From NCBI RefSeq assembly GCF_900105025.1, contig NZ_LT629759.1, forward strand, positions 2,108,001-2,172,000: DNA of 64,000 nucleotides. The letters run 5' to 3'. Under the pieces are notes generated by a model that did no database searches, was not told the origin of the DNA, and saw only the letters and a list, made by a program, of their open reading frames with translations. The stretch comes from Parafannyhessea umbonata (lineage in GTDB: Bacteria > Actinomycetota > Coriobacteriia > Coriobacteriales > Atopobiaceae). The translations under genes and the position numbers were made by a program. Positions 1 to 64,000 of the stretch are shown in pieces; the first letter of the stretch is position 1; the number at the start of each line of letters is the position of its first letter.

Positions 1-416
1 TTCTCGGCAACCTGCTCTTTGGTAAGTCCCCTGCACGTTCCCTGGTACACGAATGTGCCGTCCGACGCGTGGGGCGCGCTTGCCGCGTGAAGCTCCGCCC
101 GCGAGCAAAAGCAAGGGTAGGTGAGGCCCCTTCCGCTCAGCGTTACCAACGCCTCCTGATAGGCGTCCGTACGTCTGCTTTGATAAAACGGTCCCTCGTC
201 CCAAGAGAGGCCAAGCCACTCGTAATCCCTCATGAGGTCATCGGCCACGCTCTGATTCTGGGCCCGTGGGTCGAGGTCCTCGATGCGCAGGATCATCTTG
301 CCGCCTGCGGCCCTAACGGAGGCCCATGCAAGGAGTGCCGAGAAGACATTGCCTAGGTGTATCTTGCCGGATGGCGTTGGAGCAAAGCGCCCGACTACGG
401 GTTGTCGTAACCTCAT
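1..416 (-). CDS. gluQ: Glutamyl-Q tRNA(Asp) synthetase, N-terminal part (truncated by window edge)
   Basis: Translating the minus strand from the ATG at 416 gives about 138 uninterrupted codons that run off the left edge. The start reads VVGRFAPTPSGKIHLGN, the class I aminoacyl-tRNA synthetase opening with the HIGH-like HLGN motif. MILRIEDLDP follows around residue 40, and CFCSRAEL, the start of a Cys zinc site, around residue 104. This is the pattern of the small GluRS paralogue (YadB/GluQ), which charges glutamate onto the queuosine of tRNA(Asp). The missing C-terminus prevents full separation from a standard GluRS, but the short linker between the IEDLDP segment and CFCSR favours GluQ. Confidence 0.8.
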   Translation of the reverse strand, partial: MRLRQPVVGRFAPTPSGKIHLGNVFSALLAWASVRAAGGKMILRIEDLDPRAQNQSVADDLMRDYEWLGLSWDEGPFYQSRRTDAYQEALVTLSGRGLTYPCFCSRAELHAASAPHASDGTFVYQGTCRGLTKEQVAE

Positions 417-770
417 GCAGTCGTTACTGGGTGATGTGTGAGTCAAGGTATCCATAAGCCCATGGTAGCCGTTGCCTCCTTTCGCGCGTACGGAAAGGGC
501 TTTTCCCGTCCCGAGTCGCATATACTCGCAATTCCTAGCACCGGATTGGTTCAGGGCTCTTCGATTACACCTAATATTGGAAGCAAAGATAGATATATGC
601 ATAAACATATTTTAAGAAACGCACATCTACCTTTGAAAACGAATTTCCTACCGTTTATAGAAATGAGAAAAACAGCTACACAATCTTGAGAAACGCGGTA
701 TAGTCTAGTCTCCGATTCGGAGGGCGGCGCGCAGGCGTCGCCTTAAGTCATTTAGGCATAGGAGGATAAA
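417..770. other. Gene-less AT-richer intergenic region between divergent gluQ and arcC
   Basis: No convincing gene. Positions 590-690 are clearly AT-richer than the surroundings. A TATAGT hexamer at 699-704 could be a -10 element for the downstream carbamate kinase gene, but no good -35 lies 16-18 bp upstream, so it is not listed separately. The Shine-Dalgarno AGGAGG at the right end belongs to arcC. Confidence 0.5.
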
Positions 771-1739
771 GTGTCCAAGGCATTTGGCAAGCCTAACCGC
801 GTCGTCATCGCCCTCGGCGGCAACGCCCTCGGCAACACCCCCGAGGAGCAGATCGCCAAGGTCCGCGCCGCGGCCCCGACGCTGCTCAAGGTCATCGAGC
901 AGGGCAACGAGATCATCATCACCCACGGCAACGGCCCGCAGGTCGGCATGATCCAGAACGCATTCGCTTACGCCCACAAGGATGACCCGGCGAAGATCCC
1001 CGCCATGGACCTCCCCGAGTGCGGCGCGATGTCCCAGGGCTACATCGGCTACCACCTGCAGCAGGCCATCGGTGCCGCCATGCACAAGGAGTACAAGCGC
1101 TGGCACGTCGCCTCCGTCGTGACCCAGATCGAGGTCGACCCCGACGATCCCGCGTTCAAGAACCCCACCAAGCCCATCGGTGCCTTCATGAGCAAGGAGG
1201 AGGCCGACGCCGAGCTCGAGAAGCACCCCGACTGGAACATGGTCGAGGACTCCGGCCGCGGCTACCGTCGCGTCGTCGCGTCCCCGCAGCCCAAGAAGAT
1301 CGTCGAGTACGAGAGCATCCTCAACCTCCTCGACAACGAGTTCATCGTCATCGCCTGCGGTGGTGGCGGAATCCCCGTCGTCCGTGACTACACCGACAAG
1401 GGCACCTACAAGGGCGTCGCTGCCGTCATCGACAAGGACATGGGCGGCGAGCTCCTCGCTGAGGACTGCTCCGCCGACATGCTCGTCCTGCTGACCGCCG
1501 TCGACCACGTTGCCATCAACTTTGGCAAGCCCGACCAGAAGGACCTCGAGGACATCACTGTCGGCGAGGCCAAGCAGTACGTCGAGGAGGGCCAGTTCGG
1601 CAAGGGCTCCATGGAGCCAAAGGTCAAGGCCGGCATCAAGTTCGCCGAGTCTCGCCCCGGCCGCGTCTGCATCATCGGCTCGCTCGAGAAGGCCGCCGAG
1701 GCCATGGCGGGCCTCTCCGGCACCCGCATCCACGCGTAG
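771..1739 (+). CDS. arcC: Carbamate kinase
   Basis: 322 aa, the usual carbamate kinase length. It begins with GTG behind the strong Shine-Dalgarno AGGAGG. RVVIALGGNALG near residue 10 is the nucleotide/carbamate-binding start of the amino acid kinase fold. THGNGPQVG near residue 45 and the ACGGGGIPV segment near residue 205 are further family signatures. It makes ATP from carbamoyl phosphate and ADP in the cytoplasm. No arginine deiminase is in the window, but putrescine carbamoyltransferase, agmatine deiminase and antiporters lie 8 kb downstream, so its likely partner is the agmatine route, in which it would be AguC. It is followed by a strong terminator and faces the convergent membrane LuxR gene. 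Confidence 0.95.
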   Translation: MSKAFGKPNRVVIALGGNALGNTPEEQIAKVRAAAPTLLKVIEQGNEIIITHGNGPQVGMIQNAFAYAHKDDPAKIPAMDLPECGAMSQGYIGYHLQQAIGAAMHKEYKRWHVASVVTQIEVDPDDPAFKNPTKPIGAFMSKEEADAELEKHPDWNMVEDSGRGYRRVVASPQPKKIVEYESILNLLDNEFIVIACGGGGIPVVRDYTDKGTYKGVAAVIDKDMGGELLAEDCSADMLVLLTAVDHVAINFGKPDQKDLEDITVGEAKQYVEEGQFGKGSMEPKVKAGIKFAESRPGRVCIIGSLEKAAEAMAGLSGTRIHA

Positions 1740-1784
1740 GCATTGCCTGCATAGGTGTTAAAGAGCGCCAAGCTTGAAAGCATA

Positions 1785-1820
1785 GGGAGGGTCGCGACGT
1801 GGTCGCGGCCCTCCCTTCTT
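1785..1820 (+). terminator. Rho-independent terminator after arcC
   Basis: GGGAGGG (1785-1791) pairs with CCCTCCC (1809-1815). The stem continues inward through GTCGCGAC/GGTCGCGG-type pairing, and TTCTT follows. It lies between the convergent arcC and membrane LuxR genes. Confidence 0.8.
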
Positions 1821-1837
1821 CATACATGTCGCCTTAC

Positions 1838-2824
1838 CTAGCTGCGCCAGAAGTCTTTCTTGAGATCCTCGCGGTTCGGCTGTCCGCACTTCTTCATGAT
1901 GTTGTGAAGGTGCGTCTTGATGGTTCCCTCCGCAAGTATCAGCTCAGACGCGATCTCGCGATTGGACTTGCCCTCGACGACGAGGGCAAGTATTTCTCGC
2001 TCGCGCTTTGAGAGGCTGTGCGCCTGTACGTACGCGGGAAGCCTGTCCTCGATGTGCTCTGTAAGCGAGCTGTTGTGCCTCGCGGCATCGATCTGGACCT
2101 CGGGTGGCTCGTTGAAGCGCAGCGCAAGGTCCCGCACGGTCTGGTAGATGGTGACCGCCGCGACGAAGATCATCATCAGGTTCTCGGATATGTTGCGACT
2201 CGAGAGGAAGACGCCGGTAAGCGGGCTGTTTGCGGCGGGGATGGGCGCAAGCAGGATAACGTAGGTGTCCTCGCAGACGATGGAGATGGTAAAGACGGGA
2301 AGTGTCAGGAATATGGGTCGTCTCTTTACCATGCGATGCTGGAACACCTCGTCCTTGTTCGAGCGATAGAGCCAGAAGGCATATCCAAGGCAGCTGAGTA
2401 TGGAGACCTGCCGCATGGTGTAGAAGAGCCATTGGCGCAGCGGGCCATAGGGGAGTAGAAGCAGGGTCAACGCCTGGGCCACGCAGAGCGCAATCGTCGG
2501 AAGGACTATTCGACGCGGTTCGCGCACATCGATGATGCCGAACACGATTTGCCAGAAGCAGGCGAGGATGACGGCTCCAATCAGTATTCTGAACGCGGGC
2601 TCGTCGACCGCATAGTAGTTCGCCGCTGTAACCGTTCCGACGTTCTGAAGAAGCCACTCGCCCCCAAAGATCTGGGTCAGCTCGACGAAGTAGGCAATGA
2701 AGAAGAGCGCCTGCGGAATGTATTTGAGCCGTCTTGAGACTATGTAAGCCGCAATCGAAATTGAAGCCGTGCTGAGACAGACGCACAGAACAACGATGGT
2801 GTACGTAAAGATGAGAGAGCTCAA
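1838..2824 (-). CDS. Seven-helix membrane LuxR-family regulator, AguR-like
   Basis: 328 aa from a TTG at 2824. The longer open frame to 2956 is rejected because GGAGG at 2836-2832 sits 7 nt before this TTG and the hydrophobic region begins immediately after it. About seven hydrophobic segments span residues 5-240. A LuxR helix-turn-helix follows at about 270-325 (SLSKREREILALVVEGKSN, then EIASELILAEGTIKTHLHNI). There is no receiver domain, so it is a one-component membrane sensor. AguR of Enterococcus and Lactococcus, the agmatine sensor, is described as a membrane LuxR protein of this general design. The gene sits convergent to carbamate kinase and 7 kb from the other agmatine genes, which makes an agmatine-sensing role a reasonable inference. 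Other membrane LuxR proteins are common in Coriobacteriia, so the ligand is unproven. Confidence 0.75.
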   Translation of the reverse strand: MSSLIFTYTIVVLCVCLSTASISIAAYIVSRRLKYIPQALFFIAYFVELTQIFGGEWLLQNVGTVTAANYYAVDEPAFRILIGAVILACFWQIVFGIIDVREPRRIVLPTIALCVAQALTLLLLPYGPLRQWLFYTMRQVSILSCLGYAFWLYRSNKDEVFQHRMVKRRPIFLTLPVFTISIVCEDTYVILLAPIPAANSPLTGVFLSSRNISENLMMIFVAAVTIYQTVRDLALRFNEPPEVQIDAARHNSSLTEHIEDRLPAYVQAHSLSKREREILALVVEGKSNREIASELILAEGTIKTHLHNIMKKCGQPNREDLKKDFWRS

Positions 2825-3051
2825 ATCCACACCTCCGCAGCAACATAAGCCAACAGAAAAACTGTCTGACCGATGAATGCTAGTCATTCTGGCATATCTT
2901 TTTGGGCTTTTCGAAAGTCCGGCGTACATGCGGTGGCAATCACATCCGAATGCCACGGCTGCCGCGCGTTGGAAGGTATCTGCCAGAAACCCTCTTTCTT
3001 TCGATAGTCTTTGACACGCTCAAAAAGACTACATGTGAGTGCCGGGACCAA

Positions 3052-3771
3052 ATGCCATTCGACGGGCTGTGGGTACACTGGATGAACGAGCATTCGATCA
3101 AGGAGGTAAGTGTGCCGGACGCAGATCTCAATGATGGCGAGTTCATGCTTGGAAAGCCCGCAATCGTCTGCAGGTGGAGACTCTCGAACAAGACGCTTCC
3201 CTTGGAAAATAGGCACCTAAGGGCTCTTGGAGCAAGGCATACGCGTACGAGGAGGGTGCAGAAGGAGCTCGTAGCCTGGGCAAAGCAGCATATTGAGTGG
3301 ACGCTGGGCGACGGCGCGGCGGCCAACCCCGATGGTGTGCTCATGATGATCGTGGACACGGAGGGTCGAGCTGCGATGTCCGTAGGTCCCTATGAGGAAC
3401 TGGAGGACACGCGCCTGGCTGCGCTCTGCGCTCGAGCCGACCTCGCCCGCCGTGAGGCGGAGGAAGTGGGCGTTGCGCCCGAGGCGCTCTGGCTTGCGAG
3501 CGAGGGAACCCTCATTCGCGAAGGCACCCCCGGCATGGTGCCCGCCGGCGCCGTCTCTCTGGTCACCGACCTAGCAAAGACGATGGGCATCCACATCAGA
3601 TACGTCGACGAACTGCTGGAGAAGGTCCAGGGTCGTCGTATCGATTTCGACGAGGCGTTCCTCGTGTCGGACGAGCATGGCGTTGTCCCGGCGAGCGACT
3701 TTCCGGGTCCCGAGGGTCGGCGCTTCTCCGAAGGGTACGAAAGGTTGCTCGAGCGTGCAAAAAAGAAATGA
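3052..3771 (+). CDS. PLP fold-type IV (class IV) aminotransferase-like protein, probable catalytic Lys missing
   Basis: About 239 aa from ATG 3052. The start is uncertain because no strong Shine-Dalgarno is seen and the frame is open upstream to 2902. The layout follows class IV aminotransferases (BCAT/DAAT/ADC lyase): an EVSVPDADLNDGEF opening, PLENRHLRAL near residue 55, then LASEGTLIREGTPGMVPAG where the family has its E-G-x-x-x-N turn. VTDLAKTMGIHIRY and DEAFLVSDEHGVVPASDFPG match the C-terminal half. The lysine that binds PLP normally precedes the ARREA-like helix; here that stretch is EDTRLAALCARADLARREAE, with no lysine. It may be a non-catalytic relative or a member of a divergent subfamily. 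It stands alone between the LuxR gene and nifJ. Confidence 0.6.
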   Translation: MPFDGLWVHWMNEHSIKEVSVPDADLNDGEFMLGKPAIVCRWRLSNKTLPLENRHLRALGARHTRTRRVQKELVAWAKQHIEWTLGDGAAANPDGVLMMIVDTEGRAAMSVGPYEELEDTRLAALCARADLARREAEEVGVAPEALWLASEGTLIREGTPGMVPAGAVSLVTDLAKTMGIHIRYVDELLEKVQGRRIDFDEAFLVSDEHGVVPASDFPGPEGRRFSEGYERLLERAKKK

Positions 3772-3780
3772 GGCCCAAAC

Positions 3781-3841
3781 TGGCAATGAGCTGAGAAAAC
3801 GTAATCCCTACTAAAAACGGGGTAATTACGCTTGCCATTTT
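3781..3841. promoter_or_regulatory. Nested inverted repeat upstream of nifJ
   Basis: TGGCAA (3781-3786) pairs with TTGCCA (3832-3837). Inside it CGTAAT pairs with ATTACG, with CCC/GGGG further in, and TTTT follows. It could terminate the preceding gene or be a leader or operator element of nifJ. The sequence alone does not decide. Confidence 0.4.
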
Positions 3842-4007
3842 GTAGGAATATTGCATCCGCTTTGAGTGATAATACAAGTGTATGTGCGTCGATGTAATTC
3901 GGCGCGCATCATGTTGGCAGTAGCGACGAGAGCTTTCCCTCGTGATCCTGTGCCACGTGCCAAATCAACGGGCGCTTGGCAGTGCCCGGTGGATGTAAGG
4001 AGAGGAT

Positions 4008-7000
4008 ATGGAACGTAAGTTCAAATCGATGGACGGCAACGAGGCTGCTGGCTGGGTCTCGTATGCATTCACCGAGGTGGCGGGCATCTACCCGATCACT
4101 CCCTCGAGCCCCATGGCCGACCATGTCGACCAGTGGGCGGCAAAGGGTCTGAAGAACATCTTCGGTAACCCCGTCAAGATCATCGAAATGGAGTCTGAGG
4201 CTGGCGCCTCCGGCACTGTGCACGGCTCTCTTGGCGCAGGTGCGCTGACCACCACCTACACCGCTTCTCAGGGCCTGCTCCTGATGATTCCGAACATGTA
4301 CAAGATCGCCGCCGAGGGCCTACCTGGCGTCTTCCACGTTTCCGCACGTACCGTCGCAACGCAGGCGCTGAACATCTTCGGTGACCACTCCGATGTCATG
4401 GCTTGCCGCCAGACCGGCTTCGCCATGCTGGCTGAGGGCAACGTGCAGGAGGTCATGGACCTCGCTCCCGTCGCCCACCTTGCCGCCATTTCCGGCAAGA
4501 CCCCGTTCCTGAACTTCTTCGACGGCTTCCGCACCTCGCACGAGATCCAGAAGGTTGCCGTCTGGGACTTCGACGACCTCAAGGACATGGTCGACTGGAA
4601 GTCTCTGCAGGAGTTCCGCGATCACGCCCTGAACCCGGAGCACCCGCACGCTCGTGGCTCGCACGAGAACGGCGACGTCTTCTTCCAGCACCGTGAGGCC
4701 TGCAACAGCAGGTATGACGCGCTCCCCGAGATCGTCCAGGGCTACATGGACAAGATCAACGAGAAGCTCGGCACCAGCTACCACCTGTTCGACTACTATG
4801 GCGCCGACGACGCAGACCGCGTCGTCGTCTGCATGGGCTCCTTCTGCGACACGCTCGAGGAGGTCATCGACTACCTCAACGCCCACGGCGAGAAGGTCGG
4901 CCTGGTCAAGGTTCGCCTCTATCGTCCTTGGTCCATCAAGGACTTCGTCGCGGCCCTGCCGAAGAGCGTCAAGAAGATCGCAGTTCTCGACCGCACCAAG
5001 GAGCCCGGCTCCATTGGCGAGCCTCTCTACCAGGACGTCGTTACCGCCCTCTACGAGGCCGGCATGTCCGATCTCGTCGTGACCGGCGGCCGTTATGGCC
5101 TCGGTTCCAAGGACGAGCCTCCCGCGGCCGCGTTCTCCGTCTTCGAGGAGCTCAAGAAGGACGAGCCGAAGCGCGAGTTCACCCTCGGCATTGTGGATGA
5201 CCTCACCAACCTCTCGCTCCCGATGGATCCGGACGCCCCCAACACTGCGGCTCCTGGCACCATCGAGTGCAAGTTCTGGGGTCTCGGCGGCGACGGTACC
5301 GTCGGTGCGAACAAGAACTCCATCAAGATCATCGGCGACCACACGGACAAGTACGTCCAGGCCTACTTCCAGTACGACTCCAAGAAGACCGGCGGCGTCA
5401 CCATCTCGCACCTGCGCTTTGGCGATAGCCCCATTCGCTCGCCGTACTACGTCACCAAGGCCGACTTCGTTGCCTGCCACAACCCCAGCTACATCGTCAA
5501 GGGCTTCAAGATGGTCCGCGACGTCAAGCCGGGCGGCACCTTCCTGGTCAACTGCCAGTGGGATGACGCCGAGTTCGCAGAGAAGATGCCTGCCGAGGCG
5601 AAGCGCTACATTGCCAAGAACAACATCTCCGTCTACCTGATCGACGCAATCGACCTTGCGGCGAAGGTCGGCATGGGCAAGCGCACCAACACGGTGCTCC
5701 AGTCCGCGTTCTTCGCCCTGGCGAAGGTCCTTCCCGCCGAGGATGCCCTCAAGTACATGAAGGACGCCGCGGAGAAGTCCTACGCCAAGAAGGGCCAGGC
5801 CATCGTCGAGGCCAACTGGAAGGCAATCGACGCCGGTGCGACCGCGTTCCGCAAGTTCGACGTTCCTGCCGACTGGGCTGAGGCCGAGGATGTCAAGCAC
5901 GAGGTCAAGCTTGAGGGCCGCGACGCCATCGTCAAGCAGGTCCGCGAGCTCCTCTTCCCGATCGACAAGATGGATGGCGACTCGCTGCCCGTCTCCGCCT
6001 TCAAGGACAACCCCGACGGTCAGTGGGAGCTTGGTGCCTCCGCGTACGAGAAGCGCGGCACCGCGGTCATGGTCCCGCGCTGGGATCCCAGCAAGTGCAT
6101 CCAGTGCTGCAACTGCGCGTTCGTGTGCCCGCACGCGACCATTCGTCCGGTTGCCATGAACGCCGACGAGGCGGCCGCCGCTCCTGAGGCCATGAAGACC
6201 ACCGACCTCAAGATGCCGAAGAACACCGGCTACACCTTCTCCATCGTCGTGTCTCCGCTGGACTGCATGGGCTGCTACAACTGCCTGTACGCCTGCCCGA
6301 AGAGCGACTACAAGAACGGTGGCGCCCTTACCATGGTGCCGCAGGAGGAAGAGGCCGCTCAGGCAGAGGTCTGGGATTACGCCGTCAACAAGGTGAGCGA
6401 GAAGAGCGAGCTCGCCAGCGACAAGAACCCCAAGGGCTCCCAGTTCCACAAGCCCCTGCTCGAGTTCTCCGGCTCCTGCGCCGGCTGCGCCGAGACCTCC
6501 TATGCGCGTCTCGTCACCCAGCTCTTCGGCGACCGCATGTTCATCAGCAACGCGACCGGCTGCTCCTCGATCTGGGGCAACCCGGCTGCAACCTCGCCGT
6601 TCACCGTCAACGCCGAGGGCCATGGCCCCGCTTGGAACAACTCGCTGTTCGAGGACAACGCCGAGCACGGCCTCGGTCTGAAGCTTGGCTATGACGCCGA
6701 GCAGGATCGTCTTGCTACCATGACCGAGCAGCTCATCGAGACCGAGGGCATCCCCGAGAGCCTCAAGGAGTCTGCGGCCGCATGGCTCGCCGCAAAGGAC
6801 AAGACCGCTGAGTCCAAGGCTGCTGCCGCCGAGTACGTGGCACAGCTCGAGGCCGACGGCTCCGACGCCTCCAAGGCTATCCTCGCCGACAAGTCCTACC
6901 TCTCCAAGAAGTCCTTCTGGATCTTCGGCGGCGACGGCTGGGCATACGACATCGGCTTCGGCGGCCTCGATCACGTGCTTGCCTCTGGCAACAACGTGAA

Positions 7001-7565
7001 CGTCTTCGTCTTCGACACCGAGGTCTACTCCAACACGGGTGGCCAGGCCTCCAAGGCTTCCAACCTTGGCCAGGTCGCGCAGTTCGCCGCTGCGGGCAAG
7101 ACTACCAAGAAGAAGTCGCTTGCCGAGATCGAGATGTCCTATGGCTACGTCTACGTCGCTCAGGTCGCCATGGGCGCCAACCCGATGCAGACCCTGAAGG
7201 CCATCGCCGAGGCCGAGGCCTACGACGGACCGTCCCTGATCATCGGCTACAGCCCCTGCGAGATGCACTCCATCGCCAAGGGTGGCATGATGCACGCACA
7301 GGAAGAGATGAAGAAGGCAGTCGACTGCGGCTACTGGAACCTCTTCCGCTTCAACCCCGCTGCTCCTGCCGGCAAGAAGTTCACCCTCGACTCCAAGGAG
7401 CCGAAGGAGGGCTACCAGGAGTTCCTGATGAACGAGGCTCGCTATAGCCGCCTCACGCGCGAGTTCCCCGAGCGCGCAAAGGAGCTCTTCGCCGAGAACG
7501 AGGCTGCGGCAATGGCTCGCTACGAGCACCTGCTCAAGCTCAAGGCCATGTACGCCGAGGCATAG
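4008..7565 (+). CDS. nifJ: Pyruvate:ferredoxin (flavodoxin) oxidoreductase
   Basis: 1185 aa, the length of single-chain homodimeric PFOR, with Shine-Dalgarno AAGGAGAGG before ATG. It decarboxylates pyruvate to acetyl-CoA and CO2 and reduces ferredoxin or flavodoxin. YPITPSSPMADHVDQW near residue 25 is the pyrimidine-binding start of domain I. Two ferredoxin-type 4Fe-4S motifs follow in the middle (CIQCCNCAFVCP and CMGCYNCLYACP). SCAGCAE, NATGCSSIWG and a late SPCEMH supply the cysteines of the proximal cluster. GDGWAYDIGFGG followed by a YSNTGGQ segment is the thiamine diphosphate site. All key residues are present. It is monocistronic with its own terminator, as expected for the central pyruvate enzyme of a fermenter. 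Confidence 0.98.
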   Translation: MERKFKSMDGNEAAGWVSYAFTEVAGIYPITPSSPMADHVDQWAAKGLKNIFGNPVKIIEMESEAGASGTVHGSLGAGALTTTYTASQGLLLMIPNMYKIAAEGLPGVFHVSARTVATQALNIFGDHSDVMACRQTGFAMLAEGNVQEVMDLAPVAHLAAISGKTPFLNFFDGFRTSHEIQKVAVWDFDDLKDMVDWKSLQEFRDHALNPEHPHARGSHENGDVFFQHREACNSRYDALPEIVQGYMDKINEKLGTSYHLFDYYGADDADRVVVCMGSFCDTLEEVIDYLNAHGEKVGLVKVRLYRPWSIKDFVAALPKSVKKIAVLDRTKEPGSIGEPLYQDVVTALYEAGMSDLVVTGGRYGLGSKDEPPAAAFSVFEELKKDEPKREFTLGIVDDLTNLSLPMDPDAPNTAAPGTIECKFWGLGGDGTVGANKNSIKIIGDHTDKYVQAYFQYDSKKTGGVTISHLRFGDSPIRSPYYVTKADFVACHNPSYIVKGFKMVRDVKPGGTFLVNCQWDDAEFAEKMPAEAKRYIAKNNISVYLIDAIDLAAKVGMGKRTNTVLQSAFFALAKVLPAEDALKYMKDAAEKSYAKKGQAIVEANWKAIDAGATAFRKFDVPADWAEAEDVKHEVKLEGRDAIVKQVRELLFPIDKMDGDSLPVSAFKDNPDGQWELGASAYEKRGTAVMVPRWDPSKCIQCCNCAFVCPHATIRPVAMNADEAAAAPEAMKTTDLKMPKNTGYTFSIVVSPLDCMGCYNCLYACPKSDYKNGGALTMVPQEEEAAQAEVWDYAVNKVSEKSELASDKNPKGSQFHKPLLEFSGSCAGCAETSYARLVTQLFGDRMFISNATGCSSIWGNPAATSPFTVNAEGHGPAWNNSLFEDNAEHGLGLKLGYDAEQDRLATMTEQLIETEGIPESLKESAAAWLAAKDKTAESKAAAAEYVAQLEADGSDASKAILADKSYLSKKSFWIFGGDGWAYDIGFGGLDHVLASGNNVNVFVFDTEVYSNTGGQASKASNLGQVAQFAAAGKTTKKKSLAEIEMSYGYVYVAQVAMGANPMQTLKAIAEAEAYDGPSLIIGYSPCEMHSIAKGGMMHAQEEMKKAVDCGYWNLFRFNPAAPAGKKFTLDSKEPKEGYQEFLMNEARYSRLTREFPERAKELFAENEAAAMARYEHLLKLKAMYAEA

Positions 7566-7599
7566 GGAGAAGAACACACTCCGCTAGCCGATAGCTAGG

Positions 7600-7638
7600 A
7601 GAACCGGTCGCGACACAGTTCGTGGCCGGTTCTTTTTT
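7600..7638 (+). terminator. Rho-independent terminator after nifJ
   Basis: AGAACCGG (7600-7607) pairs with CCGGTTCT (7626-7633). The stem continues as CGCGA/TCGTG around a short CACAGT loop and is followed by a T-run. Confidence 0.92.
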
Positions 7639-7849
7639 ATAACGCCACGCCCCCTTGTCGCACCGCCATGCGATGTCTTGTGTACCATTAGCGATAACAA
7701 TTCGTAGCGTTACGTCCGCCATGGTATGTTTTCGCAAGCTTGTGGCTCCGCTGCCTGGCGTGTTGGTATGGAGGGCCATGCTCCCTTGCCACCCGGCGGA
7801 CATGCGCTGCATCGCGAAGGTTTATCACGTACTCTGGAGGTGCAGGAAA

Positions 7850-9013
7850 TTGGCAGGCAACAGCTTCTCCCTCAAGGCTCGCGGTTTGTTCCTTCCCGCA
7901 GGCTTCCGTGCCGGTGGCTTTCTGGAAGTGCGCGATGGAGTCATCGTAGGTGTTTCGGATGCCCCCTCGCCGGATCTCGAGGTGGTCGACTACGGTGACG
8001 CCACCGTGGCGCCGGGCTTCGTTGACACTCACATACACGGTTACGCAAACCACGACTTCATGGACTGTGACCCAAACGGTAATCGTAAGATTCTTGATGC
8101 TCTTGCGCACAAAGGGACCACGTCCATCCTTGCAACTACCTTGACCGCATCAACTGACGCTATCGACAAGGCGTGCGCCGGCGTCGCGAAGACCGTGGAG
8201 GAGCGCCCCGCTGGCTCGACCGAGGCTCGCATCCAGGGAATCTTTCTGGAAGGCCCGTTCTTCACGGAGAAGCACAAGGGTGCGCAGAATCCCGCCTACC
8301 TTTGCGACCCCAGCCTCGACAAGCTGAGGCAATGGCAGCGGTCCGCGCATGGCCTCATTCGAAAGAGCGCCCTCGCGCCCGAGCGCAAGGGCTCCGACGC
8401 ATACGTGCGCGGCGCCGCAAAGATGGGCGTCGTCACCGCGCTTGGCCACTCCGACGCCACGTGTGAGCAGGGTCGTCACGCCGTGGACGCCGGCGCATCG
8501 GTCTTCGTCCACACGTACAACGGCATGAGCGGCCTGCACCACCGCACCCCTGGCCTCGTAGGCTGTGCCATGACCACCGACAACACGTACGCGGAGCTCA
8601 TCTGCGACGGTCTGCACGTCATGCCCGCCGCAGTCGACGCGCTCGTGCGCGCGAAGGGTTGGAGCGAAGTGGCGCTGGTTAGCGACTGCCTGCGCTGTGG
8701 CGGCATGCCCGAAGGCGACTACATGCTCGGCGAGCTCCCCATCGTGCTGCGCGACGGCGTCGCGCGCCTGCGTGACGAGAACAACATCGCGGGCTCCATC
8801 CTCACCATGGGCGGCGCGGTGCGTAACATCGTCGACTGGGGCGTCGAGTCACTGGAGCACGCCGTCGCCATGGCAACCATCGTGCCTGCGCGCTCCGCGG
8901 GAATCGCTGATCGCTGCGGCCAGATTCTGCCCGGTCGTGACGCGGACCTGGTGGTGCTTGGTGCAGACCTCTCCGTTCGCGCGACCTACGTCGGTGGCGT
9001 GCTCGTCAAGTAG
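7850..9013 (+). CDS. nagA: N-acetylglucosamine-6-phosphate deacetylase
   Basis: 387 aa from TTG 7850, chosen because GGAGG lies 9 nt upstream and the family length is about 380. It removes acetate from GlcNAc-6-phosphate to give glucosamine-6-phosphate in amino-sugar catabolism and cell-wall recycling. Amidohydrolase motifs appear in order: PGFVDTHIHG, a GIFLEGPFF metal-binding Glu, TALGHSDAT with a metal His, HTYNGMSG with the second His, ICDGLHV, the VSDCLRCGGM catalytic Asp region and GSILTMGGAVRN. No nagB or sugar PTS gene lies next to it. It is flanked on both sides by terminators, so it is probably a single transcription unit. Confidence 0.92.
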   Translation: MAGNSFSLKARGLFLPAGFRAGGFLEVRDGVIVGVSDAPSPDLEVVDYGDATVAPGFVDTHIHGYANHDFMDCDPNGNRKILDALAHKGTTSILATTLTASTDAIDKACAGVAKTVEERPAGSTEARIQGIFLEGPFFTEKHKGAQNPAYLCDPSLDKLRQWQRSAHGLIRKSALAPERKGSDAYVRGAAKMGVVTALGHSDATCEQGRHAVDAGASVFVHTYNGMSGLHHRTPGLVGCAMTTDNTYAELICDGLHVMPAAVDALVRAKGWSEVALVSDCLRCGGMPEGDYMLGELPIVLRDGVARLRDENNIAGSILTMGGAVRNIVDWGVESLEHAVAMATIVPARSAGIADRCGQILPGRDADLVVLGADLSVRATYVGGVLVK

Positions 9014-9029
9014 GGTAGAAGTGCTGCTC

Positions 9030-9041
9030 GGCGAGAAGATC
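9030..9041 (+). repeat. Variant copy of the dispersed GGCGAGAAG-type 12-mer
   Basis: GGCGAGAAGATC lies just after the nagA stop and before its terminator. It is one of the variant copies of the 12-mer described in the findings. Confidence 0.6.
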
Positions 9042-9081
9042 GGTCCCCCATTACCGAGATCATGACAAGGACCATTGCAAG

Positions 9082-9118
9082 CCTGGTTCCCAACAACGCG
9101 TTGGGGGCCAGGTTTTTT
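9082..9118 (+). terminator. Rho-independent terminator after nagA
   Basis: A 13-bp stem formed by CCTGGTTCCCAAC (from 9082) and GTTGGGGGCCAGG, with an AACGC loop, is followed by TTTTTT. Confidence 0.93.
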
Positions 9119-9539
9119 GATGGTTGCGACGTCGGCGCGGCGAAGGCGGTGCGTTCTTCTCCCCCGCGAGGTTGACCCCTCTCCGAGGGGTGGGCTTTGG
9201 TGCGACCCATTGGGTTCGTGATGGAGCTACAACCGAGCTGAACTGTGGTCGGCGGATTTGAGCGTGCGCGAGCGAACGGTAGGAAAACCGGCACGAACGG
9301 CTAACACTCCGTAAACCGCGTCGTAACGAACTGTATAAGAAAGTAAAACAGAAAGCTCGCTACAATGCCATGTACCAGCGGAATTAATGAGGTTAGTGCT
9401 TGGTTTAGTGCAGTTCATCCACATTGGAACCCGGATAAACTGGCCCCGGCCGCTGACACGTTGCACCATGGTCGCGAAAGCAAGCCAGCCGGGGTTGGCC
9501 CGGCGGCTACGTGCAAGGTTCGAGAAAAGGAGCACCGCA
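9119..9539. other. Gene-less region upstream of the agmatine operon
   Basis: No coding region is supported. It contains a variant of the dispersed 12-mer (GTTCTTCTCCCC, 9153-9164) and an AT-richer stretch at 9300-9366 with TATAAG (9334) and TACAAT (9361) as possible -10 elements, neither with a clear -35. This is the natural place for control of the agmatine genes, but no operator could be defined. Confidence 0.5.
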
Positions 9540-10619
9540 ATGGCAATGCCCAAGGACTTTATCGATACCAACGACTTCACCAAGGAGCAGATTCTTGCGA
9601 TCGAGGACCTCGGCCTCGCGATGAAGAAGGCCATCAAGGTCGACGGCTACTATCCCCACCTCCTGCGCAACAAGTCCCTTGGCATGATCTTCCAGCAGGT
9701 TTCCACCCGCACCCGCGTATCGTTCGAGACCGCGATGACCGACCTCGGCGGCCACGGCGAGTTCTTTGGCCCCGGCACCATCCAGCTTGGCGGCCACGAG
9801 TCGCTGGGCGATACCGCCCGCGTCATGGGCTCGCTGCTCGACATCATGATGGCCCGCGTCAACCGCCACGCCGACGTGGAAGGCCTGGCCAAGGGCTCCG
9901 CTGCCCCGGTCATCAACGGCATGAGCGAGTTCAACCACCCCACGCAGGAGATGGGCGACCTCATGACGATGCTCGAGAACCTGCCCGAGGGCAAGCGCAT
10001 CGAGGACTGTAAGCTCGCCTTCATTGGCGACGCGACGCAGGTCTGCGTGTCACTCATGTTCATCTGCTCCATCATGGGCATGGACTTTGTGCAGTTTGGT
10101 CCCAAGGGCCACACCATTCCCGACGGCGCGCTGCACGTTGGCACCCCCGAGGAGCGCAAGGCGTTTGGCGATCACCTGATGGCCGTTGGCAAGGCAAACT
10201 GCCAGAAGTCTGGCGGCACCATCACGATTTCCGATGACATCGAGTCCATCAAGGGCGCGGACTTCGTGTACACCGACGTGTGGTACGGCCTGTACGACGC
10301 CGAGGAGTCCGGCGCGTCCTACATGGACGTGTTCTATCCCAAGTACCAGGTCACCATGGACATGATGAACTTTGCCGGCCCCAACTCCAAGTTCATGCAC
10401 TGCCTGCCCGCGACCCGCGGCGAGGAGGTCGTGGACGAGGTCATGGACGACCCCGAGCGCTCCCTGTGCTGGGTCGAAGCAGAGAACCGCAAGCACTCCA
10501 TCCGCGCGCTTCTCGCGACGCTCGGCCCTCGTACGCCGCTTAACGACGAGGACGTGGACTACTCGGCCAAGGACGAGCTGCACGCCGCCCTCGCGAAGAT
10601 CGAGGAGCTTCAGGCATAG
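9540..10619 (+). CDS. ptcA: Putrescine carbamoyltransferase
   Basis: 359 aa from ATG 9540 behind AAGGAG. The carbamoyl-phosphate motif [11 protein letters not shown] sits near residue 57, NHPTQE near residue 140 and [11 protein letters not shown] near residue 285, as in carbamoyltransferases. Ornithine enzymes carry a W-x-SMG-x-E segment; here it is [12 protein letters not shown], the arrangement seen in putrescine carbamoyltransferases. It converts N-carbamoylputrescine and phosphate to putrescine and carbamoyl phosphate, which carbamate kinase then uses. The neighbouring agmatine deiminase and antiporter support this over an arginine-pathway role. Also named aguB in some species. Confidence 0.92.
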
Positions 10620-10660
10620 TACCAGGCGCATCAGGGTTGGGGCGCGCCCATAAGGCGCCC

Positions 10661-10700
10661 CTCTCCCTGGCGTCGGTCTGCGCCGGGGAGAGCGGCTTTT
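10661..10700 (+). terminator. Hairpin between ptcA and aguD, possible partial terminator
   Basis: CTCTCCCTGGCG (10661-10672) pairs over 12 bp with CGCCGGGGAGAG (10681-10692). It is followed by CGGCTTTTCTCGCCC. The T-run is short and read-through into aguD is expected, so attenuation or mRNA processing is as likely as full termination. Confidence 0.65.
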
Positions 10701-10702
10701 CT

Positions 10703-10733
10703 CGCCCAGCCGGATCTTTTTCCGCTGGGCCAG
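10703..10733 (+). promoter_or_regulatory. Second hairpin in the aguD leader
   Basis: GCCCAG...CTGGGC, with inner CGG/CCG and a T-rich loop, lies directly before the aguD Shine-Dalgarno. With the preceding stem it makes the ptcA-aguD spacer heavily structured. The function is not evident from sequence. Confidence 0.4.
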
Positions 10734-10751
10734 AAGGAGAGAGGGAATTGC

Positions 10752-12179
10752 ATGGGAGAGAAGAAGGGCATTTCGTTCCTCACCATCATCTCTACGGTCA
10801 TCTGCGTCGTCTTCGTGTGCGAGGCGGCGGCGCCGGCCGCGGCGATCGGAAACCAGCAGTTCTTCTGGTGGATCTTCCTGATCGTCACGTTCCTGATTCC
10901 GTACGGCCTTGCGGTCGCGGAGCTGGGAACCACCTACGACAGCGACGGCGGCATCATCGACTGGATTCGCGATGGGCTGGGCGACAAGTGGGCCGCGCGT
11001 GCGTCGTACTACTACTGGGTGAACTACCCGTTCTGGATTGCGTCGCTCGCCACCATGTTCCCGCCCATCTTGAACATGGCGTTTGGCATCCAGTTCAACC
11101 TTGCGACGTCGCTCATCATCGAGCTTGCATTTACCTGGATCGTCACGGTCATGGCGTTCTCGAAGGTGTCTGACTCCGAGTGGGTCCTGAACGGCGGCGC
11201 CATCATCAAGGTTGCAATTGCCGTGGTCGTTGGTTGCATGGGCATCTGGTTTGCCTCGCAGCACGGCTTCGCCAACGACATGAGCCCGCAGACGTTTTTG
11301 CCCTCCGGCCTGAACGGCCTTAGCTACATCTCCATCATCATCTTCAACTTCATGGGCTTCGAGGTCATATGCACCATGACCGGCGACATGAAGAACCCCA
11401 AGGTCGAGATTCCGCGTGCCATCATCATGGGCGGCGCCGCCATCGCAATCATCTACCTGTTCTGCGGCTTTGGCATTGGCGCGGCGATTCCCGCCAACAA
11501 GATCGACCCGGACTACGGCATGATCGTGGCCGTTCAGACCATGGTCGGCAACTCCTGGCTGTTCAAGCTCATCTGCGTCGCGTTCCTGGTCACGCTGTTT
11601 GCGAATATGGCGTCCTGGTCGTTTGGCGTGAACTCCGTGGCCGCCTACGCCGCCCAGACCGGCAACATGCCAAAAGTCTTCGGCAAGATGAACCCCAAGA
11701 CCGGCATGCCGGATGGTGCGGCCATCACCAACGGCGTCGTGGCGTCGCTCGTGCTGTGCATACAGCTCATTCCCGTCGAGGCGATCTCCAACGGCATCTT
11801 CTGGATGCTGTTCAGCCTTTCGGTTGTCTTCCTGCTGCTTACCTACGTCCCCATGTTCCCGGCGTTCATGAACCTGCGAAAGAACGACCCCAACCGCGAG
11901 CGCGTCTACAAGATGCCGTTCAAGGGCGGTCTGCTCAAGGCTGCGATGATCATCCCGATGATCGAGCTCGTCGGCGTCATCATCACCACCGTCGTGCCGC
12001 TGTCCGCAGACGAGGTGTCCTCCAAGATGCCGATGCTGATAGGGTTCTTCGTTCTTCTCGCCATTGGAGAGGTCGTCCGCGTGGTCTCCGCAAAGGGCCG
12101 CACGGAGGAGTACCACGGCCTGACGCCGGAGCTTGCCCAGAAGCGCCTGGAAGAGGAGGCGGCGGAGTCCGCGGAGTAG
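10752..12179 (+). CDS. aguD: Agmatine:putrescine antiporter (APC family)
   Basis: 475 aa with about 12 hydrophobic helices. The opening helix carries EAAAPAAAIGN and the next PYGLAVAELGTTY, typical of APC-superfamily amine/amino acid exchangers. It should import agmatine and export putrescine, matching the deiminase and carbamoyltransferase on either side. The ATG at 10752 follows a GAGAGAGGG-rich leader. A 38-44% identical-looking paralogue lies two genes downstream (my visual impression only). The C-terminal 20 residues are charged and Glu-rich. Substrate assignment rests on context. Confidence 0.85.
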   Translation: MGEKKGISFLTIISTVICVVFVCEAAAPAAAIGNQQFFWWIFLIVTFLIPYGLAVAELGTTYDSDGGIIDWIRDGLGDKWAARASYYYWVNYPFWIASLATMFPPILNMAFGIQFNLATSLIIELAFTWIVTVMAFSKVSDSEWVLNGGAIIKVAIAVVVGCMGIWFASQHGFANDMSPQTFLPSGLNGLSYISIIIFNFMGFEVICTMTGDMKNPKVEIPRAIIMGGAAIAIIYLFCGFGIGAAIPANKIDPDYGMIVAVQTMVGNSWLFKLICVAFLVTLFANMASWSFGVNSVAAYAAQTGNMPKVFGKMNPKTGMPDGAAITNGVVASLVLCIQLIPVEAISNGIFWMLFSLSVVFLLLTYVPMFPAFMNLRKNDPNRERVYKMPFKGGLLKAAMIIPMIELVGVIITTVVPLSADEVSSKMPMLIGFFVLLAIGEVVRVVSAKGRTEEYHGLTPELAQKRLEEEAAESAE

Positions 12180-12305
12180 AGACCGCGCCTGCCGCAACTA
12201 CCGTGGCGACTGCGGCGCACGGGCGAGAAGGGCCGCACCCGCTGCCGCAGCTTGCACCTGGCTTCAAGCAATCTTTGGCTTACCTGTTCTTGTCTTACAC
12301 GTAAC

Positions 12306-12327
12306 GGCGGGCACATGTGCGCCCGCC
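12306..12327 (+). promoter_or_regulatory. Hairpin in the aguA leader
   Basis: GGCGGGC (12306-12312) pairs with GCCCGCC (12321-12327) around a palindromic ACATGT core, 20 nt upstream of the aguA start. It may be a processing site or weak terminator between aguD and aguA. Confidence 0.45.
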
Positions 12328-12346
12328 ACCGCAAGAGGAGGATTTC

Positions 12347-13561
12347 ATGCGTACCATTACCGAGTCCGAGTCCACCCCGAGGGTCGACGGCTTCCACATG
12401 CCTGCGGAGTTCGAGCCGCAGGACCGCGTCTGGATGGGCTGGCCGCACCGCACCGACACCTGGGCGTTTGGTGCCAAGCCCGCCCAGAGGCAGTACGCGG
12501 CCATCGCCCGTGCGATCTCCGAGTTCACGCCCGTCGTCATGTGCGTGAACGAGGCGGACTACGCCAACTGCAAGAAGGTGTTCGAGAACGACGAGGACGT
12601 CCTCGTGCTCGAGATGACCACCGACGACGCGTGGTTCCGCGACACCGGCGCCACCTTCGTCGTGAACGACAAGGGAGAGAAGCGCGCAAACAACTGGCAC
12701 TTCAACGCGTACGGCGGCCTTGTGGACGGCCTGTACTTCCCGTGGCGCTCCGACGACGAGATTGCCCTCAAGATGGCGGAGTTCGCGGGCTGCCGCACCT
12801 ATCGTCCGGATGACATGATCCTGGAGGGCGGCTCCATCACCGTCGACGGCGAGGGCACGCTCGTCGTGACCGACCAGTGCCTGCTGTCCCCGGGCCGCAC
12901 CTGCTCCGCCGTGATGGCCGAGGAGGAGGACGAGGACACCATCTGGCCCAAGTACGCCCGCAAGTTCGAGCCCTGGAGCGAGGAGCTTCGCGCGTACATG
13001 ACCGAGCACCTCAAGGACTACCTGGGCGTGGAGAAGGTCATCTGGGTGAAGGAGGGCATCGACCCGGAGGAGACGAACGGCCACATCGACGACGTCGCAA
13101 CGTTCATCGCGCCTGGCGTCATGGCATGCATCTGGTCCGACGACCCGGACTACCCGTTCTACCGCCAGTGCCACGAGGCGTACGAGACGCTCTCCAACGC
13201 GACGGACGCCAAGGGCCGCAAGCTCAAGGTCTACAAGCTCCCCATGCCCGTGAAGCCGCTGTACATGACGCAGGAGGCCTGCGACTCCATCGACGTGGAC
13301 GAGGCCGCGGAGCCGCGCGTTCCGGACGAGCCGCTCATCGCGTCCTACATGAACTACCTGGTCACCAACCACGGCGTCATCACCCCGCAGTACGGTGACG
13401 AGAACGACCAGCTTGCCGTCGACACCCTCCAGAAGATCTACGACGAGACCTGGGGCAAGGACGTCTACAAGGTCGTGGGCGTCAAGAGCGACCAGGTCGT
13501 CTATGGCGGCGGCAACATCCACTGCATCACGCAGCAGGAGCCTTCCGCACAGACCAAGTAG
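12347..13561 (+). CDS. aguA: Agmatine deiminase
   Basis: 404 aa from ATG 12347, preceded by GAGGAGG. It hydrolyses agmatine to N-carbamoylputrescine and ammonia. Signatures are RVWMGWPHRTDTW near residue 25, the WFRDTGATFVVND Asp region, the ILEGGSI segment, TNGHIDDV with the catalytic His/Asp, and GGGNIHCITQQ near the C-terminus with the nucleophilic Cys. Every catalytic residue of the peptidylarginine-deiminase-like family is present. It sits between two antiporter genes in the same direction and is almost certainly co-expressed with them. Confidence 0.97.
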   Translation: MRTITESESTPRVDGFHMPAEFEPQDRVWMGWPHRTDTWAFGAKPAQRQYAAIARAISEFTPVVMCVNEADYANCKKVFENDEDVLVLEMTTDDAWFRDTGATFVVNDKGEKRANNWHFNAYGGLVDGLYFPWRSDDEIALKMAEFAGCRTYRPDDMILEGGSITVDGEGTLVVTDQCLLSPGRTCSAVMAEEEDEDTIWPKYARKFEPWSEELRAYMTEHLKDYLGVEKVIWVKEGIDPEETNGHIDDVATFIAPGVMACIWSDDPDYPFYRQCHEAYETLSNATDAKGRKLKVYKLPMPVKPLYMTQEACDSIDVDEAAEPRVPDEPLIASYMNYLVTNHGVITPQYGDENDQLAVDTLQKIYDETWGKDVYKVVGVKSDQVVYGGGNIHCITQQEPSAQTK

Positions 13562-13601
13562 CAGCGGCCGCAAGGCGGCGCGCAACGGAGCACGGGGTAC
13601 G

Positions 13602-13613
13602 GGCGAGAAGAAC
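13602..13613 (+). repeat. Exact copy of the dispersed 12-mer GGCGAGAAGAAC
   Basis: An exact copy lies 40 bp after the aguA stop and 30 bp before the following hairpin. Confidence 0.75.
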
Positions 13614-13642
13614 GCGTTCCTCTGTGCGAAGCTCCCTCCCAG

Positions 13643-13672
13643 GCGGGGCGTCCCGACGGGGCGCCCCGCTTT
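13643..13672 (+). terminator. Hairpin terminator between aguA and the second antiporter
   Basis: GCGGGGCG (13643-13650) pairs with CGCCCCGC (13662-13669) and is followed by TTT. The short tail suggests partial termination. Confidence 0.65.
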
Positions 13673-13743
13673 GCGTTCCGAGCCGCCACGGCACCGCGGC
13701 CGCCACGGCAACCACCGGCCACCCCATCGCGTTTGGAGGAATC

Positions 13744-15216
13744 ATGGCCAGAAAGAAGCTGCGTCTAAAGGACGTGGTCCTCTCCATAATCTGCGTCGTC
13801 TTCACCATCGAGGCGTGCGCGCCCGCCGCCGCGATCGGCAACTCCTCCGTGTTCTGGTGGCTCTTCCTGTTTGTTACCTTCCTCATCCCGTACGGCCTGA
13901 TCGTGGCGGAGCTTGGCACCACGTATGCGGAGGGCGCTGGCGTGTACGAGTGGGTGCGTGACTCCCTGGGCAGACGCTGGGCAACGCGCGAGGCATGGTA
14001 CTACTGGGTGAACTATTTCACGTGGCTTGCGTCCATCGCCGTGCTGTTTCCCACCACCATCGGCGCCATGCTGGGACACCAGCTTCCCGTGTGGGTGTCC
14101 GTTGCCATCGAGCTTGCATTTATCTGGTTCGTGGTGTGGGTCTCCATGCAGGAGGTTGGCGACATCTCCTGGGTCATGAACCTCGGCGCCGTCGTCAATG
14201 TCCTTCTCGCCCTGAGCGTTGGCGGCATGGGCATCTGGTACGGCAGTCGTCACGGGTTCGTGTCGCCGCTCACGCCGCAGTCCATGCTGCCAGACTTTGG
14301 CGACCCCACAACGTTCACGTACCTTTCCGTCATCATCTACAACTACATGGGCTGCGAGGTGATCGCAACCTTCGTCGACTCGATGGAAAGCCCGCAGCGC
14401 GACATGCCCAAGGCCATCGTCGCGTCTGGCCTCACGATCGTGGCCATCTACCTCTTTGTTTCGCTTGGCATCTCCACCGCCGTGCCGCACGATAGGATCG
14501 ACCTTGCCTCGGGCGTGGCGGATGCCGTTGCCGCGATGATCGGCGCGCGCAGCTGGCCGTTCATGCTGGTGTCTTTGGGCTTCCTGCTCTCGTGCTTCGC
14601 GAACATGATCAGCTGGTCGCACGGCGTGAGCTCCGTGACCAACCGTGCGTCGAAGGAGGGAAACCTTCCGCGTGCCTTTGGCGCGGAGGATGGGAAGGGC
14701 CGCCATCTTGGCTCGTGCGTGATGACGGGCGTGTGCACGTCTGCCCTGGTGGTGGCCGGCCCGCTGCTGGAATCGCTCGGCATCGGCATCTTCTATGTGG
14801 CGCTGTCGCTTGACATCGTGTTCACGCTGGCCTCGTACGTGCCCATGTTTCCCGCATTCCTGCGCCTGCGCAAGATCGACCCAAGTCGCCCGCGTCCCTT
14901 TAGGGTGCCTGGCGGACACGTGGCAAACGCGCTGTTCTGCTGGGTGCCGGTGGCGGAGCTCGTCGCGTGCATCGTGATATCGCTCGTGCCGTTTGGCATG
15001 GCGACAGACCAGCTGAAGAAGCTCCCCCTGCTTGGCGCGACCGTTGCCGTCATCATTTTGGGCGAGGTCGTGCGCCACGTAAGCTACCGCCACGCGACCG
15101 AGCGCGCCAGCGAGCTTGGCGTGGAGCTTCCCGCCGCGAAGATGGGTCCGGACTGGGACAGGCGCTACAACATCCATCCCCGCGCCTACCACCTGGGACA
15201 CGGAAGCAGGCGCTAG
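13744..15216 (+). CDS. Second APC-family amine/amino acid antiporter, AguD paralogue
   Basis: 490 aa from ATG 13744 with GGAGG 5 nt upstream. The in-frame upstream extension is unlikely. It aligns by eye with the preceding antiporter throughout: SIICVVFTIEACAPAAAIGN against the matching first helix, PYGLIVAELGTTY, WYYWVNYFTWLASIA, and YNYMGCEVIAT against FNFMGFEVICT. About 12 membrane helices are seen. It closes the agmatine gene group. It may move agmatine or putrescine under other conditions, or a related amine or amino acid; the sequence does not decide. The long C-terminal tail differs from the first copy. Confidence 0.8.
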   Translation: MARKKLRLKDVVLSIICVVFTIEACAPAAAIGNSSVFWWLFLFVTFLIPYGLIVAELGTTYAEGAGVYEWVRDSLGRRWATREAWYYWVNYFTWLASIAVLFPTTIGAMLGHQLPVWVSVAIELAFIWFVVWVSMQEVGDISWVMNLGAVVNVLLALSVGGMGIWYGSRHGFVSPLTPQSMLPDFGDPTTFTYLSVIIYNYMGCEVIATFVDSMESPQRDMPKAIVASGLTIVAIYLFVSLGISTAVPHDRIDLASGVADAVAAMIGARSWPFMLVSLGFLLSCFANMISWSHGVSSVTNRASKEGNLPRAFGAEDGKGRHLGSCVMTGVCTSALVVAGPLLESLGIGIFYVALSLDIVFTLASYVPMFPAFLRLRKIDPSRPRPFRVPGGHVANALFCWVPVAELVACIVISLVPFGMATDQLKKLPLLGATVAVIILGEVVRHVSYRHATERASELGVELPAAKMGPDWDRRYNIHPRAYHLGHGSRR

Positions 15217-15405
15217 CCGCGGCGGATTTCGCGCGTGCGTGTCCCATGCCGGCCCCCGTGTCAAACTCATCTCGCCAAATCGCATTAAACAGGCAACAGA
15301 CGGCGCAACTGCGGGTATCATAAGACAACATAGCAGTTAGCCATCGGAGGTTCCCGCGCCGTCCGCGCTTTGGGGCGCGTGGGGGACAGAAGGGCCCAGC
15401 CGGTC

Positions 15406-16629
15406 TTGAATCCCGTCATCGTCATACCATCCTACTGGGCGGAAAGCGACGCTCCCGCCAAGATCGGCGAGGTCGGCGTATATGACCACGCGACGCCCGT
15501 GACAAAGCCGTTGCCCGAGCTCGAGACCTGCCTCTCGTCGCTCGACGCGGTGCGCGGCGTGCTGAGGGTCGTGGTGCTCCTGGTATGCGATCCCGCATGC
15601 GAGAAGAGCGCTCGTGCGAGGGTCGACGGCGTCTGCCGCCAGCACCCCAGGATCAATCCGCTGGTCATAGGCTCGGCAGAGGCAAAGCTCATACGCGCGG
15701 CCATCGACAGGGCCGTGCCGCGGCTCGAGGGCGACCCTGTTTCGCTTCGCGGCTACGGTGCCATTCGCAACATGGGTCTGGCCGTCGCGGCGGTGCTCGA
15801 CCACGACGTGGTGGTCTTCCTGGACGACGACGAGGTTGCCCTGAACGAGAACTTCCTGATAGACGCCGTGTACGGCATGGGGCTCAGCACGCGCCAGGGC
15901 CTTAAGATCGCCGCGAAGAGCGGCTGCTACCTCGACTCCCACAACTCGCCGTACGCGTCCATCACGCGGGCGCGGTGGGTTGACCGCTGGTGGTCCAAGC
16001 GCGTGGAGTTCAACCAGTGGATGCATCGCGCGCTGGGCGGAACGCGCATCAGCCGCTCCAACTACGTGTGCGGCGGCTGCTTCTGCGTGGGCGCCAGCGT
16101 GTTCAGCAAGGTGAGCTTCGACCCCACCATCACGCGCGGCGAGGACCTTGATTACCTGTTCAACCTGCGCATGCACGGCTACGACGTGTGGTTTGACAGC
16201 GCGTGGCGCGTCCGCCACCTGCCGCCTAAGATTCCCTCGCACGCGGCCCGCTTCATGCAGGACGTGTACCGGTGGAACTACGAGGTAGAGAAGCTCGCGG
16301 TCGCGAACTCCATAAAGGGCATGCGCCAGGTGCGGCCGGAATCCCTGCGGCCGTATCCCTCGGAGTGGATATCGCCTGGCGTGCGCATCAGGATCGCGCA
16401 TACGTCGCTGCGCCGCGCCATCGTGGGGCCAGAGCGCCTGGACTATCTCAAGATCTGGCTGCGCGGCAGGCACGTGGCGCAGCAGTGGGCGCGGCGCGTC
16501 GCGAGCAGCTACTTCAGCTTCCAGACGTACTGGCCGCAGGTGATGTCGTCGCTCTGGGGCGACGCGAGCCTGGCAGAGCAGATGGTCAAGATGGGGACGC
16601 CGGCTGGCATGGGTGGTGAGCAAAAGTGA
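15406..16629 (+). CDS. Glycosyltransferase-like protein (GT-A fold)
   Basis: 407 aa from a TTG at 15406, proposed because the sequence then starts as NPVIVIPSYW, a typical family-2 opening, and AGAAGGG lies 11 nt upstream. The frame is open to 15370, and a GGAGG at 15346 suits neither start. GYGAIRNMGL is followed by VVVFLDDDEV near residue 135, the Asp-rich metal and sugar-nucleotide site. GGCFCVGASVFSKVSFDP and GEDLDYLFNLRMHGYDVWF near residue 235 fit the acceptor side of GT2 enzymes. No membrane helix is seen. The donor and acceptor are unknown. It overlaps the following sensor kinase by 4 nt, so the two are translationally coupled. Confidence 0.65.
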   Translation: MNPVIVIPSYWAESDAPAKIGEVGVYDHATPVTKPLPELETCLSSLDAVRGVLRVVVLLVCDPACEKSARARVDGVCRQHPRINPLVIGSAEAKLIRAAIDRAVPRLEGDPVSLRGYGAIRNMGLAVAAVLDHDVVVFLDDDEVALNENFLIDAVYGMGLSTRQGLKIAAKSGCYLDSHNSPYASITRARWVDRWWSKRVEFNQWMHRALGGTRISRSNYVCGGCFCVGASVFSKVSFDPTITRGEDLDYLFNLRMHGYDVWFDSAWRVRHLPPKIPSHAARFMQDVYRWNYEVEKLAVANSIKGMRQVRPESLRPYPSEWISPGVRIRIAHTSLRRAIVGPERLDYLKIWLRGRHVAQQWARRVASSYFSFQTYWPQVMSSLWGDASLAEQMVKMGTPAGMGGEQK

Positions 16630-17978
16630 CAGGACCTAGCTACGCCCACCGCGGACCCGTGATCAACGTTCTTCTCGCCATCCTGACGGTAGCGCTCATT
16701 GCGCTTCTGGTGTGGGGCCTTCTGACTGCGAACCTTGTGGCCGCCGTTGTGGCGGGTGCCGGGCTTGCCGTGGACATCGTGCTTGCCGGCGGCGTAATGC
16801 TGCTGGTGCCGGAGGACATGCGCTCGCAGGCGACGGAGCGCATGCTGCGCGTGTCGTCGTCCGTGCTCACCCATATGAACGGTGGCCTGACGCCAGAGAA
16901 CTGCACGGCCGTGTGCCAGCTGCTGCTGCCGGAGACCACGGCGGCGGCCGTCGCCATGTGCGACGACGAGGCGCTCCTCGCGATCGTGGGAGGCGACGAG
17001 TCGAAGCATCGCGTTGGCGAGCCAAACTCGCCCACCACCAGGGACGTTATAACCAGCGGGAGGATGCAGACCTTCTCGTACAGCGAGGAAAACGAGTGGC
17101 TGGACGCAGACGACGACGCCGCGAGCACCCCGCGCGACGAGGAGTATCCCGTGGGCGTCGCGGTGCCGCTCATGGTGCGCGAGCATGCGGTGGGCACCCT
17201 CGAGTTCTTCTATCGCAACGGGAGCGACGTGGACCGCACGCAGCTCACCATCGCGCGCGGCTTTGGCGAGCTGCTGTCCACGCAGCTGTCCGCCTACGAG
17301 CTCGACCGTCAGGCGGAGCTCACGGCGCGCGCAGAGGTGAAGGCTCTCCAGGCCCAGATCAACCCGCACTTCCTCTTCAACACACTCAACACCATCGCCG
17401 CGTTCACGCGCACGGACCCCGCGAAGGCGCGCGACCTGCTGCGCGAGTTCTCGGCGTTCTACCGCCGCACGCTCCAGAGCTCGCAGTCGCTCATACCGCT
17501 TGCGGAGGAGCTTGAGCAGACGCGCCGTTATCTCACGATAGAGAAGGCGCGCTTTGGTGAGGACCGCATCCTGGAGAGCGAGTCCGTGGCGCCGGGATGC
17601 GAGAAGGTCATGGTCCCCGGCTTCATCGTGCAGCCAATCGTGGAGAACGCCGTGCGCCACGCCATGCGCGACGAGGGACCCCTCACGATTGACGTTCAGG
17701 TGGTAGAGGATGGCAACGACGTGCTGATTGCCGTTGCGGACGACGGCCTGGGCATGACGGAGGACGTGGCGGAGCGGCTGCTTTCCGGCTCGTCGCAGGA
17801 TTCCAGCGACAGCTCGCGTGGCACGGGCATCGCGCTTCGCAACGTGTCGGAGCGGCTGCAGCGGTTCTACGGCGGCGATTCCAGCGTGGAGATCATGTCC
17901 AAGCTGGGCGAGGGCACGTGCGTCACGCTGCGGCTTGCGGGCGTGGCTCCCAAAGGCACTGACGGTCGGATAGAATAG
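16626..17978 (+). CDS. LytS-type sensor histidine kinase
   Basis: 450 aa starting with GTG inside the GTGA overlap with the glycosyltransferase stop. Two hydrophobic helices lie at about residues 12-65. A GAF-like region follows at 80-220 (VAVPLMVREHAVGTLEFFY), then ALQAQINPHFLFNTLNTIA near residue 242, the phospho-acceptor signature of the LytS/YehU family. IVQPIVENAVRHAM and DDGLGMT with GTGIALRNVSERL form the HATPase domain. It should pass phosphate to the LytTR regulator encoded 60 nt downstream. An exact dispersed 12-mer (16668-16679) is embedded in the codons of the first helix. Confidence 0.9.
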   Translation: MTGPSYAHRGPVINVLLAILTVALIALLVWGLLTANLVAAVVAGAGLAVDIVLAGGVMLLVPEDMRSQATERMLRVSSSVLTHMNGGLTPENCTAVCQLLLPETTAAAVAMCDDEALLAIVGGDESKHRVGEPNSPTTRDVITSGRMQTFSYSEENEWLDADDDAASTPRDEEYPVGVAVPLMVREHAVGTLEFFYRNGSDVDRTQLTIARGFGELLSTQLSAYELDRQAELTARAEVKALQAQINPHFLFNTLNTIAAFTRTDPAKARDLLREFSAFYRRTLQSSQSLIPLAEELEQTRRYLTIEKARFGEDRILESESVAPGCEKVMVPGFIVQPIVENAVRHAMRDEGPLTIDVQVVEDGNDVLIAVADDGLGMTEDVAERLLSGSSQDSSDSSRGTGIALRNVSERLQRFYGGDSSVEIMSKLGEGTCVTLRLAGVAPKGTDGRIE

Positions 17979-18037
17979 GAACGTTGGCTTATGCGCGGCG
18001 TGGCCGTGCAGGTGTTCCAAAGGTTAGGTGATGTGAC

Positions 18038-18775
18038 TTGCTGAACGCACTGATCGTGGACGATGAGGCCCCCGCGCGTTCTGAACTAAGGTACCTCCTT
18101 GAGGAGACGGGGCGCGTCGACACCATTCGCGAGGCGCTGAACGCCCGCGAGGCCGTGGAATCCCTCGTCAAAAGCAAGGAGGGTACCGACCAGCGCATCG
18201 ACGTGATATTTCTGGACATTTCGATGCCGAAGACGTCTGGCATGCAGCTTGCCGAAGCCTTGCACAAGCTGAAGAACCCGCCGGCGGTGGTGTTTGTGAC
18301 CGCGTACAGTGAATACGCGCTCGAGGCGTTCAACGTGGACGCCGTCGACTATCTCATGAAGCCCGTTGAGACCGACAGGCTCAACCGCGCGCTCGACAAG
18401 GTGGAGGCCATCGTGAAGCCCGCGGCCGCGAGCCACCCCACGCAGGAGCGCATCCCCGTGGAGAAGGGCGGCCGCAAGGTGCTCGTCCCCGTGGACCAGA
18501 TTCGCTACATCGAGGCGAAGGACGACTACTCCTGCATCTACACGGACGGCGACCGCTTCCTCTCTACCATCTCGCTTGCGAAGCTGGAGCAGAAGCTCAC
18601 GCCGCACGGTTTCTTCCGTGTGCATCGCGGCTACATCGTGAACCTGGACCACGTCGAGGACGTCGAGGTCATTTCCAGCGGCATTCTGCAGCTGGGCATC
18701 AAGGGCGTGGAAGAGAAGAAGATTCCCGTGTCGCGCCGTCGCGTCGTGCCGCTGAAGCGCGCGCTCGGGCTGTAG
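18038..18775 (+). CDS. LytR/AlgR-type response regulator
   Basis: 245 aa starting at TTG 18038. The receiver domain (1-120) shows LIVDDEAPARSEL, the phosphorylated Asp in VIFLDISMPKTSG near residue 64, the FVTAYSEYALEAF Thr and the DYLMKPVETDRL Lys. The LytTR DNA-binding domain (about 140-245) shows IRYIEAKDDYSCIYT and FFRVHRGYIVNLDHVE. It pairs with the LytS-type kinase immediately upstream. Related systems control murein hydrolase, pyruvate uptake or cell-surface genes; the target here is not visible. Confidence 0.93.
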   Translation: MLNALIVDDEAPARSELRYLLEETGRVDTIREALNAREAVESLVKSKEGTDQRIDVIFLDISMPKTSGMQLAEALHKLKNPPAVVFVTAYSEYALEAFNVDAVDYLMKPVETDRLNRALDKVEAIVKPAAASHPTQERIPVEKGGRKVLVPVDQIRYIEAKDDYSCIYTDGDRFLSTISLAKLEQKLTPHGFFRVHRGYIVNLDHVEDVEVISSGILQLGIKGVEEKKIPVSRRRVVPLKRALGL

Positions 18776-18885
18776 CACGCCCCGGTTACGCACGAACCGC
18801 CTGCGTACGGACCCCGCGCACGTACGGACAAAACCTGCATCCAGGGCACGCGCAGACACTTGACAGAAGAGAAGAGCAGGAATTT

Positions 18886-19359
18886 ATGCGCTTTGACATA
18901 GTCTCCGACACACACGGCTACTTATCGGACGAGCTTTTGTCCGAGCTTAGGGGCGCCGACGTGATAGTGCATGCCGGAGACATGTGCTCCGAGTCAGACT
19001 TCCACACCCTGAACGACATTGCCATGACCTACATGTGCAGGGGCAACAACGACTGGGGCTACACCTACGACTCGTTCGTCACGAACCTCGTGAGGTTCTT
19101 TGCGGCTGGCCTGCGCTGGGAGGTGTGTCACTATCAGGAGCGCCTTGACCTTGCTACCTGCGAGGTTGCCATCTGTGGGCACACCCACCGTCCGTTTGTG
19201 ACGCGCAACAACAAGACAGGCGTGCTCATCATGAACCCCGGCAGCCCCACCTTCCCGCGCGCGGGCGGGCCTAGTATAGGCCGCATCATCGCAGACGACG
19301 GCAAGATTCAGAGTGCGAAGATCATCCCGCTGCGCGCGCAGGACTGGCAGGAAGCGTAA
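18886..19359 (+). CDS. Calcineurin-like metallophosphoesterase, YfcE/MJ0936 family
   Basis: 157 aa, the usual size of this small phosphodiesterase family. All metal-binding motifs are present: DIVSDTHG at residue 4, HAGDMC at 30, CRGNNDW at 50 and CGHTHRP near 105. MNPGSP near residue 125 is the final family signature. Members hydrolyse phosphodiesters such as bis-pNPP in vitro and the cellular substrate is usually unknown. The frame starts at ATG 18886 shortly after a GAAGAGAAGAGCAGG purine tract. It is convergent with the PAP2 phosphatase gene. Confidence 0.9.
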   Translation: MRFDIVSDTHGYLSDELLSELRGADVIVHAGDMCSESDFHTLNDIAMTYMCRGNNDWGYTYDSFVTNLVRFFAAGLRWEVCHYQERLDLATCEVAICGHTHRPFVTRNNKTGVLIMNPGSPTFPRAGGPSIGRIIADDGKIQSAKIIPLRAQDWQEA

Positions 19360-19362
19360 AGG

Positions 19363-19401
19363 GCCGGCGGGACGCGCATGTCCTGCGCCTGCGCCGCCGG
19401 C
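19363..19401. terminator. Hairpin between the convergent phosphoesterase and PAP2 genes
   Basis: GCCGGCGG (19363-19370) pairs with CCGCCGGC (19394-19401), with inner GCGCA/TGCGC. No T-run on either strand, so it may be a Rho-assisted or mRNA-end stem. Confidence 0.5.
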
Positions 19402-19417
19402 AAGCTTGCGATCGTCT

Positions 19418-20128
19418 TTATGCCTTGCGGCTGGCGCCGCCGTCCTTCTCGCCCGGCACGTCCTGCGACGTATCGCGCGGCGTGAGGAAGATGGGTGCAA
19501 GAAGCTTGGTGTACACGCCAAGCCACGCGATGGACGCGCAAAAACCTGCAAGCACGTCGGAGGCGTAGTGGACGCCCAGGTAGATGCGGCTAAGCCCCAC
19601 GAGCACGATTACGAGGCCAAAGCCGATGATGCCGAGCCAGCGCACGAAGGCGTCCTTCTCGTAGCGCCAGACCATCCAGATGAGCAGCCCGTAGAACGCC
19701 ATCGCCACCATGGAGTGGCCGGACGGGAAGCTGAAGCCGCTTTCCGCCACCAGGCGGTAACCCTCAGGGCGAGGGCGCTGTACCAGCGTCTTTAGCAGCA
19801 GGTTGAGCAGCGTGGCAAGCACGAGGTTAACCGCGGCGCACAGACCGGGGCGGCGTCCGGGGGCGAAAGCCTCTATTACCAGGAGCATCACCACCAGCAC
19901 CACGGGGTAGGCGAGGTCTGATATCGACTGCATGATGGGCGTGAGCCACGCCGTGCGCATATGCATCACGACCAGGCTGTATGCGGCGGCGTCCAGGCGC
20001 ATGATGTCGTCTTTTTTGACCTCAAACAGAAGCCAGATAAAGGCGATCACCGCAACGAGCATGAGCATTGCACGCCGGCTCTGCACCAGCCGCGCGATCG
20101 CGTTTGCCTTGCGCTTGCCTTGCGTCAT
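19418..20128 (-). CDS. PAP2-family membrane phosphatase
   Basis: 236 aa from ATG 20128 with GGAGG 8 nt upstream. About six membrane helices. The three-part phosphatidic acid phosphatase motif is complete: KTLVQRPRP near residue 105, PSGHSMV near 132 and SRIYLGVHYASDV near 185. It probably removes phosphate from a lipid such as undecaprenyl diphosphate or phosphatidylglycerol phosphate on the outer face of the membrane. The C-terminal tail is charged and cytoplasmic. It stands next to thioredoxin in the same direction but after that gene's terminator. Confidence 0.88.
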   Translation of the reverse strand: MTQGKRKANAIARLVQSRRAMLMLVAVIAFIWLLFEVKKDDIMRLDAAAYSLVVMHMRTAWLTPIMQSISDLAYPVVLVVMLLVIEAFAPGRRPGLCAAVNLVLATLLNLLLKTLVQRPRPEGYRLVAESGFSFPSGHSMVAMAFYGLLIWMVWRYEKDAFVRWLGIIGFGLVIVLVGLSRIYLGVHYASDVLAGFCASIAWLGVYTKLLAPIFLTPRDTSQDVPGEKDGGASRKA

Positions 20129-20202
20129 GGGATGACCTCCGTGGTTGCAGCCATGCCGATTGCGGCCGTACAGAAAACTGCAAGGTCGCCGAGCGGCCGA
20201 CA

Positions 20203-20232
20203 CAAAAAAGCGGACGCCGCGCAGACGTCCGC
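20203..20232 (-). terminator. Rho-independent terminator after trxA
   Basis: On the minus strand GCGGACG (20232-20226) pairs with CGTCCGC (20216-20210) and is followed by TTTTTT. Confidence 0.9.
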
Positions 20233-20255
20233 AACAAGTGTATGTGAAACGAGCC

Positions 20256-20573
20256 TTACAGGTTTGCCTCGAGCTCCTTCACGAGGTCGGCCTTCGGCAT
20301 GTTGCCCACCATGGTGTGGACGGGCTTGCCGTCCTTGAACAGGATGAGCGTGGGGATGGACACGATCTGGAACCTCTGGGCCAGGTCGCCCTCCTCGTCC
20401 ACGTTGCACTTGTAGACGGTCAGGCGGTCTGCCATCTCGTCCCCAACCTGCTCGACCACGGGGCCAAGCGCGCGGCAGGGGCCACACCAGGATGCCCAGA
20501 AGTCAACCAGGACCGGCTTGTCGGAGCTTGCGAGGACGGAGTCGAAGTCCGCGGAGGTGATTGCGTTTGCCAT
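20256..20573 (-). CDS. trxA: Thioredoxin
   Basis: 105 aa, the exact family size, from ATG 20573 behind AGGAGAGAG. VLVDFWASWCGPCRAL holds the redox-active CGPC at about residues 32-35, and SIPTLILFKDG near residue 75 is the conserved cis-Pro loop. It reduces disulphides in cytoplasmic proteins such as ribonucleotide reductase. It forms a single unit with its own terminator. Confidence 0.97.
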   Translation of the reverse strand: MANAITSADFDSVLASSDKPVLVDFWASWCGPCRALGPVVEQVGDEMADRLTVYKCNVDEEGDLAQRFQIVSIPTLILFKDGKPVHTMVGNMPKADLVKELEANL

Positions 20574-20705
20574 TAACTCTCTCCTTCGAAGTGGCGCCCA
20601 CGGGCGCACAGATTGTCTCTGGAGCGCTTATACCCAATCTGCACAGGATTGCGGCGCTAGAATCGAATCCATAAAGCCAACGGGTGCAACACGAGGGGAG
20701 CGGCC

Positions 20706-21260
20706 ATGCCGTCAGACAGGGAAGCGCGTCGCGACGCGTACGTGGCGAAGACCCGCTCGGAGCTTGCGGGACTCGCGTCGGAGGGCGTGTGCATGTCTGG
20801 CAACTCCTTCTCGTCCGTCCTGTTCGCAAAAGGCGAGCTCAACGCGGGCGAGAAGGACGGTCGTCCCGTGCTTTCGGGCGAGGACGGGACGGCGCTGCGC
20901 AAATCGCTCGAGGCGCTGGGCTACGCACCCGAGGACTGGGCGGCGCTTTCGTGCTCGCTCGACACCGGCGAGCCGCTGCCTGCACAAACGCTGCGCCGTG
21001 CCGTGGCCGCGCTCGACCCGGCGACGCTCATCCTGTGCGACGAGGCTGCCGCCGCGGCCGCGCGCGAGGCGTACGCGGACGAGCTTGCGGCGCTTCCGGA
21101 CTTTGCGGAGGCGATGCTCGCGCCCGGCATCGTGGCGCTGGTACTGGGCATGCGCGTGCTGAACCTGGGCGGCTTCGAGGCGGCGCTTGCAGACAAGCGC
21201 CAGAAGCAGGTCATGTGGGCGCGCCTGAAGCGCGTGCCACCGCTGGGGGAGCCCATCTAG
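20706..21260 (+). CDS. Hypothetical protein, uracil-DNA-glycosylase-like context not proven
   Basis: 184 aa from ATG 20706 with AGGGGAGC upstream. Not recognised. It is acidic and alanine-rich. The N-terminal part reads VCMSGNSFSSVLFAKGELN; the middle has SLDTGEPLPAQTLRRAVAALDPATLILCDEAAA, suggesting an alpha/beta Rossmann-type core; the end is LVLGMRVLNLGGFEAALAD. It has no signal peptide or membrane helix. The codon pattern is normal for the region, so it is very likely a real gene. It is followed by a terminator before pgi. Confidence 0.75.
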   Translation: MPSDREARRDAYVAKTRSELAGLASEGVCMSGNSFSSVLFAKGELNAGEKDGRPVLSGEDGTALRKSLEALGYAPEDWAALSCSLDTGEPLPAQTLRRAVAALDPATLILCDEAAAAAAREAYADELAALPDFAEAMLAPGIVALVLGMRVLNLGGFEAALADKRQKQVMWARLKRVPPLGEPI

Positions 21261-21277
21261 CGGCGCCGGGCCCGCGG

Positions 21278-21307
21278 TCGCGGCAAAGGGGCCGCGATCT
21301 TCTCACC
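21278..21307 (+). terminator. Hairpin plus TCTTCTC tail before pgi
   Basis: TCGCGGC (21278-21284) pairs with GCCGCGA (21291-21297). The tail is TCTTCTCACC, so the dispersed 12-mer variant GATCTTCTCACC (21296-21307) takes the place of a T-run. Confidence 0.7.
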
Positions 21308-21442
21308 TGCGCAAGTCTGTTGGCACTTTATGCCTTGTCACGCATCTTTTGGCGAACGGGGTAGAATTAGGGCTGTATGTTGCGGTCGCCGCCCGGGCGA
21401 CCCGGTCTTGCACATAACTGCAGTCAGACCTAAGGAGCTAGC

Positions 21443-23137
21443 ATGCCAGACGTACCCGCACCCATCGACGCGACGCAGACCCCAGAGTGGAAGGCCCTCC
21501 AGGACCACTTCGACAGTCTCCAGTCCAAGGGCATCAGCCTGAAGGATTGGTTCGCCGCTGATCCCCAGCGTGTCCAGAAGCTATCGTTTGACCTGTCCGA
21601 CCTGCACTTTGACCTGTCGAAGAACCTCGTGACGGACGAGACCGTCAAGCTGCTGGCCGCCCTTGGCAAGGCCGTGGGCCTTGAGGAGCGCCGTGCCGCC
21701 ATGTTCAGCGGGGTGCACATCAACACCACCGAGGACCGCGCCGTCCTGCACACGGCGCTGCGCCGCCCCGCGTCCGACGCCGGCAAGCTCATCGTCGACG
21801 GCCAGGACTGCGTGAAGGACGTGCACGAGGTGCTGGACCGCATGTACGCGTTTGCGGACAGCGTGCGCTCCGGCGAGTGGAAGGGCGTCACCGGCAAGAA
21901 GATCGAGACTGTCGTCTCCATCGGCATCGGTGGCTCTGACCTGGGCCCGGTCATGGTGTACGAGGCCCTCAAGCCGTACGCGGACGCCGGCATCTCCGTG
22001 CGCTACGTCTCTAACATCGACCCCAACGACATGGCCGAGAAGGTCAAGGGCCTCGACCCCGAGACCACGCTGGTGGTCATCGTCTCCAAGACGTTCACGA
22101 CGCTCGAGACGATGACGAACGCGCGCGAGGCTCGCACGTGGCTGCTTGAGGGCCTGAAGGCCCAGGGCGCAATCGACGGCTCCGACGCCTCGGTTGCAGA
22201 TGCCATCAAGAAGCACTTCGTCGCGGTCTCGACCAACCTTGAGCTCGTGGAGCAGTTTGGCATCGATCCGGCGAACGCCTTTGGCTTCTGGAGCTGGGTC
22301 GGCGGCCGCTACTCCGTCGACGCCGCCGTTGGCCTGTCGCTCATCATCGCGTTTGGCCCCCAGATGTTCAAGGACTTCCTGGCCGGCTTCCACGACCTCG
22401 ACACCTACTTCTGCGAGACTCCGCTCGAGCAGAACGTGGTCGCGCTCATGGGCCTCATCAACGTCTGGTACGTCAACTTCTTCAAGGCCGCAAGCCACGC
22501 CGTGCTGCCGTACAACCAGTACCTGCACCGCTTCCCGGCGTATCTGCAGCAGCTGACCATGGAATCCAACGGCAAGTCCACGCGCTGGGACGGCACGCCC
22601 GTCACGTCCGATACGGGCGAGATCTTCTGGGGCGAGGCCGGCACCAACGGCCAGCACGCGTTCTACCAGCTCATTCACCAGGGCACGCGCATGATCCCGG
22701 CCGATTTCATCGCGTTCGTCAACACCCCCAACCCCACGAAGGACGGCGACCAGGACGTGCACGAGCTCTTCCTGGGCAACTTCCTTGCGCAGACGAAGGC
22801 CCTCGCCTTTGGCAAGACCGCGGACGAGGTCCGTGCGGAGGGCACCGCGGAGTGGATGGTCCCGGCGCGCGTCTTCACCGGCAACCGCCCGACCACCTCG
22901 ATCTTTGGCGACACGCTGAACGCGCACGCGCTGGGCGAGCTCATCGCGCTGTACGAGCACATCACCTTTGTCGAGGGCACGGTCTGGGGTCTGGACTCCT
23001 ACGACCAGTGGGGCGTCGAGCTGGGCAAGCAGCTTGCGAAGCAGATCACGCCCGCGTTCCACGACGACGAGGCGCTTGCCGCCCAGGACGCCTCCACGAA
23101 GGCGCTCATCGCGTACTACCGCGCGCACCGCAGGTAG
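21443..23137 (+). CDS. pgi: Glucose-6-phosphate isomerase
   Basis: 564 aa from ATG 21443 with AAGGAG upstream. It interconverts glucose-6-phosphate and fructose-6-phosphate. Signatures in order are [18 protein letters not shown] near residue 158, VIVSKTFTT near 212, [17 protein letters not shown] near 280, [10 protein letters not shown] near 375 and [23 protein letters not shown] near 395. The sequence closes with GVELGKQLA, the second PROSITE-like block. The end merges directly into the 11-bp repeat array and a terminator. Confidence 0.97.
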
Positions 23138-23188
23138 GCGCGAGGCTGCTGCGAGGTAGGTGCAAGGCAGTCGCAAGATAGGCGCAAG
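23134..23188 (+). repeat. Five-unit array with exact 11-bp period (N6-GCAAG)
   Basis: GCGAG or GCAAG ends each unit at 23140, 23151, 23162, 23173 and 23184, an exact 11-bp step. Units include GTAGGCGCGAG, GTAGGTGCAAG and GCAGTCGCAAG. The array starts on the pgi stop codon. Confidence 0.8.
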
Positions 23189-23227
23189 CTTGCCGCGTGC
23201 GGCGCCGAGCAAAGCTAAAACATGTTA

Positions 23228-23277
23228 GGCCCCCGGAGCTGGCATCTGCCTTTGGCTCCGAGGGCCTTCTCTTCTCG
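23228..23277 (+). terminator. Terminator after pgi with CTTCTCTTCTC tail
   Basis: GGCCC-CCGGAGC (23228-23239) pairs with GCTCCG-A-GGGCC (23255-23266), with a pyrimidine tail CTTCTCTTCTC. Confidence 0.75.
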
Positions 23278-23296
23278 CCCCGTGGGCGAGAAGAAC
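23271..23296. repeat. Inverted pair of the dispersed 12-mer
   Basis: CTTCTCGCCC (23271-23280) and GGGCGAGAAG (23284-23293) form 10-bp arms around CGT. The right arm belongs to an exact 12-mer copy (23285-23296). Confidence 0.85.
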
Positions 23297-23320
23297 GTGC
23301 GAACATGGTTGCGACCCCAC

Positions 23321-23347
23321 CTTGCAGACGTCTTGCGTGCGTCTTGC
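23321..23347 (-). repeat. Three-unit 11-bp array, reverse orientation
   Basis: CTTGC starts at 23321, 23332 and 23343. It is the reverse complement of the array after pgi, placed on the other side of the inverted 12-mer pair. Confidence 0.75.
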
Positions 23348-23366
23348 GGAAAGCTTTGGAGGCGCC

Positions 23367-24577
23367 ATGGCAACGTATCGAACCATCACGGCCGCAGCGG
23401 ACATGGGTGCGTACGTGAGCAAGCTCGTGCTTAACCTGCCGCGTGACGTTGTGGATGCCGAAGACCTTGCAGATGCCTTTAGCGTACGTGTGGATGGGGC
23501 GGCCGTGGCGTGTTCCGCGCGTGGGCGTGTGACGAGAAGGCCGTGCGCCGCCCCAGTGGTGGCCACGTGGTGCTCGAGCTTCCGGAGGTGAAGGCGACCC
23601 GTCGCATAGGCGGCGGTGTCATGGGCTCGAGGGAGCTCATGCCCGTGTTTCACGTGGCACAGCGCCGTGCGCTTGCGTGCGTGGGGGATGAGGCGCCGCT
23701 CGAGGGTCTCGTGTTTGACGAATCTACAGGTGACACCTGCCCTGACCTGCGTGGATGGGACCTCACAGGCGAAGGCGACTTCGATGGGTGCCACATGCGC
23801 TTCTCGCTCTTTACGCCAGAGTGCGCGCGGGACGGCCGCGCGCCGCAGCCACGGTCCGTGCCGCTGCTGCTGTGGCTGCATGGTGCGGGGGAGCCGCGCG
23901 TGCCGTTTCTGACGGTCATGACAAACAGGGTGACGGCGCTGGGGCAGCCGGACATCCAGGCAAAGCTCGGCGGCGCGGCGTACGTGCTGGCGCCGTCTTC
24001 GCCCACATACTGGATGGACTCTGGCTCCGGCCAGATGGAGGACGACAACCAGAGCCGCTATGTGCGAGCGCTTGGCGACATGGTGCATCGCGCGGTCGCG
24101 GCGTCGCCGGCCGCCGACCCTTCGCGCGTGTACGTGGGCGGGCTCTCGAACGGCGGGTTCATGACGTGCCGCCTGCTGGCAGATTACCCGGACCTGTTTG
24201 CCGCGGGCGTTGCCGTGTGCCCCGCGTGGAACGACGACCTTGCGACGGAAGCCGAGGTCGCGTCCATCGCGCGCACGCCGCTCTGGCTGGTGCAGTCCGC
24301 AGACGACGACATCATCGACCCGCGGCGCACCTCCATCCCCACGTACTGGCGCCTTCGGCGTCTGGGTGCAAACGTCCACCTTACCCTGTTTGACCGCGTG
24401 GACGACCTGACGGGCCGCTACCACGACGCATCGGGCGCGCCGCTGCGCTACCGTGGCCACTTCTGCTGGATCGAGGTGTACCACGACTTTGCGAATCGTG
24501 ATGCGGATGGATCGCCCGTGATGGTCGACGGACGTCCCGTGAGCTTGTGGGAATGGGTCGGTCTGCAACACAGGTAA
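23367..24577 (+). pseudogene. Alpha/beta-hydrolase (esterase/PHB-depolymerase-like) broken by a frameshift
   Basis: The gene starts at ATG 23367 behind GGAGG and reads MATYRTITAAADMGAYVSKLVLNLPRDV, then runs into a stop at about 23592. The frame that continues from about 23500 to 24577 carries the rest: WACDEKAVRRPSGGHVVLELP, LLLWLHGAGEP, VYVGGLSNGGFMTCRLLADYPD with the nucleophile Ser, a QSADDDIID acid and a YRGHFCW His. Both pieces match successive parts of one family, an N-terminal beta domain followed by a hydrolase domain, so a one-base shift lies near 23495-23530. It is either an inactivated gene or an assembly error. Substrate unknown; carbohydrate or polyester esterases are candidates. 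Confidence 0.75.
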
Positions 24578-24584
24578 AGACACG

Positions 24585-24636
24585 TGCAAGATGGGCACAA
24601 CACGGATGCACATGGTTGCGCACAAGCACGCGACTG
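24585..24636 (+). repeat. Degenerate approx. 11-bp repeats after the hydrolase pseudogene
   Basis: GTGCAAGATGG, GCACAACACGG, ATGCACATGGT and TGCGCACAAG follow each other at 10-11 bp steps, a decayed version of the arrays elsewhere. Confidence 0.5.
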
Positions 24637-24643
24637 ACACACA

Positions 24644-24691
24644 AAGGGAGCGGGCGGCCGTTGGCAAAAGCCACGTGCCGCCCGCTCCCTT
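24644..24691. terminator. Strong bidirectional terminator
   Basis: A 15-bp perfect stem (24644-24658 with 24677-24691, AAGGGAGCGGGCGGC arms) with an inner TTGGC/GCCA stem. It separates the convergent hydrolase and acetyltransferase genes. Confidence 0.88.
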
Positions 24692-24746
24692 GCGTCTGTC
24701 TTTCGCAAAGCTTGCAGTTGCCTGCGCCGCCGCGTCGACTGTCGCG

Positions 24747-25022
24747 CTACTCCGTCACCAGGCTCTGGTACTCCGGGTGCTTCTTGAACCACGCTTGCGC
24801 ATAGCTGCACGAGAGCCTGGCCTTCTTGCCGGCTGCCTTGATGTGCTCTGCCGCGCGACCCATCAAGAGTCCCGCGGTGCCCATGCCGCGCTCCGTGGGC
24901 GCGACGTACGTCTTGTTGATGTCCACGACGCCGTCCTCTGCGTCGGGAAAGAGGACTGCGCCCTTGACCTCGTTGTCGTCGCCAAGGAACTTGACGCTGT
25001 TGTCGTCGACCTGAAAGATCAT
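24747..25022 (-). CDS. Small GNAT-like N-acetyltransferase (YjdJ type)
   Basis: 91 aa, the size of the minimal GNAT_YjdJ proteins. KTYVAPTERGMGTAGLLMGRAAEHIKAAGKKARLSCSYAQAWFKKHPEY contains the acetyl-CoA loop R-G-M-G-T-A near residue 45 and the C-terminal SCSYAQAWFKKHPEY block typical of this subfamily. The start is ATG 25022 with AAGGAGG upstream. The substrate is unknown. Confidence 0.88.
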   Translation of the reverse strand: MIFQVDDNSVKFLGDDNEVKGAVLFPDAEDGVVDINKTYVAPTERGMGTAGLLMGRAAEHIKAAGKKARLSCSYAQAWFKKHPEYQSLVTE

Positions 25023-25045
25023 GTTGAGCCTCCTTAGGGTGCCAA

Positions 25046-25083
25046 GCGGGGGCCGCGTGGCAAAATCACCATGCGGCCCCCGC
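25046..25083. terminator. Large hairpin downstream of the AmmeMemoRadiSam operon
   Basis: GCGGGGGCCGC (25046-25056) pairs with GCGGCCCCCGC (25073-25083), continuing inward GTGG/CCAT. There is little T-run on the minus strand, so the termination strength is unclear. Confidence 0.6.
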
Positions 25084-25164
25084 TAAAAACTGCGTATGTT
25101 TTGATGTATACCCGCAAAGGCAAACGCTAGACACGGCGTCTTCGCGGGTGGTCGCGTTGCGCTG

Positions 25165-26061
25165 TCAACAGTTGCCCACAAGCACGCAGTCAAGCTCTTC
25201 TCGCGCAACGTCAGCCAGGTGATAGACAAGCTGTACGTCCGTTGGTCGTGCGTCGGACATGTGCCAGCGCGGGAAGAACCGCGTCACGTGCAGCACCACC
25301 CCGCGGTTGACGGAGGCAAGCCACCGCGACAGACTTCGCATGTGGGCGTCCGTGTCGTTCATGCCGGGCACGACGAGCATAGTCACCTCCAGGTGGCAGC
25401 CGGGCTCCGCGGCCAGCACCTCTATGGTGTGGCGCACGGCGTCAAGCGCTCCGGCGGGCGCGCCGCACGCGTTATAGAACGCGGGCGAGAAGGACTTGAG
25501 GTCTATGTTGGCGGCATCCACCAGGGGTGCGAGGGTTGCAATTACCTGCGGCGTCGCGCACCCGTTCGAGACGAGCACGTTCGCGAGGCCTGACTCGTGC
25601 GCAAGCTCGCCGCAGTCGCGCACGTACTCCCAGCCAACGAGCGGCTCGTTGTACGTGTATGCGATGCCGGCCATGCACCCGCCCGCGGCCTCCTGCTCGC
25701 GCCGCACGTCCAGCGCCATGCGCACCAGCTCCTGCGGCGAAACCTCGCGCCACGGCACGTCGCCTTCGCCGGACTGAGATATCTGCCAGTTTTGGCAGAA
25801 CGGGCACCGCAGGTTGCAGCCGTAGCTTCCAACGGAAAGAACGGTCGAACCTTGCATCCACCTTGCGATGGGCTTCTTCTGTATGGGGTCGAGCGCGATG
25901 GAAGTGAGTCTGCCGTAGTTGTCTGGCAGAACCCTGCCGTCCTGGCAGCGTCGCGCACGGCAGTATCCCAGCGCACCTTCCTCAAGCTTGCAGTGCCGTG
26001 GGCACGCGTCGCACGTGGCGCACGTTGCGCGTGCGCTGCTCGAACCCGCGCCCGCCGTCAT
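25165..26061 (-). CDS. amrS: AmmeMemoRadiSam system radical SAM enzyme
   Basis: 298 aa. An N-terminal Cys block (CATCDACPRHCKLEEGALGYCRAR, about residues 14-38) precedes the radical SAM cluster motif in SYGCNLRCPFCQNW near residue 78, which coordinates the 4Fe-4S that cleaves S-adenosylmethionine. VSNGCATPQVI and SFSPAFYNACG follow. This is the AmrS (formerly PflA-like) subfamily. It overlaps the upstream AmrB-AmrA fusion by 4 nt (ATGA), so the three activities are made from one message. The reaction of the system is not established to my knowledge. Confidence 0.92.
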   Translation of the reverse strand: MTAGAGSSSARATCATCDACPRHCKLEEGALGYCRARRCQDGRVLPDNYGRLTSIALDPIQKKPIARWMQGSTVLSVGSYGCNLRCPFCQNWQISQSGEGDVPWREVSPQELVRMALDVRREQEAAGGCMAGIAYTYNEPLVGWEYVRDCGELAHESGLANVLVSNGCATPQVIATLAPLVDAANIDLKSFSPAFYNACGAPAGALDAVRHTIEVLAAEPGCHLEVTMLVVPGMNDTDAHMRSLSRWLASVNRGVVLHVTRFFPRWHMSDARPTDVQLVYHLADVAREELDCVLVGNC

Positions 26062-27497
26062 GTGTGCCTCACCACCTCGAAGCGGTCAAGGTGCCAGTCG
26101 TCGCGCGCAAGGTCGATTCCGCCTTTGCGCGCCGCAATGCGCACCTGCTGCTCCACGCTGTCAACGCCGTCAAGATCGGGCAGCAGCAGTCCGCGCCGCC
26201 CGTCGTCCGTGCTCACGATCACGCCGTAGCGGTGCACGTCCAGGTCCTGCGGCCCCGCGATACGCTCCGGTGGCGTCAGCACGTCCACGTCGTACACCAG
26301 CTCCCCAAGTTCGCCCTCGCGTACGGGCGAGAAGCGCGGGTCGTGCGCGCCGGCAGAAACGGCGTTGCCCAGGATCTCTGCCCACAGGGTGTCGCGCGTG
26401 GGCATGATGGTCCCGATGCAGCCGCGCAGCTCGCCGTCCTTCTTGAGCGAGACGAAGCAGCCGGCCGGGCTGCCGTCCGCCGCCTTGCGCAGCTGGGCAA
26501 GCAGTCCGTCTGGCACGTCGTCCGCGTGTAGGCGCTCGCCTGTGCGCACGAAGGTCTCGAGCGACAGCCGCGCCAGCCTCACGAGCGGGTCCTCCGCCTC
26601 CTTGCGCCGGCGCATCTCATCGCGGTGGGCGTCCTCGTACGCGGAAAGGAAGTCGCGAGCCGGGTCCGCACGCTCTTCTCCCGTGGGCGTAAACGCCGCA
26701 ACTCCGTAGCCAACGCCGAAAGGCCCCTGGTAGGAAAGGAGCTCTGCCTTGACGTCCGTCTGGTCAAGCGCGCCGGCCATGATCTGGAAGCTGCGCAGTC
26801 CGCATTCCGCGTCGCGCTCCGCAAACCCGCGGTCGATCATCAAAAGGTCAAGAAAATCCGCGGTTGCGAAGTCGTCGCACACGCGCCGGTCGAACTCGGG
26901 ACCCTCTGGCGCAAAGCCGTACGGGCCATCTGGCGCAAGCTTGTGCGAAAGGTCGCCGGATGCCACGTACACGCAGCGTCGCCCCAGCACGCTCGCTACG
27001 CGCTGCACCAGCGCGCCCATGCGGTAGTGGTCCGCGGGGGAGAGGCCGGATATGCCCATGCGCACCACCTTGTAGCTGGGCTCGCGCCCGGCCTTGCGGT
27101 ACGCCTCTTGTATAAAGTGCAGCGGAATCATGGTTGCGTGGTCAAGCGCGGGATCGCGCTCGCCCTCGCAGCCGGCGGCAAGGGCGTCTGCGTCCGCCGC
27201 CGCGGCGAGCGCCGTCACAAACTCCGTGTCGTAGTGCGCCGCATAGCGGGCCTCTCTTGCGCCAAACTGCCCAAAGTCGCCCTCCGCGGACGCGCCGGGC
27301 GACACATGGATGTAGTCGCGGTACATGACGGAGTGCGGGGACGATATCACTATCGTCTGTGGGTCGACCTCCGCGATGCGCGTACCTACCTGCCGGTATG
27401 CGTCGATCGTGTCCTGAATCTCTTTCTCGCGACCCCTGCCTACGGCCGGGATGATCAGAGGTGGGTGCGGAACCGCAAACGCCGCTACGATTGCCAT
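26058..27497 (-). CDS. AmmeMemoRadiSam AmrB (Memo/LigB) - AmrA (AMMECR1) fusion protein
   Basis: 479 aa from ATG 27497 with GAAGAAGGA upstream. The longer frame to 27605 has no good start. The first 285 residues are a class III extradiol-dioxygenase/Memo-like domain (VPHPPLIIPAVGRG, ISSPHSVMYRDYIHV, VASGDLSHKLA). From about residue 310, after a charged linker, comes an AMMECR1 domain (PAGCFVSLKKDGELRGCIGTIMP, GAHDPRFSPVREGELGELVYDVDVL). The fusion brings together the two partners of AmrS, encoded directly downstream with a 4-nt overlap. Members of the LigB family bind metal through early His residues, of which HPPL and SPHS are candidates. Confidence 0.92.
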   Translation of the reverse strand: MAIVAAFAVPHPPLIIPAVGRGREKEIQDTIDAYRQVGTRIAEVDPQTIVISSPHSVMYRDYIHVSPGASAEGDFGQFGAREARYAAHYDTEFVTALAAAADADALAAGCEGERDPALDHATMIPLHFIQEAYRKAGREPSYKVVRMGISGLSPADHYRMGALVQRVASVLGRRCVYVASGDLSHKLAPDGPYGFAPEGPEFDRRVCDDFATADFLDLLMIDRGFAERDAECGLRSFQIMAGALDQTDVKAELLSYQGPFGVGYGVAAFTPTGEERADPARDFLSAYEDAHRDEMRRRKEAEDPLVRLARLSLETFVRTGERLHADDVPDGLLAQLRKAADGSPAGCFVSLKKDGELRGCIGTIMPTRDTLWAEILGNAVSAGAHDPRFSPVREGELGELVYDVDVLTPPERIAGPQDLDVHRYGVIVSTDDGRRGLLLPDLDGVDSVEQQVRIAARKGGIDLARDDWHLDRFEVVRHT

Positions 27498-27637
27498 GGA
27501 TCCTTCTTCCCCGACATGCGCAAGCGGGCGCACGATGCGACATCCGCACCGCGCGCCCGCATGTGACGCCGTTATGTTGCCGCTGGTTACAGGGTTGATA
27601 CCCATACTACGGCGCGTCTAGCGCGCCGGCCGCCTAG

Positions 27638-27691
27638 CTTGCAGCCATCTTGCATTTGGCTGGCAGCCATCTTGCACTTACCTTGCGGCCT
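27638..27691 (-). repeat. Five-unit 11-bp array spanning the 3' end of the next gene
   Basis: CTTGC (or CTGGC) begins at 27638, 27649, 27660, 27671 and 27682, an exact 11-bp step. On the minus strand these are GCAAG units. They overlap and follow the stop of the gene ending at 27678. Confidence 0.8.
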
Positions 27692-28280
27692 CCTCCAGGA
27701 ACTGCTCAAGCTCGCGCAGGCGGCTCACGCTCATCTGGCTGGCCGGGAAGTACGCCACGCGCGCCTTGCCAAACATGGCCAGGCAGCCGTGCTCGTCGTG
27801 GCGCACGCGACGCAGCTCGTGCAGCGGTAGGCGCAGCACCTCCGCGCCGGGGCCCTCCACGATGACCTCGTCCGCGGTCACGACGTTGTGACGGTTGAGG
27901 TCCTCCTTCGAGTCACCCAGGTTGGTGCCCATAAGAGCCCACATGGTGACGGACTTCCAGTTGCCTGACGCCGTGGCGCCGGAAACCGCCAGCACGAGCG
28001 CAATCAGAAAGATTGCCAGGTTGAACCCCAGCACGAAGTTCGTCACCAGCATCACGATGCCCACGACCAAAAGCACGAGGCACAGATCGCGCGTGCGGCC
28101 CCCACCATACAGCGCGGCCGCGTTGTCCGCGCTCTTCTCGTCCAGAAAGTACGTTGCCGAGAAGAGCACGTCGCCGTACTTTTCGGCATCCTGCTCGGCT
28201 GCGGTGAGGTTCTGCTCCTGATGCTGCTTTGCGCTGATGCGCGCAGCCTGCTTGGAACGGTTCTTGTTCTTTTTTGACAT
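27678..28280 (-). CDS. Hypothetical membrane protein, two helices, PH-like cytoplasmic part
   Basis: 200 aa from ATG 28280 with AGGGAGA upstream. Not recognised. A lysine-rich start (MSKKNKNRSKQAARISAKQ) is followed by two adjacent hydrophobic helices at about residues 67-107. The C-terminal half (VVTADEVIVEGPGAEVLRLPLHELRRVRHDEHGCLAMFGKARVAYFPASQMS) reads like a small beta-rich, PH or YcxB-like domain. It lies alone between adenine deaminase and the AmmeMemoRadiSam genes in the same direction. Confidence 0.75.
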   Translation of the reverse strand: MSKKNKNRSKQAARISAKQHQEQNLTAAEQDAEKYGDVLFSATYFLDEKSADNAAALYGGGRTRDLCLVLLVVGIVMLVTNFVLGFNLAIFLIALVLAVSGATASGNWKSVTMWALMGTNLGDSKEDLNRHNVVTADEVIVEGPGAEVLRLPLHELRRVRHDEHGCLAMFGKARVAYFPASQMSVSRLRELEQFLEEAAR

Positions 28281-28341
28281 GTGGTCTCCCTGCACGTGGT
28301 TGAACCTAACGATGGTAGCGCAAAGGTAGCTGATAGCGAAA

Positions 28342-28363
28342 GGTCCGCCCCGAAGGACGGACC
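28342..28363 (-). terminator. Terminator after ade
   Basis: On the minus strand GGTCCG (28363-28358) pairs with CGGACC (28347-28342) around a UUCG-like loop and TTTCG follows. The 11-bp array lies between the stop codon and this stem. Confidence 0.8.
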
Positions 28364-28369
28364 CGTGAC

Positions 28370-28412
28370 CTTGCAGATGTCTTGCGACTGCCTTGCAGTT
28401 GTCTTGCGGCGC
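28370..28412 (-). repeat. Four-unit 11-bp array in the ade 3' untranslated region
   Basis: CTTGC starts at exactly 28370, 28381, 28392 and 28403, so GCAAG lies on the strand of the ade message, immediately after its stop. Confidence 0.82.
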
Positions 28413-30223
28413 TACTCTGCCAGGAGCGGCTCCATCTGGAACGTGACGCAGTTGACGTAGCCGCGGTTGGTAAGGCGCAGGAACGGCACGCAGGCAAGCG
28501 ACATGACGCCCATGGTCATGAACGGTGACGGCAGCGTGCAGCCCATGGTGGCCCACGCCTGCTCGATGCGGTCGACCTCGGCTGCGACCACCTCGACGGG
28601 CTTGTCGCTCATGAGGCCGCAGACGGGCAGCTCGACCAGGGCCAGCACCTTGCCGTCCATAACGGCGACCTCTCCGCCGCCGCAGTCCGCGAGCGTCTTG
28701 GCAGCAAGTGCCATGTCCGCGTCGTTGTCGCCCATGACGAGGAGGTTGTGGGCGTCGTGGCTCACGGTCTGGGCGAGCGCGCCGTGGATGCCAAAGCCGC
28801 TGATGAAGCCAAAGGCGTGTGTGCCCTTCTCGCCGTGGTGCCTGTCGAATACGCAGGCCTTCAGGATGTCGTGCTCTGGGTCCGCCTGGAGCGAGCCGTC
28901 GCGCACGGGTACCTGGACGGTGAGCTCGCGCGTGAGGGTGTCGCCCGCGTTGACGCCGAGCGCGCGAACCTTGCACGTGTCTTCCTGCGTGTCGACCGGG
29001 ATGCGGAACGTCTGCGGCGTGATGTCGATGCCGAGGTCCATGGTGTTGGTCATGAAGCTTGGCCACTGGAACGGCTCGACCTCAAACAGGGCCTTGCCGT
29101 CTTTCGCGACGAGCTCGCCGTCGATGTAGACCTGAGCGGCGCGGAAGTTCGTAAGGTCCTCGAACAGGACGATGTCCGCGCACTTGCCGGGCGTGATGGA
29201 GCCCATGTCGAGCCCGACGCCGAAGTACGTGGCCGCGTTGATGGTGCACATCTGGATGGCGACTATGGGGTCGAGCCCGAGCCTGACGGCCTCGCGCAGG
29301 ACGCGGTCCATGTGGCCGTCCGCGACGATGGTGTGCGGGTGGGAGTCGTCCGTGCACAGCATGCAGTGGCTGGTGTCCACGCCGCTCTGCACGAGCTGCG
29401 GCAGGTAGCCCGGCAGGTTGAGCCAGGCCGAGCCCTGGCGCAGCTGCACGTACATGCCCATGCGGAGCTTTGCGAGGACGTCCTGGAACGTGCTGGACTC
29501 GTGGCAGCTCGTGACGCCGGCGGCGATGTAGGCGTTCAGGCCGCGGTCGTCGTCCGTCGTGACGTAGTGGCCGGTCACGGGCTTGTCGGCCTTGAGGGTC
29601 TCTTGCACCTCGCCAAGCGCGTTCTTCTCGCCCGAAAGGATGCCGGGGAAGTTCATCATCTCGCCGAGGCCGCAGGTCTCCGGCCAGGTCATGGTGTCCG
29701 CCACCTGCGCGGCGTCGATGCTGGAGCCCGTGTCCTCCACGCCCAGGACCGCCGGCACGCAGGAGGGCGTGGTGAGCATGATCTTGAGCGGCGTGCGGCT
29801 GGCGTCGGCCCACATGGCCTTGACGCCCTCGAGGCCGCGGACGTTTGCGACCTCGTGCGGGTCCGCGTAGATGCCGACGGTGCCGTGGGGCACGACGCCG
29901 CGAGCGTACTCGGACGGGCCGACCATGCTGGACTCGATGTGGATGTGGGTGTCCAGAAGGCCGGGGGCGGCATAGAGGCCGTGAGCGTCGATCACCTTGG
30001 TGTCTGGCCCGACGCAGTGCTCGGCCGTGTGACCGTCGAACCCGATGTAGGCGACGCGCCCGCAGCTGATGGCGATGTCTGCGTCGTCCAGGACCTCGCG
30101 CGTGGTGACGCTGACGAGACGCGCGTGGCGGATGACCGTGTCTGCGGGCTCTTGCCCCTGCGCCACGCGAACGAGTTTGCCGTTGCATTCCCAGAGGGGA
30201 ACCTTGCAGAAGTGGTTAATCAT
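28412..30223 (-). CDS. ade: Adenine deaminase
   Basis: 603 aa from ATG 30223 with GGGAGG upstream. It converts adenine to hypoxanthine and ammonia in purine salvage. PGLLDTHIHIESSMVGPSEYARG near residue 88 is the amidohydrolase metal site, and GTVGIYADPHEVANVRG and TDDSHPHTIVADGHMD carry further metal ligands and the catalytic Asp. GKCADIVLFEDL near 365 is the family's composite-domain closure. The C-terminal half (FGFISGFGIHGALAQTVSHDAHNLLVMG) is specific to Ade rather than other amidohydrolases. An exact dispersed 12-mer (29621-29632) is encoded as GEKN within the gene. Confidence 0.95.
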   Translation of the reverse strand: MINHFCKVPLWECNGKLVRVAQGQEPADTVIRHARLVSVTTREVLDDADIAISCGRVAYIGFDGHTAEHCVGPDTKVIDAHGLYAAPGLLDTHIHIESSMVGPSEYARGVVPHGTVGIYADPHEVANVRGLEGVKAMWADASRTPLKIMLTTPSCVPAVLGVEDTGSSIDAAQVADTMTWPETCGLGEMMNFPGILSGEKNALGEVQETLKADKPVTGHYVTTDDDRGLNAYIAAGVTSCHESSTFQDVLAKLRMGMYVQLRQGSAWLNLPGYLPQLVQSGVDTSHCMLCTDDSHPHTIVADGHMDRVLREAVRLGLDPIVAIQMCTINAATYFGVGLDMGSITPGKCADIVLFEDLTNFRAAQVYIDGELVAKDGKALFEVEPFQWPSFMTNTMDLGIDITPQTFRIPVDTQEDTCKVRALGVNAGDTLTRELTVQVPVRDGSLQADPEHDILKACVFDRHHGEKGTHAFGFISGFGIHGALAQTVSHDAHNLLVMGDNDADMALAAKTLADCGGGEVAVMDGKVLALVELPVCGLMSDKPVEVVAAEVDRIEQAWATMGCTLPSPFMTMGVMSLACVPFLRLTNRGYVNCVTFQMEPLLAE

Positions 30224-30415
30224 GCGCGCCTCCCGTGACGATGCCGTGGCCGTTCGTTCTGCCTGCGGCGATATTTGGTTGCACCTAGGGTAGCGTATCG
30301 GCGGGGCGCTGTGGCCGCAGCTGCCAAGTGGCGCCCTGGCGACGTGGGCTTTTGGTGTTCTCGCGACCTTGCGCCCGTGGGCGGCTTGCCGGGCAGGTAG
30401 AGTATCAATCCGTGA

Positions 30416-30520
30416 GTGTGCTCGATGGGTTCGGGCGACGTACTGTTCCGAACCTGGTCAGGACCGGAAGGTAGCAGCCATAAGGAGCCTCGGGCGGGCG
30501 CCCGTTCCCATCGAGCACAC
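30416..30520 (+). ncRNA. ffs: Signal recognition particle RNA, small bacterial type
   Basis: The apical domain reads CCTGGTCAGGACCGGAAG followed by GTAGCAGCC, the universal SRP helix 8 with its GGAA tetraloop and the Ffh-binding symmetric and asymmetric loops. The ends close as GTGTGCTCGATGGG (30416-30429) with CCCATCGAGCACAC (30507-30520). The length of about 105 nt fits the 4.5S-like type without an Alu domain. With Ffh it targets membrane and secreted proteins. Exact 5' and 3' ends may extend by a few bases. Confidence 0.95.
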
Positions 30521-30640
30521 TGTGTACGACGCCCCAAACCGCGTTGCGGCAAGGGGTGTTGTTGTAAGCAGAGACCGCGGACCCGCCACATCGCGAGCCC
30601 TGGCACGCGTAGGCGCCGCCAAAGGTAAGGATTTTCTCGC

Positions 30641-31303
30641 ATGGGATTCGTGAACTTCATCGTCGAGCTGCTGAAGGACCCCCGCACGGCCATCGCAAGC
30701 GCCATCGCCGCCGGACCGGTCGTGGCGTACGGCTTTGTGTTTCTCATCATCTTTATCGAGACGGGCGTCGTGTTCTTCCCGTTTCTTCCGGGTGACTCGC
30801 TGCTGTTTGCGTCGGGGTTCTTCGCGCACAACGGCGGCTTCAACATCTTTATGCTGCTTGGCATCGCATGGGCCGCGGCCATCCTGGGCGACCAGTGCAA
30901 CTTCATGATCGGTCACTTCTTTGGCAAGCGCATCGTGGCGTCAGGCAAGGTAAAGGCCATGACCCCGGAGCGCGTGAAGAAGACGGAGGACTTCCTGGAC
31001 AAGTGGGGCCACCTCGCCGTCTTCCTGGGCAGGTTCTTCCCGTTCATCCGCACGTTCGTCCCGTTCCTCAGCGGCATGGGCGGCATGCACTGGCGCAACT
31101 TCGTGATCTTCAACATCCTGGGTGGCATCACGTGGTCCACGCTCTTCACGCTGCTGGGCTACTTCTTTGGCGGCATCCCGGCGGTGCAGAAGCACTTCGA
31201 GCTGGTCATCGTGGGCATCATCCTCGTTTCCGTCATTCCAGCTGTTGTGGGCGCGCTCAAGGCGAAGTTTGGCAAGAAGGCCGAGGGCGAGGCGGCCGAG
31301 TAG
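30641..31303 (+). CDS. DedA-family membrane protein
   Basis: 220 aa with about five hydrophobic segments. The DedA signatures are present: FIETGVVFFPFLPGDSLLFASGFFA near residue 40, LGDQCNFMIGHFFGK near 85 and FLGRFFPFIRTFVPFLSGMGGMHW near 130, including the conserved GR...R-x-x-x-P region. DedA proteins take part in lipid carrier (undecaprenyl phosphate or phosphatidylethanolamine) translocation and in proton-motive-force balance. It is transcribed from the SRP RNA side and is followed by a strong hairpin. Confidence 0.92.
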   Translation: MGFVNFIVELLKDPRTAIASAIAAGPVVAYGFVFLIIFIETGVVFFPFLPGDSLLFASGFFAHNGGFNIFMLLGIAWAAAILGDQCNFMIGHFFGKRIVASGKVKAMTPERVKKTEDFLDKWGHLAVFLGRFFPFIRTFVPFLSGMGGMHWRNFVIFNILGGITWSTLFTLLGYFFGGIPAVQKHFELVIVGIILVSVIPAVVGALKAKFGKKAEGEAAE

Positions 31304-31366
31304 CTCGCCGCGAGGCGAGGGGGATTGCCTGCCAAGGCGTCCACTAAGATAGATGGGTGCAAGCCT

Positions 31367-31403
31367 GGGGCGTCTGCCTTCCGACGGAGGCGGCGCCCCT
31401 TTG
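31367..31403 (+). terminator. Hairpin after the DedA gene
   Basis: GGGGCG (31367-31372) pairs with CGCCCC (31394-31399); inner TGCCTTCC/GGAGGC pairing; TTT follows. It lies directly before the next small gene. Confidence 0.7.
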
Positions 31404-31420
31404 CGTGGGACGGAGGATGC

Positions 31421-31651
31421 ATGAGCGATGATTCGACGGCCGGCGGCATGGTCGCGGCAGAGCGCGAGCGCAGGCTCGAGCGCTACGAGGCGTTCGCGGC
31501 GGGCGTGCGCGAGGACTACGGCAGCGCCGTGCGCCAGATGGACGACCTGCGTGCGCAGGGCCGCGTGAAGACGGCGACGTACCGCCAGCTCTTTGCGTAC
31601 AAGTCAACCCTGGGCGAGATTCTTGACCGCCTGGAGGAGTGCGGGCTGTAG
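31421..31651 (+). CDS. Small hypothetical helical protein
   Basis: 76 aa from ATG 31421 with GGAGG 4 nt upstream, a strong translation signal for so small a frame. It is almost entirely helix-forming and charged (AAERERRLERYEAFAAGVREDY, then TATYRQLFAYKSTLGEILDRLEECG). Not recognised. The frame shows no membrane segment or Cys pair. It stands alone between the DedA and Hsp20 genes. Confidence 0.75.
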   Translation: MSDDSTAGGMVAAERERRLERYEAFAAGVREDYGSAVRQMDDLRAQGRVKTATYRQLFAYKSTLGEILDRLEECGL

Positions 31652-31734
31652 GGAGCTGCCTTAGGGGCGGGGATGGGGCGTCGCCTGCTGTGGGCGGCGC
31701 CTCTCTCATGCGCCGAGCACGCATAAATATGACT

Positions 31735-31759
31735 CGCTAGGACTTAGATATAGTTAGCG
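31735..31759. promoter_or_regulatory. Possible operator upstream of hsp20
   Basis: CGCTAG (31735-31740) and TTAGCG (31754-31759) form an imperfect inverted repeat in an AT-rich stretch that also holds TATAGT-like sequence. It is neither a CIRCE nor a clean HAIR element. The role is speculative. Confidence 0.3.
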
Positions 31760-31877
31760 CAATAGACTCAAAAAATCTGAGAAACCATGTTTAAGTTACT
31801 GGCAGGTGGTTACATATACCAGTGAACCCAAGGAAGCCCAAAGGAAGGGCGTCCAGCCAATAGAAGGAGTGGTAACA

Positions 31878-32306
31878 ATGGCAGGCATGGTTCCCTATAG
31901 CGACTACGAGAAGGCACTTCGCAGGGTTTGGCCGTTCGCAGCGATTGACGACTTCTTCGCACCGCTGGCTGTGTCGGACGCGGACGCGTTCAACATGGAC
32001 GTCGAGGACGCGGGCGACAAGTACGTGATCACGGCCGAGCTGCCGGGCGTCAAGAAGGACCAGGTCGACATTGAGCTCAACGAGGGTCGCCTGAGCATCA
32101 GCGTCGACAAGAAGGAGTCCGACGAGCAGAAGGACAAGAACTACCTGCAGAAGGAGACCTCGGAGTGGCAGGCAACCCGTGGCGTGTACCTGAAGGACGC
32201 GGCCAACGAGGGTATCTCCGCGAAGATGGACGGCGGCGTTCTGACGGTCGACGTTCCGAAGCAGGAGGAGAAGAAGGCAAACGTCACGAAGGTCACCATC
32301 GAGTAG
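31878..32306 (+). CDS. Hsp20/alpha-crystallin small heat shock protein
   Basis: 142 aa from ATG 31878 with AGAAGGAG upstream. The alpha-crystallin domain covers about residues 35-140: DVEDAGDKYVITAELPGVKKDQVDIELNEGRLSIS is the classic start and GVLTVDVPKQEEKK the GVL beta-strand near the end. It holds unfolding proteins during heat or oxygen stress in an ATP-independent way. The upstream 130 bp are AT-rich and could hold a stress promoter. Confidence 0.95.
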   Translation: MAGMVPYSDYEKALRRVWPFAAIDDFFAPLAVSDADAFNMDVEDAGDKYVITAELPGVKKDQVDIELNEGRLSISVDKKESDEQKDKNYLQKETSEWQATRGVYLKDAANEGISAKMDGGVLTVDVPKQEEKKANVTKVTIE

Positions 32307-32374
32307 CCGGACGGCGGAAGGCTTTCCGACCTGCGGGATCGCGGTCGCGTAGGCTGCGGGCTTGCAGGGCCGCG

Positions 32375-32413
32375 AGCTGGCAGGTAGCTGCTAGGTAGCT
32401 GCTAGGTAGCAAG
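32375..32413 (+). repeat. 11-bp array after hsp20
   Basis: AGCTGGCAGGT, AGCTGCTAGGT and AGCTGCTAGGT follow with exact 11-bp spacing, ending in AGCAAG. In another phase the unit is GTAGCTGCTAG, close to GTAGGTGCAAG in the pgi array. Confidence 0.78.
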
Positions 32414-32685
32414 TGTTGGATGCCAGGCGGGAGGCACCGCCTTTCGCCTGGCTGCCGAGAGCTGGAAGGGGGTCGAGGCGAATGAGAGAGGGAATGGCTT
32501 CCCCGCGCACGCGAGGTTTCGCGCGGCCGCAGGTGTGTCGCGGACTCATGTGGCGTCGATTCCCGGGGACTCACGGCGCCGTGAGACTCTAGGAAGGCGC
32601 GGAAACGGCGGGAGTGCCTCGCCATCCACGACGCGGAGCACGCACTCGCGAATGCGCACAACCGAATATGACTTGCTCTGGACGG

Positions 32686-32721
32686 GGCGGTGCCAGGAGG
32701 TGCCGCCCCGTTCTTCTCACC
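32686..32721 (+). terminator. Hairpin with GTTCTTCTC tail
   Basis: GGGGCGG and CCGCCCC flank a loop rich in GTGCC; GTTCTTCTCACC follows directly. It is the clearest case of the dispersed motif acting as the pyrimidine tail of a terminator-like stem. Confidence 0.6.
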
Positions 32722-32875
32722 CGCGCGGGGTTGCACGGGATTGCGCGGGGCCACCCCGCGCCGCCATCTGCGACCGTCTGCGTGAGCGATGGGCGCGAGG
32801 GCGACGCCGTGTTGGATAATGCGCGTGTCGAAGCTGTGGCCGCGCGCTGACGGACGCGCGCGGGAGAGGGGGAAC

Positions 32876-33586
32876 ATGAAGTCTTACACGCTGGACGACC
32901 TTGCGAGGCTCGTCGACCACACTAACCTGCACTCCGATGCGACGCGCGAGGACATGGAGCGACTGTGCGACGAGGCGCGACGCTACCACTTCAAGATGGT
33001 CGCGATCAACTCCGTGCAGTCGGCGCTGTGCTCGCGCCTTCTGGCGGGGACCGACATCGACACCGGCGCCGCCATCGGGTTCCCGCTGGGGCAGACGAGC
33101 ATCGCGTGCAAGGTGTTCGAGACCCGGGATGCCCTGGCCGCTGGTGCGAACGAGATCGACTACGTGGTGAACCTGACGGAGGTCAAGGCCGGCAACTGGG
33201 CATACGTCGAGGATGAGATGCAACAGATTGTGGGCGTGTGTCGCGCGGCCGGCGTTCCGAGCAAGGTGATCTTCGAGAACTGCCTGCTTACCGACGAGGA
33301 GAAAATCGCTCTGTGCGAGGTGGCCAACCGCGTGCTGCCAACATTCGTGAAGACGTCGACCGGCTTCAGCACCGGCGGCGCGACCGTTAAGGACGTGCGT
33401 CTGATGCGCGCGCACGTGGACCCGCGCGTGAAGGTGAAGGCCGCAGGTGGCATTCGCACGGCCGACGCGTTTTTGGACATGGTGCGCGCGGGTGCCGAGC
33501 GCATTGGCTGCAGCGCGGGCGTGCCGATCATGGACGAGCTGCGGCGCCGGTTTGAGGAGCGGGGCGTGAGCAGCATCGAGCTGTAA
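32876..33586 (+). CDS. deoC: Deoxyribose-phosphate aldolase
   Basis: 236 aa from ATG 32876 with GAGAGGGGG upstream. It cleaves 2-deoxyribose-5-phosphate to acetaldehyde and glyceraldehyde-3-phosphate in nucleoside breakdown. [15 protein letters not shown] is the usual opening. [18 protein letters not shown] follows, then the Schiff-base Lys in [14 protein letters not shown] near residue 160 and [17 protein letters not shown] near 185 with the second Lys. All key residues are present. No other deo gene adjoins. Confidence 0.96.
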
Positions 33587-33598
33587 GGGACTGCGGAT

Positions 33599-33635
33599 CC
33601 TAACGTAGAACTAAAAAATATAGTTCTACGTTAGG
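33599..33635. repeat. AT-rich 15-bp inverted repeat between convergent genes
   Basis: CCTAACGTAGAACTA (33599-33613) and TAGTTCTACGTTAGG (33621-33635) are perfect arms around a 7-nt A/T loop. It can act as a bidirectional terminator for deoC and the minus-strand gene. Confidence 0.85.
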
Positions 33636-33665
33636 AGGGCGTTTTCCCAGTTGGCCGTCAGGCTG

Positions 33666-33686
33666 AAAAAATATAGTTCTACGTTA
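33666..33686 (+). repeat. 21-bp direct repeat of the right half of the inverted repeat
   Basis: AAAAAATATAGTTCTACGTTA repeats the 33613-33633 sequence exactly, 53 bp further on. It supplies the TAG stop codon of the minus-strand gene ending at 33679. Confidence 0.85.
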
Positions 33687-34866
33687 CGTTGGCGGGTAAT
33701 GACCGCCTGGCGTGGCCGGGGGCAGATTGCGCGCGCCGTTTCGCCCTCGCCCGTTCTCCAATCGGGCCGGGCAAGAGCGACCAGATGAGTTCCTGCCTGT
33801 CGGCGGTAAGTGCGGGTGACCCGAGGGCTGCTCTCTGAAGGCCAAGCTCCCTTGAGCCCTCCGCCTCGATTCTGCCGATTGCCCACTTTGCGACTTGGTC
33901 CAATCCTCCGGGTTCGTATAGATCCTCCGACGTGATGGGGATTACCTGCAGGCCAGAGGCCAAGAGTTCACGGTCCCTGTGTCGGTCGTCTAGGAACTTA
34001 TTGCGTACGGCGCGCGTCGCATTTGCAAGTTCGCGTTCTCTGTAGCTGTCACCCGGGTTCATTCCTAGGTTAATACCGGCGTTTGCCACCGCTTCCAGTG
34101 GTAGATGTCCCGCTCCGTCATAGTTGAGCCCAATGTGCGTGCCCGTGAAGAGGATGTCCGGCACTCGGGAGAGCCGAGATCCCGAAAACTTCGAGCTGTT
34201 TCTGATGCGCTTGTTGAGCGTAATGGGGCCTAGGCCATATCCGCAGTCTTCGATGCCAAGCGAGAGGGGCACAGCGACCGAGGCTTCCATTGGAGACCAC
34301 GCATCGTCCGAAATCAATGCGGACAATCGTTTCGCCTGCTTCATTCCCCAGAGATGAATCCGGGTAGAGTCGCGCAGGAATGAGCTGATTTCCGTCACGG
34401 TGGTTGCTTGAGGAACTCCGAATGTTGTTTTGCCGCCCGTGGGGCGCGTTGCATCAAGCGAGAATTCGCCGCAAAGCTCCAAGCCGAGCGACAGGTGATC
34501 AGCCGGTGGCAACAGGGCGCCCATGAGGACAAAGAGTAGTTCTGGACACGGAATCCAGATTTCTTCGTTGACCTTAAGGAATGACCCGTTGGGGAGGAGG
34601 TCACTTTGAAGGGAAGAGACGTGCATGAACTGAGCGCGCGGCGCCTTACCCTCTGAGTCTACGAGAACCTCAAGGGGATGCTCCGAACAAGGATGCTGTT
34701 GCAGGTAGAGGCTGTCTAGCGGAATGATTCGCGCACGCCAGCGCTTTGCGGGCGACGGGTCGGGCGCTTGGAGCTCGCCGTGGGGCAGGCAATGCAGGTC
34801 CACGCGTTGCGCCCGGAGGGCCCGCGTGATGCGCAGGGCGTCCGAAAGTCCGACCGTGAGCTTCAT
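33679..34866 (-). CDS. Putative PD-(D/E)XK/DUF559-like nuclease-fold protein
   Basis: 395 aa from ATG 34866. Not recognised as a named family, but the C-terminal third resembles very-short-patch or DUF559-type nuclease cores: DILFTGTHIGLNYDGAGHLP near residue 240, then RNKFLDDRHRDRELLASGLQVIPITSEDL near 290, where a Y-D-G segment, an R/D-rich helix and a G-x-x-V-I strand occur in order. The usual Glu before YDG is an Asn here, so activity is doubtful. Base composition is less GC-rich than neighbours and the 3' end is fused to an AT-rich repeat, suggesting acquired DNA. Similar lone proteins may be toxin- or defence-related; this is inference. Confidence 0.6.
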   Translation of the reverse strand: MKLTVGLSDALRITRALRAQRVDLHCLPHGELQAPDPSPAKRWRARIIPLDSLYLQQHPCSEHPLEVLVDSEGKAPRAQFMHVSSLQSDLLPNGSFLKVNEEIWIPCPELLFVLMGALLPPADHLSLGLELCGEFSLDATRPTGGKTTFGVPQATTVTEISSFLRDSTRIHLWGMKQAKRLSALISDDAWSPMEASVAVPLSLGIEDCGYGLGPITLNKRIRNSSKFSGSRLSRVPDILFTGTHIGLNYDGAGHLPLEAVANAGINLGMNPGDSYRERELANATRAVRNKFLDDRHRDRELLASGLQVIPITSEDLYEPGGLDQVAKWAIGRIEAEGSRELGLQRAALGSPALTADRQELIWSLLPGPIGERARAKRRAQSAPGHARRSLPANVT

Positions 34867-35335
34867 GTCGAGGACCTCCCATCCGTGCGTGCCTGCGACC
34901 TCGCCCCACTGACTCGCTCTTTCGACTTCGTGGCGCTTTCGGGCAGGCGAGCGGCGAATTGGGGGCGAGCCGCCATATGTAGTAGTGAAGGCGAATTATA
35001 ACAAACGATGGAATCAAGTAAACCGCATTACGTAAGCGGTATTACGTGATGAACAGCCAAAAATAACTCAACTGGACAAACGACGTAAATGCATAAAGCT
35101 AGCTGCAAGATAAGCACTTCGGTCGTAGCAAATCGCAGCAAAACCGCTGCTGCCTTAGCGCGAAAGCGCGGCAGGCGAGAAGCGCAGCCCACGTCCGTGC
35201 AACGTCTCGTGTGCCGCGACCGCGATGCGTCGCGTGCCCCTCGGCCGCTATACTTATGCCCCAGACAACAAGGCCCGCGGTGCGGTGCCTCGGCGGCGTA
35301 GCCGGGGCGTGGCGTCGCGGCGCGCGGGAGGCGCA
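34867..35335. other. Gene-less region upstream of dnaX
   Basis: No coding region is supported. Positions 34980-35110 are AT-rich and carry the palindrome described separately. TATACT at 35249-35254 may be the dnaX -10 box, though its -35 is poor. A single GCTGCAAGATAAG unit (35102) resembles the 11-bp repeat family. Confidence 0.5.
35022..35047. promoter_or_regulatory. Palindrome around TTACGTAA with a second half-site
   Basis: ACCGC-ATTACGTAA-GCGGT (35022-35040) is an imperfect 19-bp palindrome; ATTACGT repeats at 35041-35047. It lies in an AT-rich patch between the divergent nuclease-like gene and dnaX and may be an operator. Confidence 0.4.
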
Positions 35336-37780
35336 ATGGAATCTCTGTACAGGAAGTACCGTCCGCAGACGTTTGACCAGGTAGTAGGCCAGCAGCACGT
35401 GGTCTCGACACTCGAGAACGCCGTGCTGGAGGGCCGCACGAGCCACGCGTACCTGTTCTGCGGTCCGCGCGGCACGGGCAAGACAACCATGGCGCGCATC
35501 CTGGCAAAGGCCCTGATGTGTGAGCAGGGCCCGGGGCACCTGCCGGACGGGACGTGCGAGCAGTGCAAGCTGATTGCGGCCGGCGAGCACCCGGACGTGT
35601 ACGAGCTGGACGCCGCGTCCAGGACGGGCGTGGACAACGTTCGCGAGGAGATCATCAACCGCGTCAACTACGCACCTGTACGCGGTAATTACAAGTTCTA
35701 TATCATCGACGAGGTCCACATGCTCACGACGGCAGCGTTCAACGCGCTGCTCAAGACGCTCGAGGAGCCGCCTGAGCACGTGGTGTTCGTGCTGTGCACC
35801 ACGGACCCGCAAAAGATTCCCGAGACCATCCTCTCGCGCGTGCAGCGCTTCGACTTCCGCGCCATCGGCGCGCCGGACATCGAGGCCCACCTCGAGGACG
35901 TCTGCCGCAAAGAGGGCTTCGAGTACGACAAGGCCGCGCTCGAGCTGGTCGTGCGCCACGCCCGCGGCGGCATGCGCGACGCGCTAAGCACGCTGGAGAA
36001 GCTCTCCGTGTTCGGCGACGGCAAGGTGTCGCTGGAGTCCGCCCAGGACCTGCTCGGCGAGGTCAGCGGTTCCATGTTGGTGAGCGTCGCCTGCGCCATG
36101 GCGGAGCGCAACGTGCCCACGCTGTTCTCTGCGGTTGGCGACCTGGTGAGCCAAGGCCGCGACCTGCTTGAGTTCACCCGCGAGCTTGCCGGCCACCTGC
36201 GCGACGTGTACGTGGTCGCCGCGGTGGGCGCGAAGCCCGGCGTGGTGGACGCCAACGAGGAGGAGCTGCAGAACCTGCGCGACGAGGCGCTGGCGTTTGG
36301 CTCGGTGGACAGGATCTCGCGCGCGATGGTGGTGCTCGGCGAGGCCGCGAAGGAGATGCGCACCGCGACCGACCAACGCCTGGTGCTGGAGGTGGCGCTC
36401 ACCAAGATCGCCCGCCCCAAGAGCGACCTGACGCTGGACTCCCTCGCAGACCGCGTGGCCCAGCTCGAGCGCCGCGTGGCGGAGCTCATGGTGCCGCGCG
36501 CAATACCGGCCGCCACGGCCCCAGCAACCCCCGCGTCACCAGCCGCCGCACCGGTGGCCACGCCGCATGCACCGCGTCCGTCGGCACCCGTGCGCCCGGC
36601 AACGCCCCCGCGTCCGGCAGCAACCCCGCATCCAGCGCAGGGCGAGAAGAACGTGGCCCCTGCTCCGCAGCCAGAAGCCGTACCGCACCCCGCGCCTGCC
36701 CAGCAACCCGTCGCGCCGCAACAGGCGCCCGCACAGACAGCCGCAAGCAAGCCGGTGCCCGCACCGCAGCCGACCCCACAACCGGCACCCGCTCCTGCGC
36801 CGCGACCGGTACCAGCGTCGAAGCCCGCCGCACCCCAGCCTTCGCCCCAAGTGGCGCCCGCTCCGGCGCCACGCCCCACCCCGCAGCCGACGACACCGCC
36901 AGCGGCCTCCGCGCCAAGTCCGGCGGCCGGCTCGACTGCCGTGACGGACGGCGGAGAGCTCCAGCGCAGGTGGCGCCAGGTGGTCGACACGCTGGTGCGC
37001 AAGGACCCGCCGCGTGGCTCGCTGCTGCTCAGCTCGTCGGCCATTAGCGACGACGGCTCGAAGCTGCTGGTCAACCTGCCAAAGGGCTCCGCGTTCGCCG
37101 TGAAGATGCTCGAGCGCGCGGACGTAAGGGCCGTGGTCGAGCCCGCCGTCGAGGCGCTGTTTGGCCACAGGCAGCTGATATATGCCGAGGCGAGCCTGCG
37201 CGGCGCGGACATCGCGCGTTCCCAGAGGGCGGCCGCACCAGCGCCTGCCCCTGCCGCGCCCGCTCCGCGCTCCGCGCCGTCACCGAGGCCCGCGCCTGCC
37301 CCGGTTCCTGCGCCGCGTCCTGCACCGGCCCCGACGCCTGCACCGGCCCCGGCGCCGCAGCAGGCGGCCGGGCCCATGCCATGGGACGACGTGCCCCCTT
37401 GCGAGGAGGTGCCCTACGACGACGCGGCTGCTGTCTCGTATGACGAGGACGTGCAGGAGGGAAGGGCTCCCGGCGGGTACGACGCCGCGCCCTCTTCGCT
37501 GCCAACTCCGTCGCCCGCCCCTCGGCCGGCATCACAGCCTGCGCCCGCACCGGCGCCGCAACCCGCGCCCGCACCGGCGCCGCAGCCCGCGCCCGCACCT
37601 GCGCCGGCTCCAGCACAGGCACCAAAGCCTGCGCCCAAGCCAGAGCCCGTGCGCGCGTTTGGCGACGTGCAGCCCGAGGCCTCGCTGGACGACGCGCCCG
37701 CGGACGCCCAGGCCATACTCGACATGCTGTCCAGCGTGTTCGGCGACGTGAAGTACGCCGGTGTGCAGAAGAAGGAGTAG
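35336..37780 (+). CDS. dnaX: DNA polymerase III subunits gamma/tau
   Basis: 814 aa from ATG 35336 with GGGAGG upstream. It is the clamp-loader ATPase. Domain I-II: YRKYRPQTFDQVVGQQHVV, Walker A FCGPRGTGKTTMA near residue 42, Walker B YIIDEVHML near 122, and the SRC-like LSRVQRFDF near 165. The zinc module reads CEQGPGHLPDGTCEQC: three Cys instead of four, Asp replacing the second. Domain III ends near residue 390. A very long Pro/Ala-rich linker (about 390-530 and 625-775) interrupts a tau-like domain (about 530-625). An exact dispersed 12-mer encodes GEKN at residue 436 inside the linker. ybaB and recR follow, the usual bacterial order. Confidence 0.95.
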   Translation: MESLYRKYRPQTFDQVVGQQHVVSTLENAVLEGRTSHAYLFCGPRGTGKTTMARILAKALMCEQGPGHLPDGTCEQCKLIAAGEHPDVYELDAASRTGVDNVREEIINRVNYAPVRGNYKFYIIDEVHMLTTAAFNALLKTLEEPPEHVVFVLCTTDPQKIPETILSRVQRFDFRAIGAPDIEAHLEDVCRKEGFEYDKAALELVVRHARGGMRDALSTLEKLSVFGDGKVSLESAQDLLGEVSGSMLVSVACAMAERNVPTLFSAVGDLVSQGRDLLEFTRELAGHLRDVYVVAAVGAKPGVVDANEEELQNLRDEALAFGSVDRISRAMVVLGEAAKEMRTATDQRLVLEVALTKIARPKSDLTLDSLADRVAQLERRVAELMVPRAIPAATAPATPASPAAAPVATPHAPRPSAPVRPATPPRPAATPHPAQGEKNVAPAPQPEAVPHPAPAQQPVAPQQAPAQTAASKPVPAPQPTPQPAPAPAPRPVPASKPAAPQPSPQVAPAPAPRPTPQPTTPPAASAPSPAAGSTAVTDGGELQRRWRQVVDTLVRKDPPRGSLLLSSSAISDDGSKLLVNLPKGSAFAVKMLERADVRAVVEPAVEALFGHRQLIYAEASLRGADIARSQRAAAPAPAPAAPAPRSAPSPRPAPAPVPAPRPAPAPTPAPAPAPQQAAGPMPWDDVPPCEEVPYDDAAAVSYDEDVQEGRAPGGYDAAPSSLPTPSPAPRPASQPAPAPAPQPAPAPAPQPAPAPAPAPAQAPKPAPKPEPVRAFGDVQPEASLDDAPADAQAILDMLSSVFGDVKYAGVQKKE

Positions 37781-37956
37781 CCGCCCGCGAGGCCTGCCAC
37801 CCGCGAGGCCTGCCGCCCGCACGACGGGTGCGCTGGCGCCTGCGGCCCGGCGCCGCACGCCATCGCGCGCAGGTTCGTAGTGATGCGCTGTACGTGGCGC
37901 GCGCTCGGTTTCGCGGCGTGCAAGTAGCCGTATCATTCGGTGGGTACAAACAATGG

Positions 37957-37982
37957 GGCGAGAAGGGCGTGCCCTTCTCGCC
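37957..37982. repeat. Perfect 12-bp inverted pair of the dispersed motif
   Basis: GGCGAGAAGGGC (37957-37968) and GCCCTTCTCGCC (37971-37982) are separated by 2 nt. It lies between dnaX and ybaB, 45 nt before the ybaB start. Confidence 0.88.
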
Positions 37983-38026
37983 GAGGGCGATTTCTGGTCA
38001 GCGATTCCCCAGTTAGGAGAACCAAC

Positions 38027-38335
38027 ATGAACATGCAGCAGATGATGAAGCAGGCGCAGAAGATGCAGAAGCAGCTTGCGCAGGCGCAGGAGAAGCTGGG
38101 CGAGACCGAGGTGTCCGCCTCGGCCGGCGGCGGGATGGTCAAGGTGACCGGCACCGCGGACGGGCACATCACCGGCATCACGATCGACCCGGAGGCGCTG
38201 GACCCGGAGGACGTGGAGATGCTGCAGGACAGCATCCTCGCGGCCGTGAACGACTGCCTGGAGAGCGGCCAGAACGTCGCGAATCAGCAGATGGGCGCCA
38301 TCACCGGCGGCATGAACATCCCGGGGATGTTCTAG
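38027..38335 (+). CDS. ybaB: YbaB/EbfC nucleoid-associated protein
   Basis: 102 aa from ATG 38027 with TTAGGAGA upstream. An N-terminal Gln/Lys/Met-rich helix ([23 protein letters not shown]) precedes the conserved [38 protein letters not shown] core. EbfC proteins bind DNA as tweezer-shaped dimers and are usually encoded between dnaX and recR, as here. Its TAG stop shares one base with the GTG start of recR. Confidence 0.95.
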
Positions 38336-38988
38336 TGGCGCTTTCGGGCGAGGCGTTTGGCGGCTCGGCCGCGGCCGGTGTCGCGGGCGCTCCGGGCGAC
38401 GGTCGCGCGCTGCAGCGCCTGCTTGACGAGCTGGGCCGGCTGCCGGGAATCGGGCCCAAGTCTGCCCAGCGCATCGCGTACTACCTGCTGGAGGCGGACG
38501 CGGAGACCGCGCGCCGCCTGGCAGACGCCATCCTGAGGGTGAAGGAGCAGGTGCACTTCTGTCCGATCTGCTTCAACTACGCCACGCGCGAGCACTGCGA
38601 CGTGTGCGACGACCCCACGCGCGACCGCAGCCGCATCTGCGTGGTGTCCGAGCCGCGCGACGTGCAGGCCATCGAGCGCACCGGATCGTTCCACGGGCTG
38701 TACCACGTGCTGGGCGGGGTGATTTCGCCCATGGACAAGGTGGGGCCGGAGCAGCTGCACGTGCGAGAGCTCTTGGGCCGCCTGGCGGACGGCACGGTGG
38801 AGGAGGTCATCCTGGCCACGAACCCGGACGTCGAGGGCGAGACCACGGCCACGTACCTGAGCCGGATCATCCGGCCGCTGGGCGTGGAGGTCACGCGGCT
38901 GGCAAGCGGGCTGCCCGTGGGCGGCGACCTCGAGTACGCCGACGAGGTGACCCTTGGCCGCGCGATAGAGGCCAGAAGGGCGCTTTAG
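38335..38988 (+). CDS. recR: Recombination mediator RecR
   Basis: 217 aa, starting at GTG 38335 that overlaps the ybaB stop. It has an extra Ala/Gly-rich lead of about 20 residues before the usual start ([27 protein letters not shown], the helix-hairpin-helix). The C4 zinc finger [16 protein letters not shown] is near residue 75. The Toprim part runs from [14 protein letters not shown] to [12 protein letters not shown]. With RecF/RecO it loads RecA on gapped DNA. Confidence 0.96.
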
Positions 38989-39050
38989 GCCGCGGCTCCG
39001 CGCGGTTCGTAGCATAATCGCAGCAGGCAGCAGACGGGGAGGTCTGACAC

Positions 39051-40073
39051 ATGAGCGAAAACGCAGGGGGCTCCTCCGCACGGCACGGCGCCCGACACGC
39101 GGCGACCGGCTCGGGCGGCGCGCGCGTGCCCAGGCGCGGCGGACGCTCCGCGGGCGGCACGCACTTTGCGGGAGCCACCACCAACCACTACCAGAACTAC
39201 AGCGTGGGCCACGACTACGACAGCGATGGCATGGCCGAGCAGGCCGCCCCGCGCCCCGTGCTCGACCCGGCGGCGACCGGATCGTTCCAGCGGATCGACG
39301 CGAGCATGGGCGCGAAGGTAGAGACCCGCTCCAACGTAGAGACCCTTTCCGCGGACTCCACCACGTCGTGGCGTCGCAGTGGCTACGGAAGGGAGCGCCG
39401 GCTCTCTGGCGCGTATCGCCCGCAGACGCAACGCCGCGAGCCCCAGACGCGCACCAACCGCAAGCTGATCGCGGGCATCGCGGTGGCCGTCGTGGTGGTG
39501 CTGGCTCTTGGCGGCTACCTGCTGGGTGGCCTGCTGCGCGGCAACACCGCCAAGTCCACCAAGCCAAAGCAGGTGGAGAAGACCGTGGTCGCCGTGGACC
39601 AGTCCATCCGCTACCGCGACGCCACGTACTCGCTGCGCAAGCAGGATGACGGCACGTACGCCATAGTGGCGTCCGCAACAAAGGGCGAGGGCCTGCAGGT
39701 GATGAGCACGGTGCCCGGCACGCCGGCGAGCCTGGTGCTGTACAAGGGCACGATCGTGGTGCCCGAGAACCTGGACGGCAACTGGGACGTGTACGCGTGC
39801 ACCATCGGCATGGGCACGCCGGCCTCGCCCGTGGTGGACGCGGACGGCAAGGCCGTGGGCGGATCGGGCACCATCAAGTCCGTCAAGCTGTCCCAGCAGG
39901 GGATTGCCGTGACAACGGACTCCGGCGACACCACCAGCGTGACGCTCAGCGGCAGCGCCTCGGCCATTGGCACGAAGTCGGACGACAAGTCGGGCTCCAC
40001 GTCTGGCTCGGCCTCCGATGCATCCTCCAGCGCCGCGGGCGCGTCTGGCGACGGTACCGCGACCACGGAGTAG
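39051..40073 (+). CDS. Single-pass membrane protein with extracellular beta-rich domain
   Basis: 340 aa. Not recognised. The first 135 residues are hydrophilic, Arg/Ser/Gly-rich and probably disordered in the cytoplasm. One strong helix (LIAGIAVAVVVVLALGGYLLGGLL, about 140-163) follows basic residues, so the rest should face outward. The outside part (about 180-310) looks beta-rich (YRDATYSLRKQDDGTYAIVAS, SLVLYKGTIVVPENLDGNWDVYACTIG). It ends in a Ser/Ala/Gly-rich tail. It starts at ATG 39051 and could belong to the recR transcript. Confidence 0.7.
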   Translation: MSENAGGSSARHGARHAATGSGGARVPRRGGRSAGGTHFAGATTNHYQNYSVGHDYDSDGMAEQAAPRPVLDPAATGSFQRIDASMGAKVETRSNVETLSADSTTSWRRSGYGRERRLSGAYRPQTQRREPQTRTNRKLIAGIAVAVVVVLALGGYLLGGLLRGNTAKSTKPKQVEKTVVAVDQSIRYRDATYSLRKQDDGTYAIVASATKGEGLQVMSTVPGTPASLVLYKGTIVVPENLDGNWDVYACTIGMGTPASPVVDADGKAVGGSGTIKSVKLSQQGIAVTTDSGDTTSVTLSGSASAIGTKSDDKSGSTSGSASDASSSAAGASGDGTATTE

Positions 40074-40128
40074 CCCCGCTCCCCGCGCGCCACCCGCGCC
40101 TCGCCTAAGGCATGGGGCGCGGGGGCGC

Positions 40129-40140
40129 GTTCTTCTCGCC
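40129..40140 (-). repeat. Exact copy of the dispersed 12-mer (minus orientation)
   Basis: GTTCTTCTCGCC follows the membrane-protein gene and precedes the tRNA-Asp promoter. Confidence 0.75.
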
Positions 40141-40203
40141 CGCGGGCGCGCACCCCGCCAGGTTGTGCATAACCGGTGGAGAAGAACTTTCTTAATTTTG
40201 TGC

Positions 40204-40233
40204 TAGACAAACGTGGGGCGAAGCGTGTACTAT
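40204..40233 (+). promoter_or_regulatory. Promoter of the tRNA-Asp pair
   Basis: TAGACA (40204-40209), 18-bp spacer, TACTAT (40228-40233), placing transcription start about 12 nt before the tRNA 5' end. Confidence 0.6.
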
Positions 40234-40252
40234 TGCTTACGCACTGATGCAC

Positions 40253-40329
<77 letters not shown>

Positions 40330-40341
40330 TTCATGTATTCA

Positions 40342-40368
40342 GGGCTTCGGGGAACCGGGGCCCTTTTT
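40342..40368 (+). terminator. Terminator-like hairpin between the two tRNA-Asp genes
   Basis: GGGC-TT-CGG / CCG-GG-GCCC with GGAA loop followed by TTTTT. It suggests independent expression or attenuation of the second tRNA. Confidence 0.8.
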
Positions 40369-40383
40369 ATTGCACCAGCGCAC

Positions 40384-40460
<77 letters not shown>

Positions 40461-40473
40461 TCTTGACCGCAGA

Positions 40474-40503
40474 GGGGTCTCGGGCAACCGGGACCCCTTT
40501 CTT
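40474..40503 (+). terminator. Terminator after tRNA-Asp copy 2
   Basis: GGGGTC-T-CGG pairs with CCG-G-GACCCC around a GCAA loop, followed by TTTCTT. Confidence 0.82.
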
Positions 40504-40624
40504 GTGCGGCGGCGCGCAGGGCGCCAATGGGCTACAATCACAAAATGCTGCCGCAAAGGTGGCCTTAGCCGGCGCGCCGCACGGGCGCCGCCGACGCAGG
40601 GGACACGGCACGAAGGGTCGGAAC

Positions 40625-41113
40625 GTGGACATCTCGAGGAAGACAGACTACTCGCTGCGCATGCTCGCCGAGCTCGTCAGGAGCGACGGCGTGGTGTCCG
40701 TCCGCGCCGCGGCCGAGAAGAACGGCATCCCGTACTCGTTCGCACGCTCCATTCAGCACGACCTTGTGACTGCGGGCATCATAGAGAGCACGCGCGGCGC
40801 GCGCGGAGGCATGCGCCTGTGCGTGGACCCGCGCGAGGTGACCATGCGCCAGGTGATCGAGGCGATCCAGGGGCCTGTGTACGTGGCCACGTGCGGTACG
40901 GCCGGCCCGGAGGGCGCCGCGTGCCCCTTCCGCCCAGAGTGCCACTTCAACCCCGTCTGGTGCGAGGCGGAGCGCATCCTGACGCGCTACTTCGACTCCA
41001 TCAGCCTGTACGAGGTGGTCTGCGAGCACAAGCACCCCGCGCTGACGCCCGAAAGCGGCTTCGAGGTGCTGGGTCCGGCGCCGCGGGTGCCGGACGTGCC
41101 CAGCGCGCGGTAG
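40625..41113 (+). CDS. Rrf2-family transcriptional regulator
   Basis: 162 aa from GTG 40625 with GAAGGG upstream. The winged-helix start DISRKTDYSLRMLAELVRSDGVVSVRAAAEKNGIPYSFARSIQHDLVTAGIIESTRGARGGMRL is classic Rrf2. Three Cys follow in CGTAGPEGAACPFRPEC (C-x8-C-x5-C), the pattern used by IscR/NsrR-type members to bind an iron-sulfur cluster. It should sense iron-sulfur status, nitric oxide or redox state. It sits upstream of a MutY-like glycosylase and rubrerythrin and is a candidate regulator of the operator before rubrerythrin. Confidence 0.93.
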   Translation: MDISRKTDYSLRMLAELVRSDGVVSVRAAAEKNGIPYSFARSIQHDLVTAGIIESTRGARGGMRLCVDPREVTMRQVIEAIQGPVYVATCGTAGPEGAACPFRPECHFNPVWCEAERILTRYFDSISLYEVVCEHKHPALTPESGFEVLGPAPRVPDVPSAR

Positions 41114-41121
41114 GCGCCGTC

Positions 41122-42030
41122 ATGAGCGACGCCACGCCGACGCCATCCGCGGCCCCCGTGACTCCCGTGCAGGTGCCGCCGGAGTTTCGGCAGAGGGTGC
41201 TCGAGCGCGGTCGCGAGCTGTATCGCGACCTCCCGTGGAGAAGAACGCGCGATCCGTACCAGATATGGATATCGGAGGTCATGCTCCAGCAGACCCAGGT
41301 GGCTCGCGTCGACGGGCGCTGGCAGCGCTGGTGCGAGCGCTTTCCCAGCGTGGATGCGCTTGCGGCGGCGGACGCGGCCGACGTGCTGGAGGAGTGGCAG
41401 GGAATGGGCTACAACCGCAGGGCGCTTTCGCTGTGGAGGGCCGCGGGCATCGTGAGCGCCGCGGGCGGCGACATGCCGACGGAGGCCCGCGACCTGGTGG
41501 CGCTTCCCGGCATAGGCCCGGCGACGGCCGCCGGCATCCGAGCGTTTGCGTATGACCTGCCCGGCGTCTACCTCGAGACCAACGTGCGCTCCGTCTTCCT
41601 GCACGAGTTCTATCCCGACGCCGTGGCGGTGCCGGACAAGGACCTGGTGCCGCTGGTCGAGGCCAGCTGTCCGGCCGACGGCTCGGATCCGCAGGACGAT
41701 CCGAGGACGTGGTACTACGCCCTTCTCGACTACGGCGCGTACCTCAAGAAGACGCTGCCCAACCCGTCTAGGCGCTCGAAGACGCATGTGAGGCAGTCGA
41801 AGTTCGAGGGGTCGCACCGGCAGAAGCGCGCGGAACTGGTGAGGCTGCTGCTGGACCACCGTGCGACTGACCGCCGCGGTATCGACCTTGTGACGATTGC
41901 CGAAGAACTGTCTTCGATTGAGGTGGAATCGGGTAGAAGAAAAATATCCGCGTGTGATGTGGTCGCTCTGCTGGAAGAGCTCGAGGCCGAGGGATTTTGT
42001 CACAAAATAGGTGACAATTGGTCGGCGTAG
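41122..42030 (+). CDS. MutY-like HhH-GPD adenine glycosylase without iron-sulfur cluster
   Basis: 302 aa from ATG 41122, 8 nt after the Rrf2 stop. [19 protein letters not shown] near residue 48 holds the catalytic-Glu helix of Mut[21 protein letters not shown] near residue 128 is the helix-hairpin-helix. In E. coli the next segment contains the catalytic Asp as LDGNV; here it is [13 protein letters not shown], Glu-Thr instead of Asp-Gly. The C-x6-C-x2-C-x5-C cluster that follows in MutY is absent. A C-terminal wing-like domain (about 235-302) replaces the MutT-like domain. This is a known divergent cluster-free subgroup; it probably still acts on damaged A:8-oxoG pairs, but activity is inference. 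Confidence 0.85.
41997..42017. promoter_or_regulatory. 21-bp palindromic operator upstream of rubrerythrin
   Basis: TTGTCAC-N7-GTGACAA is a perfect inverted repeat. Its right arm overlaps GTGACA (42011-42016), a possible -35 lying 18 bp from TATCAT (42035-42040). It lies within the last codons of the MutY-like gene. A redox-responsive repressor, perhaps the Rrf2 protein two genes upstream, could bind it. Confidence 0.6.
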
Positions 42031-42103
42031 GTCATATCATGTGAGGTGCGTCACAAGTGATGGACGGGCAGGGGGCCCGTCCCGTTGCGAGAGGAGATCG
42101 TAC

Positions 42104-42649
42104 ATGGCTGTCGACTTTGAGAACTCCCAGACGAAGAAGAACCTCGAGGCCGCGTTTGCCGGCGAGAGCCAGGCAACGAACAAGTACTCCTACTATGCGA
42201 GCAAGGCCAAGAAGGAGGGCTACGTCCAGATCTCGAACATCTTTAGCGAGACCTCGGGCAACGAGCGCGAGCACGCGAAGCTCTGGTTCAAGTACCTGCA
42301 CGACGGCGACGTTCCCGACACCCTGGCAAACCTGAAGGACGCGGCCGCGGGCGAGAACTACGAGTGGACCGACATGTACAAGGGCTTCGCCGAGACCGCC
42401 GACGAGGAGGGCTTCAAGGAGATTGCCGCCAAGTTCCGCATGGTCGGCGAGGTCGAGAAGCACCACGAGGAGCGCTACAACAAGCTCGTCGAGCGCGTCG
42501 AGAAGGGCGAGGTGTTCCAGCGCGAGGGCGTCAAGGTCTGGAAGTGCCTGAACTGCGGCCACATCCACGTGGGCGAGACCGCGCCGAAGGTCTGCCCCGT
42601 CTGCAACCACCCGCAGAGCTACTTCGAGGAGCTGGCAATCAACTACTAG
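42104..42649 (+). CDS. rbr: Rubrerythrin
   Basis: 181 aa from ATG 42104 with AGAGGAGA upstream. The ferritin-like di-iron part (1-140) shows [34 protein letters not shown] with E-x2-H, and [13 protein letters not shown]. The C-terminal rubredoxin-like FeS4 part (about 145-181) reads [23 protein letters not shown]. It reduces hydrogen peroxide in anaerobes using reduced rubredoxin or NADH-dependent donors. It has its own operator-like element and terminator. Confidence 0.97.
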
Positions 42650-42688
42650 CGCCTCAAGCCGCCACGGCGGCACCATGAGCGACTCGCG

Positions 42689-42720
42689 CCCCGCACGCCA
42701 GCGACGTGCGGGGCTTTTTT
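42689..42720 (+). terminator. Rho-independent terminator after rubrerythrin
   Basis: CCCCGCACG (42689-42697) pairs with CGTGCGGGG (42705-42713) and CTTTTTT follows. Confidence 0.95.
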
Positions 42721-42846
42721 GTGCCGCGTGAGCGGGTGTGCGTCGCCGCGAGCGCGTTGGGCCGTGCCGCCAGTCGCGTTCTCTCGCGGCGCTCCACCTA
42801 CGTAAACGCCGCCAATCCCAAGTTTTCTACGTTGCACGTCAACAGC

Positions 42847-42867
42847 GTTATCGATAATACCGATAAC
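42847..42867. promoter_or_regulatory. Palindromic operator GTTATCG-N7-CGATAAC upstream of metY
   Basis: Perfect 7-bp arms with a 7-bp spacer. The half-site GTTATCG recurs at 43084-43090, 50 nt before the metY start. The same 7-7-7 geometry is seen at the rubrerythrin operator, though the sequence differs. Confidence 0.6.
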
Positions 42868-43026
42868 AATTAAACTGATACTGAGAGATAGCATCTACCT
42901 GCGAAAATGTTCAAATAGGCCACAGTCTCACATGAAAATCCTTGCGAGTGTCAACTGGTGCCCTATGATGTGCTCACGATGAAAACGAGAGCAGACATAT
43001 CACCTACGAGCACGTTAATGCCCTAG

Positions 43027-43067
43027 CCCGGCCTCAGGAAGCTGCAACCACGCAGACGAGGACCGGG
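43027..43067 (+). promoter_or_regulatory. Structured leader RNA candidate of metY
   Basis: CCCGG-CCTC (43027-43035) pairs with GAGG-A-CCGGG (43058-43067) around an inner CTGC/GCAG stem. The segment AGGAAGCTGCAACC (43036-43049) resembles the purine-rich core of S-adenosylhomocysteine riboswitches, but the pattern is incomplete. A TGCC/GGCA pair may close it further out. It could be a riboswitch or attenuator for methionine control. Confidence 0.35.
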
Positions 43068-43140
43068 CAGCGGCAAGGCAATCGTTATCGCATCAGGAAA
43101 ACATCAGGCGCACACGGCGCCACCCACAAAGGAGAACATC

Positions 43141-44460
43141 ATGGCGTTCGAGCTCGATCCCACCTTCGCATCCGACCCCGAGAAGCACTTCGACACCCTG
43201 CAGGTCCACGCCGGCTGGTCGCCCGACCCCACCACCGGCTCCGCGGCGCTCCCGATCTATGCGTCCGCGGCGTTCCAGTTCGACGACGCCGCCGATGGCG
43301 CCGCCAAGTTCGCCCTCGCCAAGCCGGGCAACGTCTACGGCCGCCTGACCAACACCACCACCGACGCCGTCGCCGCCCGCGTCGCTGCGGTCGAGGGTGG
43401 CACGGGCGCCGTCGCCGTTGCCTCTGGCCATGCGGCAGAGATCCTCGCCCTCACCAACCTCGTCGGCGCCGGCGACCACATCGTCGCGTCCGACTCGCTG
43501 TACGGCGGCACGTGGAACATCCTGCTACACACCCTCGGCGACCTTGGCGTCGAGACCACCTTCGTCGAGAACAACGACATCGACGCGTTCGTCGCCGCCA
43601 CGAAGGAGAACACCAAGCTCTGGTACGTCGAGACCATCGGCAACCCCCTCGTCGACGTCGCGGACGTCCCGGCGCTGGTCCAGGCCGCAAACTCCCTGCC
43701 GTCTCCGGTGCCCGTCTTCGTCGACAACACCTTCGCGACGCCCTACCTCTACCGTCCCGCAGAGGACGGCGCGGCCGTCGTAATCGAGTCCCTCACCAAG
43801 TGGATCGGCGGCCACGGCGCGACGCTCGGAGGAGCCGTCGTCGATACCGGCAAGTACGACTGGAAGGCCCAGGCGGACAAGTTCCCAACCATCGCGAAGC
43901 CCGACCCCTCCTACCACGGCGTCGTCTTCGCGGATGCCGCTCCCGCCGCGCCGTTCTCCACGCGCGTCCTTGCCAACAAGCTGCGCGACTTCGGCCCGAC
44001 GCTCTCCCCGTACGGCGCGCAGCTCATCGGCATCGGCCTCGAGACCCTCTCCCTGCGTGTCCAGCGCCACTCCGACAACGCGCTCGCCGTCGCAAGGTGG
44101 CTGAAGGATAACCCCAAGGTCGCGTGGGTCCGCTACTCCGGACTCGAGGACGACCCCTCACATGAGGTCGCGTCCCGCATCCTCAGGCACGGCTTCGGCG
44201 GCGTCGTGGTCTTCGGCCTCAAGAGCGGCCGCGAGGGTGGCCTCAACGTCGTCAACAACGTCAAGCTCTTCACCCACCTCGCCAACGTGGGCGATGCCAA
44301 GTCCCTCATCATCCACCCCGCCTCGACCACGCACTCCCAGCTCACGGCCGAGCAGCTCAAGGCCGCGCACCTCAGCGAGGACCTCATCCGCCTCTCCGTC
44401 GGCATCGAGGATGTGGACGACATCATCGCCGATCTCGACCAGGCCATCTCCAAGGCCTAA
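43141..44460 (+). CDS. metY: O-acetylhomoserine aminocarboxypropyltransferase (sulfhydrylase)
   Basis: 439 aa from ATG 43141 with AAAGGAG upstream. It is a PLP enzyme of the cystathionine-gamma family. FDTLQVHAGWSPDPTTGSAALPIYASAAF is the characteristic long start of MetY rather than MetB/MetC. YGRLTNTTTDAVAARVAAVEGG follows, then the PLP Lys in IESLTKWIGGHGATLGG near residue 219 and a late SLIIHPASTTHSQLTAEQ block. It makes homocysteine from O-acetylhomoserine and sulfide. Its leader is long and structured. Confidence 0.95.
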   Translation: MAFELDPTFASDPEKHFDTLQVHAGWSPDPTTGSAALPIYASAAFQFDDAADGAAKFALAKPGNVYGRLTNTTTDAVAARVAAVEGGTGAVAVASGHAAEILALTNLVGAGDHIVASDSLYGGTWNILLHTLGDLGVETTFVENNDIDAFVAATKENTKLWYVETIGNPLVDVADVPALVQAANSLPSPVPVFVDNTFATPYLYRPAEDGAAVVIESLTKWIGGHGATLGGAVVDTGKYDWKAQADKFPTIAKPDPSYHGVVFADAAPAAPFSTRVLANKLRDFGPTLSPYGAQLIGIGLETLSLRVQRHSDNALAVARWLKDNPKVAWVRYSGLEDDPSHEVASRILRHGFGGVVVFGLKSGREGGLNVVNNVKLFTHLANVGDAKSLIIHPASTTHSQLTAEQLKAAHLSEDLIRLSVGIEDVDDIIADLDQAISKA

Positions 44461-44526
44461 GGCCCAAGGCGGCACCTCGCGCGGCATGGCGACTCGAGCC
44501 GCGCGACAACCACATCGCACGCAACA

Positions 44527-44566
44527 GGGGACGACGCCCGCAGAAGGCGCCGTCCCCTTCTTGTGC
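44527..44566 (+). terminator. Terminator after metY
   Basis: GGGGACG-AC-GCC pairs with GGC-GC-CGTCCCC and is followed by TTCTTGTG. Confidence 0.82.
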
Positions 44567-44642
44567 GGCGGGATAGAATGATGCCCCGTGGGGCGCGCGT
44601 GTCGCGCCACCGGACGCGCGGGTGGCACCGTCGGGTGTGCGG

Positions 44643-44654
44643 GGCGAGAAGAAC
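44643..44654 (+). repeat. Exact copy of the dispersed 12-mer
   Basis: GGCGAGAAGAAC lies between the metY terminator and the mannose-6-phosphate isomerase gene, preceded by GG. Confidence 0.75.
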
Positions 44655-44711
44655 CCCCGCCGTCCGTGTCCGCGCGCCATGACCGCATTGGCATCGTCGC
44701 TGGGAGGAACC

Positions 44712-46478
44712 GTGGCCAAAACCGTGGAGCCGACTCCGCAGGGGTACGCGTACGACAAGGAGCCGGAGGTCCGCGTCGCGGGCTTCTCGGACGCCGCCTG
44801 GGAAGGGGCCCGGGCAGTCTCGCGCGAGCTCGGGCGCCTGCGCGGCGAGTCCGTCGTGGTGGTGGACTGCTACCCTGGCGTCACGCCGGACGTGCTCGAC
44901 CTGGTGCGTGAGGCCATCCAGCCGGACGAGGTGCTGCTGGCGCAGGACATGTATCGCGACCAGGGGCAGATAGACGCGATGCTCGCGCCGCACGTGACGC
45001 AGGACCGCGTGCGTGGGGTCATGTTCTACGGCTCGCTGCAAGACTTTGTGGACCCCGCGCGCCTGGACGCCCTTCGCGAGCGCCTGGCGCGGGCAAGGTG
45101 CGCAGGCAGGCGCGTCCTGGTGTATGGCGTCGGCGCGGCCCTGGTCTGCGCGGAGGGGACCCTCGTGTACTGCGACCTCGCCAGGTGGCAGATCCAGCTG
45201 CGCTATCGCGCCGGGGCGTGCAACTTCCTGCAAGACAACGCCACGGAGGACGCCCTGCGCAAGTTCAAGCGCGGCTACTTTATAGACTGGCGCGTCGCGG
45301 ACCGCCACAAGCGCACCCTGCTTGGCCGCATCGACTACCTGCTCGACACAAACGATGCCACCTGCCCGCGCCTCGCCACGGGCGACGCCTTTCGTGCCGG
45401 TCTGGCGCAGGTGGTGCGCCGCCCGTTCAGGCTCGTTCCGTACTTCGACCCCGGCGTCTGGGGCGGAACCTGGATGCGCGATCACTTTGGCCTTGACCCC
45501 AAGGCGCCCAACTACGCGTGGAGCTTTGACGGCGTGCCAGAGGAAAACAGCCTCTGCCTGCGCATCGGCGGCGTCCGCATAGAGGTTCCCGCGCAGGATG
45601 CCGTCCTGTCGCACCCCACGGAGCTGCTGGGGGCCGCAAACTACGCGCGCTTTGGGGCGGAGTTTCCCATCCGCTTTGACCTGCTGGACACCATGGGCGG
45701 CCAGAACCTGAGCCTGCAGGTCCACCCAAGCACGGACTACATCCACACGCACTACGGCATGGCCTACACGCAGGACGAGAGCTACTACATCCTGGACGCG
45801 GAGCCCGGCGCGGGCGTCTACCTGGGCCTTCGCGAAGGCGTGGACCCGGCGCGCATGATGGGTGCCCTACGCGCCGCCAACCGAGGCGAGGCGTCCTTCT
45901 CGGCCGAGGAGTTCGTCAACCGCATTCCTGCGCACCCGCACGACCACTTCCTCATTCCCGCGGGCACCGTGCACTGCTCGTCCGCGGGCTGCATGGTGCT
46001 CGAGATCAGCGCGACGCCGTACATCTTCACGTACAAGCTGTGGGATTGGGGCCGCTTGGGCATGGACGGCCTCCCGCGCCCCATCCATCTGGACGATGGC
46101 GAGAAGAACATCCGGTGGGACCGCACCACCACCTGGGTGCAGAGGAACCTCGTGGACCAGGCCCGCGAGGTCGGGAGCGGCGACGGCTGGGTCGAGGAGC
46201 GAACCGGCCTGCACGAGCTGGAGTTCATCGAGAGCCGGCGCGTCACCGCGACGGTGCCGACCAGCCACGACGCGAGCGCCGGCGTCCACGTGCTCAACCT
46301 CGTTGAGGGGGCGGCCGCGGTGGTGAGGAGCCCCCGGCACGCGTTCGAGCCGTTCGAGGTCCACTATGCAGAGACGTTCATCGTCCCCGCGGCGGCGGGC
46401 GCCTACGTGGTGGAGCCGGCGCGGCCGGGGGAGCGCATCCGCCTTGTGAAGGCGTACGTGCGTAACGCCACGGCATAG
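44712..46478 (+). CDS. manA: Class I mannose-6-phosphate isomerase, two-part form
   Basis: 588 aa from GTG 44712 with GGGAGGAAC immediately upstream. An ATG at 44679 is less well placed. The N-terminal 230 residues are a P-loop-free alpha/beta part (SVVVVDCYPGVTPDVLDLV, VLVYGVGAALVC) of the kind seen in bacterial phosphotransferase-like extensions. From about residue 240 comes the cupin phosphomannose isomerase: FRLVPYFDPGVWGGTWM, NLSLQVHPSTDYIHTHYG with the zinc His residues, ESYYILDAEPGAGVYLGL, HPHDHFLIPAGTVHCSSAGCMVLEIS. It links mannose-6-phosphate and fructose-6-phosphate. An exact dispersed 12-mer encodes GEKN at 46098. Confidence 0.88.
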   Translation: MAKTVEPTPQGYAYDKEPEVRVAGFSDAAWEGARAVSRELGRLRGESVVVVDCYPGVTPDVLDLVREAIQPDEVLLAQDMYRDQGQIDAMLAPHVTQDRVRGVMFYGSLQDFVDPARLDALRERLARARCAGRRVLVYGVGAALVCAEGTLVYCDLARWQIQLRYRAGACNFLQDNATEDALRKFKRGYFIDWRVADRHKRTLLGRIDYLLDTNDATCPRLATGDAFRAGLAQVVRRPFRLVPYFDPGVWGGTWMRDHFGLDPKAPNYAWSFDGVPEENSLCLRIGGVRIEVPAQDAVLSHPTELLGAANYARFGAEFPIRFDLLDTMGGQNLSLQVHPSTDYIHTHYGMAYTQDESYYILDAEPGAGVYLGLREGVDPARMMGALRAANRGEASFSAEEFVNRIPAHPHDHFLIPAGTVHCSSAGCMVLEISATPYIFTYKLWDWGRLGMDGLPRPIHLDDGEKNIRWDRTTTWVQRNLVDQAREVGSGDGWVEERTGLHELEFIESRRVTATVPTSHDASAGVHVLNLVEGAAAVVRSPRHAFEPFEVHYAETFIVPAAAGAYVVEPARPGERIRLVKAYVRNATA

Positions 46479-46502
46479 CGGGCGGCCACGCATGGCGGGC
46501 CG

Positions 46503-46799
46503 CTACGCCTTGTGCGCCTCGTCAAACGCCTTCGTCCGGGCCGCCGTGTCGCGGCGCGCCTCGTCGCTACGCGGGTGCAGCTGCACAAAGCGCGCAAACC
46601 CCTCCACGGACCAGTCGTCCCAGCCCTCCGTGTCGCCCAGGTTCTTGAACATGCACGTGGGCACCTCGCCCAGCGCCAGGTTCTTGCGGATGCACGCGTC
46701 GCAGCCAAAGCCGCCCCTCGCCAGGTTCGCGGGGTTGTTGGGATTGCACGGGCAGCGCGTGTCGCCGCAGGTGCAGAAGTGCCTGCCAAGGTCCGCCAT
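46503..46799 (-). CDS. Small Cys-rich protein (DUF6485-like)
   Basis: 98 aa from ATG 46799, which overlaps the stop of endonuclease III as TGATG, so translation is coupled. The N-terminal half is Cys-rich: FCTCGDTRCPCNPNNPANLARGGFGCDACIRKNLALGEVPTCMFKNLGD, a probable zinc- or iron-binding knot. The rest is helical and charged. The resemblance to DUF6485 is from memory; function unknown. Confidence 0.75.
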   Translation of the reverse strand: MADLGRHFCTCGDTRCPCNPNNPANLARGGFGCDACIRKNLALGEVPTCMFKNLGDTEGWDDWSVEGFARFVQLHPRSDEARRDTAARTKAFDEAHKA

Positions 46800-47572
46800 C
46801 ACGAGTCCCTTTCGCTTGTCTTTTTTCCACGCGCGCTGTCGGCGGCGCGCTTGCCGCCCCTCGCGCCCTTCGTGCCGGCCTTTCCCGCACCCTTCGCAGG
46901 CCCGCGTCGGCCCGCCTTCGCCGCCTTGAACGCTGACGGGCAGATGTCCGCGCACGGGCAGCCCTCGCACTTCGGCCGCTGCGCCGTGCACGTGTCGCGG
47001 CCAAAGTGTATCCACTCCTCGTTCACGTAGGTCCAGAGCTCCTGCGGCAGCAGGTCAAGCAGGTCCTTCTCCGCCGCCGCGGGAGTGCTCGCGCGCGTAA
47101 AGCCCATGCGCGTGGCAATGCGAAACACGTGCGTGTCCACCGCGATGCCCTCGCATATGCCAAACGCCTTGTTCAGCACGATGTTCGCCGTCTTGCGGCC
47201 CACGCCAGGCAGGCGGCACAGCTCCTCCATCGTGTGTGGCACCTCGCCGCCAAAGTCGCTCATGATCATCTGCGACAGCTCCACGCAGTGCGCGGCCTTC
47301 GCGCGCCAGAAGCCAATGCTGTGGATGACCTCGCCCACCTCGGCCGGGTCGGCCTGCGCCATCGCCTGCGGCGTGGGCCAGCGGCGAAAGAGCTCCGGCG
47401 TCACGCGGTTCACGCCGGCGTCCGTGGTCTGGGCAGAAAGCATCACGCATACCACCAGCGTAAACGGGTCGTGGTAGTCAAGCGCGCTCTGCACGCCGGG
47501 GTATCGCTCGTGCATGCGGGCGCAAAACTCGATGCCGCGCTGACGGCGCGACGCCTTCGACTCTCGTGGCAC
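46799..47572 (-). CDS. nth: Endonuclease III
   Basis: 257 aa if begun at GTG 47572, where GGTGAG sits 6 nt upstream. A TTG at 47635 is an alternative. It is a base-excision glycosylase/AP lyase for oxidised pyrimidines. LLSAQTTDAGVN-like MLSAQTTDAGVNRV near residue 50, the helix-hairpin-helix with the lyase Lys in LCRLPGVGRKTANIVL near 122 and the Asp in AVDTHVFRIATRMGF near 145 are all present. The iron-sulfur cluster is intact (CTAQRPKCEGCPCADIC). A Lys/Gly/Arg-rich tail of about 45 residues follows and is unusual. Confidence 0.95.
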   Translation of the reverse strand: MPRESKASRRQRGIEFCARMHERYPGVQSALDYHDPFTLVVCVMLSAQTTDAGVNRVTPELFRRWPTPQAMAQADPAEVGEVIHSIGFWRAKAAHCVELSQMIMSDFGGEVPHTMEELCRLPGVGRKTANIVLNKAFGICEGIAVDTHVFRIATRMGFTRASTPAAAEKDLLDLLPQELWTYVNEEWIHFGRDTCTAQRPKCEGCPCADICPSAFKAAKAGRRGPAKGAGKAGTKGARGGKRAADSARGKKTSERDS

Positions 47573-47915
47573 GATCTTCTCACCTGCCTTGCCGTGGCCC
47601 GACGTCGTGCGCGCGGGCGCAACGCGCGGGGTCAAAACTTGCCGTTAGTGGCACATGATACCCGCTTTTGTGTCCATGCGACCGCGCTGTCCGTGCCACC
47701 GCCGTCGCTCGTTCCCGCGTAACGGCGGTTCGCGCGCGTATCGCCGTATACCTCCGCCCGCGCCCGCTTCGCGCCGGTCGCGCGCGGCCCGTTTGCGGCC
47801 GACCGCGAAGTCATGGCCGCAAAGCCTTGCCCGTTTACATAGAATGTGTAGTTGCGGTGGTGATTGCGTGGGCATGCCACCCACCCTAGTCGTGACGAAG
47901 CCGGAGGATGGTCGC
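47573..47915. other. Gene-less divergent promoter region nth / glgB
   Basis: No supported gene. The left end carries the 12-mer variant GATCTTCTCACC (47573-47584). TAGAAT (47840-47845) is a possible -10 box for the glycogen operon without a clear -35. The glgB Shine-Dalgarno GGAGG lies at 47903-47907. Confidence 0.5.
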
Positions 47916-50186
47916 ATGAGCGCGCCTATAGCCAACTACCTTCTTACCAACGATGACCTTTACCTCATGGGCAAGGGCGTGTGGTACCGCAGCTACGAGA
48001 AGCTCGGCGCCCATCCCTGCAACAAGGACGGCGTCGAGGGCTACTGGTTTGCCGTGTGGGCGCCAGACGTCAAGAGCGTCCGCGTGATCGGCGACTTCAA
48101 CGACTGGGACACGGACGCCACCTACCTCGAGTGCACGCCTACCGGCGACGTGTGGTACGGCTTTGTGCCCGGCGCCACGGAGGGTCAGCTCTACAAGTAC
48201 CTGATCGAGACCGCCCGCGGCGACCTGCTGTACAAGGCCGATCCGTACGCGTTTTACGCGGAGTGCCCCCCGGGGACGGCGTCGCGTACCGCGGACATCT
48301 CCGGCTATAAGTGGCAGGACGAGAAGTACATGGCCTCCCGCGCCAAGCAGGACTTCTTCAAGCGGCCGCTCAACATCTTCGAGTGCCACCTGGGCAGCTG
48401 GAAGCGCCACCCGGACGGCCTGGCCGGAAACGGCGACCCGGATTCCGACGACCATGCCGGCAGCTACCTCACCTACGACGAGCTCTCCGTCGAGCTGGTC
48501 GATTACGTGAAGAAGATGGGCTACTCGCACATCGAGGTCCTGCCCGTGATGGAGCACCCGTTCGACGGCTCGTGGGGCTACCAGGTGACGGGCTACTTCG
48601 CGCCCACCAGCCGCTACGGAAACCCCAGGCAGTTCAAGCACTTTGTGGACGCCTGCCACCAGGCGGGCATCGGCGTGATCTTAGACTGGGTGCCCGGCGG
48701 CTTCTGCCGCGACGAGCATGGCCTGGTGCACTTTAACGGAGAGAAGCTGTACGAGAAGGAGGAGCACCCCAACTGGGGCACGTTCAAGTTCGACTTCTCG
48801 CGCAACGAGGTCCGCAACTTCCTGACGTCCAACCTCCTGTACTGGGTGGGGGAGTATCACGCGGACGGAATCCGCATGGACGGCGTCACGTCCATGCTCT
48901 ACCTCAACTTTGGCGTGGACGACCCAAGCCAGAAGAAGTTCAACTCCCGCGGCACGGAGGAGGACGACGCCTCCATCGAGTTCATCCGCACGTGCAACGA
49001 CACCGTGGGCAAGTACTACCCTGACGTGATGAGGATCGCGGAGGAGTCCACGGCGTGGCCGCTCGTGACGTACCCCACCTCCGACGGCGGCCTGGGATTC
49101 CACTTCAAGTGGGACATGGGCTGGATGAACGACACGCTGCACTACATGCAGACCGACTTCCCGTATCGCCCCGGCAACCACAAGCTCCTGACCTTCTCGA
49201 CCATGTACCAGTTCAACGAGAACTTCATCTTGCCGCTCAGCCACGACGAGGTGGTCCACGGCAAGTGCTCGCTCATCACCCGCATGCCGGGTGACTACTG
49301 GCGCCAGTTTGCGGGCATGCGCGCCCTTGCGCTGTACCAGATGACGCATGCGGGCGGCAAGCTCAACTTCATGGGCAACGAGCTTGGCCAGTTCATCGAA
49401 TGGCGCTACTACGAGGGCATCCAGTACTTCCTGACGGAGGAGTACGAGAGCCATGCCCACCAGCAGCACTACGTCGCGGCCCTGAACGCGCTCTACGAGG
49501 CGCAGCCCGCGCTGTGGCAGGACTCGTACTCGCCGGAGGGCTTCGACTGGATCGACGCGGACAACGCCGACCAGTGCATAATCTCGTTCGCGCGCCATGG
49601 CGACGACGAGAAGGACGACCTCGTGATCCTGATCAACTTCGAGGTGAACCCCCACGAGGACTTCAGGCTGGGCGTGCCGAGGCCGGGCATCTACGAGGAG
49701 GTCTTCAACTCCGACGACGAGGAGTTCGGCGGCTCGGGCGTCACGAACAGGGGCGTGAAGTTCAAGACGGAGGACGTGCCGTGGAACCGCCAGGAGCAGT
49801 CCATAGAGCTGCGCATACCGCCCCTGGGCGGCACGATCCTGCACTACGTGGGCCCGCTGCCCAAGAAGCGCACGCGCAAGACTGCCGCGAAGTCCGCAAA
49901 GCCGACCGCGAAGTCCGCGACAAAGTCCGCGTCTAAGGCCAAGGCGCCCGCAAAGTCCGCCGCAAAGGCGTCTACCTCGGCAAAGTCCGTCACGAAGGCC
50001 GCGTCCAAGGTAACGAAGGACGCGACCGCGGGTAAAGCCGCGGCAAAAAAGGCACCCTCGCGCAAGACCTCGACCGCAAAAACTGGTAACACTAAAGTGG
50101 CTGGCAAGTCCAAGGCGCCCTCGACGTCTTCGAGCAAAGGGGGAACCGCGAAGGCGAGAAGTGCGGGCGCCGCGAAGCCGGAATAG
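47916..50186 (+). CDS. glgB: 1,4-alpha-glucan branching enzyme with histone-H1-like C-terminal tail
   Basis: 756 aa from ATG 47916 with GGAGG upstream; the frame is open to 47655 but without a good start. It makes alpha-1,6 branches in glycogen. A CBM48-type N-domain (about 20-130: YWFAVWAPDVKSVRVIGDFNDWD) precedes the GH13 barrel: GSWGYQVTGYFAPTSRYG, the nucleophile in ADGIRMDGVTSML near 323, the acid in RIAEEST near 375 and HDE in ILPLSHDEVVHG near 443. The normal end is about residue 648. Residues 650-756 are extra and consist almost only of Lys, Ala, Ser, Thr and Pro in AKS/AKK-like repeats, as in histone H1 or mycobacterial HupB tails. The operon glgP-C-D-A follows. Confidence 0.95.
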   Translation: MSAPIANYLLTNDDLYLMGKGVWYRSYEKLGAHPCNKDGVEGYWFAVWAPDVKSVRVIGDFNDWDTDATYLECTPTGDVWYGFVPGATEGQLYKYLIETARGDLLYKADPYAFYAECPPGTASRTADISGYKWQDEKYMASRAKQDFFKRPLNIFECHLGSWKRHPDGLAGNGDPDSDDHAGSYLTYDELSVELVDYVKKMGYSHIEVLPVMEHPFDGSWGYQVTGYFAPTSRYGNPRQFKHFVDACHQAGIGVILDWVPGGFCRDEHGLVHFNGEKLYEKEEHPNWGTFKFDFSRNEVRNFLTSNLLYWVGEYHADGIRMDGVTSMLYLNFGVDDPSQKKFNSRGTEEDDASIEFIRTCNDTVGKYYPDVMRIAEESTAWPLVTYPTSDGGLGFHFKWDMGWMNDTLHYMQTDFPYRPGNHKLLTFSTMYQFNENFILPLSHDEVVHGKCSLITRMPGDYWRQFAGMRALALYQMTHAGGKLNFMGNELGQFIEWRYYEGIQYFLTEEYESHAHQQHYVAALNALYEAQPALWQDSYSPEGFDWIDADNADQCIISFARHGDDEKDDLVILINFEVNPHEDFRLGVPRPGIYEEVFNSDDEEFGGSGVTNRGVKFKTEDVPWNRQEQSIELRIPPLGGTILHYVGPLPKKRTRKTAAKSAKPTAKSATKSASKAKAPAKSAAKASTSAKSVTKAASKVTKDATAGKAAAKKAPSRKTSTAKTGNTKVAGKSKAPSTSSSKGGTAKARSAGAAKPE

Positions 50187-50285
50187 CCGACGAGGCAAGC
50201 GAGCCGGGCGCGCACGGACGCGCTCGCAGGGGGAGGAGAGGACCGCCGCCGCGGGGTCCCGCCAAACATCGTTCTAAGGAATGAC

Positions 50286-52736
50286 ATGACTGAACAGAGC
50301 TGGCCCAAGATCTTTACCGACAAGGAAGACTTCATCAAGCAGTATCGCCTGGCGTGCGAGCGCGAGTTCTCCAAGTCCCATGAGGAGCTCGGTCCGCAGG
50401 AGCGCTACTACGCCATGGCAAGCCTCATCGCGGGCAAGGCGAAGGCGCTTCGCGGCGACACCCTGAAGCGGGCAAACGACAAGGGCGAGAAGACCGTGTA
50501 CTACTTCTCCATCGAGTTCCTACTCGGGCCCCTGCTTGACAACTACCTGCTGAACTTTGGCATCCGCGACATCGTGAAGGCGGCGTGCAAGGACCTTGGC
50601 ATGCAGCTCGACGACATCGAGCGCTGCGAGAGCGACCCCGGCCTCGGCAACGGCGGACTCGGCCGCCTGGCCGCGTGCTTCCTCGACTCCATGGCCGCAC
50701 TCGGCATCAACGGCAACGGCAACGGCATGCGCTATCGCTATGGCCTGTTCAGACAGGCCATCGAGGGCGGCCGCCAGGTCGAGAAGATGGACAACTGGCT
50801 GGAGCACGGATTCCCGTGGGAGACCCGCAGGAACGAGAGCGCCGTGCTCATCCGCTTCGGCGGCCAGGTCGTGCGTCACGAGGAGAACGGCCGCTACTGG
50901 TTCACGCAGGAGGGCGGCGAGCTCGTGAAGGCCGTCCCGTACGACGTGCCCATCGTGGGCTACGGCGCAAAGAAGGTCAACAACCTGCGCCTGTGGAGCG
51001 CCGAGCCCGCCGAGGAGAACTTCGACCTCGACGCGTTCAACGCCGGCGACTACGCGAAGGCCATGAAGTTCCGCTCTGACGTCGAGGCCATCTCGCAGAT
51101 CCTGTACCCGAACGACGCCGGCGAGCACGGCCGTCTGCTCAGGCTGAAGCAGGAGTACCTGTTCGTCTCCGCGGGCCTGCAGACGATCCTGCGCGACTAC
51201 AAGAAGAAGTATGGGAACGACGCCTGGGAGGACCTCGGCAAGCACGTCTCCATCCACACGAACGACACCCACCCCGCCATGTGCGGCCCCGAGCTCATGA
51301 GGCTCCTGGTGGACGAGCATGGCGTCGACTTCGACCTCGCGTTCAAGATCGCGCAGCAGACCATCTCGTACACCAACCACACGATTATGCCCGAGGCGCT
51401 GGAGAAGTGGCCCATCAGCACGTTCCGCGACCTGCTTCCCCGCACCTACATGTTCATCGAGGAGATCGACCGCCGCTATCGCGAGGGCTTCCCCCACACC
51501 GACCCCAACTGGCAGGAGGAGTTCAAGAACACCGCCATCCTGTGGGACGGCCAGATTCGCATGGCGAACCTCTCCGTCATCTTCGCGAACTCCGTCAACG
51601 GCGTCTCCGCACTGCACACCGGCATCCTCGAGGCGACGACGCTGCACGACTACTACAAGCTGAGGCCCGAGAAGTTCAACAACAAGACGAACGGCATCTC
51701 GCACCGCCGCTTCCTCGGCAACGCGAACCCCAAGTACGCGAAGCTCGTGTGCGACGTGCTGGGCGAGGGCTGGCTCGGTGACGCGAACAAGCTGGCCGAG
51801 CTCGAGAAGTATGAGGACGACCCCTCGTTCCTGGAGCAGTTCGAGAAGGCCAAGGAGTGGGACAAGCAGCGCCTCGCGGACTACATCAAGGAGACGACGG
51901 GCACGGTCCTCGACACCAGCATGGTGTTCGACGTCCAGGTCAAGCGCTTCCATGCGTACAAGCGCCAGCTGCTGAACGTGTTCAAGATCCTGGACATCTA
52001 CAACAGGCTGCTTGCCGACCCGTCCTTCAAGCCGCGCCCGACGGCGTTCATCTTCTCTGGCAAGGCCGCGCAGAGCTACACCTTCGCCAAGGAGGTCATC
52101 CGGCTCATCAACTCCGTCGCGGACGTCATCAACAACGACAAGCGCGTGAACGACGTCATCCGCGTCGCGTTCGTGCCCAACTTCGCCGTATCGAGCGCGC
52201 AGCTCATCTACCCGGCGGCCGAGATCTCCGAGCAGATCTCGTGGGCGGGATCCGAGGCGTCCGGCACCTCGAACATGAAGCTCATGATGAACGGCGCCAT
52301 CACGCTCGGCACCTACGACGGCGCGAACGTCGAGATCGCGAAGCTCGTGGGCGATGAGAACATCAAGATCTTCGGCCTGAGGACCGAGGAGGTGGACGCG
52401 CTCCGTGCGAGCGGCAACTACTGGGCGTACGACCTTCTCAAGAAGGACCCGGACCGTCTTGGCCGCATCGTGAACCAGCTGAAGGACGGCACGTTCGCGC
52501 GTCTGTCCGGCAACTTCGACAGCATCTACGACGAGCTCATGGTCGGCAATGACCACGACCTCGTGCTGAAGGACTTCTATTCGTACGTGGACGCGTGGGA
52601 GGAGCTGACCCAGGCCTACGGCGACCGGGCGAAGTGGAACCGCGCGGCTGTGCACAACACGGCCAGGTCCGGATATTTTTCCAGCGACCGAACCATTCGC
52701 GAATATGCCCATGACATTTGGCATATTGATGCATAG
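50286..52736 (+). CDS. glgP: Glycogen/maltodextrin phosphorylase
   Basis: 816 aa, typical length, from ATG 50286 with TAAGGAATG upstream. It releases glucose-1-phosphate from glycogen. YFSIEFLLGPLLDNYLLN near residue 68, DPGLGNGGLGRLAACFLDSMA near 118 and HTNDTHPAMCGPELMRLL near 322 are the substrate-site blocks. The PLP Lys is in EASGTSNMKLMMNGAITLGTYDGANVEI near residue 662. All critical residues are present. It lies 100 nt after glgB and before glgC in the same direction. Confidence 0.97.
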   Translation: MTEQSWPKIFTDKEDFIKQYRLACEREFSKSHEELGPQERYYAMASLIAGKAKALRGDTLKRANDKGEKTVYYFSIEFLLGPLLDNYLLNFGIRDIVKAACKDLGMQLDDIERCESDPGLGNGGLGRLAACFLDSMAALGINGNGNGMRYRYGLFRQAIEGGRQVEKMDNWLEHGFPWETRRNESAVLIRFGGQVVRHEENGRYWFTQEGGELVKAVPYDVPIVGYGAKKVNNLRLWSAEPAEENFDLDAFNAGDYAKAMKFRSDVEAISQILYPNDAGEHGRLLRLKQEYLFVSAGLQTILRDYKKKYGNDAWEDLGKHVSIHTNDTHPAMCGPELMRLLVDEHGVDFDLAFKIAQQTISYTNHTIMPEALEKWPISTFRDLLPRTYMFIEEIDRRYREGFPHTDPNWQEEFKNTAILWDGQIRMANLSVIFANSVNGVSALHTGILEATTLHDYYKLRPEKFNNKTNGISHRRFLGNANPKYAKLVCDVLGEGWLGDANKLAELEKYEDDPSFLEQFEKAKEWDKQRLADYIKETTGTVLDTSMVFDVQVKRFHAYKRQLLNVFKILDIYNRLLADPSFKPRPTAFIFSGKAAQSYTFAKEVIRLINSVADVINNDKRVNDVIRVAFVPNFAVSSAQLIYPAAEISEQISWAGSEASGTSNMKLMMNGAITLGTYDGANVEIAKLVGDENIKIFGLRTEEVDALRASGNYWAYDLLKKDPDRLGRIVNQLKDGTFARLSGNFDSIYDELMVGNDHDLVLKDFYSYVDAWEELTQAYGDRAKWNRAAVHNTARSGYFSSDRTIREYAHDIWHIDA

Positions 52737-52799
52737 GTAATGATCGGGGCGAGGGGCCTCGGTACATAGGGATGTAAAGCTCGAAAGGGGAGAAGTTCA

Positions 52800-53948
52800 A
52801 TGAGCAAGAGGGAATGCATTGCAATGCTTCTTGCCGGCGGCCAGGGCAGCAGGCTCGGCGTCCTCACGAAGGAAGTCGCCAAGCCCGCCGTCTCGTTCGG
52901 CGGGAAGTATCGCATTATTGACTTTGCACTGTCCAACTGCGCCAACTCTGACATCGATACCGTTGGCGTGCTGACTCAGTACAGGCCGTATCTCCTGCAC
53001 AACTACCTTGGCTCCGGCAGCGCCTGGAACCTGGACGAGAGCGAGGGCGGCCTGTTCATCCTGCCGCCATACGCCACCCAGACCGGCGGCGCATGGTATG
53101 CGGGCACCGCGGACGCCGTGACCCAGAACCTGGGCTTCATCAAGCAGAACGACCCCGAGTACGTCCTCATCCTCTCTGGCGACCAGCTGTACAACATGGA
53201 CTACCAGAAGATGCTCGACAACCACAAGCGCCACAACGCGGACCTCACCATCGCGGTCATGCCCGTGCCCTGGGAGGAGGCGTCCCGCTTCGGCATCCTG
53301 ACGACCGACGAGGATGAGAAGATCCTCAAGTTCACCGAGAAGCCCGCAGAGCCAGACTCGAACCTCGCGTCCATGGGCATCTACATCTTCAACGCAGACC
53401 TCCTGGTCAAGACGCTGGAGGAAGACGCGGAAGACGAGAACTCCGAGCACGACTTCGGCAAGGACATCATCCCGAAGCTCCTTGCCGCCGGCAAGCGCCT
53501 CTACACCTACGAGTACAACGGCTTCTGGCGCGACGTCGGCACCATCGCCAGCTACCACGAGACGAGCATGGACCTGCTGGGCACCAAGCCCGACTTCGAC
53601 CTGTTCGACACCGAGGCTCCCATCATGAGCAACGCCGGCGCCATGCCGCCTGCGTACGTCGGTCCGGACGCCACCGTGGACGACTGCCTCGTCGGCAACG
53701 GCAGCAGCATCTACGGCAAGGCCGTGCACTCCATCGTCTCGACCGGCGCCGTCGTCGGCGAGGGCGCGCTCGTCCAGGACTCCGTGCTCCTGCCGGGCGC
53801 TGAGGTCAAGGCCGGGGCGCGCGTCATCCGCGCCATCCTCGGCGAGAACTCCGTCGTCGAGGCGGAGGCGACCCTTGGCAGCTCTGACCAGTCCGCTGAT
53901 ATCGCCGTCATTGGAAATGACACAGTCGTTGCAAAGGAGGCGGAGTAG
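52800..53948 (+). CDS. glgC: Glucose-1-phosphate adenylyltransferase, GlgC
   Basis: 382 aa from ATG 52800 with AAAGGGGAG upstream. It forms ADP-glucose, the committed step to glycogen. [38 protein letters not shown] is the nucleotide-binding start, with the G-G-x-G-S-R-L loop and the catalytic region intact. [10 protein letters not shown] near residue 130 has the metal Asp, and FTEKP and [12 protein letters not shown] line the sugar site. The C-terminal left-handed beta-helix spans about 290-370. The stop is 2 nt before the start of glgD, so both subunits are coupled. Confidence 0.96.
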
Positions 53949-53950
53949 AG

Positions 53951-55048
53951 ATGGAAAAGCTCCTGGGCGTCATTACCGCCAACTACTCCACAAAGTATCC
54001 GAGCGTCCTCTCCGAGACGCGCCCGGTCGCGTCCCTGCCCTATCTCGGCCGCTACCGCGTCGTCGACTTCGCGCTCTCCAACATGGTCAACGCCGGCATC
54101 CGCACCGTCGGCATGATCATGCCGTACAACTACCGTTCCCTGATCGACCACATCGGCTCTGGCCGTGACTGGGACCTGAACCGCAAGAAGGGCGGCCTGT
54201 TCATCCTGCCCGGCTCTGCGTTCGGCACCTCCCGCACGGGGTCTCGCTTCCTGCTTCGCGACCTCGAGTACAACAAGGTCTTCCTGAAGCGCAGCGACGC
54301 CGAGCACGTGGTCCTCTCCTCCGCGAGCTTTGTCTATAACATGGACTACGACAAACTCATCGAGGCGCACAAGGCCTCCGGCGCGGACATCACCGTCGTC
54401 ACCCAGTCCGCGAGGGGCAAGGATGCCGACGTCACCGGGCTCTCCGTCGACGGCACGCGCGTCCATGGCATCAAGCACGGCGTCGAGCGCGGTGAGGTTT
54501 CGTTCCTCGACTGCTTCGTCATCGGCCGCGAGTTCCTGCTCCAGCTGCTCAACTGGTATGAGCAGACCGACTACCTCGACCTCTTCGAGGCCATGGCAGC
54601 CGACTACGAGCGCGTGAACGTCCAGACGTACGACTTCGACGGTTACGTCGCGCCGATCTTCAACAAGGACAACTACTTCAAGTCCAACATGGACATGCTC
54701 GACCCGAAGATCTCCTCCGAGCTGTTCCCGGCCGACCGCACGATCAAGACGAAGGCCCACGACAACGCCCCCGCGAAGTTCGAGACCGGCTCTCGCGTGA
54801 GCAACAGCCGCGTCTCCGGCAGCTGCCGCATCAAGGGCACCGTGTCCAACTCCATCCTAGGCCGCAACGTCGTCGTGGAGACCGGCGCCGTCGTCAACAA
54901 CTCCATCGTGATGCAGTCCTGCGTGATCAAGACCGGCGCACGCGTCGAGAACGCAATCGTCGACCGCGACAACGTCGTTCCCGCCGGCACCGAGCTCAAG
55001 GGAACGCCCGAAGCCCTGTTCATCAAGGAAAAGGCATCGGTAGAGTAG
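53951..55048 (+). CDS. glgD: Glucose-1-phosphate adenylyltransferase regulatory-type subunit, GlgD
   Basis: 365 aa from ATG 53951, with GGAGGCGGAG in the end of glgC as its ribosome site. It is a GlgC paralogue: GVITANYSTKYPSVLSETRPVASLPYLGRYRVVDFALSNMVNAGI lacks the G-G-x-G-S-R-L loop and the metal Asp (SSASFVYNMDYD instead of SGDQ). The beta-helix part (GSRVSNSRVSGSCRIKGTVSNSILG) is kept. In Firmicutes GlgD joins GlgC in an active heterotetramer. A GlgC-GlgD pair in an actinobacterium is notable, because most Actinobacteria have GlgC alone. Confidence 0.95.
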   Translation: MEKLLGVITANYSTKYPSVLSETRPVASLPYLGRYRVVDFALSNMVNAGIRTVGMIMPYNYRSLIDHIGSGRDWDLNRKKGGLFILPGSAFGTSRTGSRFLLRDLEYNKVFLKRSDAEHVVLSSASFVYNMDYDKLIEAHKASGADITVVTQSARGKDADVTGLSVDGTRVHGIKHGVERGEVSFLDCFVIGREFLLQLLNWYEQTDYLDLFEAMAADYERVNVQTYDFDGYVAPIFNKDNYFKSNMDMLDPKISSELFPADRTIKTKAHDNAPAKFETGSRVSNSRVSGSCRIKGTVSNSILGRNVVVETGAVVNNSIVMQSCVIKTGARVENAIVDRDNVVPAGTELKGTPEALFIKEKASVE

Positions 55049-55058
55049 GGATTAGCCC

Positions 55059-56534
55059 ATGAGTGATCAGGTCACACGCAAGATAAAGATCCTGTTCGCC
55101 GCCACGGAGGCCGTCCCGTTCGTCAAGACGGGCGGCCTGGGTGACGTCGCTGGTTCGCTGCCCCGCTCACTTAATGCCGCAGGGGCGGAATGCTCCGTCA
55201 TCCTCCCGAAGTACGCCTCGATTCCCGAGGAGTACCAGGAGAAGATGACCCACATAGCAGACTTCTACGTTCCCCTTGCGTGGCGTAGCGTCTACTGCGG
55301 CATCGAGAAGCTCACCTACCAGGGTGTCGACTTCTACTTCGTAGACAACGAGGCCTACTTCAAGCGTGACGGCATCTACGGGTACTACGACGACGGCGAG
55401 CGCTTCGCGTTCTTCTCTAAGGCGATCTGCGAGGCCATCGAGAAGCTGCCCGAGCTCCAGTGCGACGTGCTGCACTGCAACGACTGGCAGACGGCGCTCG
55501 CCACGGTGTTCCTGCGCGAGTTCTACCAGGACTCCGAGGCGTGCCGTCACGTGAAGACCGTGTTCACGGTCCACAACGTCAAGTTCCAGGGCCAGTACAA
55601 CGACAAGGTCCTCGAGGACGTCCTCGGCCTCGCGGACAACCCGACGGCGTCGAGTCAGCTGTACAACGGCTACGGCACCGTCGACTACATGAAGGGCGCG
55701 CTCTGCTACTCAGACCTCATCACGACGGTCAGCCCGAGCTACGCCAACGAGCTCCAGATGCCGTTCTACGGCGAGGGCCTCGACGACATCTTCCGTCGCC
55801 GCTCGTCGCAGCTCCGCGGCATCCTGAACGGCATCGATACCGACCTGTGGAACCCCGCGACGGACAAGCTCATCGAGAGCAACTACGACGAGGACTCCCT
55901 GGACCGCAAGGCCCAGGACAAGGCCGCCCTCCAGCGCGAGCTTGGCCTTGAGGAGGATCCCACCCGCCCGCTCATCGTCATGATCGGGCGCCTCACGAAC
56001 CAGAAGGGCCTCGGCCTCGTTCGCTATGCCATGAACCACCTGATGGAGCGTGGCACGCAGGTTGCGATCCTCGGTACGGGCGACAAGGACCAGGAGGATG
56101 CGTTCAAGTACTTCGACTGGACGTACGGCGACCAGATGGTCGCGCGCATCGCCTTCGACAACGCGCTCAGCCACCGCATGTATGCCGGCGGCGACATCCT
56201 GCTCATGCCGTCGGAGTTCGAGCCGTGCGGCCTGTCGCAGATGATCGCCATGCGTTACGGCACGCTCCCCGTCGTTCGCGAGACCGGCGGCCTGCAGGAC
56301 AGCGTCGTCGCGTACAACAAGTACACCGGCGAGGGCACGGGCTTCAGATTCACTAACATGAATGCCGACGAGATGGCCAACTGCGTGCTTGATGCGTGCG
56401 AAGTGTTCTGGACGGATAAGGACGCATGGATTAAGCTACAAAGGCAAGCAATGGAGACCGATTTCAGCTGGAGTCGCGCGGCAGACACGTACATGGACAT
56501 GTACCACTCGCTGCACCCGGAGATCGGTCGTTAA
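55059..56534 (+). CDS. glgA: Glycogen synthase
   Basis: 491 aa from ATG 55059, 10 nt after glgD. It elongates alpha-1,4-glucan from ADP-glucose (GT5). ILFAATEAVPFVKTGGLGDVAGSLPRSL near residue 10 carries the K-x-G-G-L substrate loop. HCNDWQTAL near 140, TVFTVHNVKFQGQY near 168 and PSYANELQMP near 228 follow. The C-terminal Rossmann part shows IGRLTNQKG near 310 and LMPSEFEPCGLSQMIAMRYGTLPVVRETGGL near 388. Complete and typical. Confidence 0.97.
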   Translation: MSDQVTRKIKILFAATEAVPFVKTGGLGDVAGSLPRSLNAAGAECSVILPKYASIPEEYQEKMTHIADFYVPLAWRSVYCGIEKLTYQGVDFYFVDNEAYFKRDGIYGYYDDGERFAFFSKAICEAIEKLPELQCDVLHCNDWQTALATVFLREFYQDSEACRHVKTVFTVHNVKFQGQYNDKVLEDVLGLADNPTASSQLYNGYGTVDYMKGALCYSDLITTVSPSYANELQMPFYGEGLDDIFRRRSSQLRGILNGIDTDLWNPATDKLIESNYDEDSLDRKAQDKAALQRELGLEEDPTRPLIVMIGRLTNQKGLGLVRYAMNHLMERGTQVAILGTGDKDQEDAFKYFDWTYGDQMVARIAFDNALSHRMYAGGDILLMPSEFEPCGLSQMIAMRYGTLPVVRETGGLQDSVVAYNKYTGEGTGFRFTNMNADEMANCVLDACEVFWTDKDAWIKLQRQAMETDFSWSRAADTYMDMYHSLHPEIGR

Positions 56535-56546
56535 GCAGAAGAGGGT

Positions 56547-59500
56547 ATGGCTTTGAGGGCTAGGCACAACACCTCAGACAGCCAATACAGGAACCCGTTC
56601 GGCGCCGTCCTTGCTGGCGGCGCCGTTTCCTTGTGTATTGACGTCTGGGACGAGCCGTCGGCGGAGGCACGGCTTCGCGTTTGGATAGACGACAAGGGCG
56701 AGAAGATCCTGGACATGGACCGCATCCCCCTCGGCGATCAGGAGGCCGCCCAGTTCGGGGACGACGTTCCCGTGCGCTTCGGCGTCACGATCGAGCCGGA
56801 GGAGCCCGAGGTCATCTGGTACTCGTTCCAGATCGTCGCGGCGGACGGCGCCGCGTGGCGCTACGGTGCCGCGCGCGAGCACGGCTGCGGCGAGGGCGCC
56901 TTCGCCTTCGGCGAGCCGCCATCGTTCCAGATCACCGTGTACCAGAACGAGCGCAAGGAGCAGCCGGACTGGTACAAGAACGGCATCGTCTACCAGATCT
57001 TCCCGGACCGCTTCTACCGCGGCAAGGGCTGGGAGAAGAGCGTGGAGGCAGCGTTCAAGAAGCCCCACAACGCCGGCCCCGGCATGCGCTTCGTGGACGA
57101 CTGGTTCACGTACCCGCGCTACGACAAGACCCAGGACGGCCGCATCGCCAACTGGGACTTCTACGGCGGCACGCTAAACGGCATCCGCGAGAAGCTCCCG
57201 TACCTCGAGGCCCTCGGCATCACGGTCATCTACCTCAACCCCATCTTCGAGGCCGCGTCCAACCACCGCTACGACACGGCCAACTACCTCAAGATCGACC
57301 CGATGCTCGGTACGGAGGCGGACTTCAAGGCGCTGTGCCAGGACGCGTCCGCCCGTGGCATCTCCATCATCCTCGACGGCGTGTTCAACCACGTCGGCGC
57401 GGACTCCCTCTACTTCAACAAGTACGGCAACTACGGCTCGGAGGGCGCGGCCCAGCCCGGCGCCTCCGCGTACGACACCTGGTTCGACTTCAACGGCGAC
57501 GGCAGCTACAAGAGTTGGTGGGGCGTCGACGACCTGCCCGACGTGAACGAGGACAGTCCCGACTTCCGCGAGCTCATCTGCGGCCACGACGGCGTCATCC
57601 GCAAGTGGCTCCGCCTCGGCGCGCGCGGCTGGCGCCTCGACGTGGCCGACGAGCTCTCCGACGACTTCATCTCAGAGATCAAGGCGGCGGCCCTGGCCGA
57701 GAAGCCCGACGCCGTCGTGATCGGCGAGGTCTGGGAGGACGCGACCAACAAGTTCGCGTACAACAGGCTCCGCCACTACTTCTGGGGCTCCGAGCTCGAT
57801 GGCACCATGAACTACCCGTTGCGCCAGGTGCTCCTAGACTTCCTCACCAACCGCGTCGAGGCTGCGGAGGTCTGCCGCGTCACCCAGTCCCTCATGGAGA
57901 ACTACCCGCCGGAGGCGTTCGCGAGCGAGCTCAACCTGCTGGGCAGCCACGACCGGATCAGGCTTCTCACCATCCTGGGCAACTCGCCGGAGCCGGATTC
58001 CCTCGGCGACTACCAGCGCTACGCGTTCCGCCTGGACAAGGACCACACCAACCTCGCCGTCAGCCGCCTGTGGGTCGCGGCCCTGCTACAGATGACGCTG
58101 CCCGGCGTCCCAAGCATCTACTACGGCGACGAGGCCGGCCTCCAGGGCTACGGCGACCCGTACAACCGCGCTGCCTTCCCGTGGCGCCGCGAGAACAAGG
58201 ACTGCTTCGACATCTATCGCAACGCCGTCGCCATCAGGAAGTCCCTGCCCGTGTTCACGGACGGCGACTACCGTCCGTTCGCGATCGGTCGGGACGTCTT
58301 TGGCTTCTGGCGCGAGGACGCCAACTCCAAGGTCTGCGTGCTCGTGAACGCAAGCCTCGACGTCGACCACACCGTCACCATCCCGCTGGACGGCCTCGAG
58401 GTGGACGACGTCGTCTCCGGCAAGGCGCCCAAGGTGGAGGACGGTAACGCCCGCGTGTTCCTGTGGCCGCTCGGCACGGCCGTGCTCAACCTGCACAAGC
58501 GGCAGCGCCTACAGAAGCCCATGGAGCGCGGCATGGGCGTGGTCTGCCACGTCACGTCGCTTCCCAACCCGGGCCGCCCCGGCAAGCCGGGCACGCTGGG
58601 AGACCCCGCGTACCGCTTCATAGACTACCTCGCCGCCGGCGGCCAGCGCTACTGGCAGGTCCTTCCCGTCAACCCCACGGACCACTTCGGCTCCCCGTAC
58701 GCGGGGCTTTCCGCGTTCGCGGGCAACGTCGCGCTCATGTGGGGCTACGACGAGGACGGCGGCACCTCCTTCTCGGCGGACTTCGAGGGCACGCGCGAGT
58801 ACCGCGACTTCCTGCAAGAAAACGAGGAGTGGCTCATCCCGTACGCAACGTTCCGCGCCATCAAGCGCCGCATGGGCGAGAAGAGCTGGCAGGAGTGGCC
58901 GGAGCGCTACCGCGAGTACAGCGGCAGGCTCGCCCACAGCAAGGAGCTCGCCGCGGACGTGCGCCGCGAGTGCGCCGTGCAGTTCGAGTTCATGCGCCAG
59001 TGGGGCGAGGTCCGCGCGTACGCCAACGCCCGCGGGATCAAGATCATTGGCGACATGCCCATGTACGTGAGCGCGGACTCGTCCGACGTCTGGGCGGAGC
59101 GCAAGTACTTCGCAGTGGGCGCCGACGGCTACCCCGCGGGCCAGGCGGGCTGCCCGCCCGACAGCTTCTCTGCGGACGGCCAGCTGTGGGGCAACCCAAC
59201 GTATCGCTGGGACGTCATGCGCGCTGACGGCTACCGCTGGTGGATGCGCCGCTTCAAGCGCGCGTTCCAGCTGTACGACTACGTGCGCCTGGACCACTTC
59301 CTGGGCTTCAGCAGCTACTACTGCATCCCAAACGGCAAGACCCCGCTCCAGGGTTCGTGGTACTTTGGGCCTGGGCTCGACCTGTTCCGTCGCGCGTACC
59401 AGGAGTTTGGCCCGCTGCCCGTCGTGGCGGAGGACCTTGGCACCGTCACGCCGGCCGTGCGCACCCTCGTGAGCGCAACCGGCTTCCCGGGCATGGACGT

Positions 59501-59891
59501 GGCCCAGTTCTACCAGGGCGATCCCAGCGAGCAGTACGAGCCCGCGCCGCAGAAGATGGTGTACACCTCCACGCACGACACCAACACGCTCCTGGGCTGG
59601 GTGCGCGAGCACTACGGCCTCGCGCCCGCGGAGGGCGCCGGCGAGGAGGATGTCGTGCGCCTGCACGACGAGGCCGTCGCCAAGGCGGATCGCGTGATGG
59701 ACAACTGCCTCGCCACGGACGCCGATGTCGCCATGGTCACGCTGCAGGACGTCCTTCGCCTGGACGAGAAACACCGCATGAACGTGCCGGGCGTCGCCAC
59801 GGGCAACTGGAGCTGGCAGGCAGACCAGGCGTCCATTGACGCCTCCCAGCAGCATCTGCGCGATCTGGCCGAGAAGAGCGGCCGCATCTAG
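56547..59891 (+). CDS. Fusion of GH13 glycosidase (neopullulanase-like) and GH77 4-alpha-glucanotransferase
   Basis: 1114 aa from ATG 56547. Residues 1-120 are a beta N-domain. Residues 130-620 are a GH13 barrel: GIVYQIFPDRFYRG, YLNPIFEAASNHRYDT, the nucleophile in GARGWRLDVADEL near 365, the acid in VIGEVWED near 395 and LLGSHDRIRLL near 468. From about residue 655 a complete MalQ-type GH77 enzyme begins (ERGMGVVCHVTSLPNP): RYWQVLPVNPT, the nucleophile in YVRLDHFLGFSSYY near 915, the acid in PVVAEDLGTVTP near 965 and YTSTHDTNTLLGWV near 1012. Fused, the two can debranch or cut and rearrange malto-oligosaccharides from glycogen. It ends the operon with a strong terminator. Confidence 0.94.
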   Translation: MALRARHNTSDSQYRNPFGAVLAGGAVSLCIDVWDEPSAEARLRVWIDDKGEKILDMDRIPLGDQEAAQFGDDVPVRFGVTIEPEEPEVIWYSFQIVAADGAAWRYGAAREHGCGEGAFAFGEPPSFQITVYQNERKEQPDWYKNGIVYQIFPDRFYRGKGWEKSVEAAFKKPHNAGPGMRFVDDWFTYPRYDKTQDGRIANWDFYGGTLNGIREKLPYLEALGITVIYLNPIFEAASNHRYDTANYLKIDPMLGTEADFKALCQDASARGISIILDGVFNHVGADSLYFNKYGNYGSEGAAQPGASAYDTWFDFNGDGSYKSWWGVDDLPDVNEDSPDFRELICGHDGVIRKWLRLGARGWRLDVADELSDDFISEIKAAALAEKPDAVVIGEVWEDATNKFAYNRLRHYFWGSELDGTMNYPLRQVLLDFLTNRVEAAEVCRVTQSLMENYPPEAFASELNLLGSHDRIRLLTILGNSPEPDSLGDYQRYAFRLDKDHTNLAVSRLWVAALLQMTLPGVPSIYYGDEAGLQGYGDPYNRAAFPWRRENKDCFDIYRNAVAIRKSLPVFTDGDYRPFAIGRDVFGFWREDANSKVCVLVNASLDVDHTVTIPLDGLEVDDVVSGKAPKVEDGNARVFLWPLGTAVLNLHKRQRLQKPMERGMGVVCHVTSLPNPGRPGKPGTLGDPAYRFIDYLAAGGQRYWQVLPVNPTDHFGSPYAGLSAFAGNVALMWGYDEDGGTSFSADFEGTREYRDFLQENEEWLIPYATFRAIKRRMGEKSWQEWPERYREYSGRLAHSKELAADVRRECAVQFEFMRQWGEVRAYANARGIKIIGDMPMYVSADSSDVWAERKYFAVGADGYPAGQAGCPPDSFSADGQLWGNPTYRWDVMRADGYRWWMRRFKRAFQLYDYVRLDHFLGFSSYYCIPNGKTPLQGSWYFGPGLDLFRRAYQEFGPLPVVAEDLGTVTPAVRTLVSATGFPGMDVAQFYQGDPSEQYEPAPQKMVYTSTHDTNTLLGWVREHYGLAPAEGAGEEDVVRLHDEAVAKADRVMDNCLATDADVAMVTLQDVLRLDEKHRMNVPGVATGNWSWQADQASIDASQQHLRDLAEKSGRI

Positions 59892-59935
59892 CGGCGGCGC
59901 ACGCGTCCGCCCGGGCGCGTGCGGACAGGTGGAAA

Positions 59936-59973
59936 AAGGCGGGTCGAGGACGCTTTCGTCCTCGACCCGCTTT
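59936..59973. terminator. Bidirectional terminator after the glycogen operon
   Basis: GCGGGTCGAGGACG (59939-59952) pairs over 14 bp with CGTCCTCGACCCGC (59957-59970); TTT on the right and AAAAA on the left serve both strands. Confidence 0.93.
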
Positions 59974-60774
59974 CTAGCCTCGCTCATTTTTCATTTCGGG
60001 GGGTGCTATGCTTCCTGGCTCTGACACGAGCCTCGCACGGACCATCGCATCAAGAACCTCCTCGCGAACGCTCTTGCTGCGACGTTCCGGTATGGGGATG
60101 TGCGAGCCGCCCGCCAGGCGGATCTCTCGCCGCGAAATCTGCTCAACGTGCAGGACGTTGATGGCGTAGCTGCGGTGAACGCGCACAAAGTAGTCGGGAA
60201 AGTCGCGCAGCAGCTCGCTGAGGGCGACGCGCGCCCGAATCTGCCGCCGCGGCAGGTGGACAATGGTGTACTGGTGGCGGCTCTCCAGGTACAGGACCTC
60301 GGCACGGTTCACCACGTGCGAGTGGCCGTCCGTGTCGCGCAGGATGATCGGGTTTCCCCGTGCCTGCGCACTGACGGAAAGCTTGTCGATCGGCATGTCC
60401 GGCGGGGCAAGTGGGAGCGAGAAGTGCATGTGCACGAGCCTTGGCTCCTCGGGCTGGACATGCCAGACAAAGGTGCAGCGAAAGCCAATCGCCCCGCGGG
60501 AGGGATCGAGCACGTTTCCCAGCAGGAGGATGATGCAGGTCTCCTCAGTCTCGAAGATGCGACGCACCTGCAGCACCCGGTAGTCGAGGATTTTGGAAAG
60601 GCTTCTACCCCTTTTGCAATACGATTCCAGCTGCTTGGGTGCGGGCTCGTGTGCGTTCGTGAGTGGGCTCACGAACGAGAATCCAGCGTCAACCTGTTCA
60701 AGGCAGGTGTTCAGGTCACCATGCCAGAGGGCGTCGAACAGGTCGAGGGAGCGCTCGGACAAGTCGTACTGCAT
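59974..60774 (-). CDS. LytTR DNA-binding regulator with non-receiver N-terminal domain
   Basis: 266 aa from ATG 60774 with GGGAGG 9 nt upstream. The C-terminal LytTR domain (about 145-250) is clear: NRAEVLYLESRHQYTIVHLPRRQIRARVALSELLRDFP, then YFVRVHRSYAINVLHVEQISRREIRLAGGSHIPIPERR. The first 135 residues have no phospho-acceptor Asp of a receiver; FDALWHGDLNTCLEQVDAGFSFVSP and GFRCTFVWHVQPEEPRLVHMHFSLPL suggest a SnoaL/NTF2-like or PAS-like ligand domain. It is divergent from the VWA surface-protein gene across a 350-bp spacer, so it probably controls that gene. Confidence 0.88.
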   Translation of the reverse strand: MQYDLSERSLDLFDALWHGDLNTCLEQVDAGFSFVSPLTNAHEPAPKQLESYCKRGRSLSKILDYRVLQVRRIFETEETCIILLLGNVLDPSRGAIGFRCTFVWHVQPEEPRLVHMHFSLPLAPPDMPIDKLSVSAQARGNPIILRDTDGHSHVVNRAEVLYLESRHQYTIVHLPRRQIRARVALSELLRDFPDYFVRVHRSYAINVLHVEQISRREIRLAGGSHIPIPERRSKSVREEVLDAMVRARLVSEPGSIAPPEMKNERG

Positions 60775-61125
60775 GCCTAAAACCTCCCAAAATATGCAAT
60801 CAGTTGGCACATCCACTAAACGCACAGCTGGCTTTCCGGGCCGTACGCTTTAGCACGAGCACGGACTCCGTCGGTAGTCTTGTCCGCACGTTACCAATAA
60901 ATCTACCAATTACCTTGGGCTTTTTAGACCTTGCGTTAAGGTATTCGGACCAGAGGCCCTTTGGCTCCCTTTGGGTTCGATTACTATGCTAGCAAGCATT
61001 TAGGTAATGCGAAAATGCCAATAAAGTGGCACAACATTTCCGTTGGTATTGAGGGTTGCCTTATGCGGAACGAAAAGCAGTCAGGGGTCGGGCAACGCGT
61101 TCGACCAAGCTAAGGCCAATCGGGG
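60775..61125. other. Divergent control region between the LytTR regulator and the surface protein
   Basis: Gene-less and AT-richer than average. TCCGTTGGT (61039-61047) fits the LytTR half-site pattern, and TGCGTTAAG (60932-60940) fits with one mismatch. TTAGGTAAT and AATAAAGT patches near 61000-61027 may be promoter parts. No confident -35/-10 pair. Confidence 0.5.
61039..61047 (+). promoter_or_regulatory. Possible LytTR binding half-site
   Basis: TCCGTTGGT matches the general LytTR recognition pattern [TA][AC][CA]GTTN[AG][TG]. A second half-site 21 bp away, expected for a dimer, is not convincing. Confidence 0.3.
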
Positions 61126-63486
61126 ATGCTCATGATGATTAAACGCAGCAACAGGGGCAAGTTAAGCGGGAGCCTGGGAGGCAGGGCTCTTCCCGACATG
61201 AGGAAAGGCACCCAGTGCAAGTGGCGGTATCCGCTGCCTTACGCTCTCATTCTTGTCTTGGGTCTCGTTCTGTCCTTGGGCATGGTACCTGCGACGGCCG
61301 AGGCTGAGATATCTGGCCCTCCGGCGCACGAGAAAAAAGCAGACATGAACGCCGACGGTACGGTAGACGTTACCCTAAACGTCACTGGTGCCGTAGATCA
61401 ATCCAGCGACTCGAGCAAATCCGATGTGATCGTGGTTCTTGATCTCTCGGGTTCGATGAACCAGGTGCCTAGTCCAGATAAAAATAATACCTATTACACC
61501 AATGAATATTATCTTAACGGTGGTCGTCGTAAGGTTAAATACTACGAGGCTGGTTGGCATAAGATAGATTATATATGGAAATACTTCGACAAGGCTGGTT
61601 GGTATTACACAGATGATAGCAAGCCCTATGAAGGCAGCGACTTTTATCCAACGACGACGAACGAAACAACGCGACTCGATACGGCGAAGAGCGCAGTAAA
61701 GAGCCTTGTCAAAGAGCTTCTTGCCAACAATGAGTCACACTCCGACTCGGTTAACGTTTCGCTTGTAACTTTTAGCGACGTCGCAACTGTAAAGGTGGGA
61801 CTGACTAACAACGAAACCACGATTGATAACGCTGTAGATGGCTTGACAGCTGATGGTGGTACAAACTGGGAGGATGCTCTAGAGACCGCAGCAGGGATTA
61901 CGACACGAGAAGGCGCCAGCGCAAGCGTTGTTTTCGTTTCCGATGGTGACCCTACGTTTAGGGCGACTGCTGGAAACAAAAGCGATAACACTAACGGAGA
62001 TCAAGACAAAAATACAGGCAAGTATTACTACGGTGAGGGCAATGGCGATAGCCTGAATCAGAACTACTACTACGCGAAGCTGCAAGCTCAAGCGATAGTA
62101 AAGAAGAAGGGCTGGGAGTTCTACTCTGTCGCGGCCTTTGGCAACGTCAACAACATGCAGAAGCTCGTTACGGATTCCGGGGAGCAGACGAAAGACCATT
62201 TCTTCAAGGCCAGCGACAGCAGCTCTCTTAACGCCGCGTTCGAAAGCATTGTCAAGAGCATTACGACGACTGTTTCGTATACGGATGTCTCAATTCACGA
62301 TTCCCTCTCCGATTCTGTGAAATATGTTCTTCCAAGCGGCGCAGAAGAGCCAACCTTTACCTATAAGAAGAATGAAAAGCCTTGGACTCCTGAGACCTCT
62401 GATAAGTTAGCTAAGTTAGTAAACGGAGCTGTCGTCTGGAGCGTTGGCGACCTGGATCCAGACACAACTTATTCTGTCACGTTCAAGGTCCGGCTTACGC
62501 AAGACGCTTACGACGCCGCCGCACCAAAGGATGGCGAAGAGGTGGTGTCCGATGTAAAGACGAACTCGGGTGACGCCTCAAAGGATTTTGTTGAATACAA
62601 GATAAAAACTGACGTAGACGGCACGACAACGACGAGCGAGTCTCAACAATCGAAATACGATTCACCGACCGTAGCTGTTCCCAAATCCATCCTGCACGTC
62701 TCGAAGACCTGGGAGACGAATGGTTGGGGCAACGTGAACCCGCCATCCAAACTGCAGGTTAAGGTCAAGCAGGATGGCGAGGACTACACGACCGTGACGC
62801 TCGATGCGAGTAATAACTGGTCGACAGACGTTTTCGTTGCCGCAGGTCCCAAGGGCCATAAGTACACCGTGGAAGAAGTGAATGCGCCGGTGGATTGGGA
62901 TGCCAAGCTACCCGATGGCGTGACCCTGAAGGGGCTGACTTCGCTGACACGCGACCAGGCAATAACTAACACCATCAAGACCGCGAAGCTGACCATCACG
63001 AAGTCGGTTACCGGCAACTTTGGCGACACCTCGAAGGACTTCAGCTTCACGCTCGCGGACGCTTTTGGAAACGCAATCACCAACGTCAAGGCGATTGACG
63101 GCACTTCGGACGGCGTGAGCCTTGGGAACAATGGCGACTTCACGCTGAAGAATGACGAGAAGCTTGTGGTCGAGCTTCCCTATGGGGCTTCGTACAAGGT
63201 GGTCGAGCACGACCCGAAGGGTACGAACGACACCGTTGACTACATCACCACGATCGATGTGGGTGAAAGTGGCGCAATCACTGACAATAACACGCGCACT
63301 GCCAGCTCGCCCGAAGGCGGCATCACGCAAGACACGACCATCAAGTACACCAACTCTCGCCACGTTACGCCGGACGTGGGCGTCGACCTTGGCAGCGGTG
63401 CTTCCTATGCAGCCGTTTGCGGCGGGGTTGGTATTGCCGGCGTGATTTGGATGGTCCTCAAGCGGCGGAACAGACTGGGAATCTAG
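61126..63486 (+). CDS. Cell-surface VWA-domain protein, probable adhesin or pilus component
   Basis: 786 aa from ATG 61126 (a second ATG at 61135 is also possible; GGGG lies just upstream). A signal peptide with hydrophobic core ALILVLGLVLSLGMV and an Ala-rich cut site (residues 35-62) is followed by a von Willebrand A domain (about 95-370) with MIDAS DLSGSM, a later GGTNW Thr and SDGDP Asp. Beta-sandwich repeats follow (about 380-720), the last two Cna-B/SpaA-like (AKLTITKSVTGNFGDTSKDFSFTL, YGASYKVVEHDPKG). The end is a helix and positive tail, VTPDVGVDLGSGASYAAVCGG then WMVLKRRNR, with no exact LPXTG. Composition is less GC-rich than the chromosome, as for variable surface genes. Confidence 0.85.
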   Translation: MLMMIKRSNRGKLSGSLGGRALPDMRKGTQCKWRYPLPYALILVLGLVLSLGMVPATAEAEISGPPAHEKKADMNADGTVDVTLNVTGAVDQSSDSSKSDVIVVLDLSGSMNQVPSPDKNNTYYTNEYYLNGGRRKVKYYEAGWHKIDYIWKYFDKAGWYYTDDSKPYEGSDFYPTTTNETTRLDTAKSAVKSLVKELLANNESHSDSVNVSLVTFSDVATVKVGLTNNETTIDNAVDGLTADGGTNWEDALETAAGITTREGASASVVFVSDGDPTFRATAGNKSDNTNGDQDKNTGKYYYGEGNGDSLNQNYYYAKLQAQAIVKKKGWEFYSVAAFGNVNNMQKLVTDSGEQTKDHFFKASDSSSLNAAFESIVKSITTTVSYTDVSIHDSLSDSVKYVLPSGAEEPTFTYKKNEKPWTPETSDKLAKLVNGAVVWSVGDLDPDTTYSVTFKVRLTQDAYDAAAPKDGEEVVSDVKTNSGDASKDFVEYKIKTDVDGTTTTSESQQSKYDSPTVAVPKSILHVSKTWETNGWGNVNPPSKLQVKVKQDGEDYTTVTLDASNNWSTDVFVAAGPKGHKYTVEEVNAPVDWDAKLPDGVTLKGLTSLTRDQAITNTIKTAKLTITKSVTGNFGDTSKDFSFTLADAFGNAITNVKAIDGTSDGVSLGNNGDFTLKNDEKLVVELPYGASYKVVEHDPKGTNDTVDYITTIDVGESGAITDNNTRTASSPEGGITQDTTIKYTNSRHVTPDVGVDLGSGASYAAVCGGVGIAGVIWMVLKRRNRLGI

Positions 63487-63497
63487 TGGTGCTTGGC

Positions 63498-63878
63498 ATG
63501 GGGAAACACTCGAGGTCCGATTCGCCCTACGTGCGGAAGGCCAGCGTGAATCCGGTTGTGCCCGTCGCGGGAGGTACCCAAAGACCCAAGGCGGGTCGCA
63601 ACCGCACCAAGGCTCCCACGGCAGCCGACTACGGTATGCCGGTACAGACCGAGAGGGCTCCCCAGCAGGAGCCCCTCAGCGAGGAGCAGGAAGAACTACT
63701 CGCATGGCTCAAGGCCATGAAGTTCAAGCGGGTGAGGTTTGGCGGCGTAAGCGAGGAGGACGTCTGGAAGAAGATATCTGAGCTCAACCGGCGATACGAT
63801 GCCTGCCTCAGGGCGGAGCGGGCACGTTATGACGCGCTGCTCGAGTCAAGGGGAATCAAGGGGTGGCCGCATGCCTAG
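63498..63878 (+). CDS. Hypothetical charged protein of the surface cluster
   Basis: 126 aa from ATG 63498. Not recognised. The first 60 residues are basic and disordered. The end forms a helical hairpin (EEQEELLAWLKAMKFKRVRFGGVSEEDVWKKISELNRRYDACLRAERARYDALLE), with a VRFGGVSEEDVW turn reminiscent of DivIVA-like adaptors, which is only an impression. It overlaps the next gene by 7 nt and follows the adhesin by 12 nt, so the three are probably one operon. Confidence 0.65.
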   Translation: MGKHSRSDSPYVRKASVNPVVPVAGGTQRPKAGRNRTKAPTAADYGMPVQTERAPQQEPLSEEQEELLAWLKAMKFKRVRFGGVSEEDVWKKISELNRRYDACLRAERARYDALLESRGIKGWPHA

Positions 63879-64000
63879 GGTCACCGAGAAGGGCGGACTT
63901 GCGGAAGGAGTGATTAAGGCCCGCTGGGCGAAGGCCAGAGATCGCGAAGGTTGGCTTTCGCTCATAGGGAAGGTGACTGTTCTTCTCGCCGCGCTGTGGC
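63872..64000 (+). CDS. Start of a membrane protein, possibly signal peptidase I (cut by the window edge)
   Basis: 43 codons from ATG 63872, running off the right edge. The visible part is basic (MPRVTEKGGLAEGVIKARWAKARDREG) then enters a helix (WLSLIGKVTVLLAALW). Its overlap with the preceding gene and place behind a surface protein fit a signal peptidase or sortase, which often follow pilus genes, but nothing visible proves this. The last 12-mer copy (63979-63990) lies in its codons. Confidence 0.4.

Follow-up and report, generated by a model that had tools for sequence, protein, structure and literature searches.

The window analysed here, a 64,000-nucleotide stretch of the genome of Parafannyhessea umbonata, contains at 47916–50186 (+) a reading frame of 756 residues, open throughout, that encodes a complete glycogen branching enzyme (GlgB) and then a basic tail. 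The catalytic core (residues 1–645; 47916–49850 (+)) is made up of CBM48, the GH13 barrel and the C-terminal beta domain, and carries a net charge of −43. The curated GlgB model NF008967 (NCBIfam) scores 808.8 bits over residues 9–643, well above its cut-off of 577, solved GlgB homologues match residues 9–642 (E ~1e-190), and Pfam recognises CBM_48, the alpha-amylase domain and Alpha-amylase_C, the last of which stops at residue 644. These ends, together with the open frame, bear out the initial annotation, in which the branching-enzyme domain was complete by about residue 648 and the frame ran on into a tail up to 50186. The GH13 catalytic residues D322, E376/E377 and D444 lie within the invariant motifs DGIRMD, AEEST and SHDEVV, and an AlphaFold2 model built with 41 homologues as input is mostly confident over the core, with some weak loops. 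In its entire core, its domain order and its solved homologues the protein is like other GH13-family GlgBs; in Pfam and NCBIfam it matches GH13-type families only, with no homology to a phasin-type granule-binding domain.

The gene belongs to a glg cluster. Downstream on the same strand follow the GlgP glycogen phosphorylase (50286–52736 (+), Pfam Phosphorylase), a GlgC-like ADP-glucose pyrophosphorylase and a GlgD-like subunit (52800–53948 (+) and 53951–55048 (+), open reading frames whose identity was read from the sequence), the GlgA glycogen synthase (55059–56534 (+), Pfam Glyco_transf_5 and ORF end) and a GH13 amylase fused to a MalQ-like GH77 4-alpha-glucanotransferase (56547–59891 (+), Pfam and ORF end), none of which has a basic tail. 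The last of these unites the alpha-amylase domain and the GH77 domain in a single protein of 1114 residues. Divergent from glgB lies an Nth-like endonuclease III (46799–47635 (−)) with a K/G/R-rich C-terminal end, and K-rich ends on endonuclease III also occur in a few relatives (L004, L010). A tally of such ends over the divergent Nth neighbours was set aside, as it mostly reflects truncation of the reference at residue 210. Also in the window is a 618-residue ORF (44622–46478 (+)) that has no Pfam match at E 0.001 and parts of which resemble, by eye, a mannose-6-phosphate-isomerase-type cupin.

The tail itself (residues 646–756; 49851–50183 (+), with the stop codon at 50184–50186) has a net charge of +28 and consists, in its 111 residues, of 29 A, 26 K, 17 S, 14 T, 7 G, 7 P, 4 R and 3 V, with one each of L, D, N and E. 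The initial description of a tail of Lys, Ala, Ser, Thr and Pro only was right about the dominant residues and slightly overstated, as G, R, V, L, D, N and E are also present. From residue 661 onwards the AlphaFold2 model has a pLDDT of about 32–43 and no secondary structure, and the tail is thus predicted to be disordered. No Pfam family matched it up to E 1, those of the H1/HC1/HC2 type included. The C-terminal domain of histone H1 and the tails of mycobacterial HupB and HBHA are likewise K/A-rich and disordered, and the GlgB tail resembles them in make-up, with no detectable homology. A chance reading of a repeat at the DNA level was considered and rejected: neither of the two other reading frames of the region encodes a K/A-type product, and the mixture of synonymous codons in the tail (21 AAG and 5 AAA for lysine; GCG, GCC, GCA and GCT for alanine) rules out a simple DNA repeat.

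Far from being peculiar to one genome, the tail is conserved across the Coriobacteriales, an order whose members live in the gut and mouth. In an even whole-genome sample, whose groups were assigned to families by inference from named records, a tail with a net charge of at least +8 was present on 48 of 54 glg-operon GlgBs from Atopobiaceae and on all 13 from Coriobacteriaceae, while no GlgB match was found in any of the genomes sampled from a third family of the order. Tail length in the 54 readable Atopobiaceae GlgBs has a median of 74.5 residues (range 12–271), and the shortest tails, of 12–24 residues, carry a net charge of +3 to +6. None of the 40 GlgBs sampled from other Actinomycetota families and none of 20 GlgB paralogues from the same family (35–40% identical over the core) has a basic tail. 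The tail-less paralogue occurs in about 20 sampled Atopobiaceae (L200–L219), and P. umbonata has it as a second GlgB, 41% identical, at G000:C1:121702-123252 (−).

A scan of public genomes with the GlgB core agrees with the even sample, with which it shares organisms, so that the counts are not additive. The best 80 loci listed were nearly all from Atopobiaceae and Coriobacteriaceae, and among these matches every locus readable to its stop codon extends past the core. The two nearest species likewise carry the tail. A fusion of frames by sequencing error, raised as a possibility in the initial annotation, is excluded by in-frame tails of the same kind at about 77 loci from independent assemblies and in the two nearest species; absence of the tail from all relatives, which had been named as evidence against it, is the reverse of what was found. 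On a FastTree phylogeny of the cores, presence of the tail requires five changes, which can be read as one gain, on the branch that leads to the clade of Coriobacteriales, followed by about four losses through shortening; the position of one locus (L142) is unsure because FastTree warns of long branches.

Within the glg operon the tail is confined to GlgB. Among loci with 6-kb flanks it was found on 77 of 77 GlgBs and on none of 66 GlgP and 63 GlgD neighbours, and one of 65 GlgC relatives had a short basic end. A survey of about 1.26 Mb (about 54%) of the P. umbonata genome returned few genes with comparable K-rich stretches. Besides topoisomerase I, SecE and the endonuclease III beside glgB, these were a DEAD-box helicase, a protein with a BMC domain and a putative esterase that contains a long A/E/K-rich segment. 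The few K-rich ends include those of DNA/RNA proteins (topoisomerase, endonuclease III, DEAD-box helicase), a point in favour of the tether reading proposed below. A lineage-wide fashion for K-rich tails is not supported by so few real proteins and, since the operon neighbours are tail-less as well, the tail is a habit of neither the lineage nor the operon.

The sequence of the tail turns over fast: tails cannot be aligned between clades, and their charge is retained. In the Collinsella aerofaciens complex, dN/dS was 0.105 at columns with a K/R majority, 0.41 at A columns and 0.90 at S/T columns, compared with 0.033 for the core. Nonsynonymous change in the same complex was 0.037 at K/R columns versus 0.142 elsewhere in the tail (P 0.0008 by column permutation), and in Olsenella/Thermophilibacter 0.147 versus 0.266 (P 0.014, same method). 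In the rumen Atopobiaceae clade, where tails are more diverged, no such constraint was seen (P 0.22). The K/R positions are therefore constrained in two of the three clades tested, with a possible contribution from the aligner's preference for pairing K with K. Across 54 tails, basic residues lie 4, 5 and 6 positions apart more often than expected (z 5.2, 11.8 and 3.7, values inflated by shared ancestry and slippage) and 2–3 and 7–8 positions apart less often. Many rumen Atopobiaceae tails finish in a conserved RRSAAAKKAAATRKANAAKKA-like segment that belongs to no Pfam family; at L016–L020, L024–L028 and L074 this conserved KARRSAAAKKAAATRKANAAKKA-like end sets the GlgB C-termini apart from the free-form tails of other clades.

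A passenger was also offered in the initial annotation. A functionless low-complexity extension that arose by repeat slippage and is tolerated would account for tails that vary from 12 to 271 residues and defy alignment between clades, for the almost free evolution of the S/T positions and for the fall in GC3 from 0.93 in the core to 0.76 in the tail. We nevertheless consider it very unlikely, as the tail has been retained through the radiation of the order with few losses and is missing from the paralogue and the outgroups, and its charged positions are both constrained and evenly spaced.

To our knowledge, little is known of how bacteria place glycogen and pass it on to their daughter cells. 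The tail is C-terminal, K/A-rich, predicted to be disordered and regular in the spacing of its basic residues, as expected of a tether, and we tentatively favour a reading, with chances slightly short of even, in which GlgB doubles as a tether between glycogen and a polyanion, most likely the nucleoid. The core would hold the growing glycogen through CBM48 and the catalytic domain, and the flexible tail, with a basic residue every ~4–6 positions, would bind a polyanion without sequence specificity, most probably chromosomal DNA. Glycogen particles coated with GlgB would in this way stay attached to the nucleoid and dispersed, and would be split among daughter cells instead of becoming polar. 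With somewhat more reserve, we suggest that throughout the order the branching enzyme may also position glycogen granules, so that a store tied to the chromosome would be dispersed and inherited with the DNA. A target for such a tether would exist, because in Escherichia coli glycogen builds up at the old cell pole and displaces the nucleoid (PMC12706056). In csrA mutant cells, the polar glycogen keeps the chromosome out and limits replicative lifespan (PMC4836754, PMC12706056).

The tethering of glycogen to the nucleoid proposed in the initial annotation, like the resemblance to histone H1 noted there, is consistent with this evidence and has close precedents in AlgP, PhaF and PhaM. In these proteins of polyhydroxyalkanoate (PHA; PhaM, PhaF) and polyphosphate (AlgP) granules, a granule-binding part is joined to a basic H1-like C-terminal part (PMC13052382, PMC3574117, PMC9239181). 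We compared the GlgB tail with them through their published descriptions, that of the histone-like domain of PhaM resting on a review (PMC13052382), as a text search for the tail in the PhaM paper itself (PMC3556143) gave no match. AlgP of Pseudomonas aeruginosa has the same kind of tail on a storage-granule protein, a disordered, H1-like C-terminal K/A/P repeat; the C-terminal domain, which includes this 154-residue KPAA repeat, is needed for the even spacing of polyphosphate granules (PMC9239181). Its lysine share is about 24% (37 lysines among 154 residues, by our count of the repeats in PMC9239181) versus 23% in the GlgB tail, in which spacing is less regular and most prolines are replaced by S/T. 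The carriers differ, as the N-terminal part of AlgP is helical and non-enzymatic and its granule is polyphosphate, whereas the GlgB tail is borne by a catalytic branching enzyme. PhaF of Pseudomonas putida, a non-specific DNA binder that determines where PHA granules lie (PMC3574117), and PhaM of Ralstonia eutropha likewise join a granule-binding N-terminal part to a histone-like, DNA-binding basic C-terminus (PMC3574117, PMC13052382), and their granule (PHA/PHB) is a carbon store like glycogen. Their granule-binding part is of another fold than GlgB, and PhaM is a polymerase activator whereas GlgB is itself the enzyme; the Phasin domain (PF05597) was not found in the P. umbonata genome, and homology to phasins does not extend to GlgB.

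A 2025 review that presents PhaM, PhaF and AlgP as tethers to the nucleoid is silent on glycogen (PMC13052382), so that H1-like-tailed tethers are described there for PHA and polyphosphate granules and none for glycogen. One survey of 9,006 branching enzymes sorted only their N-termini into classes (PMC6339891), and the accessible part of a review of prokaryotic alpha-glucan enzymes says nothing of a GlgB tail that is lysine-rich or disordered, of the nucleoid or of Coriobacteria (PMC11046441). The initial annotation knew of no described GlgB of this form, and we too found none, in a search confined to open-licence papers and for that reason weak evidence. Both the enzyme and the type of tail are known; their combination, conserved across an order, is apparently new. 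If the tether is real, glycogen would join PHA and polyphosphate as a third kind of granule served by this sort of tail, and the order-wide tail of the branching enzyme offers a direct and easily tested candidate for glycogen positioning.

DNA is not singled out as the ligand because a tail of H1-like composition binds any polyanion. Counting against a DNA tether, the whole GlgB remains acidic (core −43, tail +28), which could weaken DNA binding, and a similar tail occurs on the putative esterase, which has no known DNA role. The short, weakly charged tails of some members and the K/R result in rumen Atopobiaceae speak against it as well. Binding to RNA and ribosomes, or to nucleic acids generally, would instead bridge glycogen to the translation machinery or place it in RNA-containing condensates. 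DNA and RNA are inseparable by composition and disorder alone, and a K-rich extension in the same genome is also carried by the RNA-helicase-like protein; we regard this reading as unlikely, given that the storage-granule proteins with a tail of this composition have been described as binding DNA (PMC9239181, PMC3574117).

Acidic protein surfaces, either of the GlgB core itself (net −43) or of other acidic glg enzymes, are a further conceivable partner, in which case the tail would cluster enzymes on glycogen or tune branching. The mean net charge of the core is −37 in Atopobiaceae and −44 in Coriobacteriaceae compared with −28 in other Actinomycetota, and within Coriobacteriaceae the basic charge of the tail rises with the acidity of the core (rho −0.82, n = 13, kinship ignored). 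No correlation between core and tail charge exists in Atopobiaceae, however (rho −0.02, n = 54), and the tail-less paralogues are about equally acidic (−36), which leaves this alternative distinctly unlikely.

Polyphosphate was named as a possible ligand in the initial annotation, and a tail that binds it would link the glycogen and polyphosphate stores. AlgP, with its similar tail, sits on polyphosphate granules (PMC9239181), and the polyphosphate kinase PPK1 is encoded in the P. umbonata genome and in 40 of 61 genomes of the family; PPK2 scores above its cut-off in 23 genomes. Of the five tails that are shortest in the PPK comparison, four come from genomes with neither PPK1 nor PPK2 (Fisher P 0.017, kinship ignored); several of these genomes are small, and general reduction may explain their short tails. 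Yet tail charge overall does not differ between genomes with and without PPK (Mann-Whitney P 0.44), and the tail can persist without polyphosphate made by PPK1 or PPK2, because ten genomes that lack both enzymes keep full tails (net +13 to +37). As a general ligand polyphosphate is weakened accordingly, and we judge this reading improbable.

Two other proteins from the genome survey have noteworthy architectures. A 516-residue protein at G000:C1:142014-143564 (L227) combines a putative esterase domain (PF00756), the long A/E/K-rich segment and, behind it, a basic KPAA-like tail that closely resembles the one on GlgB, in a phasin-like arrangement with an enzyme in front. The BMC-domain protein at G000:C1:179747-180412 (L228–L229) has a long K/A/S-rich N-terminal stretch ahead of its shell domain, and its true start may be internal to the open frame.
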